From the NCBI GenBank assembly GCA_958510875.1, contig OY294070.1, positions 4,836,001-4,900,000 on the forward strand: a DNA stretch of 64,000 nucleotides, given 5' to 3'. The notes below the pieces were generated by a model. It searched no databases and had not been told where the DNA came from. It saw only the letters and a list, made by a program, of their open reading frames with translations. This document shows positions 1-64,000 of the stretch, piece by piece. The first letter of the stretch is position 1; each line of letters starts with the position of its first letter. This stretch comes from Endomychus coccineus (taxonomy: Eukaryota; Arthropoda; Insecta; Coleoptera; Endomychidae). The position numbers were made by a program, and so were the translations under genes.

Positions 1-360
1 ATTTTTCCAAAAGTGATATAAACAGTTTAAAGTTGCATATGTAGTAAGACTGTTTGGCTGCCATTTGCAGAAAAGTAAAAAAAAACGCAGTTTTCAGCAA
101 ATTTGACGTAAAAATCGCCAAATAAAAAATCGTAGTGCCAAATTCAGATCCAAATACCGTTTTTTCGCGATTTGTATCTGTACAGTAACTCATTACGAAG
201 AGATTGATACCATTCCGAAGTACATATGGACTTTTATTAAAAAGTTATAGCGCGTTAACCGATTAAGTTGCGTGAAAATTCTCACATATTTAACCCACCA
301 AGGTCCAGGCAAAACGCAGCCTAATTACAGCCAAACTATCTACGTAGTAGTGGAAAAAAA

Positions 361-611
361 ATTACCCGTTTTTTTTGTCTGACCAAATTGATTGTTCAAA
401 CAATAAACAATCATTTATTGATGAGCGTTTTAACAATATACAATTGATGGTTTTGCGACAAAAAGTCTGTAGGTCATAGTAATTTGGTTCGCTGAGTCGA
501 TTGGCACCATCAAATAGACGAAATTTCGTTGATTTATAACAATTGTTTGAACAATGATTGTTTATACAATAAATTTGGCTAAACAAAAAGACACGGGTAA
601 TTTTTTTTCAT
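361..611. repeat. small foldback repeat
   Basis: The left arm starts with an ATTACCCGTTTTTT-type end and the same sequence returns inverted near 590-611. Inner parts (runs containing TTGTTCAAACAAT and its inverse) also pair imperfectly. It looks like a degenerate MITE-like foldback. No coding content. Confidence 0.55.
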
Positions 612-1087
612 TGATTCTATGATCTGCGTAGTTAGTTTCATTTTTTTGCACATTCCTGAGCATGGATCTAAAGGACTTTTCAACAGCTGAATTGTTTATT
701 AGCGTTTTAACAATAAACAATTGTGCAAAATGCGAGGATAAGTTCATATTTAGTAGTAATTTAATCAAAGCGGAATCCATCCGGAAGATTAGTTATTCGC
801 GGAACTCTACTATTTATGAATATTTTAAAGTTTAATAAGTGTAATCTTTTTAATTTTCGTAAAAATCCTAAGTAAATAAGAATAAAAAAAAAATTGAAAA
901 ATAATTTAAATACCGGTTCTGCATCAACACGAAATGTTTTTTTAAAGTAAAATTGATGAAAAATTTTATTAATCACATTCTTATCAACTATTTCATGCAA
1001 AACTAATATTAACAAATGCTAAATACAATAATGGTCAAAACTATTGAACAGAATCAGCCATTACGTGATGAAAATTCATTATAAACT

Positions 1088-1545
1088 TGAGGTAGAGATA
1101 CATTTTTAGGATAAAATTTTTTGAAATTTTTACAGACCGTTAAGAATAACAATATAAAAAAATTAATTTTTTTAAAATATCGAGTCAAAAAACAACATTT
1201 TAACCTGAAAGCTTAAGGGGACGTTGTTAAATCTTCAGATTAAAAAAGAAACGGGTAAATAGAAATGTTTTTTTTAATGGAATAACATTATTACCATAAT
1301 ATTCTGTGCAAGTTTGAGCGAGTCCCACTAATTATTTCTATGAAAAAATAGCTGAAAATATGGTTTAGATAGACAATTATTAATTGAAATTAACTTTTAA
1401 AAACACGAAAAGTCGACGACAACTATACGATTATAACTTTTTTTTTAAACTCCATCGGGCAATATTTATAAGTCTTTTCAGACCTCCGCTCTCGTCCTCC
1501 ACTTGCTCTTTTTATATTTCCCCCCGCTAACACTACCAAACCTCC
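1088..1545. repeat. dispersed repeat, copy 1
   Basis: This stretch is recognisably similar to 38,508-38,962. Shared landmarks in the same order are GGTAGAGATA, TTTTTACAGACCGTT, ATATCGAGTCAAAAAACAAC, TTCTGTGCAAGTTTGAGCGA and a CGACGACAACTATA block. It is probably an old non-autonomous element; I see no ORF of its own. Confidence 0.7.
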
Positions 1546-1820
1546 TTAAATAAATTATAAAATGAATTTAATAGATACATTTAAGTCTTTGAAGAAGTTA
1601 GCCTTAGCGAAACTGGTTATATTAAATTATTGAAAATCAACTTTTTAATTGTTATTTTATATAATTTAATAATCTGATCTTTTGCAATAAACAATGAATA
1701 AATCATATTTTAATCATTGAACTTCATAGGAACTGGAAGTCGACGTGCGGAAAATGATGATGAAAAAACTTTGAATGTATTGAAAAAATTCGTTAAGTTG
1801 ACAAAGTAGGGTTAACTTAC

Positions 1821-4800
1821 CCAAAACAACATGACTATTCACCCATTGACGTACCCTTTCCACGCACATTTTCGACGCTATAGCTATACAGGTTGTTTTA
1901 GTTTTAGGCAAAGCATCTGTTGGTAGTAAACTTTGGATGGCTTGTGTTAGATTTTCGTTGACTATATTGATAGTTTCCTTTTTACATTCTGCTTGTAACC
2001 TTTTGAATTGTTCATGTTTCAATTCGTTTGCTTTCACCTTCAATACGTTCTGGAAATATTATTACCTACTATTATTTATTCAGATGTAAATTAACAAATA
2101 TACAGGGTGTTTCAGTTTTTTCGTTCATAACTTCGGTAAACGATAGAACTTCTAAAAATAATAGGGGTCTTTCATATACAATTTTCCTCTAAATCACTTC
2201 GTTTTCGAGATACCCTTGAAAGTGAACTAAAAATTCAGTTTTTTGCAAATATCTCCGGAATCGTTCATCGTACAGAAAACAACTTTAGTAATCAATCTCT
2301 ACTCATAGTAAATTATGTCTTGTGCGATAAAAAAAAAATTTTATTCATAATTGGTGAAGATTTTGAAGGGGTGGTGGTTGTTTTTCTCCCCAACTTCTAC
2401 GCCACTGGAAAAAGTACGGTTTTGAGATGCCCATTTGAACCGCCAATGTTTTTTACACAAAAAAGGTAACTTGATCATAAGCTCTAAAGTTGACCGTTTC
2501 CGAGAAAAATCAACTTTTATGTTGAAAAACATTTTTTTTGTTTTGTTACTTGTTTAAAGAAATTTCGTTTAATTGGTAAAAAATAAATTTTATTTCAAAG
2601 AATTGACAATGTTTTTCAACATAAAAGTTGATTTTTCTCGAAAACGGTCATGTTTGGAGCTTTTTTGTGTAGAAAATATTGGCGTTTCAAATGAGCATCT
2701 CAAAACCGTATTTTTTCCAATGGCGTAGAAGTTGGGGAGAAAAACAACCGCTACCCCTTAAGATCTATCGTTTGCCGAAGTTATGAACGAAAAAACTGAA
2801 ACAGCCTGTATATGGATATACAAAGTAAATTATCCAACAAAGTTACAAAAATTATCTATGGGTTACTCACGAATGCTGTGCTTTCCTTCATCCATATCGC
2901 GAGATTTTCTACGAGGACATCTACACCTTTTTTCTTATAAGTCGGTACTACGGTATTGCAAATATGCTTCACGCAACTAGAAGCTATTCTTTCCGCCACG
3001 AAATCGACCGTCTTTCTCAAAGACAGAGGTTGTCCGTTGAAAAACGCTTCTTGCAATTGAACCTGAAGAAAAATGTGTTCATTTCCGAAAATTAGCAAAC
3101 GTCAAAAACTAACCTCGAGCTTCTTCATCGTCACTTCGTGAGGCGATTCGACGGCCGTCAAAGGCGTTATGTGTCTCATCGTCAACCTGCTATTGGCCAC
3201 GGCATTGGTGGTCAGTAATTTTTTTATTTCGTCCAAATACGGACAAAATATGTACAAAATATTCTGATCGACCATATGTAAATTATCCAAAAAGTCGATT
3301 TGCGACAGTTCACCGTTCGGATGATTTTTCAACGCAAAGTACTCACATTGTCGAGTACTGTAATTGACGACTTGATCTTGAGGAAAATTATTCAGTTCAA
3401 ACAACCATCCTAAACTAAATTTCACTAAATGGACGTTGTATTTCGGATAAGCTGCATCGACGTTTCGATACAAACCGATCAAGATTTTTATAACAGAAAC
3501 ATAGAAAGGCAATTTCAAAGTGACTAAATCTAACATCGATAAATATTTACAGATCCATGGTATTGTCAACGTAATCGATTTATTATTTATGGCATTATGT
3601 AGGATCGATCGAATGTCTAAACTTGGCATAACCTTAAACAAAAATATTACCATAATAGCTATATTTTGACATTCGATAATAGTACAGTCATTTTACCAAA
3701 AGCGAGACTTTTTTTCCGACTTTGGGTTTGAGATTACAGAAAGTTTGGAAATTTTGCGTAGATTACGAAAAAAATAGTGAGAGAAAACCTCCAATGTAGG
3801 AAAATGTCGCTATTTATATAATATATACAATTTTCCGTGTTTTTCGGCCAAAAAACGTTAATAGCTTTGAAACTATGCATTTTAGGAGAAATAGTTTAAA
3901 ACAAAAGTTAAAATTTTATTACGAATAAACTTTTTTTATCAATAAAAAACTAATATAATCAAATTTAAAAATTATTCTTGTCTCTCTTTTGTTACCTTAA
4001 TTTTCCTAAATTTCCCAAATAAACGATTTCAATATCTTATCAGAACAAAATAAGTAAAAATTCGTTATAGCTGACCCAAAAAACATAAGAAATGATATGT
4101 CATACACGATAATTGAAAAAAAAAAAAGAATTTTCATAATTTGGAAAATTTATGTTTTCCATGACTTTTCAGAACAAATCTAAGTCAAAATTCGTTATTA
4201 GTGACCCAAAAACATAATAAATGATATATGTAGTACATTATGATTGAAAAAAATATGAAAAATTTCCATAACTCGAAAAATTTGGTCACATGGTGGGAAA
4301 TTTATGATGATCACTTTTAGTAACGTTATGTACCCTTATATACCTCAATCATACGATATTGAACTTTTAAATGAGATTTTTTCTCATAGTCATTAATTGA
4401 AAATATATATACAGGATGTTTCAGTTTTTTCGTTCATAACTTCGGCAAACGATAGAACTTTTGATTGAAAAATTAACTTTTATGTTGAAAAACATGGTCA
4501 ATTTTTTGGTTTTGTTACTTGTTTAAAGAAATTTTGTTTAATTGGTAAAAAATAAATTTTATTTCAAAGAATTGACAATGTTTTTCAACATAAAAAAGTT
4601 GATTTTTTTCGAAAACGGTCAAGTTTGGAGCTTATGACCAAGAGTACCTTTTTTGTGTAGAAAACATTGGCGGTTCAAACGGGCATCTCTAAACCGTCCT
4701 TTTTCCAGTGGCGTAGAAGTTGGGGAGAAAAACAACCACTACCCCTTCAAAATCTTCACCAATCATGAATAAAAAAAATAATTTTATCGCACAAAACATA

Positions 4801-7758
4801 GCTTACTATGAGTAGAGATTGCTTACGAAAGTTGTTTTTTGTACGATGAACGGTTCCGGAGATATTCGCAAAAAACTAAATTTTTTTTTCAATTTCAACA
4901 CCCTTGTATCTCGAAAACGAAGTGATTTAGAGAAAAATTTTATATGAAAATAGAATAAATAGAAGTTCTATCATTTGCCGAAAAACTGAAACATCCTGTA
5001 TATATTCGGTTTTCCCGCACTATGAGTGGATAATTCGTAGAAAATTGAAAGCTAGATAGTCAATTCTTATGGTAAATTTAATGCCGAACAGCTTTTGTCC
5101 GAAACTTTTTTTCCTAAAATGCATAGTTTTAAAGCTATTAACGTTTTTTGGCCGAAAAACACGGAAAATTGTATATATATTTATAAATAGCAACATTTTC
5201 CTACATTGGAGGTTTTCTCTCACTATTTTTTTCGTAATCTACGCAAAATGTCCTAACTTTCTGTACCCTCAAACCAAAAGTCGGAAAAAAAAGAGTCCGA
5301 AAACCCACAAAACCGGTAAAATGACTGCACTATAAGCTTACATACGTTTTGTCTTATTTTAATTTGAGCATTCATCAAATGTTTCGAATAATTGCAGGTA
5401 TCAGTTTTGTATGGCAGAGATTCCACCAGACCCAGAAATTTCGCCATAATCCGTAGTGACCGTAGACAATTAACAAATGACTTCTTCGTCTCTGGATCTA
5501 CGTCATTTTCTGAAAACAATTGAAACGAAAACTGTCATAATCATAGAAAGAGGGATCAGATCTGAAAGTTAAGTAATTCTAAGCAACATACCTGAAGTTT
5601 CTAGTTCAGTTTTCATAAATTTGGTATCATTCAACGCCAGTATTTCTGCAACGAGGGCGTCGCTCAAATGCTTATTGAAACTATAGTTCGAAGCCGTAAT
5701 TATGAAGTCTTTATAAAACTCCTGGTAACCGCAAAAAGTGGGCGAACAATTTATTCCGCTCGATGCTTGTTTCGTTACTAGTCGACTTTTCAAGCGATCC
5801 AATTTAGCTCTATCGATATTCAAAGTGGACAGTGATGGTAAATACTTTTCCGATATGCCCTCTTCCTAAAAACACTTCATATAGACAGTATGTGGAAAAA
5901 TAAAATCTACAACGTACCTTATCATTTTTTCCGCAGGCGGACAAAAGCTGCATCCTAAACAGTCTGGATAAATGTACAAAATTCAAAGGCTCGTTATGAA
6001 GATTTACCAATGATTTAATTTTTCCAGTAAGGCGATAAGCGAAATCCCAACCGACTATCATACGATTTTCTTCCCAAATCTTGAGGATTTCGTAGAACAG
6101 ATCCCTCTGCTTTTTGAACACTTGGAACGACGAATCATTTGGAAAATTTAAACGGTTGTCAGTGTCCAATATGAAGCATATATGTGACCGGCTTTCACTG
6201 TCGTACAAATGCCTAACACGTTCGGTTTTATCCGAAGCTATTGCGTTCAGATGGACGGCAAAATTTGGTGCAAATAGCTTCAAACTTGCATTTTCACTTA
6301 TTTGTTTAATCGTTGATTTATCCAACGATTCCAATATTCCTACAATGTTTTGCAACGTTTCCGATGAGAAATAAACGACATTGTGTACATTAGTGAATAG
6401 CGCCTCAGGTTTTTCTAGTTCAATATATTCTTTATGTGAATTGGATGATGTTTTAACGCAACTTTCCTCTGAATTCAATATATCTACACCTAACAAATTC
6501 ATGGCATTTGACTGCTCATAATCCATTTTCACAAAATTACAGTTCCCAAACAACAAAGATATTATAAAATATAACTCGCTAGCCACATTTAACACTAAAT
6601 TATTGTTCAATAATGTGACATATATCTTAATTACCTTGTCAATTTCTTCTTGTAAAGTCACCAATTCAGGATCAAGTTTCATTTCAATATTATTCACAAA
6701 ATTATTCATTTTGTCACTTTTTCTTTCATTGTCTAGTTGTTTGGATATAGTTTCTGTACATTGTACTTGTGTAAAATTTTTCCGTTCAGAATCTTCAATT
6801 TTCTCAGGTTTCGGTGAAAAATTACTTTGTATAGCTCTAAAATTCCTCTCTTGTTCGTAATTTTCAACTTGATTATGTTTTGTACATTCTCTGAAATCGT
6901 AACTATTTTCCGAGTTTTCGAAAGAATTAAACTTCTTTTCATTCAGGTTTGTAGGATTTATTCGTTTGATAGTTTTTTTTTCTTGGTTACTTCCGTCTTC
7001 GCTACAGTTTACTTTGTGCAATTTTTTTTTGGAAGAGGTTTTTCTAACAGGTACTATGAAATCGCTCAAACTTAGACTTGTGTTTCGATGTAATGATTTC
7101 TGATTCGAATTCGAACCTCCGGAAGTTGAGAAATTGTTTTGACCTCTGTGTATTGGCGATACTGAATTCATGTAACTGTAATCTGAACTATCGCAATTTC
7201 TTGACAGTGTCATTGTATTCTTAGGTGTACATGAATTCTGTGAGCTATTGGTAGGGGAAGATTTGGAACAATTATCTGGAGAATTAAATAATCTATCGTT
7301 AAACCTCCTATGAATATCCACATCATTTGGCCGTTCATTGAATTTTTTATTAATATCTGATGCATTTGAACTATTAAAAATATTAGATAGTTTTCTGTCA
7401 CCTTTCCTAGGTGTGTTGATTTTTGGAATGGTTTCACTTGTTTTGTCATTGCTAAAAGAAATGTTTCTACTTTTAACAAATATAGTAAATATTAATTGAG
7501 ACAAATACCTAGGCAGAGTATCGTGAATGAGATTAATGAAATATGTCACAAAGTCACTTCGAGAACATTCAAATTTTGAAACTTCGCCGTCATTTCCCTC
7601 CTAAAACAAAAAATATATAAATATTTTCATAGGTTAGGTCAACAATATTTTTCACAACTGTCAACAACTACCTCTTGTTCCAACGAAATTACCCAACTTA
7701 AAAGATCTTCTATTGGTAAAATGTTGATCAAGACCTTATGTAAAGTGATTTGTGCCAT
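1821..7758 (-). CDS. CDAN1: codanin-1 homologue (CDAN1 / Drosophila dlt type), 3'-partial
   Basis: Seven exons join in frame: 7758-7672, 7600-5918, 5865-5592, 5509-5346, 3632-3114, 3062-2871 and 2049-1821. They give 1,049 codons plus one base (phase 1), so the gene continues past the last exon. Every boundary is GT-AG. Recognition rests on the central block around 6,000-6,200, with TDNR, FKKQRD, FYEILK and GWDF in the order known from animal codanin-1, and on the PSLDIRSILH block in exon 5. An LSLSDF segment precedes basic residues near 7,050-7,080. Codanin-1 is known to bind the histone chaperone ASF1 and to restrain histone H3-H4 import; mutations of the human gene cause a dyserythropoietic anaemia. 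The Ser/Asn-rich N-terminal half is poorly conserved. The 1.7-kb intron between exons 4 and 5 is filled by nested repeats. The gene is head to head with the TBC1D10 homologue. Confidence 0.85.
2101..2810. mobile_element. MITE family A, copy 1 (in a codanin-1 intron)
   Basis: Ends are inverted: ACAGGGTGTTTCAG at the left and CTGAAACAGCCTGT at the right, flanked by TATA-like bases. Long arms pair, including TTCGTTCATAACTTCGG and its inverse, and an inner CCCAACTTCTACGCC block. No transposase is encoded. Related copies lie at 4,410-5,000 and 11,403-12,082. Confidence 0.8.
3683..5332. mobile_element. foldback element family D, copy 1, with a nested MITE
   Basis: Inverted ends TACAGTCATTTTA and TAAAATGACTG enclose long arms of 300 bp or more. 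The arms include a TTTTTTTCCGACTT-type end followed by an ATTACGAAAAAAATAG block, mirrored at 5,010-5,310. A family-A MITE (4,410-5,000) sits at the loop side, so it inserted later. Copy 2 is at 19,853-21,510. No transposase ORF; the target looks like TA. Confidence 0.8.
4410..5000. mobile_element. MITE family A, copy 2 (nested in foldback D)
   Basis: Inverted ends ACAGGATGTTTCAG and CTGAAACATCCTGT. It shares the TTCGTTCATAACTTCGG arm and the CCCAACTTCTACGCC-type interior with copy 1. The terminal TTCGTTCATAAC block is incomplete on the right side. No ORF. Confidence 0.8.
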
Positions 7759-8599
7759 TATTTATTAACTTTTTTAAATTCACATTTTTGTTTGGTAGTC
7801 GTACTGATCACCGTCACAGAACTTGGATTGAATCATATGATGGAACATAGAGTATAAATAGATTTGATTGAATAATTTTTTTTTATATGTACCTAATAAT
7901 TGTTGTAATTCAAAGAAGATAATTATCGAATAATTACCAAGATCCACAGTATCCTGATATAACTGGGTATAATTTATTGCTTTCGCTTTGCTATCTGATC
8001 AAATTGTGGGTTAGTTCGAATTGGTAGTTCGTATTCATCGTAGTTGTTGAACTACTACCTCTTATTTATTTGTAAATATAAATAAGTTATTTACCTTCAC
8101 TGACGAACACGATTAATACTAATAGGTCCCTTCATCAATTATACGATTTATAATATACCTGTGACTAACGTGTGAACCGCAAGTATCAACCACAGCCAGT
8201 AGAAATAAAGTTGATTAGATCATACCTTCAGAAATTCCAGGTTGACCAACATGATAAAAACCGAAAGAAGCGAATTCCAAGAGCAGCAGTTTAGTGTTTT
8301 AAGTGTCACTTTTGTCAACAACGGAGTTAGAATGGGCTCGCCCCCGTCATGAAGCAATTAACAATTAATTAATTTCATTCACGTATACTAACATATTAAC
8401 ATTCGTTTATCGTAATATGACACAAATAATGAGTTTGGTGAGTTCTTATACGGTGTCGCGCCTCTAAAAATGGTGTAGTAGTCGTAAAAAAAACGAAAAA
8501 CATCAATCATCTCGAGCGTTATAAGTTCCATATGACGAAGTTTGTGGCATCTACGTACCTATAAAAAAATATGTGAATGTTGCCGTTCGTTTAATCGAA
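7759..8599. promoter_or_regulatory. head-to-head intergenic region of codanin-1 and TBC1D10
   Basis: The 841 bp between the two ATGs must hold the 5' leaders and promoters of both genes. A TATAAATA match lies at 7853-7860 on the plus strand, but its distance to either ATG makes its role uncertain. I see no coding exon and no clear TE here. Confidence 0.45.
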
Positions 8600-11500
8600 A
8601 TGGCTTCATCTTATAACTCGGATAGTGTTTCGATATGTAGTGAAGCAAGTACTTTGGTCGATGGCAGTGTTATTTCAACAGTTCCAGACAGGCACGGTTT
8701 CATTGGGGGTACGCAATATTCCTTAGAACCCCGTCAAGGGCCACCCCCTCAAACAGTGATCAGACGCGAGAAGAAATGGTTGAAAATGTTCTCGCTATGG
8801 AATTTTTATATGGACAAGAACTATCGCAAAATTAGGGAACGATGTAGAAAAGGTAAGTACCAAAATTAATTACACTCGCGATGTTCATAAATGATTAATC
8901 ACTAATCATTATGTGGTATGACGTAAGTACTAATACAGGGATTTTGCAAAGACTGTGCTAACATTTCATGCTGAGATTGTCACACCTAAAAATGAAGAGG
9001 TTTGGAAAAAAGTGTGTATATTATTTCCTTGTTGAATTGTCATTTGACTCAATTTTCAAAAAAATAAAACTACATACATACTGCTGAAGTCGCGACTGAA
9101 GGATGAATGTGGTATTGCCACACTTTAAGAATGAACATATGTTCTGGGTATTCAATTTGACATCGCAACTGGAGTTCCCGTTTCTGCGATACTAGAATTA
9201 CTTTTGAAATTCTTGGAATAGATAAAAGAGCAATTGGACAAATAGATTGTGTGCTAAACACTTATTATGAATCAATATTAGATAACAAAGTTCTAGCATT
9301 ATTTTGAAACTATGTATAATTTAAACCAAGTTGAAACTATCAATATAAACAAACTTCTCATATGTTAGTCAACAGGTAGATAACCTGTTAATAATAAAGG
9401 CTTAACTTTCCCCAAATTCAAAGTTAGGAAACTGCAGTGTTAAATTACTTAAATAATTGCAAGAACATTTAACCAGAATGTTTTAACATTCTCATTTGAC
9501 ATTTAAACCCCCATATGAATAATAGTATGTACACTCTTACACTCTTATTACCCGAGGGTGCCCTCAGGGTATGGTACTGTGTCCCCCATCAGTCAATGCA
9601 GAATTCTGCCTTCGGCGCTGCTATAAGCCTGCTGAACTGAGTCTTGTATCAAGGGTCGCACAATGGACCCAATCAAGTGCTCTGGGCTTGATTGATTGAA
9701 GTTCAAAATTGCAGTACAGAGAAAATATGCTTCTTTGTTAGGATCGTAAGCCTAGGGAACAAAAAATAGCTTCTGAAAAATCCAACAATAGATTGATCTC
9801 TATCTCTTAATATTTCTTAATATTGTAAGCTTTCGTTTGAAGTAGTTCGAGCATGGTATCAGACCGTGACAACCAGGAAATATCATATTTTAATTCGATA
9901 TGCGTTGCCGATCACTTTTTTCGTAATTGCAACTAATTATACTAAGTAACTTGTTACATAGCGATTTAGAAAGTTATTCAAAACCTTCAAATTCATTTGG
10001 GACAGATTTTCGTGTCGTGTACCCTTTGTTTTTAACCTACTGGATTGTTTCAAATTGCATCATGTTTCTCGTTGCGTAAAAAAATCGATATACTTATTGC
10101 AAACAAGAAAGTTATCTAGCTGATAATGTTTAGTTCATTACTTGATTTGATTTGCATTCTAAATGGTTTATAAGTATTTTGCAACTTGCTTGAATACGTG
10201 CCCCTTTACGAGTGAAAAAATTCTGGGTATCCCCTAGGACCTTCCGATTTAGATGATGTGCTTAATAGGTGATCAAAGTAAAACCATGCGAATTCGACTG
10301 TTTAGAAAGAAATGGGTTCGCTCCTACGAAATGTCCGGGAGCTATCCAAAAAGAATAGTTTATACATGCAATAAATACTCTACTTTTCTATGAATACCTA
10401 CTGTTACGTCCCCACGTACTTTGGTAAATGTATTCAAATAATATTATCAATTTATTCAATAATTTTCTTATTTTACCTCAATAAATGAGCATTTCAGATA
10501 ACTTATTGAAATCATTCATTTCCGCGGCAAAATCTAAACATCATTCGCTACTCGCGTTGCGCGATAATGAAAATTAATAACTTATCGATCACGTCTGCCG
10601 GCCGGTTCAGCACGCTGTCCCTGAGGTTCAAAAATTCTTCCTGCCGTACTTCAGCAGTGATTTGGCTGTACGCATCATATGTAAGGTAGGATTTTGAGAT
10701 TTAGTTCGCATTTTAATTCAACCGCGATAATTATTACGGTCCACTTGCTCATTTGAAACAAATTCAATTCTGAATTATTCATTAAGTATTGTAATCTTCG
10801 CTATCAGTTGATACTCATTTCGAGATATCTTCTATTCTAACAAATAAAAAAAACGCATTTCTTGTGCAGGTAGTCGGTTAACTCGTACTTATCTGTTTGA
10901 TTTGAAGCAATTTGAATCTAATTGCCGACAGAGTTTGAGTCGATGGTTGTTAGACACGCTTGCTTATACAAAACATTGTAAAAATTAAATTCTTGCGAAT
11001 TCTAAATTGTTTTGTACGTCGAGTTTGAAGCCTACAATCATCTGTTCCAGGTTGAACGTTCAATAAATTTATTTCATTAGTATTCAAGGTTTTCTCTTCC
11101 AAATTAAAGTGCAATTCTATTTACTTTTTCGGGAAATTTTATCAGAACTTTGGTAGAATGGCTCCTCCATCTAGTGATGTGGAGAAAAGAAAGAGAAATC
11201 GATATTATAGACAAACTGAAATCAAACGATTAGAAGAGGTTTTCGATACCGCAAAATTTGCAGAAACTAATTCAAACTATCTTACAGTCTTCAAATTCAG
11301 GTTTGAACAAATCGAATCAATTCGAGACGAATTCTTTAAATATCAAAATATTCTTATTGGGCTCTTGCCTGCAGATGGAGCAGAGACTCCAGAGGACAAC
11401 TATACAGGGTGTCTCAGATTTTAACCGGGAAAATTTAATAGACGATAGAAAATTTGATTTTGAGATACAGGGTAGGGTGTTGAAATTGATAAAAAAATTT

Positions 11501-14500
11501 CGTTTTTTACGAATATCTCCGGAACCGTTTATCGTACAGAAAACAGCTTTTGCAAGCATTCTCTACTCATGGTAAGCTATGTTTTTTTTAGTCATAATTG
11601 ATGAAGATTTTGAAGGGGTAGTTGGTGTTTTTCTCCCCAACTTCTACGCGCCTTAAAAAAGTACAGTTTTGAGACAACCATTTGAACCGCCAATGTTTCC
11701 TACACAAAAAAGGTACTCTTAGTCATAAGCTCTAAACTTGACCGTTTTCGAGAAAAATGACCTTTTATGTTGAAAAACATTTTTCGGTTTTGTTCTAACG
11801 TTTGAATAATTTTGATTAATTAGTAAGAATTGACCATGTTTTCGAACATAAAAGTTGATTTTTCTCGAAAACGGTCAACTTTAGAGCTTATGACCAAGAG
11901 TACCTTTTTTGTGTAGAAAACCTTGGCGGTTCAAATGGTTGTCTCAAAACCGTACTTTTTCCAGTACCCTGTATCTCAAAAACTAAGCGTCTCTGCATAT
12001 ATGTTATTAGGAATTTTTTGCTCAAAATCAAATTTTCTATCGTCTATTAAATTTTCCCGGTTAACATCTGAGACACCCTGTATATCTGTTCGTACTCAAT
12101 TCGAAAAAATTTATTTTCAGATAAAAACAATCGAATTTCGGTTGTCCAAACAAGATATCGACAAACAAGCTCATATTTTAAATCATCATACCAATATCAC
12201 TTTGTCTAAAACAGTACTGCCTCAATTCAGTGGTGACATTACCGCTGTCAAACCTTATATTGATATGTATGATGCCCTAATTCATAAAAATTCTAGTTTG
12301 AGCGATATTGAACAATTTAATTATTTACTTAGACTACCTATTCTATTCGAGTCACGCATTTCAAATACACGCTCTATCTGTACAAATTCTGAATTGATAG
12401 TCGAATTCATCTGATTCAAACACCTACTTCGACCCTCTTTTTTTGAATTCATATTGATTACATTCTGAAACATAATTATTAATTTCAGTCCTAGAATCGA
12501 ACTGTACCTTTCGTACATTTATTATACCCAATATTAGTTAGACCCTCCAGTATATCCGCGGTACCGTTACCATTAGTCCAGGCTGTGAACCGGGATTTTA
12601 GCTATAATTAAAAAAAAAACATGTAAGTTCGAATCAAAAAATTTTTTTGCATTAGCGTCAGAAGGTTCTCAGGATCATTCATACACCTTAAAACCTCTTG
12701 GGAACCCCAACCCCACTCATGGGAACCCCAACCCCACTCATTGGGGGCGAAAATGGCCCGAAATCTCCAAGTCTTGAATTGTATTGTCTACAAAAAAGGT
12801 ATTTTTGGATTTCGAGTCCACCTAGAGGGTTTTTTGGGTTGCTGAACACGAATCCGTAGCCAGATTTACTTGCAATCCATCGTAGGGGTGGTCAAATCGA
12901 CAAAATTGGCCAATTTCGCACCCCCAATATGTTATTTTGCAATTTACGTGTTTTAGGCATTTCGAATGCACCAAGGGGGTTTTTTGGGTCGCTGGATATG
13001 ATTCCGAAGCCAGATTTACTCCGAAGTAATTTTAAAATGCAAAAATAATAAAAATTTAGAAGCGTGTCAAATTAGCCATTTTTGTAAATTTACCACCCCT
13101 GCAATGATATTCGAGTAAATCTGGCTTCGGAATCGTATTCAGCGACTGCTTGGTGCATTCGAAATGCCTAAAACACGTAAATTGCAAAATAACATATAGG
13201 GGTGCAAAATTGGCCAATTTCGTCGATTTTACCACCTCTACGAAGGATTGCAAGTAAATTTGGCTACGGATTCGTGTTCAGCAACCCAAAAAACCTTCTA
13301 GGTGCACTCGAAATGCCAAAATACCTTTTTTTGTAGAAAATACAATTCAAGACTTGGAGATTTCGGACCATTTTCGCCCGCAATGGTTGGGGTTGGGGTT
13401 CCCAAGAGGTTTTAAGGTATATGAATGATCCTGAGAACCTCCTGAAACTAATGCAAAAAAAATTTTTGGTTCGAACTTTCATGTTTTTTTTTTCCGGTTC
13501 ATAGCCTGGACTACATATCACAATACCCAGGAGCTACCCACGCTAAGGAGCACGAACATACTGTATCAAGTACAGTATCTAACATTTCTTTTTGTGCATG
13601 CTTGCATATCTAGTAATTAGTTCTTTTATTAGTTAGTTCTAGCTGTATTGTTAGGATTTCACTGGCCAGTCATTAGGGTAGATATTAGTAATCATCGTTC
13701 TGTTGAATTGGTGATTCCAGAGTACTATAACACGTTAACCGGTAATAGCCAAAGCCGATGTTGATATAACTGAGAATTTATCGAATATTGAATCTTATAT
13801 TGTTTGTTTATCGTTGATTATTCGAGAAATCATTTATTACTTTTCGTCATTATAATATTCTCAATTTATTATTATTATTTTTTACACCGAAATAAATGAA
13901 CTTTTGCCAGGTTAAACAAGTTTGAAAGAATTATGATACTTTGAGCTATTAAGGTATATTCTAGTAATTTTGTCATCTCCACATCGCCTTGCAATTAATT
14001 ATACTTATAATTTATTCTTGCTAAGTTTTCTTAGGTTACAATTGGCGCCCACTCATTCATTGTACGCGAAGTTTTCGGTGTATACAGCCTTATTTGTTTT
14101 CATTATCCTTATAGTAAAAACCGAGTGATTTATAAAACCCCGCCCGTCTTCACTGAAGCGAACCGAGCAAGTCATTTTGTTACAAACCCATTTGAACATG
14201 GTAACAAATTGATGGCAAGGCCATTTCTGAGAAAGTCTTGTAGTCCATCTTTGTCCGGTGAAAATTTATCGGAACCTGTCGAAGCTCTTATAGAAGAAAA
14301 GAAGGTGACACTCTTTAACCCTGCACAACCAAATTTCCTCGATAACCTAATCGACCAACATTTCTGTCTAAATAAGTCATTCATAATACCCGAAAACCCA
14401 AAGAAAGAAAATTATTGAACAAATTGATAATATTATTTGAATACATTTACCAAAGTACGTGGGGACACAACGCCTACTAGGTCACCAATAATGTGACATT

Positions 14501-17500
14501 CAATCGATATCATAGAATAACGTGTGACACGTGCTAATAGTATGTAAACTAATTTTTATTAATGAGATAGTGTTACTTCCTTTCCGAATCCGTTTCATTT
14601 ATTAATTTGCTAGGTAGTTTAATTCAGTTTTGTCAGAAAATAACTCCCAGAATGTTAATGATATGTGGTTTGCTCGTATCATAAATTCCTTGGTATCTCA
14701 GTTGAATTATAGCATATATCTCTACCAAACGTTTCCTGTTTTTGCTATACTGAAGCTTGCTTATTTTGTGGATCGGAAAAAAACTTGCACTATTTCAGTT
14801 ATGTTTTACTTGAAAAATTTCTGTATTTAACAATATAAAAACCGCCATTCCTCATTTTCAGGTATACCCATGTCAGTAAGACCAAAAGCATGGTTATATC
14901 TGTGCGGTGGTCGACTGCTTATGGAAAAATATCCAAATAAATATGCAGACTGTTTGAGAGATCCAGGGGACCAAAAATGTATTGACGACATAAACAAAGA
15001 CATTCACAGGCAATTTCCAACACACGAAATGTTCAGTTCTGAAGATAAACCAGGGTGAGTTTAAAAACATTCTGTTATATGAGATCAATGAAATTATGCA
15101 ATATCCCAAAATTGACTCGAGAGACGAGAGAACATTGCCTTATTTTATGGTTTTGAAAAATGCATTAACTAGAACATATCATATTAAATTGTTAATAAGT
15201 CAAAAAGTTAAAGTAGCCAGCTATTCAATCGCAGTGGCGGCTCCTCGAAGGAGGCTAAGGAGGCTCAGCCTCCTCACCAATTTATCTTAATGATCATTCT
15301 CCATTTTATTTCCTGTTTCTCTGATAATTCTTTAAATTTTACAATTAATTCCCCGTTCTCAGTAGTTATTTTTAATCTGGCAACAGTGGCCAGAGGCTAG
15401 ATTCTCTATATATCTCAAACGCTAAATACGTGTGGTCAACACAGTTGCCGTTTTTCCAACCAGTTCAATTCACAAATAGGGTAAAACAGCGAATATGGCA
15501 ACACCCTATGTAGGCTAGCTTCTCGTACGCACCCGGCGGTCGTATGAAATACGATTACTTGTCGCCGCTGCAAACGTGCTCTGTCACGCGATGTAAGGTT
15601 AAGTTATAATTTATCTGTTCGGTGAGTTATTAACAAAGAGTTCTTTGGTTATTAAACGTTAAAATGATTAGTGCTTTAGTTGCTGAAAAGATTAGTGATG
15701 ACAGGTATGTTTCAAAATCGATCATTTGATGCTGATAAGATAATTGTAAAAAATATTTATGGTTAACGGGATCTGAGGTACACAATAAATTATATTGCTG
15801 GTATTGCTTGCTATTTACATCTGATACAACTTCATGTTGGGGGCACTCGGGTTATGATGATTTGAAAAATTTAACTCGTGGTATAGACAGACATGAAAAA
15901 TCGCAGGAACATATTACATCGAGTATTAAGTTCAAATTAACCGGTAAACAGAATATTTTTAAAGGAGGAAAACATATAATTTGGTAGACAAGAAACTACA
16001 TTATAAACACTTTTTTTATGAAATTTTAGATACTATTAAAGGTCAAATTGAGATTCGATTTTCCGATTTACATGAATTGAAGTTTTTTGTATAACTTAGT
16101 TCTAAAATAAATTTTTTTTGATAAAATAGCACTGCACAATGAATTATGCGTTATATACTCGGATAAAGATATTTTAGGCCAGTACGACATTCACGCCGAT
16201 ATGATAAAATATATGATAGACAATGATTTGCAACAAGTTTTACCTCAGTTTCATAAACTACTTTGTTTGACAGTCACCATTCCTGTCACGTCGGCATCGG
16301 TGGAGAGATCATTTTCTACTCTCAAACGAATTAAAACTTACATGCCAAATACAATGGGCCAAAATCGTTTATACAATGTTAGTTTAATATCTATTGAAAA
16401 AGATTTAGTAAAACACTTAAAACAAAATGATACATTTTTTGATAATATTATTGATCTTTTTTCGCAAACTAAAGACCGTAGAATTCCGTTAATATATAAA
16501 AAAAGTTGATAAAATTAATTTAAAAAAAAATATGAAAAATTCCAAAAATAAGAAAAAATATTAAAAATCCAAAAAAAAAATAAAAGACAAAAAACGAACA
16601 AAAAAAATTTTTTGCCAAGAGAAACTCTATACCTCCACGTTGGTTCTTGCTGGATAACAATTAATTTTGTCACTGAAGTAGCTGGTACGGTCTCTGTGCA
16701 AAGGTTAAAAGGCTGTGAATAGAGTATATTTTTACAAAAACGTTTTATGTTCAGCCTCCTCTCTCAAAAATTCACGAGCCGCCACTGATTCAATGAATAT
16801 TTTATACAGGCTCTACTTCAATTCGGTTCAAATATAGAGCATACCAAATTCACAGCCCAGTTTATAAAGAGTATATCAACTTAGGGGAAATGATGGATGT
16901 AAAAACTCCCCTCAAAAGATAGTGACTAAGGGACATTTTCCAGGAACCTGCCGTCAAAGGTAACTTGAGGATTATTCGAAATAATTATTACATTATTAAA
17001 TTGCATGGTCACACAGTTTACGAAATAATTTCGTATTGTTTCAATGAGCTTAATTTAAATTACATGTTGTTATAAATTGTGTAAACTGAACGATTATAAG
17101 ACATTAAAAATTACAGAAAAAGCAAATGGGGTGCAACTAAGGACTCAGTTCACGTCTGGCAACCCCATTTAAACAGGAAGTCCTTAGATATATGCTAAAG
17201 TATTTATTAATAAATCATTTGTTTTACTGCGTAACATACATAGCCTCTGGCTTATATTTGATATATACATTTTCGGGAAATATGTCACACTAACACATAC
17301 GCTTATTATTTTCGTCTTTACGAACGTTTCGGTCTCACGACCATCATCAGAAGACGTATCAATGTCTAAAACGGCATTTCTTCTAACTAAGATATTGAGC
17401 ACAAAGCGTCCTTATCGCACTAATTTCAATTTAAATGCCCACGTCGCCGAAACGAACAGAAATACAAGTAATCGAAATTGTAACACATTAATGTTTTAAG

Positions 17501-18741
17501 TATGTGAATATCCACTGCTTAGCATTTCAAAGCTCTTTCAAACAGTTGACAAACATTAAAAATAATTTCCGATATCCAGGACGTCAGGACGCTAGTATAC
17601 CCCCGGGGAGGTCCGAGGGGACCTCAGGGAATTTTTTAAATATCATATACGTGTTCAGCGACCCCAAAAATCCCCAAGAAACCAATTCGAGCCCTTTTCA
17701 CGCATTATCCACCAAGTACTTAATTTTGCATCTTTGAAAAATGCATTTTTGGCTGTAGAAATGCAACAAATTTTTTCCGCAAAACAAAAATACCGGACAA
17801 AGTTTCTAAATCTCTTTCTGAATCGAATGCAAAAAGCCGCATCTCAATCCATCCAACTGCGCCAACTTTCCCAGGTTCAATGCTTTATTTCCTCGACTAT
17901 AATAATTGGTTAAAACTTCATTTTATAATAAAACGATGAAGTTGTGAAACACTTTCCCTGATGCCTATAATGATTAAAGTCTCAAAAAAAATTACAATAC
18001 CTATCTCCTCTCTCAACATCGCTTCCTCACACGATGTTGTGCGAACTTTATGGTGTAGTCGTGTAGTCAAAATATTAAAAATTACCGAATCCTCTGACCT
18101 ATATGTTTATTTCCAGGCAGCACGAATTGTTCAACGTCCTGAAAGCGTACACAATCCAAAACCCGAGAGTAGGTTATTGCCAGGCCCAGGCGCCCGTTGC
18201 CGCCTTCCTCCTCATGCACGTGCCCGCCGAGCAGGCTTTCTGGTGCCTAGTCAGCATATCGGACAAATATCTCGAAGACTATTACAGCCCAACCATGGAG
18301 GTGATCCGGCGTGACGCGCTCATCCTCCAGGGCCTACTCAAACGCGTGTGTCGTCCCGCCTACAAACACCTGAAAAAAGTCAACGCCGAGCCGATGCTCT
18401 ATTGTACCGAGTGGTTTTTGTGCGCTTTCACCAGAACCCTGCCGTGGGACACCTTGTTGCGAATATGGGACGTGTTCTTGTGCGAGGGCGTCAAAGTGCT
18501 ATTCAAGACGGCTCTAGTCATCATAATGGGTTGTTTGGGCACGGCCAAAAGTAGGAAACAGTGTTCGGGTCTGTGCGAAACGTTGGACCGTCTGCGTAAT
18601 CCGCCCGAGGACGTGCTCTTCGCCGAAAATCTCATTTACGATATCAGTAGATTGGAGTTGACCGAGCGTGATTTCGAGGTCGAACACCAGAACCAAACGA
18701 TCAGGATGAAGAAGGACATGGCAGCTGCCGATAAGAGATAA
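8600..18741 (+). CDS. TBC1D10: TBC1D10-type Rab GTPase-activating protein (EPI64 / Drosophila Whacked type)
   Basis: Three exons, 8600-8852, 14862-15054 and 18117-18741, join with correct GT-AG sites and phases to 1,071 nt, that is 356 aa plus TAA. The N-terminal DRHGFIGGTQYS block, EKKWLKMFS and RCRKGIPMSVRPKAW lead into a TBC domain. Both catalytic fingers are present: the arginine finger INKDIHR in exon 2 and the glutamine finger in GYCQAQAP in exon 3. TBC domains accelerate GTP hydrolysis by Rab proteins; the family acts on Rabs of trafficking, exosome and microvillus pathways, and fly Whacked works on Rab35. MLYCTEWFLCAFTRTLPWDT and RIWDVFLCEG are typical of this subfamily. The protein is shorter than vertebrate TBC1D10A/B because it lacks the long C-terminal tail. 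An upstream in-frame GTG at 8573 is not a plausible start. Exon 3 is strikingly GC-richer than its surroundings. Confidence 0.93.
8853..10402. other. intron 1 of TBC1D10, left part
   Basis: No coding exon recognised. A GC-richer island at about 9,535-9,720 resembles transposon-derived sequence but has no readable protein. The rest is AT-rich intron. Confidence 0.5.
11158..12411 (+). pseudogene. BEL/Pao-type gag fragment split by a MITE
   Basis: A reading frame starts at ATG 11,158 (basic, KRKRNRYYRQTEIKRL) and runs to about 11,402, where a MITE (11,403-12,082) interrupts it. The frame resumes after 12,083 with FEKIYFQIKT and a TVLPQFSGDI...DALIHKNSSLSD block. That block is the recognisable DUF1759-type Gag motif of BEL/Pao elements (P.FSGD, then LSD). 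A stop follows at 12,411. No zinc knuckle, protease or RT follows, so the element is dead. Gag would form the particle of the retroelement. Confidence 0.6.
11403..12082. mobile_element. MITE family A, copy 3 (in the gag fragment)
   Basis: Inverted ends ACAGGGTGTCTCAG and CTGAGACACCCTGT. An AATTTAATAGACGATAGAAA block near the left end is mirrored near the right end. The interior shares the CCCAACTTCTACGC and TGACCGTTTTCGAGAAAAAT blocks with the copies in codanin-1. TATA-like flanks. No transposase. Confidence 0.8.
12572..13518. repeat. 0.95-kb foldback repeat
   Basis: The arms are an imperfect palindrome: CCAGGCTGTGAACCGG at the left edge and CCGGTTCATAGCCTGG at the right edge. Paired inner blocks include TTCTCAGGATCATTCATA, AACCTCTTGGGAACCCC and CCAGATTTACT. 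Short ORFs inside are mirror artefacts. Its GGGTCGCTG(A/G)-type motif recurs near 17,650 and 37,060. Confidence 0.8.
15231..16787 (+). mobile_element. internally deleted hAT element (ZMYM-like transposase family)
   Basis: Terminal inverted repeats CAGTGGCGGCTC and GAGCCGCCACTG are flanked by an 8-bp target duplication ATTCAATC / ATTCAATG (15,223-15,230 and 16,788-16,795), diagnostic of hAT. At 15,770-15,950 a TTF-type zinc-finger stretch (LYCWYCLLF...LTRGIDRHEKSQEH) can be read, and the C-terminal dimerisation domain follows at 16,201-16,509. The catalytic middle is missing, so the copy is non-autonomous. Confidence 0.85.
16201..16509 (+). pseudogene. hAT transposase C-terminal dimerisation domain (remnant)
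   Basis: The 102-codon frame contains the hAT C-terminal signature TSASVERSFSTLKRIKTYM followed by RL.N..LISIEKDL. This region mediates transposase oligomerisation. The DDE-containing core and most of the zinc-finger part are deleted or frameshifted upstream, so no functional transposase can be made. The element's right end lies 278 bp downstream. Confidence 0.85.
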
Positions 18742-19852
18742 CGATCGGTGAATCGAGGCTATTCTTACACGTTTTTAGGTTAGGTATGTAAAAGACGCGG
18801 TTTTCGGAACGTTATTTTCGTTCCCATCCACGGCATTTTCTTTTTATCCGATTTACTATCGTATTGGTGAAATGGTCGATGATAAATAAACAGTCCGATA
18901 CAACAGTATAGCCTAACAAATTGAATCGAAATTCAAGAACTATAGGCTGTTGTGTCAGATGTTGAAATACTAGAAGTATTATTGGTGGACCAGGATGATG
19001 ATCTAGGAAGTTGGCAAATATTGTCTTCGGATTCATCTAACTAATCGTCACTCCTATAATTTGTGATTGATTGTGGGTTTAGTTGCAATAAAAATTAGTG
19101 TCATTTTCAAACTTTGAAATTGCCAATCTGCGTAAGCTTCGAACCATTGTATGACTCGTTTTTTTTTTCAAGAAAACTTATTTCATCGGCTTTTCCAGCA
19201 ATTGTGATTCATTATTAGCAAAATTATGGCCCTCAATCGATTTTATTTAGAAGATACTCATCTCTTACACATTTATTGATACTCGAAAATAATAAAACTT
19301 GAAACATCCCCTTTTCACTTTTGCAGAGTGTATATAATTTCAAGATGGCGGCCGAACGTAACATTGGCGTTTTCTGAAAATTTCGTTCAATTCCTCGGTC
19401 GACAAGAACGAAGATATTTTTTTTATGATTCGGAAGAAAGTTTTGGGCGGGTTGGTCAATTTCAAAGTTTGATATATCGCGAAACCGATGTTATTTGAAG
19501 TATTTATTGATGTTGATGTTTGAATGTTGTCATTTGTTTTATGCTAGCGTGGCCTTAGTAACTCAGGCTAAGTGACCAGCAGGATACTTGCATAACGGAA
19601 ATACTGTTAATATATTTCAGGATCTAATTTCTCGGATGATTTTAGGGAAAAATCATATAAACAAAGGTCGAAAATTGCTTCCTAAGGGAGCTCCAGCCCT
19701 CTAAATAGGGAACCCTGAAAATCATAATAAATGTTTATTATAAATTTATGACATTTAAAATGAGAAGAAAATTACGATTCCTTCAACTATCTCGGCAAAC
19801 AAAAATATCAATTTACATCCAAAAACGGTAGATAGATAGAAAACTATTTATT
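18742..19852. other. TBC1D10 3' flank with dispersed repeat
   Basis: AATAAA-like signals lie around 18,886 and 19,087, consistent with 3' UTR ends. From about 19,188 to 19,690 the sequence matches 37,812-38,270: shared GATTTTATTTAGAAGAT, TTTCAAGATGGCGGCCGAAC and ATATATCGCGAAACCGATGT. No coding sequence seen. Confidence 0.65.
19188..19690. repeat. dispersed repeat B, copy 1
   Basis: Near-identical over about 450-500 bp to 37,812-38,270, same orientation. It starts near TTTTCCAGCAA(T/C)TGTGATTC and includes CAAGATGGCGGCCGAACGTA. No ORF. Probably a non-autonomous transposable element. Confidence 0.8.
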
Positions 19853-21510
19853 GCACTTTTTTTCCGACTTAAGGTTTGAAAACACAGAAAGTTAGGAAAT
19901 TTTTCGTAGATTACGAAAAAATAGTGGCTGAAAACCTCCAATGAAGGAAAAATGTCTTAATTTATATATAGATACGATTTTCCTTGTTTTTCCGGGAAAG
20001 CACACTTATATCTTCGAAAATAAGCATTTTAGAAGGAAAAGTTGTTCAGCATTAAATTTTACTTAGGAATTGACTATTCTGAATTTAGTTTTCATCGAAT
20101 TTTCCAAGCATTGGATGGGAAAACAAAATATTTTCGAATAAGAGCTATATATGAGAAAAAATTGCATTTGGCTGGTAAATATGGTATGATAATTTTATAT
20201 TGGGGTATATATCGTTACTGTAAGTGATTATAATCAAGAATTTTCCAATATTTGCCCTAATTTTCCGGGTTAGGAAAATAATTTTTTTTCCAATCTTAGT
20301 GTATGATATGTCGATTTTTAGGTTTTATAGAGCTCTAATAACGATTTTTCAGTTCATTTTGTCGTGAAAAGTCATTGAAAACGTACATTCGGAAAATGGA
20401 AAACTTTTTTTTTTTTGATTATGGCGTGTGACAGATCAATTCTTATATTTTTTAGGGTTCTGAAAATGTTTTTTTACTTTGTTTCATCGTGAAAAATCAT
20501 TGAAAATATATATCCGAAAATTTTAATTTAAACAATTTAATATTAAAAATTAAAAATGAGGTTGTTAGAATCAAATTGTTTTTCACTTAAACGATTTTTT
20601 AATCAAATATATCAATAAAATAATTGTTTACAATTATATTTTATAATAACGTTTAACGTATACAATAATAGAGCACATGTGGCGTTATTTTGGGCATCAT
20701 ATGATTCAACGCTTGCGCACAAATTCATTGCAGTGGTGCCATACATAGTCCAGCGCATCGAAAGATTTAACGCAGTGGTGCTCGATCGAGAATTTTAAAC
20801 GCGCGGGAGATCAAGAATTTTTTTAATAATTTTATATAGTTTGTTTTTTCTTATTGCTCTACATACTAACGAAAACTATTGAATTTCGTGACAAAATTAA
20901 CTAAGAAAACGTTTTCCGAACCCTAAAAAACATAAGAATTGATCTGTCACACGCCATAATAAAAAAAAAAAGTTTTCCATTTTCCGAATGTACGTTTTCA
21001 ATGACTTTTCACGACAAAATGAACTGAAAAATCGTTATCAGAGCTCTATAAAACCTAAAAATCGACATATCATACACTAAGATTGAAAAAAAACAAATTT
21101 CCTAACCCGGAAAATTAGGGCAAATATTGGAAAATTCTTAATTATAATCATTTACAGTAACGATATATACCCCAATATAAAATTATCATACCGTATTTAC
21201 CAGCCAAGTGCAATTTTTTCTCATATATAGTTCTTATTCGAAAATATTTTGTTTTCCCATCCAATGCTTGGAAAATTCGATGAAAATTGAATTCAGAATA
21301 GTCAATTCCTATGTAAAATTTAATGCTGAACAACTTTTGTTAGAAACTTTTCCTTCTAAAATGCTTATTTTCGAAGATATAAGTGTTGGAGGTTTTCAGC
21401 CACTATTTTTGTCGTAATCTACGGAAAATTTCCTAACTTTCTGTATTTTCAAACCTCAAGTCGGAAAAAAAAGAACCAAATCTCAAAAAAATCCATAAAA
21501 TGACTGTACT
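19853..21510. mobile_element. foldback element family D, copy 2
   Basis: A 1.66-kb imperfect palindrome. The left arm begins TTTTTTTCCGACTTAAGG and returns inverted at 21,450-21,470; the right end is TAAAATGACTGTA, as in copy 1 at 3,683-5,332. Mirrored 61-codon frames at 20,042 (plus) and 21,148 (minus) are the same arm read twice. The loop side (20,600-20,830) is unique sequence. The left terminal bases are degenerate. Confidence 0.85.
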
Positions 21511-21692
21511 ACTTGTACAGGTGATGCAAACGGAAAAACGAAACGACAATGCGCATTAGTGATTCCCCCAATAGGCAGAGCATTCCCCGTAGAGCTATGC
21601 AACACTGAGGAGATTCAGAAATTAGATACGAGGACGGTGCTAAACCTGTTCCATCAACTATCTATCTGGGCACAAGGTTTCAACTGGGAGTT

Positions 21693-24600
21693 GGGTTCGT
21701 CCACCTCAGGAGCTTGGTGAAAAATTGAGAGTGGGAACTGCTGGTTCAGTTCATATGGGATGAAACGGGCCTTGGCCTAGGTAGCAAAGAACCTCACTCG
21801 TTCCCCCCTAAATTAATATTAATCATAATAATAAAATAATATTCGCTACTTACAGTTTCTTTTTTATTAACGCACGATGCCGGACATTTACATTCTTCTG
21901 TGCACCACCTCTTATACCGCCGACAGTCGCACCTTCCTCCGCAATAGGTGGTGCACCCGCACCCTCTGTCTGGCGATTTTCGGTAATATTCTTTTACTTA
22001 ACAAAATAAACACCAAAATGTAGTATTCTCTACTATATTGTTATAAAAATTGTCTGAAAACATATATCTAATATCTGAAAAACCTACTTTATGTTCGTGA
22101 TAGCCAATTCGGTTCATGAATATCCATCTTGGGTTCGTCCACCTCAGGAGCTTGGTGAAAAATTGAGAGTGGGAACTGCTCGTTCAGTTCATATGGGATG
22201 AAACGGGCTTTGGCCTAGGTAGAAGAGAACCTCACTCGTTCCCCCCTAAATTAATATTAATCATAATAATAAAATAATATTCGCTACTTACGGTTTCTTC
22301 TTTATTAACGCACGATGCCGGACATTTACATTCTTCTGTGCACCACCTCTTATACCGCCGACAGTCGCACCTTCCTCCGCAATAGGTGGTGCACCCGCAC
22401 CCTCTGTCTGGCGATTTTCGGTAATATTCTTTTTCTAAACAAAATAAACACCAAAATGTAGTATTCTCTACTATATTGTTATAAAAATTGTCTGAAAACA
22501 TATATCTAATATCTGAAAAACCTACTTTATGTTCGTGATAGCCAATTCGGTTCATGAATATCCATCTTGGGTTTGTCCACCTCAGGAGCTTGGTGAAAAA
22601 TTGAGAGTGGGAACTGCTCCTTCAGTTCATATGGGATGAAACGGGCCTTGGCCTAAGTAGAAAAGAACCTCACTCGTTCCCCCCTAAATTAATATTAATC
22701 ATAATAATAAAATAATATTCGCTACTTACGGTTTCTTTTTTATTAACGCACGATGCCGGACATTTACATTCTTCTGTGCACCACCTCTTATATCGCCGAC
22801 AGTCGCACCTTCCTCCGCAATAGGTGGTGCACCCGCACCCTCTGTCTGGCGATTTTCGGTAATATTCTTTTTCTAAACAAAATAAACACCAAAATGTAGT
22901 ATTCTCTACTATATTGTTATAAAAATTGTCTGAAAACGTATATCTAATATCTGAAAAACCTACTTTATATTCGTGATAGCCAATTCGGTTCATGAATATC
23001 CATCTTGGGTTCGTCCACCTCAGGAGCTTGGTGAAAAATTGAGAGTGGGAACTGCTCCTTCAGTTCATATGGGATGAAACGGTCCTTGGCCTAGGTAGAA
23101 AAGAACCTCACTCGTTCCCCCCTAAATTAATATTAATCATAATAATAAAATAATATTCGCTACTTACGGTTTCTTTTTTATTAACGCACGATGCCGGACA
23201 TTTACATTCTTCTGTGCACCACCTCTTATATCGCCGACAGTCGCACCTTCCTCCGCAATAGGTGGTGCACCCGCACCCTCTGTCTGGCGATTTTCGGTAA
23301 TATTCTTTTTCTAAACAAAATAAACACCAAAATGTAGTATTCTCTACTATATTGTTATAAAAATTGTCTGAAAACGTATATCTAATATCTGAAAAACCTA
23401 CTTTATATTCGTGATAGCCAATTCGGTTCATGAATATCCATCTTGGGTTCGTCCACCTCAGGAGCTTGGTGAAAAATTGAGAGTGGGAACTGCTCCTTCA
23501 GTTCATATGGGATGAAACGGTCCTTGGCCTAGGTAGAAAAGAACCTCACTCGTTCCCCCCTAAATTAATATTAATCATAATAATAAAATAATATTCGCTA
23601 CTTACGGTTTCTTTTTAATTAACGCACGATGCCGGACATTTACATTCTTCTGTGCACCACCTCTTATACCGCCGACAGTCGCACCTTCCTCCGCAATAGG
23701 TGGTGCACCCGCACCCTCTGTCTGGCGATTTTCGGTAATATTCTTTTTCTAAACAAAATAAACACCAAAATGTAGTATTCTCTACTATATTGTTATAAAA
23801 ATTGTCTGAAAACGTATATCTAATATCTGAAAAACCTACTTTATATTCGTGATAGCCAATTCGGTTCATGAATATCCATCTTGGGTTCGTCCACCTCAGG
23901 AGCTTGGTGAAAAATTGAGAGTGGGAACTGCTCCTTCAGTTCATATGGGATGAAACGGTCCTTGGCCTAGGTAGAAAAGAACCTCACTCGTTCCCCCCTA
24001 AATTAATATTAATCATAATAATAAAATAATATTCGCTACTTACGGTTTCTTTTTTATTAACGCACGATGCCGGACATTTACATTCTTCTGTGCACCACCT
24101 CTTATATCGCCGACAGTCGCACCTTCCTCCGCAATAGGTGGTGCACCCGCACCCTCTGTCTGGCGATTTTCGGTAATATTCTTTTTCTAAACAAAATAAA
24201 CACCAAAATGTAGTATTCTCTACTATATTGTTATAAAAATTGTCTGAAAACGTATATCTAATATCTGAAAAACCTACTTTATATTCGTGATAGCCAATTC
24301 GGTTCATGAATATCCATCTTGGGTTCGTCCACCTCAGGAGCTTGGTGAAAAATTGAGAGTGGGAACTGCTCCTTCAGTTCATATGGGATGAAACGGTTCT
24401 TGGCCTAGGTAGAAAAGAACCTCACTCGTTCCCCCCTAAATTAATATTAATCATAATAATAAAATAATATTCGCTACTTACGGTTTCTTTTTTATTAACG
24501 CACGATGCCGGACATTTACATTCTTCTGTGCACCACCTCTTATACCGCCGACAGTCGCACCTTCCTCCGCAATAGGTGGTGCACCCGCACCCTCTGTCTG

Positions 24601-27600
24601 GCGATTTTCGGTAATATTCTTTTTCTAAACAAAATAAACACCAAAATGTAGTATTCTCTACTATATTGTTATAAAAATTGTCTGAAAACGTATATCTAAT
24701 ATCTGAAAAACCTACTTTATATTCGTGATAGCCAATTCGGTTCATGAATATCCATCTTGGGTTCGTCCACCTCAGGAGCTTGGTGAAAAATTGAGAGTGG
24801 GAACTGCTCCTTCAGTTCATATGGGATGAAACGGTCCTTGGCCTAGGTAGAAAAGAACCTCACTCGTTCCCCCCTAAATTAATATTAATCATAATAATAA
24901 AATAATATTCGCTACTTACGGTTTCTTTTTTATTAACGCACGATGCCGGACATTTACATTCTTCTGTGCACCACCTCTTATATCGCCGACAGTCGCACCT
25001 TCCTCCGCAATAGGTGGTGCACCCGCACCCTCTGTCTGGCGATTTTCGGTAATATTCTTTTTCTAAACAAAATAAACACCAAAATGTAGTATTCTCTACT
25101 ATATTGTTATAAAAATTGTCTGAAAACGTATATCTAATATCTGAAAAACCTACTTTATATTCGTGATAGCCAATTCGGTTCATGAATATCCATCTTGGGT
25201 TCGTCCACCTCAGGAGCTTGGTGAAAAATTGAGAGTGGGAACTGCTCCTTCAGTTCATATGGGATGAAACGGTTCTTGGCCTAGGTAGAAAAGAACCTCA
25301 CTCGTTCCCCCCTAAATTAATATTAATCATAATAATAAAATAATATTCGCTACTTACGGTTTCTTTTTTATTAACGCACGATGCCGGACATTTACATTCT
25401 TCTGTGCACCACCTCTTATACCGCCGACAGTCGCACCTTCCTCCGCAATAGGTGGTGCACCCGCACCCTCTGTCTGGCGATTTTCGGTAATATTCTTTTT
25501 CTAAACAAAATAAACACCAAAATGTAGTATTCTCTACTATATTGTTATAAAAATTGTCTGAAAACGTATATCTAATATCTGAAAAACCTACTTTATATTC
25601 GTGATAGCCAATTCGGTTCATGAATATCCATCTTGGGTTCGTCCACCTCAGGAGCTTGGTGAAAAATTGAGAGTGGGAACTGCTCCTTCAGTTCATATGG
25701 GATGAAACGGTCCTTGGCCTAGGTAGAAAAGAACCTCACTCGTTCCCCCCTAAATTAATATTAATCATAATAATAAAATTATATTCGCTACTTACGGTTT
25801 CTTTTTTATTAACGCACGATGCCGGACATTTACATTCTTCTGTGCACCACCTCTTATACCGCCGACAGTCGCACCTTCCTCCGCAATAGGTGGTGCACCC
25901 GCACCCTCTGTCTGGCGATTTTCGGTAATATTCTTTTTCTAAACAAAATAAACACCAAAATGTAGTATTCTCTACTATATTGTTATAAAAATTGTCTGAA
26001 AACGTATATCTAATATCTGAAAAACCTACTTTATATTCGTGATAGCCAATTCGGTTCATGAATATCCATCTTGGGTTCGTCCACCTCAGGAGCTTGGTGA
26101 AAAATTGAGAGTGGGAACTGCTCCTTCAGTTCATATGGGATGAAACGGTCCTTGGCCTAGGTAGAAAAGAACCTCACTCGTTCCCCCCTAAATTAATATT
26201 AATCATAATAATAAAATAATATTCGCTACTTACGGTTTCTTTTTTATTAACGCACGATGCCGGACATTTACATTCTTCTGTGCACCACCTCTTATACCGC
26301 CGACAGTCGCACCTTCCTCCGCAATAGGTGGTGCACCCGCACCCTCTGTCTGGCGATTTTCGGTAATATTCTTTTTCTAAACAAAATAAACACCAAAATG
26401 TAGTATTCTCTACTATATTGTTATAAAAATTGTCTGAAAACGTATATCTAATATCTGAAAAACCTACTTTATATTCGTGATAGCCAATTCGGTTCATGAA
26501 TATCCATCTTGGGTTCGTCCACCTCAGGAGCTTGGTGAAAAATTGAGAGTGGGAACTGCTCCTTCAGTTCATATGGGATGAAACGGTCCTTGGCCTAGGT
26601 AGAAAAGAACCTCACTCGTTCCCCCCTAAATTAATATTAATCATAATAATAAAATAATATTCGCTACTTACGGTTTCTTTTTTATTAACGCACGATGCCG
26701 GACATTTACATTCTTCTGTGCACCACCTCTTATACCGCCGACAGTCGCACCTTCCTCCGCAATAGGTGGTGCACCCGCACCCTCTGTCTGGCGATTTTCG
26801 GTAATATTCTTTTTCTAAACAAAATAAACACCAAAATGTAGTATTCTCTACTATATTGTTATAAAAATTGTCTGAAAACGTATATCTAATATCTGAAAAA
26901 CCTACTTTATATTCGTGATAGCCAATTCGGTTCATGAATATCCATCTTGGGTTCGTCCACCTCAGGAGCTTGGTGAAAAATTGAGAGTGGGAACTGCTCC
27001 TTCAGTTCATATGGGATGAAACGGTCCTTGGCCTAGGTAGAAAAGAACCTCACTCGTTCCCCCCTAAATTAATATTAATCATAATAATAAAATAATATTC
27101 GCTACTTACGGTTTCTTTTTTATTAACGCACGATGCCGGACATTTACATTCTTCTGTGCACCACCTCTTATACCGCCGACAGTCGCACCTTCCTCCGCAA
27201 TAGGTGGTGCACCCGCACCCTCTGTCTGGCGATTTTCGGTAATATTCTTTTTCTAAACAAAATAAACACCAAAATGTAGTATTCTCTACTATATTGTTAT
27301 AAAAATTGTCTGAAAACGTATATCTAATATCTGAAAAACCTACTTTATATTCGTGATAGCCAATTCGGTTCATGAATATCCATCTTGGGTTCGTCCACCT
27401 CAGGAGCTTGGTGAAAAATTGAGAGTGGGAACTGCTCCTTCAGTTCATATGGGATGAAACGGTCCTTGGCCTAGGTAGAAAAGAACCTCACTCGTTCCCC
27501 CCTAAATTAATATTAATCATAATAATAAAATAATATTCGCTACTTACGGTTTCTTTTTTATTAACGCACGATGCCGGACATTTACATTCTTCTGTGCACC

Positions 27601-30000
27601 ACCTCTTATACCGCCGACAGTCGCACCTTCCTCCGCAATAGGTGGTGCACCCGCACCCTCTGTCTGGCGATTTTCGGTAATATTCTTTTTCTAAACAAAA
27701 TAAACACCAAAATGTAGTATTCTCTACTATATTGTTATAAAAATTGTCTGAAAACGTATATCTAATATCTGAAAAACCTACTTTATATTCGTGATAGCCA
27801 ATTCGGTTCATGAATATCCATCTTGGGTTCGTCCACCTCAGGAGCTTGGTGAAAAATTGAGAGTGGGAACTGCTCCTTCAGTTCATATGGGATGAAACGG
27901 TCCTTGGCCTAGGTAGAAAAGAACCTCACTCGTTCCCCCCTAAATTAATATTAATCATAATAATAAAATAATATTCGCTACTTACGGTTTCTTTTTTATT
28001 AACGCACGATGCCGGACATTTACATTCTTCTGTGCACCACCTCTTATACCGCCGACAGTCGCACCTTCCTCCGCAATAGGTGGTGCACCCGCACCCTCTG
28101 TCTGGCGATTTTCGGTAATATTCTTTTTCTAAACAAAATAAACACCAAAATGTAGTATTCTCTACTATATTGTTATAAAAATTGTCTGAAAACGTATATC
28201 TAATATCTGAAAAACCTACTTTATATTCGTGATAGCCAATTCGGTTCATGAATATCCATCTTGGGTTCGTCCACCTCAGGAGCTTGGTGAAAAATTGAGA
28301 GTGGGAACTGCTCCTTCAGTTCATATGGGATGAAACGGTCCTTGGCCTAGGTAGAAAAGAACCTCACTCGTTCCCCCCTAAATTAATATTAATCATAATA
28401 ATAAAATTATATTCGCTACTTACGGTTTCTTTTTTATTAACGCACGATGCCGGACATTTACATTCTTCTGTGCACCACCTCTTATACCGCCGACAGTCGC
28501 ACCTTCCTCCGCAATAGGTGGTGCACCCGCACCCTCTGTCTGGCGATTTTCGGTAATATTCTTTTTCTAAACAAAATAAACACCAAAATGTAGTATTCTC
28601 TACTATATTGTTATAAAAATTGTCTGAAAACGTATATCTAATATCTGAAAAACCTACTTTATATTCGTGATAGCCAATTCGGTTCATGAATATCCATCTT
28701 GGGTTCGTCCACCTCAGGAGCTTGGTGAAAAATTGAGAGTGGGAACTGCTCCTTCAGTTCATATGGGATGAAACGGTCCTTGGCCTAGGTAGAAAAGAAC
28801 CTCACTCGTTCCCCCCTAAATTAATATTAATCATAATAATAAAATAATATTCGCTACTTACAGTTTCTTTTTTATTAACGCACGATGCCGGACATTTACA
28901 TTCTTCTGTGCACCACCTCTTATATCGCCGACAGTCGCACCTTCCTCCGCAATAGGTGGTGCACCCGCAACCTCTGTCTGGCGATTTTCGGTTATATTCT
29001 TTTTCTAACCAAAATAAACACCAAAATGTAGTATTCTCTACTATATTGTTATAAAAATTGTCTGAAAACGTATATCTAATATCTGAAAAACCTACTTTAT
29101 ATTCGTGATAGCCAATTCGGTTCATGAATATCCATCTTGGGTTCGTCCACCTCAGGAGCTTGGTGAAAAATTGAGAGTGGGAACTGCTCCTTCAGTTCAT
29201 ATGGGATGAAACGGTCCTTGGCCTAGGTAGAAAAGAACCTCACTCGTTCCCCCCTAAATTAATATTAATCATAATAATAAAATAATATTCGCTACTTACG
29301 GTTTCTTTTTTATTAACGCACGATGCCGGACATTTACATTCTTCTGTGCACCACCTCTTATACCGCCGACAGTCGCACCTTCCTCCGCAATAGGTGGTGC
29401 ACCCGCACCCTCTGTCTGGCGATTTTCGGTAATATTCTTTTTCTAAACAAAATAAACACCAAAATGTAGTATTCTCTACTATATTGTTATAAAAATTGTC
29501 TGAAAACGTATATCTAATATCTGAAAAACCTACTTTATATTCGTGATAGCCAATTCGGTTCATGAATATCCATCTTGGGTTCGTCCACCTCAGGAGCTTG
29601 GTGAAAAATTGAGAGTGGGAACTGCTCCTTCAGTTCATATGGGATGAAACGGTCCTTGGCCTAGGTAGAAAAGAACCTCACTCGTTCCCCCCTAAATTAA
29701 TATTAATCATAATAATAAAATAATATTCGCTACTTACAGTTTCTTTTTTATTAACGCACGATGCCGGACATTTACATTCTTCTGTGCACCACCTCTTATA
29801 TCGCCGACAGTCGCACCTTCCTCCGCAATAGGTGGTGCACCCGCACCCTCTGTCTGGCGATTTTCGGTTATATTCTTTTTCTAACCAAAATAAACACCAA
29901 AATGTAGTATTCTCTACTATATTGTTATAAAAATTCTGTGAAAACATATATCTAATATCTGAAATACTTATATTCGTGATAGCCAATTCGGTTCATGAAT
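21693..30000 (-). repeat. tandem array of about 19 units of exactly 438 bp carrying a CXC-like exon
   Basis: Units recur at exact 438-bp steps (frame ends at 21,794, 22,232, 22,670 ... 29,678), with few substitutions and no visible indels until the right edge. On the minus strand nearly every unit has a 143-nt exon (for example 22,872-22,730) with a TTTATTTTGTTTAG acceptor and an ACC|GTAAGTAG donor. The exon encodes a cysteine-rich motif C-x-C-x3-C-x3-C-x-C-x6-C-x3-C-x-C-x3-C. This resembles tesmin/TSO1-type CXC zinc-binding repeats; the resemblance is by spacing only. The unit near 23,546 gains a stop, and the leftmost unit has altered bases around its acceptor. A second coding-like part (FIPYELKEQFPLSIFH) has an upstream in-frame stop in the array units. 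Homogenisation by unequal exchange is likely. Confidence 0.9.
22730..22872 (-). other. representative CXC-like exon of the 438-bp unit
   Basis: Acceptor AG at 22,874-22,873 after a T-rich tract, donor GTAAGT at 22,729. The exon reads KEYYRKSPDRGCGCTTYC, then a GGRCDCRRYKRWC part and CKCPASCVN. Its length is 143 nt (2 mod 3), so joining two such exons changes frame; the second frame is also open but the third has a stop. Equivalent exons lie every 438 bp. Whether any transcript uses them is unknown. Confidence 0.6.
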
Positions 30001-30318
30001 CTTGGGTTTGTCCACCTCAGGAGCTTGGTGAAAAATTGAGAGTGGGAACTGCTCCTTCAGTTCATATGGGATGAAACGGGCCTTGGCCTTTGTAGAAAGG
30101 AACCTCACTGGTTCCCCCCCTAAATTAATATTAATAATAATAATAAAATAATATTCACCACTTACAAGTATTGCGTCTTTTTGATTCTGACAGGATGTTG
30201 CACTGCATTTGCATACTGTTGTACTCCATTTGTCCCATTTACGACAACGGCATCTTCTTTCACAAGAAGTGGTGCACTCGCAGCCTCCGTCTGGTGATCT
30301 TCTGTATCCGACATTCAA
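29968..30318 (-). pseudogene. diverged edge unit of the CXC array
   Basis: A 116-codon frame with the same layout as the array units but clearly diverged: GGCECTTSCERRCRCRKW, then VCKCSATSC, a GTAAGTGG donor-like site and an open downstream part KARFIPYELKEQFPLSIFHQ ending in NWLSRI. Here the second part lacks the in-frame TAG found in the array units (ACA AAG in place of ACC TAG). It therefore looks closer to the ancestral gene end from which the array was amplified. I see no further upstream exon with confidence. Parent gene not recognised. Confidence 0.5.
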
Positions 30319-30420
30319 TTCTGTTCATGAATATCCATCTTTATGGAAATTATGTCTCATTTATGACAAATTTCCACAAACATTTTCCGACATCCCATCA
30401 AAGACAGATGTGATATGAAC

Positions 30421-31417
30421 TGCGGGAGAAGGTAAAAAAACATAAGTTTCTACCGAATTCCATAAAAATCGAAGCAAACGTTTGGGAAAGTATACTCTTC
30501 AAAGGAATGATGAATTATGAATTTTGTATCATTACTTCAAAGAGTCAGCTGTTTACTTATTGTGGATCTCATGTCTAACATTATTCTACATCTAAATGAT
30601 CACAACAAAGAACAACATCAATTTCGTTCCTCCCCACTACTAACATCATTCTACATCTGCATGATAAGTCAATAAGGAACAATAGCAATTTCATTCTTAA
30701 CTATATGAGATTCTGAAAATCTGAAAGCGCTAAAAAAATTTTAATGTGCTACCTAATCATGTAACACATGTACTTGAAATCTTCTAATAAGTGGATTCTA
30801 CTCCTGGGATGAATATCACCGCGAAACAAGTTCATATGTGCCGACCCACACTTGTTAGGCCGATTAACTTTCACCCTATTCAGTAGGGTGGTCAGTTCCT
30901 CGGTCTCTCGACAGGATTCAGATGGCCCCTGTAAGAAGCCATCCGATGTGGGATTAGGAGGTTAGGAGGGCCCTTGTAATAAGGAGCCCTCCTGTGAGGA
31001 GGGGAGGACTGGGGACTCTTGTGAGGAGCCCTCAGGTAAAGGAAGGGGATGTGAGGACTCCTGTAAGGAGCCCTCTTTTTGGGGGAAGGGAGAAGAGGGG
31101 GTAAGAGGACCCCTGGGAGGAGCCCTCTTGGGTTTTTGGTTTAAAAGTTTTAGGTTCCATAGGATCTGCAACCCAGATCTTTCAGCCAAAGGCACGGTAT
31201 CTTAACACCTAAGCTTGGGGGATGTTTATCGACTTTCCGGTCTAGATCCGCTGTGTTCAGTAAATAGCAGGGCCACCTCTGGCAGGGTGCGATTCTTTAT
31301 CGCGTACAGACGGTCTTGGCTCAGCTTCCTCGAAATACATAGTCCTTTGAAAGATCCATAAAATGTAATTCTAAATATTCATGTACTATATTGTACATCG
31401 TAGTTATTTAACTTGTC
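30421..31417. other. unassigned stretch with GC-rich low-complexity patch
   Basis: 30,421-30,880 is AT-rich with no gene. 30,880-31,330 is unusually GC-rich: short imperfect repeats around GGAGCCCTC (30,960-31,125), then a GGCAGGGTGCGATTC-type stretch that looks transposon-derived. The 77-codon minus-strand Pro/Ser/Glu-rich frame at 30,962-31,195 follows from the repeat and is not called as a gene. Confidence 0.5.
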
Positions 31418-34400
31418 AGGCCCATTGAAAAATCCCACAGTTTATGGAAAAAAAATGCGATAATTTTTTTATTGCCTAGCCCTAGCTAATTGCAATAAAT
31501 AATATTCTATAATATAAACCAGCCAATTGAAAAATTCCACAGTTTTTGAAACAATAATGCGATAATTTTTTATTGCCTAACTAATTGCAATAGATAATAT
31601 TCTATAATATAAACCAGCCCATTGAAAAATCACAATTTTTGAAACAATAATTCGATAATTTTTTTTATAGCCTAACTAATTGCAATAAATGATATTCTAT
31701 AATATAAACCAGCCAATTGGAAAATCCCACAGTTTTTGAAACAATAATGCGATAATTTTTTATTGCCTACCTAATTGCAATAGATAATATTCTATAATAT
31801 AAACCAGCCCATTGAAAAATCACAATTTTTGAAACAATAAATGATATTCTATAATTTAAACCAGCCCATTGAAAAATTCCACAGTTTTTGAAACAATAAT
31901 GCGATAATGTTTTTATTGCCTAACTAATTACAATAAATAGTATTTTATCGATTTTATATAGAAAATGCCGTTTCTGGATGGACTGGGCTTAGCTTGACAA
32001 TCAAACTAGCCCAGCCCATCGAAAAAAACCTACAGTTTTTAAAACAATGATGCGATAATTTTTTTTGCCTAGCTAATTGCAATAAATAATATTCTATAAT
32101 ATAAACCAGCCAATTGGAAAATCCCACAGTTTTTGAAACAATAATGCGATAATTTTTTATTGCCTACTTAATTGCAATAGATAATATTCTATAATATAAA
32201 CCAGCCCATTGAAAAATCACAATTTTTGAAACAATAATTCGATAATTTTTTTTATAGCCTAACTCATTGCAATAAATGATATTCTATAATTTAAACCAGC
32301 CCATTGAAAAATTCCACAGTTTTTGAAACAATAATGCGATAATTTTTTCATTGCCTAACTAATTACAATAAATAGTATTTTATCGATTTTATATAGAAAA
32401 TGCCGTTTCTGGATGGACTGGGCTTAGCTTGACAATCAAACTAGCCCAGCCCATCGAAAAAAACCTACAGTTTTTAAAACAATGATGCGATAATTTTTTT
32501 TTGCCTAGCTAATTGCAATAAATAATATTCTATAATATAAACCAGCCAATTGGAAAATCCCACAGTTGTTGGAACAATAATGCGATAATTTTTTATTGCC
32601 TAACTAATTGCAATAGATAATATTCTATAATATAAACCAGCCCATTGAAAAATCACAATTTTTGAAACAATAATGCGATAATTTTTTTATTGCCTAACTA
32701 ATTACAATAAATAGTATTTTATCGATTTTATATAGAAAATGCCGTTTCTGGATGGACTGGGCTTAGCTTGACAATCAAACTAGCCCAGCCCATCGAAAAA
32801 AACCTACAGTTTTTAAAACAATGATGCGATAATTTTTTTTTGCCTAGCTAATTGCAATAAATAATATTCTATAATATAAACCAGCCAATTGGAAAATCCC
32901 ACAGTTTTTGAAACAATGATGCGATAATTTTTTTTTGCCTAGCTAATTGCAATAAATAATATTCTATAATATAAACCAGCCAATTGGAAAATCCCACAGT
33001 TTTTGAAACAATAATGCGATAATTTTTTATTGCCTACCTAATTGCAATAGATAATATTCTATAATATAAACCAGCCCATTGAAAAATCACAATTTTTGAA
33101 ACAATAATTCGATAATTTTTTTTATAGCCTAACTCATTGCAATAAATGATATTCTATAATTTAAACCAGCCCATTGAAAAATTCCACAGTTTTTGAAACA
33201 ATAATGCGATAATGTTTTTATTGCCTAACTAATTACAATAAATAGTATTTTATCGATTTTATATAGAAAATGCCGTTTCTGGATGGACTGGGCTTAGCTT
33301 GACAATCAAACTAGCCCAGCCCATCGAAAAAAACCTACAGTTTTTAAAACAATGATGCGATAATTTTTTTTGCCTACCTAATTGCAATAAATAATATTCT
33401 ATAATATAAACCAGCCAATTGGAAAATCCCACAGTTTTTGAAACAATAATGCGATAATTTTTTATTGCCTACCTAATTGCAATAGATAATATTCTATAAT
33501 ATAAACCAGCCCATTGAAAAATCACAATTTTTGAAACAATAATTCGATAATTTTTTTTATAGCCTAACTCATTGCAATAAATGATATTCTATAATTTAAA
33601 CCAGCCCATTGAAAAATTCCACAGTTTTTGAAACAATAATGCGATAATGTTTTTATTGCCTAACTAATTACAATAAATAGTATTTTATCGATTTTATATA
33701 GAAAATGCCGTTTCTGGATGGACTGGGCTTAGCTTGACAATCAAACTAGCCCAGCCCATCGAAAAAAACCTACAGTTTTTAAAACAATGATGCGAATTTT
33801 TTTTGCCTAGCTAATTGCAATAAATAATATTCTATAATATAAACCAGCCAATTGGAAAATCCCACAGTTTTTGAAACAATAATGCGATAATTTTTTATTG
33901 CCTACCTAATTGCAATAGATAATATTCTATAATATAAACCAGCCCATTGAAAAATCACAATTTTTGAAACAATAATTCGATAATTTTTTTTATAGCCTAA
34001 CTCATTGCAATAAATGATATTCTATAATTTAAACCAGCCCATTGAAAAATTCCACAGTTTTTGAAACAATAATGCGATAATTTTTTTATTGCCTAACTAA
34101 TTACAATAAATAGTATTTTATCGATTTTATATAGAAAATGCCGTTTCTGGATGGACTGGGCTTAGCTTGACAATCAAACTAGCCCAGCCCATCGAAAAAA
34201 ACCTACAGTTTTTAAAACAATGATGCGATAATTTTTGTTTGCCTAGCTAATTGCAATAAATAATATTCTATAATATAAACCAGCCAATTGGAAAATCCCA
34301 CAGTTTTTGAAACAATAATGCGATAATTTTTTATTGCCTACATAATTGCAATAGATAATATTCTATAATATAAACCAGCCCATTGAAAAATCACAATTTT

Positions 34401-35940
34401 TGAAACAATAATTCGATAATTTTTTTTATAGCCTAACTCATTGCAATAAATGATATTCTATAATTTAAACCAGCCCATTGAAAAATTCCACAGTTTTTGA
34501 AACAATAATGCGATAATGTTTTTATTGCCTAACTAATTACAATAAATAGTATTTATCGATTTTATATAGAAAATGCCGTTTCTGGATGGACTGGGCTTAG
34601 CTTGACAATCAAACTAGCCCAGCCCATCGAAAAAAACCTACAGTTTTTAAAACAATGATGCGATAATTTTTTTTGCCTAGCTAATTGCAATAAATAATAT
34701 TCTATAATATAAACCAGCCAATTGGAAAATCCCACAGTTTTTGAAACAATAATGCGATAATTTTTTATTGCCTACCTAATTGCAATAGATAATATTCTAT
34801 AATATAAACCAGCCTATTGAAAAATCACAATTTTTGAAACAATAATTCGATAATTTTTTTTATAGCCTAACTCATTGCAATAAATGATATTCTATAATCT
34901 AAACCAGCCCATTGAAAAATTCCACAGTTTTTGAAACAATAATGCGATAATTTTTTTATTGCCTAACTAATTACAATAAATAGTATTTTATCGATTTTAT
35001 ATAGAAAATGCCGTTTCTGGATGGACTGGGCTTAGCTTGACAATCAAACTAGCCCAGCCCATCGAAAAAAACCTACAGTTTTTAAAACAATGATGCGATA
35101 ATTTTTTTTTGCCTAGCTAATTGCAATAAATAATATTCTATAATATAAACCAGCCAATTGGAAAATCCCACAGTTGTTGGAACAATAATGCGATAATTTT
35201 TTATTGCCTAACTAATTGCAATAGATAATATTCTATAATATAAACCAGCCCATTGAAAAATCACAATTTTTGAAACAATAATGCGATAATTTTTTTATTG
35301 CCTAACTAATTACAATAAATAGTATTTTATCGATTTTATATAGAAAATGCCGTTTCTGGATGGACTGGGCTTAGCTTGACAATCAAACTAGCCCAGCCCA
35401 TCGAAAAAAACCTACAGTTTTTAAAACAATGATGCGATAATTTTTTTTTGCCTAGCTAATTGCAATAAATAATATTCTATAATATAAACCAGCCAATTGG
35501 AAAATCCCACAGTTTTTGAAACAATAATGCGATAATTTTTTATTGCCTACCTAATTGCAATAGATAATATTCTATAATATAAACCAGCCCATTGAAAAAT
35601 CACAATTTTTGAAACAATAATTCGATAATTTTTTTTATAGCCTAACCAATTGCAATAAATGATATTCTATAATTTAAACCAGCCCATTGAACAATTCCAC
35701 AGTTTATGAAACAATAATGCGATAATTTTTTTATTGCCTAACTAATTGCAATAAATAGTATTTTATCGATTTTATATAGAAGATACCGTTTCTGGATGGG
35801 CCTGGGCTTAGTTGACAGTCAAACTAGCCCAGTCCATCGAAAAATCCCACAGTTCTTGAAACAATAATGCGATTTTTTTTTTATTTGCCAACTAATTCAA
35901 TAAATAATATTTTATCGATTTCAAATAGAAAATACCGTTT
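31418..35940. repeat. AT-rich satellite with higher-order repeat structure
   Basis: Monomers of about 95 bp share ATATAAACCAGCC(C/A)ATTG, CACAGTTTTTGAAACAATAA and GCCTAACTAATTGCAATA. They are grouped in a higher-order unit marked by GCCGTTTCTGGATGGACTGG, which recurs at about 31,967, 32,402, 32,741, 33,272, 33,707, 34,140, 34,574, 35,010, 35,349 and 35,786. Spacing is about 435 bp, with 339- and 531-bp variants equal to loss or gain of one monomer. Each higher-order unit holds a CTGGGCT/AGCCCAG hairpin. The edges (31,418-31,960 and 35,780-35,940) are more diverged. Confidence 0.93.
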
Positions 35941-36857
35941 TTGGTAACTTGACTGTCATGCTAACCCCACCACACCATATTTAAAAAAATACTAATGCTA
36001 AAATTTTTTTCTCATTGACAAATGCGATTCATTACTTCATTATAAAAAGAAACACGAACTTAAAATGAACAATTTTATTAAATTATTATGCTAAACCTAA
36101 CAGAATATACAATACAACAGCAGGAATAATGTAAGAGGGTGAAGGTGTAATTAAATCTATTGTAATCCTTAAACTGGACATTCGAAATATCCTAATTTCA
36201 AGTAAATATCCTTTTGAACAATTGGGAAAAATTGAATTCGAACAATTTTCCTTCAAAATTCCATTCGAATAATTTACCTGTTACCTACTTTCTAGAGGGC
36301 TATAAGCTCACTTACGAAGCATTTTTCGACCCTCTTTCCTCTTAAAATCATCCGAGTAATAAGTTCCTGATGAAAATAACGTTTTTTTTTCGTATACCTA
36401 CTCATCGAATTTATTTTGACTGTTGTCAACTCCAAACGTTATTTGAGCATACATTCGAGAGATGGTGAATAAAAATATAGGGTGCGCACTATTTCATGTC
36501 AAACAGGCAAGATTTTAAACCCTTCAAAATGCAACTAAATAAATTTTGTTTCGGTAAACTTTTTGTTCTCATCTTTTGTATATTCGTGTACCTACTATGG
36601 TTTGGGAGTGAACAATGATGGCAAGTGAAATAGTGCTCACTTTGTATATCATCCAATCACATATCCTTGCTGTCAAATCTGAATGTTATAATAATTGTAT
36701 GGTACAAATGCAGCCTGTAAAAAGTGTTTTGAATGTATATATGATATATTATATATAATGTTATAATACAGTTGAGCAAAAATGAGCTTCCATTAAATGA
36801 TTATTAGCATAGTGCATTTAGTTGAGGAAATAAAGCAGAAAAGGTAAAAAAAAAATT
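35941..36857. other. AT-rich intergenic, no gene seen
   Basis: No ORF above background and no repeat that I recognise. AT-rich runs around 36,720-36,780. Confidence 0.5.
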
Positions 36858-37345
36858 GTCCGAACCAATTTGGATGATTTTGTTTGATCGATTCTAAGTC
36901 ATTTAAAAAAAATTTTACCAGTTTATTTTTTCATGATATGCATTTTAGCATTTCTACAGGGTAAAATGCATCTTTTTAAATGGATTTTCAGGAGATAATA
37001 TTTAAAATGTTGAAAAAATTGGTCAAAATAGGAATTTCTTAATCGGAGGTTTTTGGGGTTGCTGATCACGAAAGTATCAGGATGCCGAGGCTCAGGTGCG
37101 TGGTAGTTCGAATGTGGCATCGGAATCGTGATCAGTAACCCCAAAAACCTCCGACTAAGAAATTCTAGCCTATTTTGCCTAGTATTTGCCCATTTTTAAT
37201 ATTATCTCCTGAAAATGCATTAGAAAAGATACATTTTCCTCTATAGAAATACTAAAATGCATATCATGAAACAATAAAACGGTTTAATTTTCTTTCAAAT
37301 GATTTGTAGAATCGATTTAAAAAGAATCATCAAAATCTAAGTCAT
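36858..37345. repeat. 0.49-kb foldback repeat
   Basis: Imperfect palindrome centred near 37,100: GAATTTCTTAATCGGAGG at 37,031 returns as CCTCCGACTAAGAAATTC, and TTTCATGATATGCATTTTAG returns inverted near 37,255. A TTTTTGGGGTTGCTGATCACG motif flanks the centre on both arms. No ORF of interest. Confidence 0.8.
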
Positions 37346-39650
37346 TTAAACTTTCTGTAAAATTCGATTCCACTTTGAAATATGGGCAATTTTCAGGTTA
37401 AAGCCATTTTATCACATTGCTCACATGCCATTTAAATAAAAATTCGCCTACTACGACAATGCATACAAACGCCACCACTGCACATAGAACCAAAGTATTT
37501 CAAATGACAGTGAATTTAAAATACCTTTGACCCCTGTGGACGATTTTGCAAGATTTTTCCACTTATTTTCAAAACTGTATGTACTTTCGTATATTTATAT
37601 AATGGAAGCTCAATTTGACACACTGTATAAAAGTCTCCAGTATTTTTATAGATTTATTATTCACTTGAATTCAAACTCTAATAAAGAAAATATATATGAA
37701 TTTCTATGTTATCTGTTTTTTTGTACAATTTGACTGTATTTTAAATAAGTATTAATATATAATATTTAAAAAACTTGATTTTACTTTGTAACCTTTCCAT
37801 ATAGGGTTTTTCCAGCAACTGTGATTCTGTATTATGGCGCTTTATCGATTTTATTTAGAAGATTTTCATCTCTTACACATTTATTGATACTCGAAAATAG
37901 TAAAACTTGAAACGTCCCCTTTTCACTTTTGCAGAGTGTATATAATTTCAAGATGGCGGCCGAACGTAAAATTGGCGTTTTCTGAAAGGTTCGTTCAATT
38001 CCTCACTGGGTAAGAACGAAGATATTTTTTTATGATTTGGAAGAAATTTTTGTGCGGGTTGGACAATTTCAAAGTTTGATATATCGCGAAACCGATGTTA
38101 TTTGAAGTATTTATTGATTTTGATGTTTGAATTTGTTTTATGTAGCGTAGTAACTTAGGCTAAGTGACCAGCAGGATACCTAAATAACGGAAATGACGTT
38201 AATATATTTTTGGGTCTGATTCCTCGGATGATTTTGGGGAAAAATCGTATAAATTAGGGTCTTGAATTCAAACTCTAATAAAGAAAATATATATATGAAT
38301 TTCTATGTTATCTGTCTTTTTGTACAAATTGACTGAATTTAAATAAGTATTAATATATATTTAAAAAACTTGATTTTACTTTTTAACCTTTCCATATAGG
38401 GATAACAGACAGCTTCGTTTGGATAATTTTCCATTTTCAAATCAATTTTATTTTAGAATTAGCACAACTTGTTATCACTTTGACAGAATATCACTATCTT
38501 AAGGAGGATCGGTAGAGATAGTTTTTTATGATAACATTTTTTGAAATTTTTACAGACCGTTGAGAATAACAAAATAAGAATACTTCTTATTCTTTGGAGG
38601 GTTTCACTACACCGTTTTTTAAATATATCGAGTCAAAAAACAACATTTTAACATGGAAGCTTATGGGGACGTGGTTAAATCTTCAAATTAAATTAAATTT
38701 TTTTTTTATTAGAATAATATTCTGTGCAAGTTTGAGCGAGGCCCACTAATTATTTCTATAAAAAAATAGATGAAAATTTGGTTTAGGTACATCATTATTA
38801 ATTGTATTAACTTTTAAACTCACGAAAAATCGACGACAACTATAGTATTATTATTTTTACATGTCATACAAGTCCAGCCGGAAATATTTTTAGCGTTGCC
38901 AGACCTCCGTTTGCTCTCCTTATATATCCCCCCGCTAGTACTACCGAACCTTCTTAATGACAAGTGTCTTTTGTTTCCATGGCTTACTTGAAAAAGCAAG
39001 GAATATCTCGGCATTTCTTTATTTTTATTGAATAACTCGATAGACGTTGAAGTTTCTTTCTGTGAAACTTGACCTCATTCAGCAGAACTATCCAGCATAC
39101 ATTCTTTTTTGTAAATATTGTTTAAGAGTTCCATCACAATCTACACATTTTTAATTTGTATACTGTGTGGTTTGTTTATCTTTTGGTATTGAAGGTTTTG
39201 GAAAATATTTCCCAACATAGTAAGTAGGTTATGCGCAACATTTATATCATACTTTTTTTTAACATTTTCTAATTTTCTCTGAGGTCTGTATTACCGATTA
39301 TGTTATTTGTATATGACGTTCCATTATAGATTTTATTTATTCTTTCTTTAATGAAGGGATTGAAAAATGTTTTTGGGTAGCCATTAATTTCCAGTGTACT
39401 ACTAACAATTTTGAAATTTTTGCATAACTTCTTGGTACAACTGAATTAAAGTGAAAATTTCACACCTGTCATTCTAAGCCAATCACACACTTTCATTTCG
39501 ACACTTACCAATGACACTGATTATTGGTCTCACTATTGCTGTGTACATCCCCCGTAGGGTGTTAGGGTTACATCTCCAGTTTTTTCTTCAAATAATTCCA
39601 TCACACCATTAGGGATTTTGTAGCTTTGGTAGTCAACTTTTTTTCATTTT
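37346..39650. repeat. repeat cluster: duplicated flank, repeat B copy 2, dispersed repeat copy 2
   Basis: 37,668-37,806 and 38,265-38,402 are direct copies of each other (TTGAATTCAAACTCTAATAA to CCTTTCCATATAGGG). Between them is repeat B copy 2 (37,812-38,270). 38,508-38,962 matches 1,088-1,545. The remainder (39,000-39,650) is AT-rich without a recognisable gene. Confidence 0.75.
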
Positions 39651-42058
39651 CGTTGGGAGGCAAGTGATAGTACAGTTCAGTGAGGAAATACTAACAAAGA
39701 CTGAAGCTCTACAATGGACCAGCGTGAACTGGAGAAGCTATTGCTACTGGATTCTTGGATTACCGAGCATTGCTGTAAAATTAATGTCGCATGCTATTTG
39801 TCAAAGCAAACCTTGTGAAAAATTTTTCGGAAATTTTTATCCTCCTGCCAAGCTAGGCGAACAAAATTAATAAGTGGAAATTTTTTCTTGACAGCTATCA
39901 TATGATCCGAAATATGCAGGGTCAAATTTTGGTATTTAATGTTTTTATTCATTTTATAATACTAAATAAATACAAATATTTATTTACGAAATATTTCTTT
40001 CATTAAGGCTAAATATTTTTGGAATTCTGATTGGAACTCTTCTCTTCGTAATGGAGAATAACAAGGATACTGATGGTTATCTTCCCTTTCCACTTCTATC
40101 AGATGTCTATGTTTAATTATAATAGATGTAATATTTGGAAGCAATTTTGTTCTGCTGAATTCTGGTTTTTCTTAAAAAGGATGGGATATCTTCCTCCAAA
40201 ATCTTCTCGATAGCTGAGAAAAGGTTTTCTTGATGGGGTTTTAATTCAGTTTTTTCTATTAAACATTGCAAATACTTTAAATTTTTATGAGACATATTAA
40301 TGTCCCCAAATTCAGAGCAAGATTTACAAACACCATAGGGCTTAAAATTAGTTTCTTGATTGTTTACTGCCATGATTTAATTATTGTGAACTAAAGAAGC
40401 ACGTTTAAGAAATAGCTGTCGACGTGACGTATAGTAGAGACGATTTTGACATCACAAGCCTAAGCCTACTTGACTGTGGTTATGTTTTATTACGAATCAT
40501 TAAAAGACTGCCATAGACGCCGGATATCCTTATCGTTTTTTTACAAAAACGTACTTTCCATATATTTTAGTAGCATTAAGTTAGTTGTAGTCCAAAGATA
40601 AATGTTTGAGTTGAAAAATTGGATGCCTTCTATGTTACTAGAGTAAGAGGAAAATTTTTTTTTCACAAATAATACTATCCAAAACTGGAATATTATAGTT
40701 TCATTCAAACCATCTATTGGCATCATTTTTCACAACAAAAACTTTTTCCTCCGAGTTTAGTAATGTTAAATTAAATGTAACAAAAGGATAAATATTCTGT
40801 TCGAAAAACTGAATTCCCTCTATGTTACTAAAGTGAGAGGTACATTTGTTTTTTCTACTATTATTTTTAATTTTTTTTCAAATAAATTTTAGGTGTGAAA
40901 TTTTCTTACCGAACCCCCGCGTCCTTGAATTAATATCCGGAAATTTTTCCTCAGTCAAGTATTTTTCTAGAAAATGCGTTCCTTCGGAAAAATTTCCGGA
41001 AATAATTCAAGCACTAGGGAGATTATAAGTGAAAATAACGTTGAGACCAAACTTCTTTAGAAACACGCTAGTGTCCTATTCTCAAAGCCCCCCTAACACT
41101 TAATGGTTCAATGCAAAAATTGCATTTAGTTTCGACCTAAAATTTGATTTTTATTACTCCTCATTTATCTATTAATTGAAACCAAAACAGAGACAAATCA
41201 CTGTTAATGATTAAATTGAAATTAATTTCCAATTAAAGAAATAACATAAAATAAGCTTTTAACTTAATTTTAAGCGTTAAACTCTTATATTTATATTTGT
41301 AGTTTATTAAAACATATTTTCATTATAAAAATAGATTAATTCTTATAAATTACTTAAAAATAAATTTATTTCCTTAATATCTTCAATATTACTCTTATTT
41401 AAGCTATTTAAGTGGAAAAAAATAAAAATAATTGATAATCAAAGAAATAAAAGAATAAATATATTTTCAAAATTAAAAAAAAAATTTCATCCTTAATCTA
41501 ACATTTTAATATAGTTTTTACCTTAATTTATAGGATAATAATTAATCCCTAAAGTAGAAATAAAAGGTAAATTTCATATTAAAAAAAATAAAATGAATTT
41601 TTCTTCCTATAAAACTTAAATTATAATAATGCATTGTTTGAATTTTCAATTCCAGTATGACAAACCTAAGCAAAATAGAGAAAAATTGCAATGGACCATT
41701 TTTTATAGCGAATTAAATACTCCACAAAAGCCCCAAATGGTGCAATTTTACTTACGCACCGCACTGTTTTATTTAGTTCGAAGAAGAAGAAGGATATTGC
41801 AAAGCCTTTTTGGTACATTTTTATTAAAATAAAAATTTTTGTATACGTTATTTACAATATTTTTCTTTATATGCTATCCAGAACATGACAAAACTTGATC
41901 AAAATGATGATTTGCTAATGTTGCTTTACAATCATTAAACCAGATACAACAAATAAAAGTGACCACTCTTGTAAAAATCTATAACAACTAGAATACGTTT
42001 ATAAAATATAAAAAAATAAATAAATATAATACAAAATAGTCTTTTTGACCCCAAGAGG
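39651..42058. other. AT-rich intergenic with short unassigned frames
   Basis: An 86-codon ATG frame on the minus strand (40,373-40,113; SCSEFGDINMSHKNL, then FLRKTRIQQNK) and a 68-codon plus-strand frame at 39,664-39,870 match no family I know. 40,925-41,016 is a small inverted repeat (TTGAATTAATATCCGGAAAT and its inverse). 40,520-40,680 and 40,730-40,860 are degenerate direct copies around TCTATGTTACTA. 41,100-41,640 is very AT-rich with no feature. Confidence 0.45.
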
Positions 42059-42589
42059 TCAAGGTGTTTCCGAAGATTCTGAAGAAATTAGAATAACACC
42101 AGAAGTTTCCCTATTAGTTAGTAGTAGTGAATCAGAGGATGATGAATCTGATGAAACATAGGTATGCAGATTTAAATAACGCTTCTTAGTTGTTTCATCA
42201 TCGACACTTTCCTCTTCAATATTGCTTGGACCAGCTGCATTTTCATTTTGATCTGATGTTCTTGATTGTGTAGTTTGGTTTTGTTGACTTTGTACCACTA
42301 ATGGACTATCATACTTAAGTTTATTTTCAGAACTAGTTTGTTGGTAGTTGTATCTAATTCTTTCTCGGTCCTCTTCTGATAAATTGTAATGTGGTAAATG
42401 TAATTGGTTTATAATCTTCTTTCTAAAGTGCTCTTTTAGACTTTGCCAAGTTCTACAAACCCCCTCGGCAATTTCCAATTCCTTCCAGAACACATTACCT
42501 CTTAAAAAAGGAGATGCTTTCTTCTGTAATATATATTTCAGTATTAACCTTTCTTCATCTAATGTGTACGCTGGTCTATATCCGGACAT
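42059..42589 (-). CDS. RAP1/TERF2IP-type Myb-domain protein, possibly a terminal exon
   Basis: The ATG at 42,589 opens a 176-codon frame. Residues about 5-60 form a RAP1-type Myb domain: YTLDEERLILKYI, then GNVFWKELE and CRTWQSLKEHFRKKII, the tryptophan-spaced pattern of TERF2IP/RAP1 Myb domains that bind DNA or proteins at telomeres. The rest is Gln/Asn/Ser-rich, ending in a serine-acidic tail. No BRCT domain is seen upstream. Directly upstream, CTTATTGCTTCTTCAG looks like a splice acceptor, so this may be the last exon of a longer gene. Similar single-domain proteins are often multicopy and TE-associated in insects, so it may be domesticated or transposon-derived. Confidence 0.6.
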   Translation of the reverse strand: MSGYRPAYTLDEERLILKYILQKKASPFLRGNVFWKELEIAEGVCRTWQSLKEHFRKKIINQLHLPHYNLSEEDRERIRYNYQQTSSENKLKYDSPLVVQSQQNQTTQSRTSDQNENAAGPSNIEEESVDDETTKKRYLNLHTYVSSDSSSSDSLLLTNRETSGVILISSESSETP

Positions 42590-42632
42590 ACTGTCGCCTG
42601 AAGAAGCAATAAGCAATCAAATATGTCAAGTG

Positions 42633-44818
42633 GAAGTGGAAAGAAGATTATTTAGACTAATATTCTCTTGACACACTGCTTTTATTATTCATTACTTGAG
42701 ATTTTGGTATAACACACTACTTGTTGATATTCAACATATAATGATAATGTATGTACTACAGTTTATTCTTAATAGACAATCTGTATTTGAGGATTTGAGC
42801 GCTTAACCAATTCAAACTTTAGAAAACATCAAAAAGCGGTGGAACCAGTGCAATGTAGTGAACACTGAATAACAAACGAGAACAAGTTTTGCCAAATAAA
42901 ATATAACAGATAAATGAATGGACCTAAATAGTTACTAAATTGCACTGACTTAAATAGAGAGAGAGAGACCAGTGAATTGTTGTAAGAAAGTTTCTCTGTA
43001 GGTTCAGTAATGTCACAGAGTAAATAAAGACTCGTCTGTAATATCGTTCTTTGCGTAAGTGTTCTCTGAAAAATAATGGAAATGAACTTCAATCATGATT
43101 TCCGTCAAGGTGTAATGCTTTTTATCTGGTTACATTACATCTATGCTTGTACATAGTAGGTGAAGGACCTTTGTTTTGTGGTTAGTTGCTCTTCTTTGCT
43201 CAAAGCATAGAGCAGAATTTTGTAGCAAACAAATAGACACATTTCTCTGTGAGCAAACTGTTTTGTGGGTCAGAGGGTTCACTCATATTCTCTGGTTTGA
43301 GTATCATAGAACAGTTATATGTTTATAGACAACAACGCTTTACTTTAGTTTTTAGTTATACCCAAACCCTGATCAAAATCAAGTCGAGAGTTAATTATCC
43401 TACTCAATAAAGATACGAAAATCACAGGAAATAAAGTAATATTGATACCGTACAAAAAGGAGCACGTTTTAAAGTATGCAAAACGACGACTTGTTATAAT
43501 TAGTCGATTCAAAATTGTCGTTTTCAGATAACATGGTTGGATGAAAAATTGAAAGATCTAACAGCTTCAGAACCACTATCTATATAGACGAGGTATATGA
43601 GATGCAGAATATTGCTTGGAGAAAGTGGGAAGAAGATTATTTAGACAAATATTCTTTTGACAAACTGCTTTTATTATTCATTACTTGAGATTTTGATATT
43701 TTTTAGTTATAGAGCCTTAACCTCGCTCTTCTGTGAAATTCTTTATGAATTAACTTGTATTTCCGCACTACGTTATTTTCATATAACACACTACTTGTTG
43801 ATATTCTAGATTATGTTGGATGAATTGAATATAATGTATGTAGTACAGTTTAGTCTTAATGCACAATCTGTATTTGGGCTTTTACGCTTGTTAAATTTAA
43901 ACTTGCCATGAAAAAGTGGTCAAACCAGTGCAATGCAGTGAACACTGAACAAGAACAACTGAATAACAAACGAAAACAAGTTTTGCCAAATAAAAAATAA
44001 CACATAAATAAATTGACCTAAAAATAGTTACTAAATTTTTAGCGAGAGAGACCGGTGGATTTTTGTAGCAAATTTTCTCTGTAGGTTCCCAAAGTAAGTA
44101 ATAACTTTTCGGTAATATCCTTCTATCGTAAGCGTTCTCTGAATAATAATAATAAAACGCCGAATCTTCATATAGTGTGTGTGAGAGGAACAAGATACTA
44201 GCTCCGCTAGTGATACTAATACTTGAAGCACCACAGTGACCACAGCAAATAATAGAACTATCAGTTCCTTTAATAATACTGAAGTAGTTTTTTACTGTTC
44301 ACCGCATTCTATGACTAGGGGAAATATAAACGATTAGGGAAACCGAAGTTATGATGAACTGTAGCTTTCTCTGATCAAACCGTAGAACCGAAGGTTGAGA
44401 AAAGTAATTAATTAGGTCAGTTATAGAAACTCATATCTATTGTTACACTGTTCTGTGTGTCAGAAAATTGACTTAAGCTCCCTGGTTTATTTAACACAAA
44501 ACAGAGTTTAATTCATAGACAACAACGCTTAACCTTAGTTTTTAGTTAATAGCTATAGCCAAACCAAATTCTAGTTAGGACCTAGGGTTGAAAATTAATT
44601 ATGCTTCTGAATAAAGATACGAAAATCACAGGAAATAAAGTAATATTAATACCGAACAAAAAGGAGCACGTTTTTAAGTATGCAGAACGATGAGTTGTTA
44701 TAATTAGTTGATTCAAACTTGTTCTTTCCAGATATCATGATTGGATGATGGATGAAAAATTGAGAGAACTAACAGCTTCAGAACCACTATCTATAGACGA
44801 CGAGTATGAGATGCAGAA
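42633..44818 (+). repeat. tandem segmental duplication of about 1.0-1.2 kb carrying NAT9 exons
   Basis: Unit 1 begins near 42,633 and unit 2 near 43,622, both with AAGAAGATTATTTAGAC followed by ATTCATTACTTGAGATTTTG. Both contain a later AGATACGAAAATCACAGGAA block (43,411 and 44,615) and the exon GCTTCAGAACCACTATCTAT. Identity is good but with indels. Unit 2 is longer, with extra sequence around 43,690-43,780. Confidence 0.75.
43399..43650 (+). pseudogene. NAT9-like pseudogene fragment, copy 1
   Basis: A first-exon-like stretch (KDTKITGNKVILIPYKKEHV) has lost its start codon (ATC where copy 2 has ATG). After a GTATGC donor and a TTTTCAG acceptor, the second exon reads [14 protein letters not shown] but has a TAA at its start and a TAG after PLSI, so it is not translatable. 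NAT9 is a GNAT-fold N-acetyltransferase (the fly homologue, Mnat9, is linked to microtubule stability). The C-terminal exon is absent here. Confidence 0.7.
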
Positions 44819-45094
44819 ATAATGATTGCCGAGCGAAACGTAAGGGGAAAGAAAAGAGGAAGGGAAGCTATGTTGTTGATGTTCATCTATGGGATTAGAT
44901 ATATAGGTATTAAACGTTTCTTGGTTAAAATCTCTGAAAGCAACTTGATCAGTATAGAGATGTTTAGAAAAATGAATTTTGCTGAAAGCGAGCGGAGTGC
45001 AGTTTTTAAGGAAATTACTTATAGTAGGTTAGTGGATGATGAATGGTTACAGTGGATAGATAGTGAGCTGTTAGATTATCAAATACAGAACTAA
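44601..45094 (+). pseudogene. NAT9-like gene, copy 2, internally deleted
   Basis: Exon 1 (ATG 44,601 to 44,677, MLLNKDTKITGNKVILIP) and exon 2 (from 44,732: [20 protein letters not shown] then DDEYEMQ) join in phase as in NAT9. Exon 2 then abuts, without an intron, the C-terminal GNAT part (44,822-45,094: MIAERNVRGKKRGREAMLLM, then IKRF.VKI...NLISIEMFRKMNF). The roughly 70 residues between them in NAT9 are missing and the junction shifts frame, giving a TAA at 44,820. The acetyl-CoA-binding RGKKRG loop (R/Q-x-x-G-x-G/A-like) is present. I read this as a deletion pseudogene; a complete NAT9 should exist elsewhere. Confidence 0.7.
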
Positions 45095-46427
45095 CTAATA
45101 CATATTAGTGAAACACTTGAATGGATTATTTTAAAAGAGGTTAGAGTACCAAAATAAAGTATAATTTACACACAGATGCAGATGATATATGTAAATAAAT
45201 AAAGGAGAATGATTATTGCATTATTTTTCTGTGATTTTTGAAATAAACTTACAATTTTCTTGTTTTTTTATTGAGTTTGCCCCTCAAAACATATACAGAA
45301 TTAGTTTGGCAACCATCTCATAGATGACGCTAAAAATCCTAGGTTTCCCCAATGAGTGCAGCAAGCTCTCGATCTACTTCGCATGCTGTCTCAAAGATGG
45401 TGCTAACTTAAAGATTTCTGAAAATAGTTGCGACAGCTCTTGGTCGAAAGAGGAACTAATTTACTTAAGCACCATCTCGCACGGAACCTCAACCAATTTG
45501 TATCTAGTTACAGTCCTTGCACGGAATCGAACTATTTAGCAAATTTACCAAATTTGGGGAAGTTCAATTACACATAACTCATTTTTTTCCAGGAGGAGTG
45601 ACAATTTCTTTCTTTCACTAACGAAGGAGTATTGAATTCCGCATCGATCGGCTTCAATGTTCTTTGTAAGTATGTTTGTGAGTTTTCAAATTATGATTTT
45701 TTGTTGACATCGATGGAAATTAATTAAATGTAGATTTGAATTGTCCATATTTTGTATCTTCTTGTCAAACTACACAATAATAAAATAGTAAGCCAATTGA
45801 ATAGTCTATTCAACAGTCTGTGAATTGAGAATTGAATGTCATTCTGAGGTATAAGATAAGTAAATGTATAACGCATTATAATAAGTTTGTATTATTTTGT
45901 CAAGCTACGTTACTAGGAAGAAGCTGTGCAAACTCAGGAATAACAGATTTTCAATGATTCAGTAGGCATCCACTACAGAACAGGCTGTATATTGAATAAT
46001 AATATGGTGATGATGTGCAAGAATTTCTTCTAATAATTTTGGAATATCGACAGCATTTACTACGTAGCTTTGGACGCGCTTGAGAGTATTGAATCTTTTT
46101 TAATTTCAAATTTCAAAAACGACAGTTGGTATCAAATTTACCACGATAATGATAAATTTCCAGTCAAATCTAGGGTAAAATTATTCACGCTGAGGTAATT
46201 TTCTATTCTGTAACGTAAAAATACACCAGAATCAAATTTACCTGGTAAATATTCTCCAACTTTTAGGTACTTCAAGCTTTATCTCAAAAATGAGGTAATA
46301 GTTGCCAGTACATCGTAGTAATTTTACCAATTTACACCATTAAAATTACACCCATTTTTTACAGTGTACTTAAAAAGACCAAGGATCACTATCTCACTGA
46401 CTCTAGAAGCTTACTGAACGGTTTTTC
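45095..46427. other. intergenic, no gene seen
   Basis: No coding sequence recognised. 46,130-46,380 carries degenerate repeats around AAATTTACC and GGTAAAATT. AT-rich overall. Confidence 0.5.
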
Positions 46428-46955
46428 AGGCGGAAATCTACGTAATACTGACTTACGCCATGGAAAACCTGCAAAGACACTATGTAAATAGGCGCATATA
46501 TATTTGCACAGGCAGCCGGTCGGCTCTGGGAGCTCTCAAATCACCCAGTCACATCATGGCCTGTCAAAGAATGTATCCCTACACTGCCTGAACTAGATAG
46601 GAGGAATAAAGTTCAACTCATCTGGGTTCCTGGATACAGCGGAGTTGTAGGAAACGAAATGGCCGACTCTCTGACCAGGCGAGGGTCGCCTAGTGCCCCT
46701 ATTGGGTCGGAGCCAATGGTCGCTTTATCAAACTGCGTAGAAGGTCTCGCCCTTCTGGGCCAACTGAGTCAAGGTGGTTTACACTGTGGCAAGAATCACC
46801 ACGCATGAGGTAGGCCAAGCCATTCATCAAAGAGCCAAAGAGCCTGCGCCTAGGCTCTCAAAGAAACTCCTTTCTCTGAACAGAAGGAACATCAGAGAGA
46901 TGACTGAAATCCTAACCGGTCACTGTCGAGTAGGTAGTACTAGCTACATCCCGCG
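46428..46955 (+). pseudogene. LINE RNase H fragment, interrupted by the Polinton
   Basis: Reads QAEIYVILTYAMENLQRHYV, then RIYICTGSRSALGALKSPSH, a frameshift near 46,555, then VQLIWVPGYSGVVGNEMADS and SLNRRNIREMTEILTGHCRV. This is the RNase H domain at the C-terminus of a Jockey/R1-group non-LTR retrotransposon ORF2. The Asp expected in the CSDSR-type motif is Gly here, another sign of decay. The sequence stops at the Polinton left end; the remainder should lie right of the window. Confidence 0.8.
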
Positions 46956-47066
46956 CGGAAGTGGCTCCGCCATTGCTGATTGTAGAGATAAGGAGTTGTG
47001 CTGTGATTGTATAGTATGTTTGGAGTGGGGGCGTGGCTTGTGTGTGATTGGTTGTTGGATTTGTAT
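46956..47066 (+). repeat. Polinton left terminal inverted repeat
   Basis: Begins CGGAAGTGGCTCCGCC and ends TTGTTGGATTTGTAT. All 111 bases match the reverse complement of 63,890-64,000. The outer end could extend a few bases further left; the right partner is cut by the window. Confidence 0.95.
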
Positions 47067-47224
47067 CTGAATACAGATGGTCTGTGTAGGTGTAGACAGA
47101 CATAATTCAATAGAAAAAAAACACACACACTATATTATAACGTTCTTTTATTTTTAGATTAATAATAATTTATTAGGGTAAGTGTAATAATAATAATAAT
47201 AATGATAATAATATAGATTCATCC

Positions 47225-48357
47225 TCATCTCCATTGAAACAGATATTTATTCCCACTTTTGGACAACTATGAAAAGAAAAGGAAAAAGTGGAATTAGTAT
47301 AAACAATATAAAAACCGAAAAATGCACACATACCTCCACGATTAAGGCCACCAAATCCTTACTCGTGGCATAAACAGATATCTCCTTCAAATCCTCCTCC
47401 TCCTCATTATGGTGGACTTGTAGGGGTGGAGCTGTCGAAGGTGTTGGTGGTGGTGGAGAGGATGAGTGTCGTGGTTGTGGCAGGGAGCTGGAGGTTGATG
47501 GTTGTTGATCTCTATAAACATTGAAAAAAAGATGTTCAAAGAACTTTGATTCTAATCAAATCACACACCTTATTTCATCATCATCGATTATATGAATCGG
47601 GTTTATAGGTGGTTCGGCTTTACGTGGTTTCTTCCTCAATATATTTGGCCCTGCCATACGTTCACTAAAATTATAAAAAATAAAACAATATCGAAAACAA
47701 CAGAATGAAATGGAGGAAATACTCACTTTTTATTTCTATTCCTTTTCAGGGGCTTCTTAGTGAAGCTGTTATTATTATCGTTATATCTATAAGAAATGTA
47801 TTATTAGTTCCCAACTAGAATTGGTAATATTTTTCAATGAACTTACACATTGCCAAATGATTCGTTGACGAGAACCTCTGTCCCATCCTCCAACATACAT
47901 TTCTCAATTTCTGGTGCAAGGTTGCCACCAGATAAAAATGTACTCACTATGGTGGCATCAGAAGGTATCATCCCATTTATAACCAGTTCGGTTCCATCCA
48001 TGAGAGTACATTTCCCTATTCTGCCATTTTTCATATCAAATTTACTGTAAATAAATTATAATTAATACCCCCCCAAAACAATTTATGGAATTGATGAATG
48101 ACATACCCTCTAATTGAATTGTCCTCATTGAGAACAATTATTATATCATCATCCCCCACAGGATTATCATTGTATTTCACCATGCTACCATCATTTTTGC
48201 GTATGAATACGATATACCCACTACAAAATTAGTTAAAACATATAATCTATCGCTAGATATTCCTTAATAAAACTTACTTTGCGGATAGATATTCAGGAGG
48301 ATCAGCTGGTGGTGTGAATCTGTTGGTTAATTCTTCCATATTTAAACCGCTTTCCAT
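47225..48357 (-). CDS. seven-exon Polinton gene of unknown function (255 aa)
   Basis: Exons 48357-48278, 48220-48107, 48044-47847, 47786-47727, 47664-47569, 47511-47334 and 47266-47225 are joined by GT-AG introns of 57, 62, 60, 62, 57 and 67 nt. The sum is 768 nt: 255 codons open throughout plus TGA. The first five junctions are all phase 2, the last is phase 0. The middle of the protein has three related short segments ending D/NG(T/S)xxxxN: FIRKNDGSMVKYN, GKCTLMDGTELVIN and EKCMLEDGTEVLVN, like beta-hairpin repeats. A basic segment (KKPLKRNRNKK) and a Pro/Ser-rich stretch with an acidic EEEED patch follow. No known family recognised. It lies divergent to the OB-fold-like gene, sharing a 590-bp upstream region. 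Spliced genes with this many tiny introns are unusual for a Polinton. Confidence 0.75.
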
Positions 48358-48948
48358 TGTTAAAAGACTTGAAGAGAACTTTGAGATGCAACTAACAAGA
48401 AAACGTTATTTCGAAGTGAAAACTAATCTATTTACTAATTGTAATATCAACATTTAATTAGAACTAATTAGATTAGTATACTTATATCAATCTAGTTTTC
48501 CTGTTCCCGTTGACTTATGTGAAAGGAAACTGATTAGTTTTTCCTGATGATATATGAAAAGGAAGCAGATTAGTTTAATTGGTACTAATCGAAAGTAGGT
48601 TTTTCCTGTTCATGAAGGATTAGAAAAAGCGATAGTGGTTTATCAAATCGTTGTTCCTGTTGAAAAGGAAACCTGATTATTTTCAATCAATTTAAGCCAG
48701 TTGATAACAGATTTCCCGTTGTTTTGTTTATCAATGTATATGATTGTGAAATAATTAGACCGTTATGATTTTGATATTGAAACTTTATCATTCATTCTAT
48801 ATTCATCCTTCAAACGAGTCGTCACGACCAAATTTGTGTGCTATACACGTTTATTGAAACTTTGTATATTATTTTCTTAGGTAAGTTCATCCCAATCTAA
48901 ATCATATTTCCAATAGTCTAAAGTCGATGTGGGGGTTTTTCAGATATT
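48358..48948. promoter_or_regulatory. divergent regulatory region with a 5'-leader intron
   Basis: Separates the minus-strand seven-exon gene from the plus-strand OB-fold-like gene. Degenerate repeats around GGAAAC(C)TGATTA and TTTTCCTGTT fill 48,490-48,680. A good donor TTCTTAG|GTAAGTTC at 48,881 and acceptor GGTTTTTCAG at 48,943 define a candidate 63-nt intron in the leader just before ATG 48,949. Confidence 0.5.
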
Positions 48949-49335
48949 ATGGATTTATCTCAACTTAACGAAATTTCTCTTCTAGAGAATAAGGATGTTT
49001 GCAAGGCATCCAACCTCATCCTCGGCAAGCCATATATAATCTATAAGGCAAAAATAGTGAAAACTGTTTTCGGACCTACTATTTTAGTAGATCTGGGGGA
49101 CTTTGTTTGCTTTATTCCAAAGAGGATAAGCAGTATCTTGATGGAACACGTTGAAGAATTCAACGACGGCACATATTCTATCATTTATAGAGGACGAAAG
49201 GAAGTGGGGAAAGCTAATTCTGCTATCAAATTGGAGTTCATTAAGACAAGTGAAGAAAAGGAGAATATCGAACCTTCAAACCAAGCTGTCAATCAGCCAT
49301 CATCATCATCTAAGAAACCACGCAAAGGAAAATAA
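48949..49335 (+). CDS. small OB-fold-like Polinton protein (candidate ssDNA-binding)
   Basis: 128 aa from ATG 48,949. The first ~95 residues alternate beta-strand-like segments (YIIYKAKIVKTVFGPTILVD, FVCFIPKRIS, YSIIYRGRKE), which resemble OB-fold proteins found next to the polymerase in insect Polintons. The last 30 residues are a flexible Ser/Lys-rich tail (SSSSKKPRKGK). Position just upstream of the polymerase, same strand, 116 bp apart, suits a replication accessory or single-stranded-DNA-binding role. That function is inferred; I see no catalytic motif. A candidate leader intron precedes the ATG. Confidence 0.65.
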   Translation: MDLSQLNEISLLENKDVCKASNLILGKPYIIYKAKIVKTVFGPTILVDLGDFVCFIPKRISSILMEHVEEFNDGTYSIIYRGRKEVGKANSAIKLEFIKTSEEKENIEPSNQAVNQPSSSSKKPRKGK

Positions 49336-49451
49336 TTTCACTAATGAACCTCCTCCTCCTGCTCCTCCATTTTAGGTAACGTAACAATCAATTATTTTAT
49401 TTTGCTCAGAAAATATCTATATCTAAATAGTTTTTATACATAATCCTCAAA

Positions 49452-52400
49452 ATGGGTGATATATCAAATATTAGTAAAGAAGTAGTAAAGATAATTCATG
49501 AAGCTTATGATAATTTCAGAAATATAACATTCACAGAATTAGAGAGACATAAATGGGTTAATTTTTGCAATAATCATTTAAGGAAATTTAATCATCATTT
49601 AATGAACTCTGCTATGAGTTTGGGACATGTAAATCAACTTCAAACAAATATTTCACACATCAAAAGGTTAAAGGTGTTGTTTCAAAATTTAAATCTTCAT
49701 CGAGGGATGGGGGTTGATAATCCTATGAGAGAATGTCGATCAGACCGTATTCGATGGGAAGATCTTAAATCTGCATTTTCCACTAAAATAAGATGTGGTA
49801 CTATAATTAATTTGAAACATTTAGATCCTCACACATTTTTAGAAGATGCTTATCATCTGTTTAAATCTAGAATATCTAGAATAATTGCTGATTATCATAT
49901 AGTTAAAGTAAATTCAATCTTTTGTGGTGAATATATTAAAAACAATATTAATCCAGATTTAATTAAAACAGATTTCAAATATTTCAATACTAAAACTGCG
50001 AAGATTGATTCTACCGACAATCTTCAGGAGTGGTTTGAAAATAATATAATTCATCCTATATTGAATAAGCTTGATGAATTTAAAGAGGTAGATTCGGGGT
50101 GGATGTTGCGGAATGTTATCAATCTTCAAATAAATATAAATAAAGTTGAACTGCTCAATGCGGGGTATAATGGTTCATCTTATATACGATTACCAGAAGA
50201 AATTGTAAATAAGAATGCTGTAATTAATGTTAAGAATGAGGATGAGTATTGTTTTGCTTGGGCTGTTATTTCAGCTCTTTACCCCGTTCAAAAGAATTGT
50301 GATAGAACTAAGTCTTACCCACATTTTTCTAATATATTGAAATTACAAAATTTAACTTTTCCTCTACATATCAATCAAGTTGCGATATTCGAAAAAAATA
50401 ATAATATTTCTATAAATGTGTATACGCTGAAATTGGTACGAAAAAAGAAAAATGGGAATTATGAGGTGCTTCCCACATACATAACAAGAACAAAATTATC
50501 TGAACACATCAATTTATTACTAATCCAAAATCAATATTCTTTGAATGGAGAACATGATGATGAGAATGTAAGATATCATTATTGTTGGATTAAAAATTTA
50601 TCTAGATTGATCAGTGCTCAAGTTTCGAAAAAACATACAATCTATATATGTGATAGATGTTTAAATTATTTTCATGTTCAACAAAAATTAGATGAACATT
50701 TAATATTTTGTAGAGATAATAATTTTTGCAAGGTGAGTTTTCCAAATGAGAAAATATTAAAATTCAAAAATTTTGTTCATAAAGAACCTATACCCTTCAT
50801 AATTTATTTTGATTTTGAGGCCTTGCTTATACCTATTCAACAATGTACACCAGATCCCACATTATCGAGTACCAATAAAATTCAAATGCATGAAGCATAC
50901 AGTGTAGGATTATATATAAAATGTTCATATGATGACTCTTTATCTATTTATAAATATTATAGAGGTCCTCAATGTACTAAATGGTTGTCAGAACAATTAG
51001 ATATAGTTGGAGAACAAATAGGATTATTATTGAAATATATCGAACCTATGAAGAAGTTATCCACGAATCAAAATATTGAATTCAGAACGCAAGAGCATTG
51101 TCACATATGTAGTTCAAAGTTCTCTCAAACAGATATTCGTGTAAGGGATCACTGTCACTTCACAGGAGTGTACCGTGGTGTGGCCCATCAAAGTTGTAAT
51201 TTGAATTTTAAAAAAAAATTCATTGTACCTGTGGTTGCACATAATTCTTCAAATTATGATACACATCTCTTGATAAAAGACTTATTACAAAATTCTCCTG
51301 GATCAATTCAATTATTACCCATCAATAAAGAAAAATATATATCATTCACTAAAGGTGGATTTAAATCAGCTGTCAAATTTCGATTTATAGATTCATGTCG
51401 TTTTTTAAGTTCACCTCTGAACAAATTAGTATCATACTTGGAAAGAGATGATTTCAAAATTTTAACGAAAGAATTTTCAGAGCTATCAAATGAGAAACTT
51501 GAACTGCTAATGAGGAAAGGTGTTTTTCCCTATGAATATCTTGATTCGTGGGAAAAATTGGATGATATAAATCTACCATCTGTTGATCACTTCTACGATA
51601 AATTAAATGATGAACCAATCAAGGAAGTCGAATATACCCATGCATGTAATGTGTGGTCAACTTTCAATATCTCATCGTTAGGTGAATATAGTGACCTTTA
51701 TCTGAAAACAGATGTACTATTATTGGCAGATGTTTTCGAAAATTTTCGTTCAAAATCTCTTAGCATATATAATCTTGATCCAGGATTTTACTATACTTCT
51801 CCAGGATATACTTGGGATTGTATGTTAAAATATACAGGAATTTCCTTAGAATATATCCAAGATGTAGATATGTTGATGTTTATGGAAGGTGGTATACGAG
51901 GTGGTATCAGTCAATGTTGTAATAGATATGCAAAAGCAAATAATAAATTCATGATGGACTTCAATCCAGATGAAGAGAACAGTTTTTTAATGTATTTCGA
52001 TGTGTGTAATCTTTACGGTTGGGCCATGAGTCAATATCTACCTTATGGAGGTTTTAAATGGGTTGAGAATTTCGAAGAATTTCAAGTTGAAAGCGTTTCA
52101 GATGAATCTGATATAGGTTATATGCTTGAAGTTGATTTACATTACCCCGAAATATTACACGATTTACATAAAGATTTACCTCTATGTCCTACACATATGT
52201 GTCCACCTCATTCCAAATTGAAAAAGCTACTAACCACCCTTTATTCCAAATATCGATATATAATACATTATAGAAATTTGAAACAATGCTTAAAATTAGG
52301 AGTAAGATTAACTAAAATTCATAGAATATTACAATTCAATCAGGCTCCTTGGTTAAAACCATATATTGAGTTGAATACAAAAAGGAGAATGAATTCTAGA

Positions 52401-53240
52401 AATGCTTTCGAAGTAGCTCTCTTCAAATTGTTTATCAACGCTTGTTTTGGTAAATTCATGGAAAATGTTAGGAAGCATCGTGATATCAAATTAGTATCAA
52501 GGTGGGAGGGTAAATGTGGGGCAAGATCATATATTGCGAAACCAAACTTCAATAGCAGCCAAATATTTGACGAAAATCTTGTAGCAATAGAACTTAATAA
52601 AACTGAGATAGTCTTCAATAAACCTCTATATGTTGGTATGTGTGTGTTAGATATTTCGAAAGTATGCGTTTATGACTTTCATTATAATTATATGATGAAA
52701 GTATTCCCTCATCCAAATGCACTATCTTTATTATACACTGATACGGACAGTTTAATTTATCATATCAAATGTAGAGATGTGTATGATGAAGTTATTAAAA
52801 AAGATCTTCATAGGTTTGATACCAGTGATTATAAGCTAGACAACATTTTTCAAATTCCACTCGTGAATAAGAAAATTGTAGGTCTCATGAAAGATGAATA
52901 CTGTGGGGAAATAATAACGGAATTTGTAGGTTTAAGATCAAAAATGTATGCCGTTAGAGTTCAAGGGAAATCTGAAACTAAGAAAGCCAAAGGTACTAAA
53001 TATAATATAGTTCAAAATGGTATCAACTTTGAGGATTATGTCACTTGCTTGCAAAATCAGTCTGAGATACTGCGAACCCAAAAATTAATTAGATCTCATA
53101 ATCATAATATTTATACTATTGAGCAAAATAAAATTGTTTTAAGCGCTCGTGACAATAAACGTTACATTATCGAAAATAATAAAACGTTACCTTGGGGGCA
53201 TTATTCTATTCCAGAGGTGGAGGATGAAGAAAACGATTAG
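49452..53240 (+). CDS. protein-primed family B DNA polymerase (pPolB)
   Basis: 1,262 aa, full length for Polinton polymerases. The exonuclease motifs are visible: FDFEAL (D454, E456), AHNSSNYDTHLL, and YSDLYLKTD. Polymerase motifs A (DVCNLYGWAM, D850), B (NACFGK, N996) and C (YTDTDS, D1097) are intact, so both the 3'-5' exonuclease and polymerase centres look active. A Cys/His cluster (HCHICSSKF...DHCHFTGVYRG) at about 548-585 resembles an endonuclease-VII-type zinc site. A segment around 267-350 (EYCFAWAVISALYP) is the conserved N-terminal Cys-containing module of these polymerases, sometimes likened to OTU proteases. It would copy the element from protein-primed ends. Start is the ATG following the OB-fold-like gene. 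Confidence 0.97.
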   Translation: MGDISNISKEVVKIIHEAYDNFRNITFTELERHKWVNFCNNHLRKFNHHLMNSAMSLGHVNQLQTNISHIKRLKVLFQNLNLHRGMGVDNPMRECRSDRIRWEDLKSAFSTKIRCGTIINLKHLDPHTFLEDAYHLFKSRISRIIADYHIVKVNSIFCGEYIKNNINPDLIKTDFKYFNTKTAKIDSTDNLQEWFENNIIHPILNKLDEFKEVDSGWMLRNVINLQININKVELLNAGYNGSSYIRLPEEIVNKNAVINVKNEDEYCFAWAVISALYPVQKNCDRTKSYPHFSNILKLQNLTFPLHINQVAIFEKNNNISINVYTLKLVRKKKNGNYEVLPTYITRTKLSEHINLLLIQNQYSLNGEHDDENVRYHYCWIKNLSRLISAQVSKKHTIYICDRCLNYFHVQQKLDEHLIFCRDNNFCKVSFPNEKILKFKNFVHKEPIPFIIYFDFEALLIPIQQCTPDPTLSSTNKIQMHEAYSVGLYIKCSYDDSLSIYKYYRGPQCTKWLSEQLDIVGEQIGLLLKYIEPMKKLSTNQNIEFRTQEHCHICSSKFSQTDIRVRDHCHFTGVYRGVAHQSCNLNFKKKFIVPVVAHNSSNYDTHLLIKDLLQNSPGSIQLLPINKEKYISFTKGGFKSAVKFRFIDSCRFLSSPLNKLVSYLERDDFKILTKEFSELSNEKLELLMRKGVFPYEYLDSWEKLDDINLPSVDHFYDKLNDEPIKEVEYTHACNVWSTFNISSLGEYSDLYLKTDVLLLADVFENFRSKSLSIYNLDPGFYYTSPGYTWDCMLKYTGISLEYIQDVDMLMFMEGGIRGGISQCCNRYAKANNKFMMDFNPDEENSFLMYFDVCNLYGWAMSQYLPYGGFKWVENFEEFQVESVSDESDIGYMLEVDLHYPEILHDLHKDLPLCPTHMCPPHSKLKKLLTTLYSKYRYIIHYRNLKQCLKLGVRLTKIHRILQFNQAPWLKPYIELNTKRRMNSRNAFEVALFKLFINACFGKFMENVRKHRDIKLVSRWEGKCGARSYIAKPNFNSSQIFDENLVAIELNKTEIVFNKPLYVGMCVLDISKVCVYDFHYNYMMKVFPHPNALSLLYTDTDSLIYHIKCRDVYDEVIKKDLHRFDTSDYKLDNIFQIPLVNKKIVGLMKDEYCGEIITEFVGLRSKMYAVRVQGKSETKKAKGTKYNIVQNGINFEDYVTCLQNQSEILRTQKLIRSHNHNIYTIEQNKIVLSARDNKRYIIENNKTLPWGHYSIPEVEDEEND

Positions 53241-53470
53241 TGCTATAAATATTACATATTATATATTATATATTACTTATAAATATAATCTACATTTTTA
53301 TTATAATAAATATTTTATGTAACATATATTTGGTTTTCTTATTTACTTATTTTCAGATAATTAAACGTATGAGTTATATGATTGTAATCTATGTAATGTA
53401 TAATTGGATGCGTTTTAAGAAAATTCAAATTATTTATATAATCATCCAATTTCTTCTTGAATATCATTCT

Positions 53471-54253
53471 TCATAATGCAGGTTGATTTAATTTTACTTC
53501 CAACACACAATTTGATAATTTAGTTTTTGTTCGATGCAGCTCTTGATAACAGCTCATATAATCCCACTCTAAATTTTTTGTTGAAATATTTGACGGTTCA
53601 GATAGGACAGGTTCAGGTAGAACATCACTTCTATCTTTGTCAACTGTAGTCAAACTGGATGATTTCGGTTTATTACATTCATAATATTTAGATGCCCACG
53701 TATCTGATTCAAATTTCAATCCGAGATTGTTTGCAACACATGTAGATAAATCCGATCTACACTCTTGCAGGAGATTATTAGCGGGGGCATCTATGGTTGT
53801 AGAAATGGTGGTAGTGGTGGTAGGAGAACTTTCACAATATTTTTCGATATATATACGTTCTAATATATATTTACTATTCACATCCAATAATTCTAAGGTT
53901 AAATTTTTCAATCTACTTTTACAAGTTGCGAGTTGAACATTTATAAAAGATATACGATGTTCATAATCATTTCTCACTTCTTCTCTGGAAAGAGGTTCAG
54001 GGTGGGTAGAAACTCTATGATGTGGAGAATGATTTTTCCTCGATCCGAAAATAGTAAAGGTAGGTCTTTGTTGATTTAAATTTTCATATTCTAAATGAAT
54101 GGAATCACTCCGATTTAAATTATGATTGAATGATGCACTTCCATTGTCAGAATTAAATGTAGACTTATATAATATTATATTGGATGAGAAAGTTCCAAGA
54201 AGTAAGGTTAGAGTTAACACAAACTGTACAAGTAACATACTATATGAATACAT
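53471..54253 (-). CDS. Polinton protein with signal peptide or N-terminal membrane anchor, unknown function
   Basis: 260 aa. Residues about 5-25 are strongly hydrophobic (MLLVQFVLTLTLLLGTF), a signal peptide or signal anchor. The rest is polar, with possible N-glycosylation sites (NRS, NLT, NIS), a Thr-rich stretch (TTTTTISTTID) and scattered cysteines (CKSRL, CRSDLSTC, CYQELH). Helical heptad-like segments (YEHRISFINVQLATCKSRL) could form a coiled coil. No C-terminal membrane segment. It is the most distal gene of the minus-strand virion block and converges on the polymerase. It could be a particle-surface or secreted protein; no family recognised. Confidence 0.7.
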   Translation of the reverse strand: MYSYSMLLVQFVLTLTLLLGTFSSNIILYKSTFNSDNGSASFNHNLNRSDSIHLEYENLNQQRPTFTIFGSRKNHSPHHRVSTHPEPLSREEVRNDYEHRISFINVQLATCKSRLKNLTLELLDVNSKYILERIYIEKYCESSPTTTTTISTTIDAPANNLLQECRSDLSTCVANNLGLKFESDTWASKYYECNKPKSSSLTTVDKDRSDVLPEPVLSEPSNISTKNLEWDYMSCYQELHRTKTKLSNCVLEVKLNQPAL

Positions 54254-54292
54254 TTTTCATAATGATATATTTCTAACACCACATCTATTTAA

Positions 54293-54499
54293 TTATCCTG
54301 GAGAAGAGTAGGGATGAAACACAATACCACGATAGTTATCTATAGATATTTTCGATATTATCTTTCTCTTATCAGCACACTCAAAACAGTATATAATCTT
54401 CAAATTGAATATACACTCTGAACAATACAATCTGTGTTTACAAGGGATAAAACTTGTATTAATCTCTTTTTTATTACAAATTCCACAAAGCTTCATCAT
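54293..54499 (-). CDS. small RING-finger protein (IAP-type RING)
   Basis: 68 aa, nearly all one RING: CGICNKKEINTSFIPCKHRL, then YCSECIF and CFECADKR, with Cys/His spacing like the C-terminal RING of inhibitor-of-apoptosis proteins. No BIR domain. RING domains recruit ubiquitin-conjugating enzymes, so an E3 ligase role in turning over host or element proteins is likely. IAP-like RING genes are common in insect DNA viruses. It lies 39 nt upstream of the signal-peptide gene and downstream of the nuclease-like gene. Between CFEC and the preceding segment the spacing is a little longer than usual (NLKIIYCFEC). Confidence 0.75.
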   Translation of the reverse strand: MMKLCGICNKKEINTSFIPCKHRLYCSECIFNLKIIYCFECADKRKIISKISIDNYRGIVFHPYSSPG

Positions 54500-54581
54500 T
54501 TTGTCTCTCGTATGAGTTCAGGATATAGACTGAGGAAAATAAAAAATCAATTTATTATTTATATCATTTATTATCATCGGT

Positions 54582-55073
54582 TTACAATGGTAGTAAATTT
54601 ATAAGATAATTATGAATATGTAAGCTATTATTCACAGCACAGTAACAATTATTTGAAGTATGATTGTTCAAACAAAGAGGTTCACCCATTATCAGTTTTG
54701 GACAGTTGACATCATTTTCCAAATCTATAACAAATATCGATCCTCCTCCATTAATTTCTTCCAAAACTTGTCTTATGGCTAACGATTTTTCTTTTCCTCT
54801 AACATATATACGATCGATATTCATCTCAACTGTATGTTTTTTTAAAATATTCTTCAGTTCCCTATTCTTGATAAACCCACTAACATATGGAATACAATGA
54901 TGATTCCTCTCGAGATATCGAATTTGTCTCTTACAGTTTTCATCTAACTCGGTATAAGGCTTGGGATAATTGAATAGGTAGTGATTTGATTGTTTTCCAT
55001 TCGTAATACACATTTCTTTTATTCTAAATTCTGGCACTTTGAAGCCTTGTACATCTATTACGACGAACCTCAT
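54582..55073 (-). CDS. conserved Polinton-associated protein, nuclease-like, function unknown
   Basis: 163 aa from ATG 55,073. The start MRFVVIDVQGF and the following strand pattern resemble the opening of an RNase H/exonuclease-like fold, where a first acidic residue follows a hydrophobic strand. An internal IYVRGKEKSLAIRQVLEE segment and a C-terminal Cys/His-rich part (CPKLIMGEPLCLNNHTSNNC then CAVNNSLHIHNYL) form a recurring pattern in insect mobile-element proteins. A full DEDD set is not obvious, so catalytic activity is uncertain. It sits 40 nt after the major capsid gene on the same strand. Function unknown. Confidence 0.6.
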   Translation of the reverse strand: MRFVVIDVQGFKVPEFRIKEMCITNGKQSNHYLFNYPKPYTELDENCKRQIRYLERNHHCIPYVSGFIKNRELKNILKKHTVEMNIDRIYVRGKEKSLAIRQVLEEINGGGSIFVIDLENDVNCPKLIMGEPLCLNNHTSNNCYCAVNNSLHIHNYLINLLPL

Positions 55074-55113
55074 ATTGGTGAATGTTGAATATTGAAGAGA
55101 GAGATTAAACTTA

Positions 55114-56319
55114 TCAAATCAAATTACGGATATTTCCGGTCATTGCCGAATATTCAATAATCTTATCATTTATTATTATACAGTAAGCTCTTGTTTTATC
55201 TGGGAAATTGATGTGACTCTCAAATTCCAATTTCACATCAACTGTCGAAGATTTAATCGAATCGTTTTGTTTTGAACAATCGATAACGAAGAGAGATTTT
55301 TTCTGGAACGATGTATAATCTATAATAGGTTCTGAAAAAGTTTTATTGAGAAAGCTTTTCTGGAAATCTGTATACATTTGATACGCTTCGGTATATTGAA
55401 GATTCGGGAAATCCATCTTTGAAGCTTCATAAGGATAACATTCAGAGTTTAGGTATAATTTCACATTAATTATATTGATGTTATCGAAATATGTGCTCTG
55501 GTTCTTAGGATTATCTATACGATCCGTTTGGAATGCTAAAATTACATATCTAGGACGTTCTAAATTTGTAGCAGTTTTCACTGTCCATATATCTTTATTA
55601 CTTGTTCTCAATGAAGGATTCTCATAGATTTCCCAACTTCGAAAACTTATCAGTATGGGTTTGTTGATACTCAAATCCTCCAGCATTTTTAATTTGATTT
55701 CATCGTTAGGAAAAACATGTTTCACTTTCAGTGCTATGGTCTTAACAATTATTGTAGCTTTCTTTGTATCAGTGCTGTAATAACAACGTTCATCATTTCT
55801 GGATCGAATCAAACGTAGCTTATGTTTTCCACTCAACACTCTTCTATAATCGTAAAATACACCTAATAAGAAATTTAGCGGCATTCGTAGAACAAATGAC
55901 TTATTTGTAGGGTTAAATGTAGAAAGCGCTGCTTTATAATTCCAACCAGATGTATTCAATGCTGTACATTCGTTATCGTTATAAAGTAAGTAGGATCTGA
56001 TCGTACTAACAATTCCAGGATCTCGCACTTTATCAATTTCCTTTCCGTTAAGTTCATAGCTTATGGATTCAAAAAGAAATGCTCCTACATTGTTAGAAAG
56101 AGAACATTCACCAATACCATCGGTAGAAACTTTGAATTCAGCTTCTATATATAATGCGGCACTAAATAGATCAACCAAGATGTCTTGTTGATTTATTAAA
56201 ATTTCAATTTCATCATTATTTCCAAACGAATTGGTATGTGGATAGTATGTATGGGTTTCTTCCTTTATTATTTCTTCATCGAACGTTGGCTCGTTGAATA
56301 TTTGAAGTTTGTTTGACAT
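55114..56319 (-). CDS. MCP: major capsid protein, double jelly-roll type
   Basis: 401 aa. Recognised by the Polinton major-capsid pattern: YYPHTNSFGNNDEIEILINQ, then a strand-rich YIEAEFKVS, NNVGAFLFESISYELNGKEI and DPGIVSTIRSYL. Beta strands dominate throughout, as expected for two jelly rolls that trimerise into pseudo-hexameric capsomers. Polinton capsid proteins vary in length; 401 aa is at the short side. The 3' end of a small ORF overlaps its first 44 bases. Neighbours upstream are the penton gene and the maturation protease, the usual virion block. Presence of an intact capsid gene implies that particles could form, but that is not shown here. Confidence 0.85.
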   Translation of the reverse strand: MSNKLQIFNEPTFDEEIIKEETHTYYPHTNSFGNNDEIEILINQQDILVDLFSAALYIEAEFKVSTDGIGECSLSNNVGAFLFESISYELNGKEIDKVRDPGIVSTIRSYLLYNDNECTALNTSGWNYKAALSTFNPTNKSFVLRMPLNFLLGVFYDYRRVLSGKHKLRLIRSRNDERCYYSTDTKKATIIVKTIALKVKHVFPNDEIKLKMLEDLSINKPILISFRSWEIYENPSLRTSNKDIWTVKTATNLERPRYVILAFQTDRIDNPKNQSTYFDNINIINVKLYLNSECYPYEASKMDFPNLQYTEAYQMYTDFQKSFLNKTFSEPIIDYTSFQKKSLFVIDCSKQNDSIKSSTVDVKLEFESHINFPDKTRAYCIIINDKIIEYSAMTGNIRNLI

Positions 56320-56482
56320 TGTAACCCAATGATCTTAAGAATGAAATATTGGAATTTGATAATGATGCAGCAGCAACAACCTTTCCAGGCTCTTGTTTCA
56401 GATATACTGATTGCACTGGACGTAAATTCTGACTTAAGTATTGATTTGAAGAATTTTCAGAATTATGAAACGTTAAACCCAT
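56276..56482 (-). CDS. small overlapping ORF between penton and major capsid genes
   Basis: 68 aa, ATG at 56,482 inside the last codons of the penton gene, in another frame. It ends inside the first codons of the capsid gene. It links the two genes with overlaps of 20 and 44 nt. The C-terminal half (SNISFLRSLGYNVKQ) resembles the short FLRSLG motif that I recall from small proteins at this place in other Polintons. The compact overlaps suggest reinitiation or leaky scanning on one transcript. It may be a minor virion component. Moderate confidence that it is translated. Confidence 0.5.
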   Translation of the reverse strand: MGLTFHNSENSSNQYLSQNLRPVQSVYLKQEPGKVVAAASLSNSNISFLRSLGYNVKQTSNIQRANVR

Positions 56483-57197
56483 TTCTTTTCAACTCCAAAC
56501 GAATCACTATTTGCTCTCCTCTAAAATTGACCGCTTCACCGTCCTGATCTTGAATATTCAAGGTAATATTATCAATGGACTTTTGATTGATAATTGGTAG
56601 ATAAATTAGATTTCTCGGTTCTATGTCTATAGCAAATCCAGGGTCAACTAATGGGGAAAATTCGTATATGGTGTGTGATAACTTATTATCATAGTACGAT
56701 CCTGCTGTTATATTACACTCTATCCGTATGGTAACTACTTTGACGATATTCACAGGTAGATCCGATTGATGTAATTCGTTAGCCTTCAATACTTTTTTGG
56801 AAAATCCTAAAAGTGAACCTAAACTGTCTGGAGGGGAAAAGTCTATTTCATATACACTTTTCAACTCGGACCTTAGAGTATTATTATTCGGTTTCAAAGA
56901 TAACAGAGTTTTGCTATCTCTCTTCTGCTTATCAGTTGGTGATAAAGATTTCTGTAGAAAACTTTCAATGTCTGCTATCTCATAAGAACCTGTGGGAATC
57001 TGAATAATATTCTTGCTTTTATCCGATTTATAATAGAACCTATTATTTCTACCTTCTTCTATATTAGGCACACTATTATATGTATGGAATCCAACTAATG
57101 CTAAAGAATATTCACTATTAGGATCTAGTTCAATTGGAGGGTAAAAGTCTACAGCAATTCTACTACTCGTACCTTTCAATGTGAACGTGTTCGACAT
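56463..57197 (-). CDS. mCP: minor capsid (penton) protein, single jelly-roll type
   Basis: The frame is open from 57,290 but the plausible start is ATG 57,197 (MSNTFTLKG), giving 244 aa, because the preceding 31 codons lack an ATG and overlap the protease. FYPPIELDPNSEYSLALVGF, then TYNSVPNIEEGRNNRFYY is the recognisable start of Polinton penton proteins, followed by IPTGSYEIADIESFL and a strand-rich remainder. Pentons fill the five-fold vertices of icosahedral particles. It begins 10 nt after the protease stop and overlaps the following small ORF by 20 nt, a tightly packed virus-style block. Confidence 0.8.
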   Translation of the reverse strand: MSNTFTLKGTSSRIAVDFYPPIELDPNSEYSLALVGFHTYNSVPNIEEGRNNRFYYKSDKSKNIIQIPTGSYEIADIESFLQKSLSPTDKQKRDSKTLLSLKPNNNTLRSELKSVYEIDFSPPDSLGSLLGFSKKVLKANELHQSDLPVNIVKVVTIRIECNITAGSYYDNKLSHTIYEFSPLVDPGFAIDIEPRNLIYLPIINQKSIDNITLNIQDQDGEAVNFRGEQIVIRLELKRNGFNVS

Positions 57198-57207
57198 GAC
57201 TGAGTTG

Positions 57208-57585
57208 CTATGAATAAGAAACGTTGTTATATAGAAACTGAAGACATAAGTGTCCACAATTGTAAGTGTTATATTTTTGGAACGAATCATGATTGTATAG
57301 TATCGTACAATTTTTAAAGTAGGATATCAGTTCTCTAGGTGGTCTTAGATTACCAAAACTATCAAAATACAAAATTGTATCTTTCTTCTTTATGAAAGCT
57401 ACCCAGTGACTTCCTCTATGATCTTTCGAATCTAGATTAACAATAGCACACTCATTTTGGAGTGGACCAGAGATCGGTAGCTCATCTCGCATGAATACAT
57501 CACGAAAATGTGGAATATTCAATATCTTAACGAATTTCTTAAGATCAATATCCGATAAAGGTCTTCTGGGTAGCTTTAATGGTAG
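57208..57585 (-). CDS. PRO: adenovirus-type maturation cysteine protease, probably expressed by -1 frameshift
   Basis: Catalytic pattern of adenain/Ulp1-fold proteases: His in GSHWVAF, Asp in LYFDSFGN, Gln in FQKYN and Cys in YNCGHLC, preceded by the Polinton-typical VFMRDELP. The enzyme would cleave virion precursors during particle maturation. The frame is open from 57,684 but has no ATG before the one at 57,492 inside VFMRDELP; starting there would drop the conserved N-terminal segment SDIDLKKF. The whole domain is in the -1 frame relative to the PLA2/core ORF, entered exactly at a slippery A AAA AAC (57,591-57,585), so I place the coding start after it. Alternative: a short protein from ATG 57,492, or an undetected splice. 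About 125 codons after the slip. Confidence 0.8.
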   Translation of the reverse strand, partial: LPLKLPRRPLSDIDLKKFVKILNIPHFRDVFMRDELPISGPLQNECAIVNLDSKDHRGSHWVAFIKKKDTILYFDSFGNLRPPRELISYFKNCTILYNHDSFQKYNTYNCGHLCLQFLYNNVSYS

Positions 57586-58400
57586 TTTTTTTGTTTCTGA
57601 AGATATAGTCCAAGACCTTTTTGATGTTTTCTCAAGTATAGGCCGGACCCTTGTTTGCCAAGTGCTATAGCTTCCATCGATTTGTTATGACGTTGTGCCT
57701 CTTCTAAATCTCTTCGAGCTTGTTTTGATTTATTAACCGCATTAACTATGGCCGTTGCCCCACCAGTTAGAGCACCTGCAGCTGATAGCCCCGCAAACAG
57801 AGGTATAAGGAAAGGAAGGAATCCACCTGTTTTAGGTAGGGGGATTACTCTTGGTAAATTTACTTTCTTCTTCCCTCCCACTCTTTTGATTTCATTTTTG
57901 GCAACGTTCAAAGCGAATTGTGAGGATTTTTTCAAATCAGCGTAATCGGTTTTATTCATTTTCTTACGAATACCTTTGACTATACTATTATGAAATCCTA
58001 CTCGTTTCTGACGTTTCTTAATACCTCTACCAGATTTCCTTCTACTCTTCTTTCGTTTCTTCATACCCATACCTAATTTCCTTTTAGCCTTCATCGTTTT
58101 ATTCACTAACCAAGCTGCAATCTTCTCACGGAAATTTGCGCTTTTTGATTGCAATCTGTTATAAGCTTTTTCTTCTAATTCACGATCGGCCTTATGCCTA
58201 ATATCTAAATCGTTCTCACTTTGAGAGTAAGCTATATCGTGCTGACGACAAGCTTTATCTAACTCATTTACACCAGGATCTCCACGATTCAGGCGCTTCT
58301 TCAGTTTAGTACCAGGACCACAATACTGATAACCTGGTATGTGTACTTCGAACGGTAGATTATTTATTAGCGAGTTAACAACACCCTCACCGTAATGCAT
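57576..58400 (-). CDS. PLA2-domain virion core protein
   Basis: The start is ATG 58,400 (274 aa); codons further upstream lack a better start and overlap the divergent promoter. Residues 21-60 carry a parvovirus-type phospholipase A2: calcium loop YCGPGT and catalytic HD (H54, D55) in ACRQHDIAYS. In related viruses this enzyme breaches endosomal membranes. A highly basic stretch (KKRKKSRRKSGRGIKKRQKR) suits DNA condensation. Next is a hydrophobic segment (GGFLPFLIPLFAGLSAAGAL) and a C-terminal part with GLYL repeats resembling adenoviral core peptide X. LTGG|A fits the adenain cleavage consensus, which is only suggestive. Divergent from the ATPase gene with 79 nt between ATGs. The ORF ends at 57,576, two codons after a slippery heptamer. 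Confidence 0.85.
   Translation of the reverse strand: MHYGEGVVNSLINNLPFEVHIPGYQYCGPGTKLKKRLNRGDPGVNELDKACRQHDIAYSQSENDLDIRHKADRELEEKAYNRLQSKSANFREKIAAWLVNKTMKAKRKLGMGMKKRKKSRRKSGRGIKKRQKRVGFHNSIVKGIRKKMNKTDYADLKKSSQFALNVAKNEIKRVGGKKKVNLPRVIPLPKTGGFLPFLIPLFAGLSAAGALTGGATAIVNAVNKSKQARRDLEEAQRHNKSMEAIALGKQGSGLYLRKHQKGLGLYLQKQKNYH
57585..57591 (-). promoter_or_regulatory. putative -1 ribosomal frameshift site A AAA AAC
   Basis: In the PLA2/core frame the codons CAA AAA AAC place the heptamer A AAA AAC in the X XXY YYZ register, and TAA follows two codons later. Slipping back one base continues in the protease frame. This is the same heptamer used by several retroviral gag-pro junctions. I could not see a strong downstream stem or pseudoknot by eye. 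Confidence 0.6.
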
Positions 58401-58479
58401 CAGGTTCGAGACTGTAACATTTTTTCTATGAGACTCTATTATAAATAGATTCCAGTTGGAAGATGAGCCACAGTACACA
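58401..58479. promoter_or_regulatory. bidirectional gap between PLA2/core and ATPase genes
   Basis: Only 79 nt separate the two divergent ATGs, so both leaders and any core promoters must be here or within the opposite gene. A TATAAATAG sequence at 58,440-58,448 could serve as a TATA box for one side, but it is very close to the plus-strand ATG (58,480). Confidence 0.45.
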
Positions 58480-59169
58480 ATGAAAGTTGTGAAACAGAAG
58501 ATCACTCTTGATATAATGAATCTTGATGATGAACCAGATGTTATAGCAAACCGTGATAGACATGGTTCTTTATTCCCGAATACTTTGAGAACAATAATCT
58601 GTGGTCCTAGTAATTGTGGGAAAACTAATGTAATGTTATCTCTGTTGTTCGATCAAAATGGTTTGCGTTTTGAAAATGTATATGTGTACTCGAAATCGTT
58701 ACATCAACCAAAGTATCAACTTCTTCAGGAAACGTTAGCCAAAATTCGAGGATTGGAATATCATCCATTCTCTGAAAATGATGATGTCATCGATCCTCTT
58801 CAGGCCAAACCCAATTCCGTTATCATATTTGATGATGTAATGTGCGATAAGCAAGATAAGATCAGAGCGTACTTTTCAAGAGGTAGACATAATTTAATTG
58901 ACAGTTTCTATCTGTGTCAGTCATATGCAAAATGTCCGAAACATGGAATACGTGATAATACTAATACTATGATAATTTTCAAACAAGATGATCTTAATCT
59001 TCGACATATATACGATGATCATGTAACTAGTGATATGCCATTTGAGAAATTTAAAAATATATGTTGTCAGTGTTGGAAAGAGAAATATGGTTTTATCATG
59101 ATAGACAAAGACAGTGATTTACATAAAGGGAGATATAGGAAAAAATTTGATTCATTTATATATCTATGA
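58480..59169 (+). CDS. ATP: FtsK/HerA-type genome-packaging ATPase
   Basis: 229 aa from ATG 58,480; the in-frame TTG at 58,456 is not a likely start. Walker A is GPSNCGKT (42-49). Walker B is VIIFDDV (D118, D119), with Asp in place of the usual Glu after the first Asp. A later SRGRHNLIDSFYLCQSY segment fits sensor and arginine-finger positions (GRH..., then Q at the end of a strand) of A32-like packaging ATPases. The protein would pump element DNA into preformed capsids. It faces the PLA2/core gene and leads a plus-strand cluster. Confidence 0.9.
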   Translation: MKVVKQKITLDIMNLDDEPDVIANRDRHGSLFPNTLRTIICGPSNCGKTNVMLSLLFDQNGLRFENVYVYSKSLHQPKYQLLQETLAKIRGLEYHPFSENDDVIDPLQAKPNSVIIFDDVMCDKQDKIRAYFSRGRHNLIDSFYLCQSYAKCPKHGIRDNTNTMIIFKQDDLNLRHIYDDHVTSDMPFEKFKNICCQCWKEKYGFIMIDKDSDLHKGRYRKKFDSFIYL

Positions 59170-59221
59170 GGGGTTAATGTGAAATCATTGATCGGTTGGA
59201 AACGGTTGTGTGAAGATTATC

Positions 59222-60238
59222 ATGACTCCTCCGAATGAAATAAAAACTCGAAAAGTGAAGAAGAAGATTAACAACCTTGCTAATATAATCAGAAAAAAGT
59301 ATATGTCCATTAAATTGGGTAAAGCTGAACAAGATGAGGCTGTAGAGAAAATATTTAGCACTGTATCTAAACCATTGAGCGATATTTCAAAACATACTAG
59401 TGAAATTGAACGAAAAGTATCATCATTGAAGCATGCTCAAACAACGATCCCCCAAATTAAAGTGGAACCACCATCCAAAGTTGATTTCACACCGGTTGAG
59501 AAAGAAGAAGTATTTGAAAGTCAACCGGAAGAAGAAGAATCAGAAGAGGGATTTTCAGGTGATGTGAGTCTTCGAGAACTACGTAAGGAATTTCATAGTT
59601 ATAAAAAGAAGCATGAAAAACAAATCGAAATTTATTTCGAGCAGTACCCCCCTTTAATCCGCTATTATATTGAAGGAATGTTATTGGATGATGATATAAA
59701 GAAATATGATACTGTATATGGCCCTCATGTAGATTCAACTACACATAAATGGATATTAGGAGATAAGATATTAGATATACACCCTAAGGAGGATATTATT
59801 AGTATTGGTGATTATAAATTTAAAGGAACTCAAGGTCTTTATGAGTTGATATTTATGAATAATCCTACCCCTAAAGTCTCTGAAGAAGATTCTAAGAACT
59901 ATAAAAAAATCTTGGATTTAACGAATGCGGCTAGACGAAAGAATGATCCGTCTAAACAGATAAGAGGTAGTAGATCATATAAATATAAGTTTGTTATCAA
60001 GCCACTGATGGAGGTTGTTGGGAAACATCATCAACGTAGTAAATCCTACAGTGGTGCTGGTATCGATATGATGAGTTATAATGAAAAGCCTATTCAATAT
60101 ATCTATTGGGATGATATAAACGAGATCGTAGATAGATTACGTCTCTTGATCTCATCCGCATCTGTAGGCAATAACAATCATTCCAATGAAATTATTTCTA
60201 TAATTGAGGAATTAAAGGAAGCTCATGTTATTGAATAA
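59222..60238 (+). CDS. conserved Polinton protein with GT.GLYELIF motif, function unknown
   Basis: 338 aa from ATG 59,222; the frame is open from a GTG at 59,210. The N-terminal half is charged and coiled-coil-like with an EEE-rich linker (EKEEVFESQPEEEESEEG). The C-terminal half has the block that recurs next to Polinton genes in many insects: YDTVYGPHVD, a beta segment ending GDYKFKGTQGLYELIFMNNP, and KKILDLTNAARR. This block is often amplified in insect genomes. No enzymatic motif is visible. Its place between the ATPase and the fibre-like gene suggests a virion or packaging role; that is inference. Confidence 0.75.
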   Translation: MTPPNEIKTRKVKKKINNLANIIRKKYMSIKLGKAEQDEAVEKIFSTVSKPLSDISKHTSEIERKVSSLKHAQTTIPQIKVEPPSKVDFTPVEKEEVFESQPEEEESEEGFSGDVSLRELRKEFHSYKKKHEKQIEIYFEQYPPLIRYYIEGMLLDDDIKKYDTVYGPHVDSTTHKWILGDKILDIHPKEDIISIGDYKFKGTQGLYELIFMNNPTPKVSEEDSKNYKKILDLTNAARRKNDPSKQIRGSRSYKYKFVIKPLMEVVGKHHQRSKSYSGAGIDMMSYNEKPIQYIYWDDINEIVDRLRLLISSASVGNNNHSNEIISIIEELKEAHVIE

Positions 60239-60262
60239 TAAGTATTAGCCATATCAATATTT

Positions 60263-60892
60263 ATGTTCAGTATCAAGATGAGTATCGATAAGTTCGGTCG
60301 TTCGTCTATTTCATCTCAAGCTACGGCTTTGAAACGTTATCATCCTTGTGAATTACAACTCACTTCGAACGGAAATTATGATATGCAAAACCGCATATTG
60401 TGTAACTTGAAGGAACCTGTTAATCAAACTGACGCTACTAATAAACGTTATGTGGAGAATTCTATCTCTGTTAATAGACGTCAATTGGAAATAGAACTGA
60501 GAAACAATCTTAACAATTTTGAGAGAGATTATGCAAAGAAAATTGTTCTTAAAACTAATAAAACTCATTCTGAAGTAGAACGATTACGAGTTACATCGGA
60601 AGATAAGTTTAAAATCTTTGATGCAAACATACAAGAGTTAAAGGGTAAAATTCTTTCCGATATAAAACAATTACAAATTCAGCTGGAGATAGGTATGAAG
60701 GAGATAAAGAATAAACTAGAAATTTATGATGATAGTTTGAAAACGATTCCCCTCACAAGCCTACAAGAGATTAATAAAGTTATTAAGAAGTTACAGAATG
60801 CCGACAAATCTAATAGTGCAAAATTATTAAAACTGGAAGATGACTTGGTCAAGTTCATACACCTAGTAAACCAAAAACAAAATGTAATATAA
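60263..60892 (+). CDS. fibre-like coiled-coil protein
   Basis: 209 aa from ATG 60,263; an alternative start is ATG 60,278 (MSIDKFGRSS). The N-terminal third has a pattern familiar from fibre and tail-fibre proteins: GNYDMQNRILCNLKEPVN followed by DATNKRYVE. The remaining ~150 residues are heptad-rich (LEIELRNNLNNFERDYAKKI, then further helices to the end), suggesting a trimeric coiled-coil stalk. No receptor-binding head is recognisable. It could be a vertex fibre that attaches to the penton protein; that is inferred from pattern and gene context. Confidence 0.65.
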   Translation: MFSIKMSIDKFGRSSISSQATALKRYHPCELQLTSNGNYDMQNRILCNLKEPVNQTDATNKRYVENSISVNRRQLEIELRNNLNNFERDYAKKIVLKTNKTHSEVERLRVTSEDKFKIFDANIQELKGKILSDIKQLQIQLEIGMKEIKNKLEIYDDSLKTIPLTSLQEINKVIKKLQNADKSNSAKLLKLEDDLVKFIHLVNQKQNVI

Positions 60893-60987
60893 ACAAGGGG
60901 AAGCAGATTATAACACCATTGATCTGTATTCATCCAAAGCTGTCTAATCTATATGATACAATTTTCCGTCTCTGACTGATTATAGAT

Positions 60988-61920
60988 ATGTATAGTAAAG
61001 AAAAGGTTCAAATTGTTCGTGAGTTACATAAGCCTGCATTGAAAAATTACAACCGTCGGAGAACAATTATTAAAGGAATTGACGATCTATGGCAGGTTGA
61101 TCTTGCTGATATGAATAGCTACGTTCGGGATAATGCCGGATACAAATATATATTGGTTGTGATAGATTGTTTCTCCAAATATGTGTGGACGAGACCGTTG
61201 AAAACGAAAACAGCTGGAGAAGTACGAGATGCATTTAACAAAGTTCTAAGTAATTCTAAAAATAGAATTCCTAAGAATCTTCAATCTGATAATGGGACAG
61301 AATTCTATAACAAACTGTTCTCTGAACTGATGCGAAAATATCATATCAATCATTATAGTTCTTTTTCTATTATGAAAGCTTCTATAGCTGAGAGGGTGAT
61401 AAGAACTTTGAAAGAGAAAATCTACCAGTCATTCAGCTTGCGTGGAAAATATAAATGGATTGATGTTTTAGATAAGATTGTATTAGATTATAATAAGCGT
61501 AAACATCGAACTATTGGTATGGCACCTTGTAAGGTTACAAAGAGCAATGAAAAATCGGTTCTAAATAGATCATATTCACACATGAAAAGAGCATTACCCC
61601 ACAAATTCAATGTTGGTGATATAGTTAGAATAAGCAAAACGAAATGCTTATTTGAGAAAGGATATACGCCCAGCTGGTCTACGGAGCTCTTTAAGATTTC
61701 TCGAGTTCATTTTACAAACCCTATTACATATTTATTAGAAGATATGTTTGGAAAACCAATATCTGGAGGATTCTATGAATCGGAAATTCAGAAGACTAAG
61801 CAACCAGATGTATATCTAGTTGAAAAAATTCTACGTAGGAGGGGACAAAAGTTATATGTTAAATGGCTGGGATTGGGGTCTGAACATAACAGCTGGATTC
61901 CAAAGAAAGATGTACTATGA
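60988..61920 (+). CDS. INT: retroviral-type integrase with C-terminal chromodomain
   Basis: 310 aa. The DDE triad is D38 (WQVDLADM), D101 (LQSDNGTEF) and E135 (ASIAERVIRTLK), with normal spacing for rve integrases, so the enzyme looks active. Basic DNA-binding residues precede the core (NYNRRRTIIKG). After an SH3-like part (KFNVGDIVRISK) comes a chromodomain (VYLVEKILRRRGQKLYVKWL, then HNSWIPKKDVL), which in related elements guides insertion to modified chromatin. It inserts the linear element and normally makes 6-bp target duplications. The N-terminal zinc-binding part is reduced, as in other Polintons. Confidence 0.95.
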   Translation: MYSKEKVQIVRELHKPALKNYNRRRTIIKGIDDLWQVDLADMNSYVRDNAGYKYILVVIDCFSKYVWTRPLKTKTAGEVRDAFNKVLSNSKNRIPKNLQSDNGTEFYNKLFSELMRKYHINHYSSFSIMKASIAERVIRTLKEKIYQSFSLRGKYKWIDVLDKIVLDYNKRKHRTIGMAPCKVTKSNEKSVLNRSYSHMKRALPHKFNVGDIVRISKTKCLFEKGYTPSWSTELFKISRVHFTNPITYLLEDMFGKPISGGFYESEIQKTKQPDVYLVEKILRRRGQKLYVKWLGLGSEHNSWIPKKDVL

Positions 61921-61973
61921 TTGATCAGTTGTTCGCCGTTGTTGAAGCGAACAAGTTGTGTGTTTTGTGAAAG

Positions 61974-62639
61974 ATGAGCTCTGATAGTGCTATTGATTTG
62001 TTACTATATCAAACTGAAATGGATTATACACAACTTGAATATGAAAAACGCATTTCTCAAGAATCGAGACTAATTTGTGAAGTGACATATCCTTTATATA
62101 ACCTGAATTCAATATCGGTTGGGTTAAGTGCTGCACGAGGATATATTCCAGTCGTTAAATTGACAAATGAATTATACCACAAGATTTCTTTTATGCCATT
62201 CGAATGGAATATATTCATCGATCGAAAAAACGAAATTTTGGAATATTTTGACAATGATAATAACACTACATTACAATTCTCTACGAACTCAGATAATGAT
62301 CTTGTGGAAGGTGTGAAAATTCTGAATACAAAACTGCTTAAAATAAATTATTTTGGATCTTGTGTTCTGTTAGATGGGAAATGTTTCAAACTAATCATCA
62401 TTTTACAAGATCTAATCAACTATAGACTCCGTTATCTGGAACAGTTGAATTTTGCAAGCTATTATCAAACAACATTGATATCGGCTGCACAAATACCAGA
62501 GCCGGACAATTTGAAGAAGATTAAGAGAATCATATCAATCCCCAATTCGGCTAATGGATATTGTTTGTTGGAAGCTATCAATTTTACCCCCGAAAGAGTT
62601 CTAAAAGATTATGAACATTTCACATTCTACAATGTATAA
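61974..62639 (+). CDS. hypothetical Polinton protein (221 aa)
   Basis: From ATG 61,974, 54 bp after the integrase stop. Mixed alpha/beta composition with no membrane segment and no motif that I recognise; segments such as YIPVVKLTNELYHKISFMPF and LQDLINYRLRYLEQLNFASY look like a folded soluble protein. It is intact and on the same strand as the integrase and the following glycoprotein, so probably a genuine element gene. Function unknown. Confidence 0.65.
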   Translation: MSSDSAIDLLLYQTEMDYTQLEYEKRISQESRLICEVTYPLYNLNSISVGLSAARGYIPVVKLTNELYHKISFMPFEWNIFIDRKNEILEYFDNDNNTTLQFSTNSDNDLVEGVKILNTKLLKINYFGSCVLLDGKCFKLIIILQDLINYRLRYLEQLNFASYYQTTLISAAQIPEPDNLKKIKRIISIPNSANGYCLLEAINFTPERVLKDYEHFTFYNV

Positions 62640-62678
62640 AAACTTTGAACATAGTATAATTAATTCAGTTCTATCAAG

Positions 62679-63230
62679 ATGGCTTTCCTGAGCGTAAGTT
62701 TCGTCATCCTTCACGCCATCATTCAGAATCATATTATTTACATCAATCAGTCTCCAGATGTTATCGAAAGTTTCATCTGCTTCAATGTCAATAACACGTT
62801 TGAAGATGATTGGCCGAAATATTGGTTTAGAATGGATGTAGATTACTTCTATGGAAAAGGTTTGCCAGGATTTAAATATGATTTCGAGAACATTACATTT
62901 GGGAATTTGAAATTATTGAGAAACCCTTCATTCTCATCGTTATCATCTTTACAAATAATCTACTATAAACTCAGATTGGTTTTCTTCAATCGGACATTTG
63001 GTGACACTAGTTGGAGACCTCTTATGATTGAAGCTAGTGGTGAGGAGATAACAACAACAATAACAAATGTCAAATTTGAAAATTCAACAAAAATCGCCGA
63101 TGAAGAGTCTAGTAGTAATTGTAATAATTATCTCATTATTATCTCTTCTATAATTATATTGTTAATGATATCAATAATATCTTGTCTATTATACCATGTA
63201 CGGAATAAGTATTATGCAATAAAATTATGA
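62679..63230 (+). CDS. type I membrane glycoprotein of the Polinton, unknown function
   Basis: 183 aa from ATG 62,679 (AAGATGG context). An N-terminal hydrophobic segment (MAFLSVSFVILHAIIQNHII) fits a signal peptide. A second long hydrophobic segment (YLIIISSIIILLMISIISCL) near the C-terminus fits a membrane anchor, followed by a short basic tail. The ectodomain of about 125 residues has four possible N-glycosylation sites (NNT, NIT, NRT, NST) and few cysteines. Membrane proteins suggest a particle envelope or cell-surface function. It is too short and lacks an obvious fusion peptide to be called a fusogen. Confidence 0.7.
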   Translation: MAFLSVSFVILHAIIQNHIIYINQSPDVIESFICFNVNNTFEDDWPKYWFRMDVDYFYGKGLPGFKYDFENITFGNLKLLRNPSFSSLSSLQIIYYKLRLVFFNRTFGDTSWRPLMIEASGEEITTTITNVKFENSTKIADEESSSNCNNYLIIISSIIILLMISIISCLLYHVRNKYYAIKL

Positions 63231-63689
63231 ATATAGAAACCACATTGTTTTATTAATAATATCAGGTTAGTTGTATTTGAAGATGTCTGTTTCGTTGCTT
63301 CTATTTCAACAGTTCTGTTAGCCGATCGAACAGCTCTGATAACAGATATCGCTAACAGATCTGCTTGAAGATGCTTGTATCTGTTCCTGTTCCCACAGTT
63401 CTGTTAACAGATGGTGCTACTGACAGATCTGTTTGAAACATCAGATCAGTTGATAACACTATTCTGCTATCAGAAGGTGTCACTGTTCACTGAACGACCG
63501 CTGTCCACAGATGGCGCTACTGACATCTAATTAATCAGATCAGTTATGCTTAAACATCTGTTTCTGTTCCAACAGTTCAGTAGACAGATGGCGCTAGCGT
63601 TACTACTGATCATAGAACAACCCCGCTGTCCACAGATGGCGCTACTGTCATCTCTGCCATAGCGCAACAACCGCCATCACTCCATCCAA

Positions 63690-63691
<2 letters not shown>
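63231..63691. repeat. Polinton right subterminal degenerate direct repeats
   Basis: Motifs CAGATGG(C/T)GCTACTG (near 63,400, 63,513, 63,580 and 63,633) and CTGTTCC(C/A)ACAGTTC recur in loose tandem. No gene. Such subterminal repeats may bind element proteins, but no function is shown. Confidence 0.7.

Positions 63692-63758
<67 letters not shown>
63692..63758. repeat. (CT)n microsatellite
   Basis: A pure CT dinucleotide run of about 67 bp inside the Polinton right end. The minus-strand RE-repeat frame across it is an artefact. Confidence 0.97.
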
Positions 63759-63761
<3 letters not shown>

Positions 63762-63889
63762 CACAACCAATCACAACAAGCCACACCCATCCCACGTACA
63801 ATACAACTCCAACAACCAATCACACACAAGCCCACTCCATCCAATCGCTCTCTTATCACAACCAATCATAACAAACCACACCCATCCAC
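63759..63889. repeat. TIR-like subterminal repeats
   Basis: Two tandem partial copies of sequence that also occurs in the TIR: CAACCAATCACA(C)A(C)AAGCC and TCTTATCACAACCAATCA appear before the TIR proper. The left end has no matching second copy. Confidence 0.7.
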
Positions 63890-64000
63890 ATACAAATCCA
63901 ACAACCAATCACACACAAGCCACGCCCCCACTCCAAACATACTATACAATCACAGCACAACTCCTTATCTCTACAATCAGCAATGGCGGAGCCACTTCCG
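63890..64000 (-). repeat. Polinton right terminal inverted repeat (reaches the window end)
   Basis: 111 bases identical to the reverse complement of 46,956-47,066. The final bases GGCGGAGCCACTTCCG are the last of the window, so the flank and the target-site duplication are not visible. Confidence 0.95.

Follow-up and report, generated by a model that had tools for sequence, protein, structure and literature searches.

How is a viral protease made when its reading frame has no start codon? The question is raised by an element in the window, by which we mean the whole stretch of 64,000 nucleotides analysed here, on contig C5 of the 906 Mb assembly that was searched. In this element, a protease frame follows a gene for a phospholipase A2 (PLA2)/core protein, and the initial annotation proposed that ribosomes reach the protease from that gene by -1 frameshifting. 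Judging from the sequence comparisons reported here, -1 frameshifting is very probably the best explanation of the core-protease junction.

The element is best filed as an adintovirus-type Polinton. It has terminal inverted repeats and encodes a double-jelly-roll capsid protein, a retrovirus-like integrase, a packaging ATPase, and an adenain-like protease. Matches for the capsid protein, integrase, and ATPase were over the Pfam cut-offs and that for the chromodomain was under its cut-off, while the protease was assigned by fold. The features, in window coordinates, are as follows.

46956..47085, no strand: left arm of the terminal inverted repeat, of which 130 nt were seen; its complementarity with the right arm is 94%
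49452..53240, plus strand: 1262-aa open reading frame, presumed PolB from its size, place, and DTDS motif
55114..56319, minus strand: major capsid protein, double jelly roll, ATG-started (PF21738, E 1.4e-88)
56463..57197, minus strand: next open reading frame downstream of the protease, ATG-started, without a Pfam match, putative penton by position only
57585-57208, minus strand: adenain-like cysteine protease in the -1 frame, 125 aa plus stop
57492-57490, minus strand: first Met codon in frame with the protease; in the model it ends the first beta strand
57576..57578, minus strand: core stop codon TAA, read from the sequence
57591-57585, minus strand: slippery heptamer A AAA AAC in the core frame; heptamer and next T invariant in six family representatives
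57738..57830, minus strand: weak match to adenovirus mu/pX core protein (PF05829, 19.5 bits against a cut-off of 25)
58155..58349, minus strand: phospholipase A2-like domain (Pfam PF08398, over its cut-off)
58400-57576, minus strand: core open reading frame with PLA2 domain, basic region, and pX-like hydrophobic region, 274 aa (Phospholip_A2_4, E 1.9e-13)
58480..59169, plus strand: packaging ATPase (Pox_A32, E 8e-6, over its cut-off)
60988..61920, plus strand: retrovirus-like integrase (rve, E 8.5e-14) with chromodomain-like C-terminus (Chromo, E 1.5e-4, under cut-off)
63871..64000, no strand: right terminal inverted repeat arm, running to the window edge

We take the DTDS motif in the 1262-aa frame to be a PolB-type sign. 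A Pfam scan of this frame (49452-53240) at E 0.01 found no polymerase family, and the only matches were Endonuclease_7 (E 1.5e-5, over cut-off) and, in the E 0.01 scan, zf-MYST. A further open frame, at 63584-63871 just inside the right terminal repeat, translates as a long serine-leucine repeat.

The core-protease junction and its product

The core frame ends in CAG AAA CAA AAA AAC TAC CAT TAA (QKQKNYH*). Within it, A AAA AAC stands in X XXY YYZ register at 57591-57585, two codons 5' of the core stop, and a back-slide of one base at this heptamer leads into the protease, 125 aa encoded at 57585-57208. Its frame is already open from 57684, yet the first Met is an internal one at 57492, which is residue 32 of the shifted product. 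The initial annotation had placed CAA AAA AAC two codons before the core stop, had equated the -1 frame from that point with the protease, and had described a protease frame lacking an ATG before an internal Met; all of this was confirmed, and its coordinates for the junction were exact. A canonical heptamer in the 0 frame near a stop, with an open -1 frame downstream, is the arrangement of programmed -1 frameshifting.

Codon shuffles of this core gene (20,000) placed an in-frame AAAAAAC within the last 10 codons in 0.6% of cases and any canonical slippery heptamer there in 6.8%. At 0.6%, the window junction taken alone is suggestive rather than decisive, and the comparative data weigh more. 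The core's two other in-frame heptamers would lead to -1 extensions of 1 and 7 aa and those of the capsid gene to extensions of 8 and 3 aa; the penton-position frame has no heptamer.

The -1 product showed a weak Pfam C5 match (under cut-off) and a phmmer match to adenovirus proteinase. Its AlphaFold2 model had a mean pLDDT of 92, and the best match in the PDB by Foldseek was adenovirus 2 proteinase (1nln, E 2.5e-8). An adenain is recognized by a C5 fold and a His/acid/Cys active site; here the fold is modelled, the His and acid are aligned, and the Cys lies in a conserved NCGHLC, the three residues presumably having the catalytic roles.

The position of the internal Met bears on where translation of the protease could begin. 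In the model, this Met comes after the helix DIDLKKFVKIL and ends the first strand; the stretch upstream of it is predicted to form adenain's first helix and strand. A start at the internal Met would drop the first helix and parts of the fold that are conserved in homologues. The initial annotation had noted conserved sequence upstream of the Met, and this sequence is indeed conserved as protein in the -1 frame, its residues being kept in homologues and the alignment with adenain beginning at adenain residue 4. We also compared the window family (F1) with a second family in the genome (F2) across the gapless stretch of 33 codons that runs from the heptamer up to the internal Met, and found 10, 4, and 15 differences at protease codon positions 1, 2, and 3, respectively. 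In this single comparison of a single pair, the pattern is that of a frame that appears to be translated.

Related families in the same genome

Protein and pattern searches of the genome found, besides the window family F1, families F2, a to d, and e. The F2 protease is about 66% identical to that of the window family, and cores of F1, F2, and a to d are 52-67% identical between the main lineages (the c core is partial). In the protein search of the genome, 86 of the 150 scored protease rows had one identical score; they represent F2 and are a sign of a recent burst of this family. When a distant relative's protease was used as query, F2 was the only family among the loci read. The genome pattern search, in which 39 places were read among 798 matches, was complemented by a GTHWVAY pattern that returned one damaged copy of family a.

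Representatives of six families (F1, F2, and a to d) carry AAAAAACT at the same place, and in all six the core frame ends in K N x x stop, with the heptamer A AAA AAC followed by T. AAAAAACT is the longest invariant run in the 235-column junction alignment of these representatives, the next longest being 5 nt; adding family e changes C to T (A AAA AAT) and leaves AAAAAA as the invariant run. The protease frame contains no Met from its last upstream stop to the heptamer in any of the six, and in F2 a TAA stands in this frame two codons upstream of the heptamer. An AUG that would give the whole protease was found in none of the six representatives; in family c, residue 11 of the shifted product is a Met. 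We note that the six out of six is not a blind sample, notably for d, because the representatives of a to d were taken from copies already known to have the heptamer and the junctions were located by AAAAAACT.

The initial annotation called for a check of heptamer conservation in related elements, and the outcome was favorable for most families and unfavorable for two. Alongside the six representatives, the heptamer was present in 25 of 27 copies of F1 (absent from L017 and L022), in 46 of 50 copies of F2 (absent from L057, L060, and L076, and with an altered run joining the frames in L127), and, among copies with a readable junction, in 8/8 of a, 9/9 of b, and 9/9 of c, but in only 2/6 of d, while e, with one copy, has the T variant. 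Most copies in five of six families thus kept it, and d, with four of six altered, is the clearest departure. The altered copies of d differ from one another, which would fit decay. In L017 and L127, the run holds the heptamer string or its T form out of register. Since copies of one family are not independent, these counts describe the families and do not test the reading. The counts omit repeats of known places (L063, L068, L078, L080, and L122-L125), L121, which is an extension of L101, and copies that were rearranged, truncated, or damaged (L086, L091, L093, L094, L096, L097, and L126), of which L096 and L097 still hold an AAAAAAC string. The string is also kept in the otherwise damaged copies L026, L089, L090, L095, and L120, and an F2-like relic, L031, retains AAAAAAC.

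The several damaged copies in the genome could suggest that a start codon was simply lost through decay, with the protease made from the internal Met or not made at all. However, the layout without a start is common to several families, including F2 with its many rows at one score, and a protease begun at the internal Met would lack the first helix. We consider decay a most improbable account of the junction.

Two altered copies were of a different kind. In L127 (F2) and L109 (d), an altered A-run puts core and protease in one open frame, which in L127 is 394 aa long. On contig C1, the protease motif GTHWVAFR was seen in opposite-strand pairs about 5-9 kb apart, for example 69439326(+)/69448179(-), 99002030/99008581, 129935011/129944192, and 148667144/148676197 (loci L091, L093, and L094). 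In three plus-strand members that were read, the upstream sequence was not protease, and the pairs may represent a protease fragment in both arms of another repeated element.

Homologues in other insects

Conservation outside this genome was judged from protein ends. The homologues named by organism were insects, such as the beetles Molorchus, Aromia, and Leptinotarsa and the wasps Leptopilina and Cotesia. One core homologue, 52% identical to the window core, is named PLA2X in a Megastigmus wasp adintovirus. Among the matches listed (120 of 1078 core homologues), 118 had KN in the last 20 residues, and in 114 of those 118 it lay within two residues of the C-terminus. The residue before KN could be encoded by NNA in 118/118 (background 83%), and what came after KN could have a codon beginning with T in 110/118 when stops are included. 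Setting aside the 27 cores in which a stop follows directly, this held for 83/91, against a background of 21%. The residues after KN (Y, F, C, S, L, or stop) have little else in common. A KN end with an NNA-codable residue before it and a T-start residue after it is what A AAA AAC T predicts.

Of the 120 protease homologues listed among 751, 24 have a predicted N-terminus at least 26 residues before FRGVF, and 14 of these 24 have KKL upstream of FRGVF, as does the window protease at that place. When Lys-Lys-Leu is read in the protease frame and Lys-Asn in the core frame, the only bases that satisfy both are AAAAAAC. For the relatives, this heptamer is a deduction from core and protease ends taken as two separate sets.

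A KN end could instead be conserved for a reason in the protein, if for instance the core's C-terminus acted as a cofactor peptide in the way of adenovirus pVIc, with the heptamer as a by-product, and its place so near the C-terminus in 114 of the 118 homologues would agree with this. Against it, the codons are fixed as well, AAA AAC after A and before T in the six representatives, although in the core frames of these representatives, read from the preceding stop, Lys is AAA in 119 of 191 cases and Asn is AAC in 34 of 79. The residues after KN also vary, yet mostly can begin with T, and the protease would be left without a start. We regard a purely protein-level cause as very unlikely.

Splicing would supply the protease with a start codon from an upstream exon, through a spliced or alternative transcript. 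Adenovirus late genes, which are made from spliced transcripts, are the model, and splicing is commonplace in nuclear DNA viruses. An AG stands directly before a conserved CTACC in F1 and in families a to e, but F2 lacks that AG, and, with splice sites judged by eye, the stretch is A-rich with no preceding pyrimidine tract. Splicing also offers no reason for the common AAAAAACT or the conserved KN end, and we think it unlikely.

A start of its own, by reinitiation at or near the core stop or at a non-AUG codon, would make frameshifting unnecessary, and several observations point in this direction. In 78 of the 120 protease relatives listed, gene callers predicted a start near KLP; an AUG can be deduced to overlap the stop with core ends such as KNxQ; ATA, a near-cognate codon, occurs in a to e at the place of the relatives' predicted start; CTG follows just after the heptamer in F2; and family c has its Met at residue 11. 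Other observations count against it. The place aligned with ATA is TTA in F1 and GTA in F2, both poor starts, and the CTG of F2 is not common, being CTA in F1, CTT in a to c, and CTC in d. An M in a called protein may also stand for a GTG or TTG start; five of eight jgi-source relatives begin with V or L. The KN end is also left unexplained. An independent start is improbable for the junction as a whole, and some of the KLP-near starts may be true AUGs, giving those relatives another route such as reinitiation. In these relatives the condition that the initial annotation set for refuting its proposal may hold, and in a to e the ATA could conceivably serve as a non-AUG start. The comparison with related insect elements that the initial annotation suggested thus upholds -1 frameshifting through the KN ends and through natural fusions of core and protease, described below, with the reservation that an AUG may be in use in some relatives.

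With the Megastigmus PLA2X as query, 111 further cores were added among the matches listed (120 of 2667). Of these wasp-side cores, 60 have KN, 40 have a Lys run only, five are full-length fusions, and six are others. The Lys-run class and the departures in family d set limits to calling the heptamer universal. Two similar cores, P0293 and P0325, differ at the Lys run as if the length of the A-run had changed, as judged from protein only, and on the wasp side the relation between core and protease frames may be switching.

Runs of A also raise the question of whether RNA polymerase slippage, rather than the ribosome, joins the frames. The runs of six to seven A, the Lys runs in wasp-side relatives, and the altered runs that join the frames in DNA in L127 and L109 would all be consistent with this. 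However, the F2 run has only six A, which is short for polymerase slippage, and the C and T after the run are common to the six representatives and are not needed by a polymerase. This explanation has, in our view, a very small chance of being correct.

Relatives also include natural counterparts of the product expected from -1 frameshifting. Single-frame PLA2-core-protease fusions, 377-409 aa long, were found in 5 of 231 core homologues (P0243, P0273, P0295, P0297, and P0299; P0295 is a cluster of five sequences). They aligned with the window core over 263-269 positions and with the window protease over 112-125 positions at 49-58% identity, and no other core among the 231 had a protease match. 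The predicted frameshift product of 397 aa has the same architecture, and in these relatives the PLA2/core-protease fusion is, as predicted from sequence, one open frame. Shorter core-protease fusions, P0011 and P0027, occurred among the 120 protease homologues listed. In P0011 and P0056, KKNF is in frame with the protease, and here a slip could possibly end the protein rather than extend it.

Proposed mechanism and likeness to gag-pro

The initial annotation's reading of -1 frameshifting is supported by AAAAAACT in six representatives, by the lack of an AUG for the whole protease in them, by the KN ends, and by the natural fusions; slippage, its efficiency, packaging, and cleavage are inferred. 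Under the proposed mechanism, the protease would have no start codon of its own. Most ribosomes would end at the core stop and yield the 274-aa PLA2/core protein, while a minority, decoding AAA AAC on A AAA AAC, would slip back one base and enter the protease. The slip product would be a 397-aa core-PLA2-protease fusion consisting of core residues 1-272 and 125 aa. Such a fusion would bring the protease into the particle along with its DNA-binding substrate and at low ratio, in the manner of retroviral gag-pro.

A downstream stimulatory structure is common in -1 frameshifting and not universal. Pseudoknot-free folding of the 40-121 nt that follow the heptamer, done for the window and five other families, gave none beyond shuffles, and 60-nt folding z-scores ranged from -0.75 to +1.25 across the six families. 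The initial annotation, which had seen no strong downstream hairpin by eye, was right in this. Without a structure beyond shuffles, slippage would depend on the heptamer, perhaps together with the nearby stop, and its efficiency would be modest. The stop lies two codons behind the heptamer in the six representatives and 0-2 residues behind it in 114/118 relatives. Few proteases are presumably needed per many core proteins, and modest slippage would suit that stoichiometry. In the accessible text of one study, A_AAA_AAC counts as one of the heptamers on which mammalian ribosomes shift most, and mouse mammary tumor virus (MMTV) has a pseudoknot stimulator (PMC5009743).

The layout that the initial annotation compared to gag-pro is present, with a structural protein upstream, a protease in the -1 frame, and a heptamer near the end of the upstream frame, as in gag-pro of the MMTV type, and here too a low-ratio fusion would be expected. 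The MMTV frameshift heptamer is likewise A AAA AAC. Unlike gag-pro, this is a DNA element, there is no structure beyond shuffles, and the protease is an adenain-type cysteine protease, whereas the retroviral protease is an aspartic protease. With PLA2/core and adenain-like proteins in place of the retroviral ones, the junction would work like gag-pro without being a member of it. With adenovirus protease and pX, the element shares the predicted protease fold and a weakly matched pX-like core stretch, but the adenovirus protease is made as a separate protein, whereas this one would begin as a core fusion.

Closer relatives are the PLA2X and protease genes of adintoviruses, which, as far as the accessible descriptions go, include the same PLA2X gene and a protease of the same class. 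In the accessible text of a preprint (PMC11071296), -1 frameshifting is proposed for some adintovirus Penton genes, found with KnotInFrame, and potential Hexon-Adenain fusions are said to show a similar relation. The general idea is therefore not entirely new. As described there, those cases share with ours the virus group, the kind of event, and, in one case, the protease, but have other upstream genes. In the accessible parts of six other papers, frameshift refers to a mutation, an assembly error, a search setting, or another virus (PMC12567637, PMC10120064, PMC8097293, PMC12721341, PMC9683012, and PMC8363768), and a polinton review does not use the word (PMC3671162). We found no description of a PLA2/core-protease frameshift junction in the literature searched, most subscription papers lying outside it. 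The initial annotation knew of no description of a low-ratio core-PLA2-protease fusion in Polintons; within that literature this stands for the present junction, but frameshifting as such was already proposed for adintoviruses in the preprint.

We lean, with a good deal less confidence than for the window junction, towards a wider generalization in which the maturation protease of arthropod adintoviruses is a C-terminal extension of the DNA-binding PLA2/core protein, reached either through slippage on A AAA AAC near the core stop, with no structure required, or through a genomic fusion that took its place. If true, DNA viruses would have their own counterpart of gag-pro, one in which protease and genome are loaded together, and recoding of the gag-pro kind would reach a large group of DNA viruses and mobile elements. 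It would also explain protease genes without a start codon in such elements and serve as a warning for annotation, since PLA2X and protease may form one expression unit. Maverick (Polinton) particles had not been observed by 2021, according to the accessible part of one paper (PMC8097293), and a conserved low-ratio tie of maturation protease to core would speak for selection on particle assembly.

The core has a further feature that bears on its relation to the protease. Of 231 cores, 196 carry the motif [MIL]xGG within their C-terminal 130 aa, and this LxGG stretch resembles what we take to be the cleavage motif of adenain, the adenovirus protease. By this resemblance, the core itself may be a substrate of the protease.
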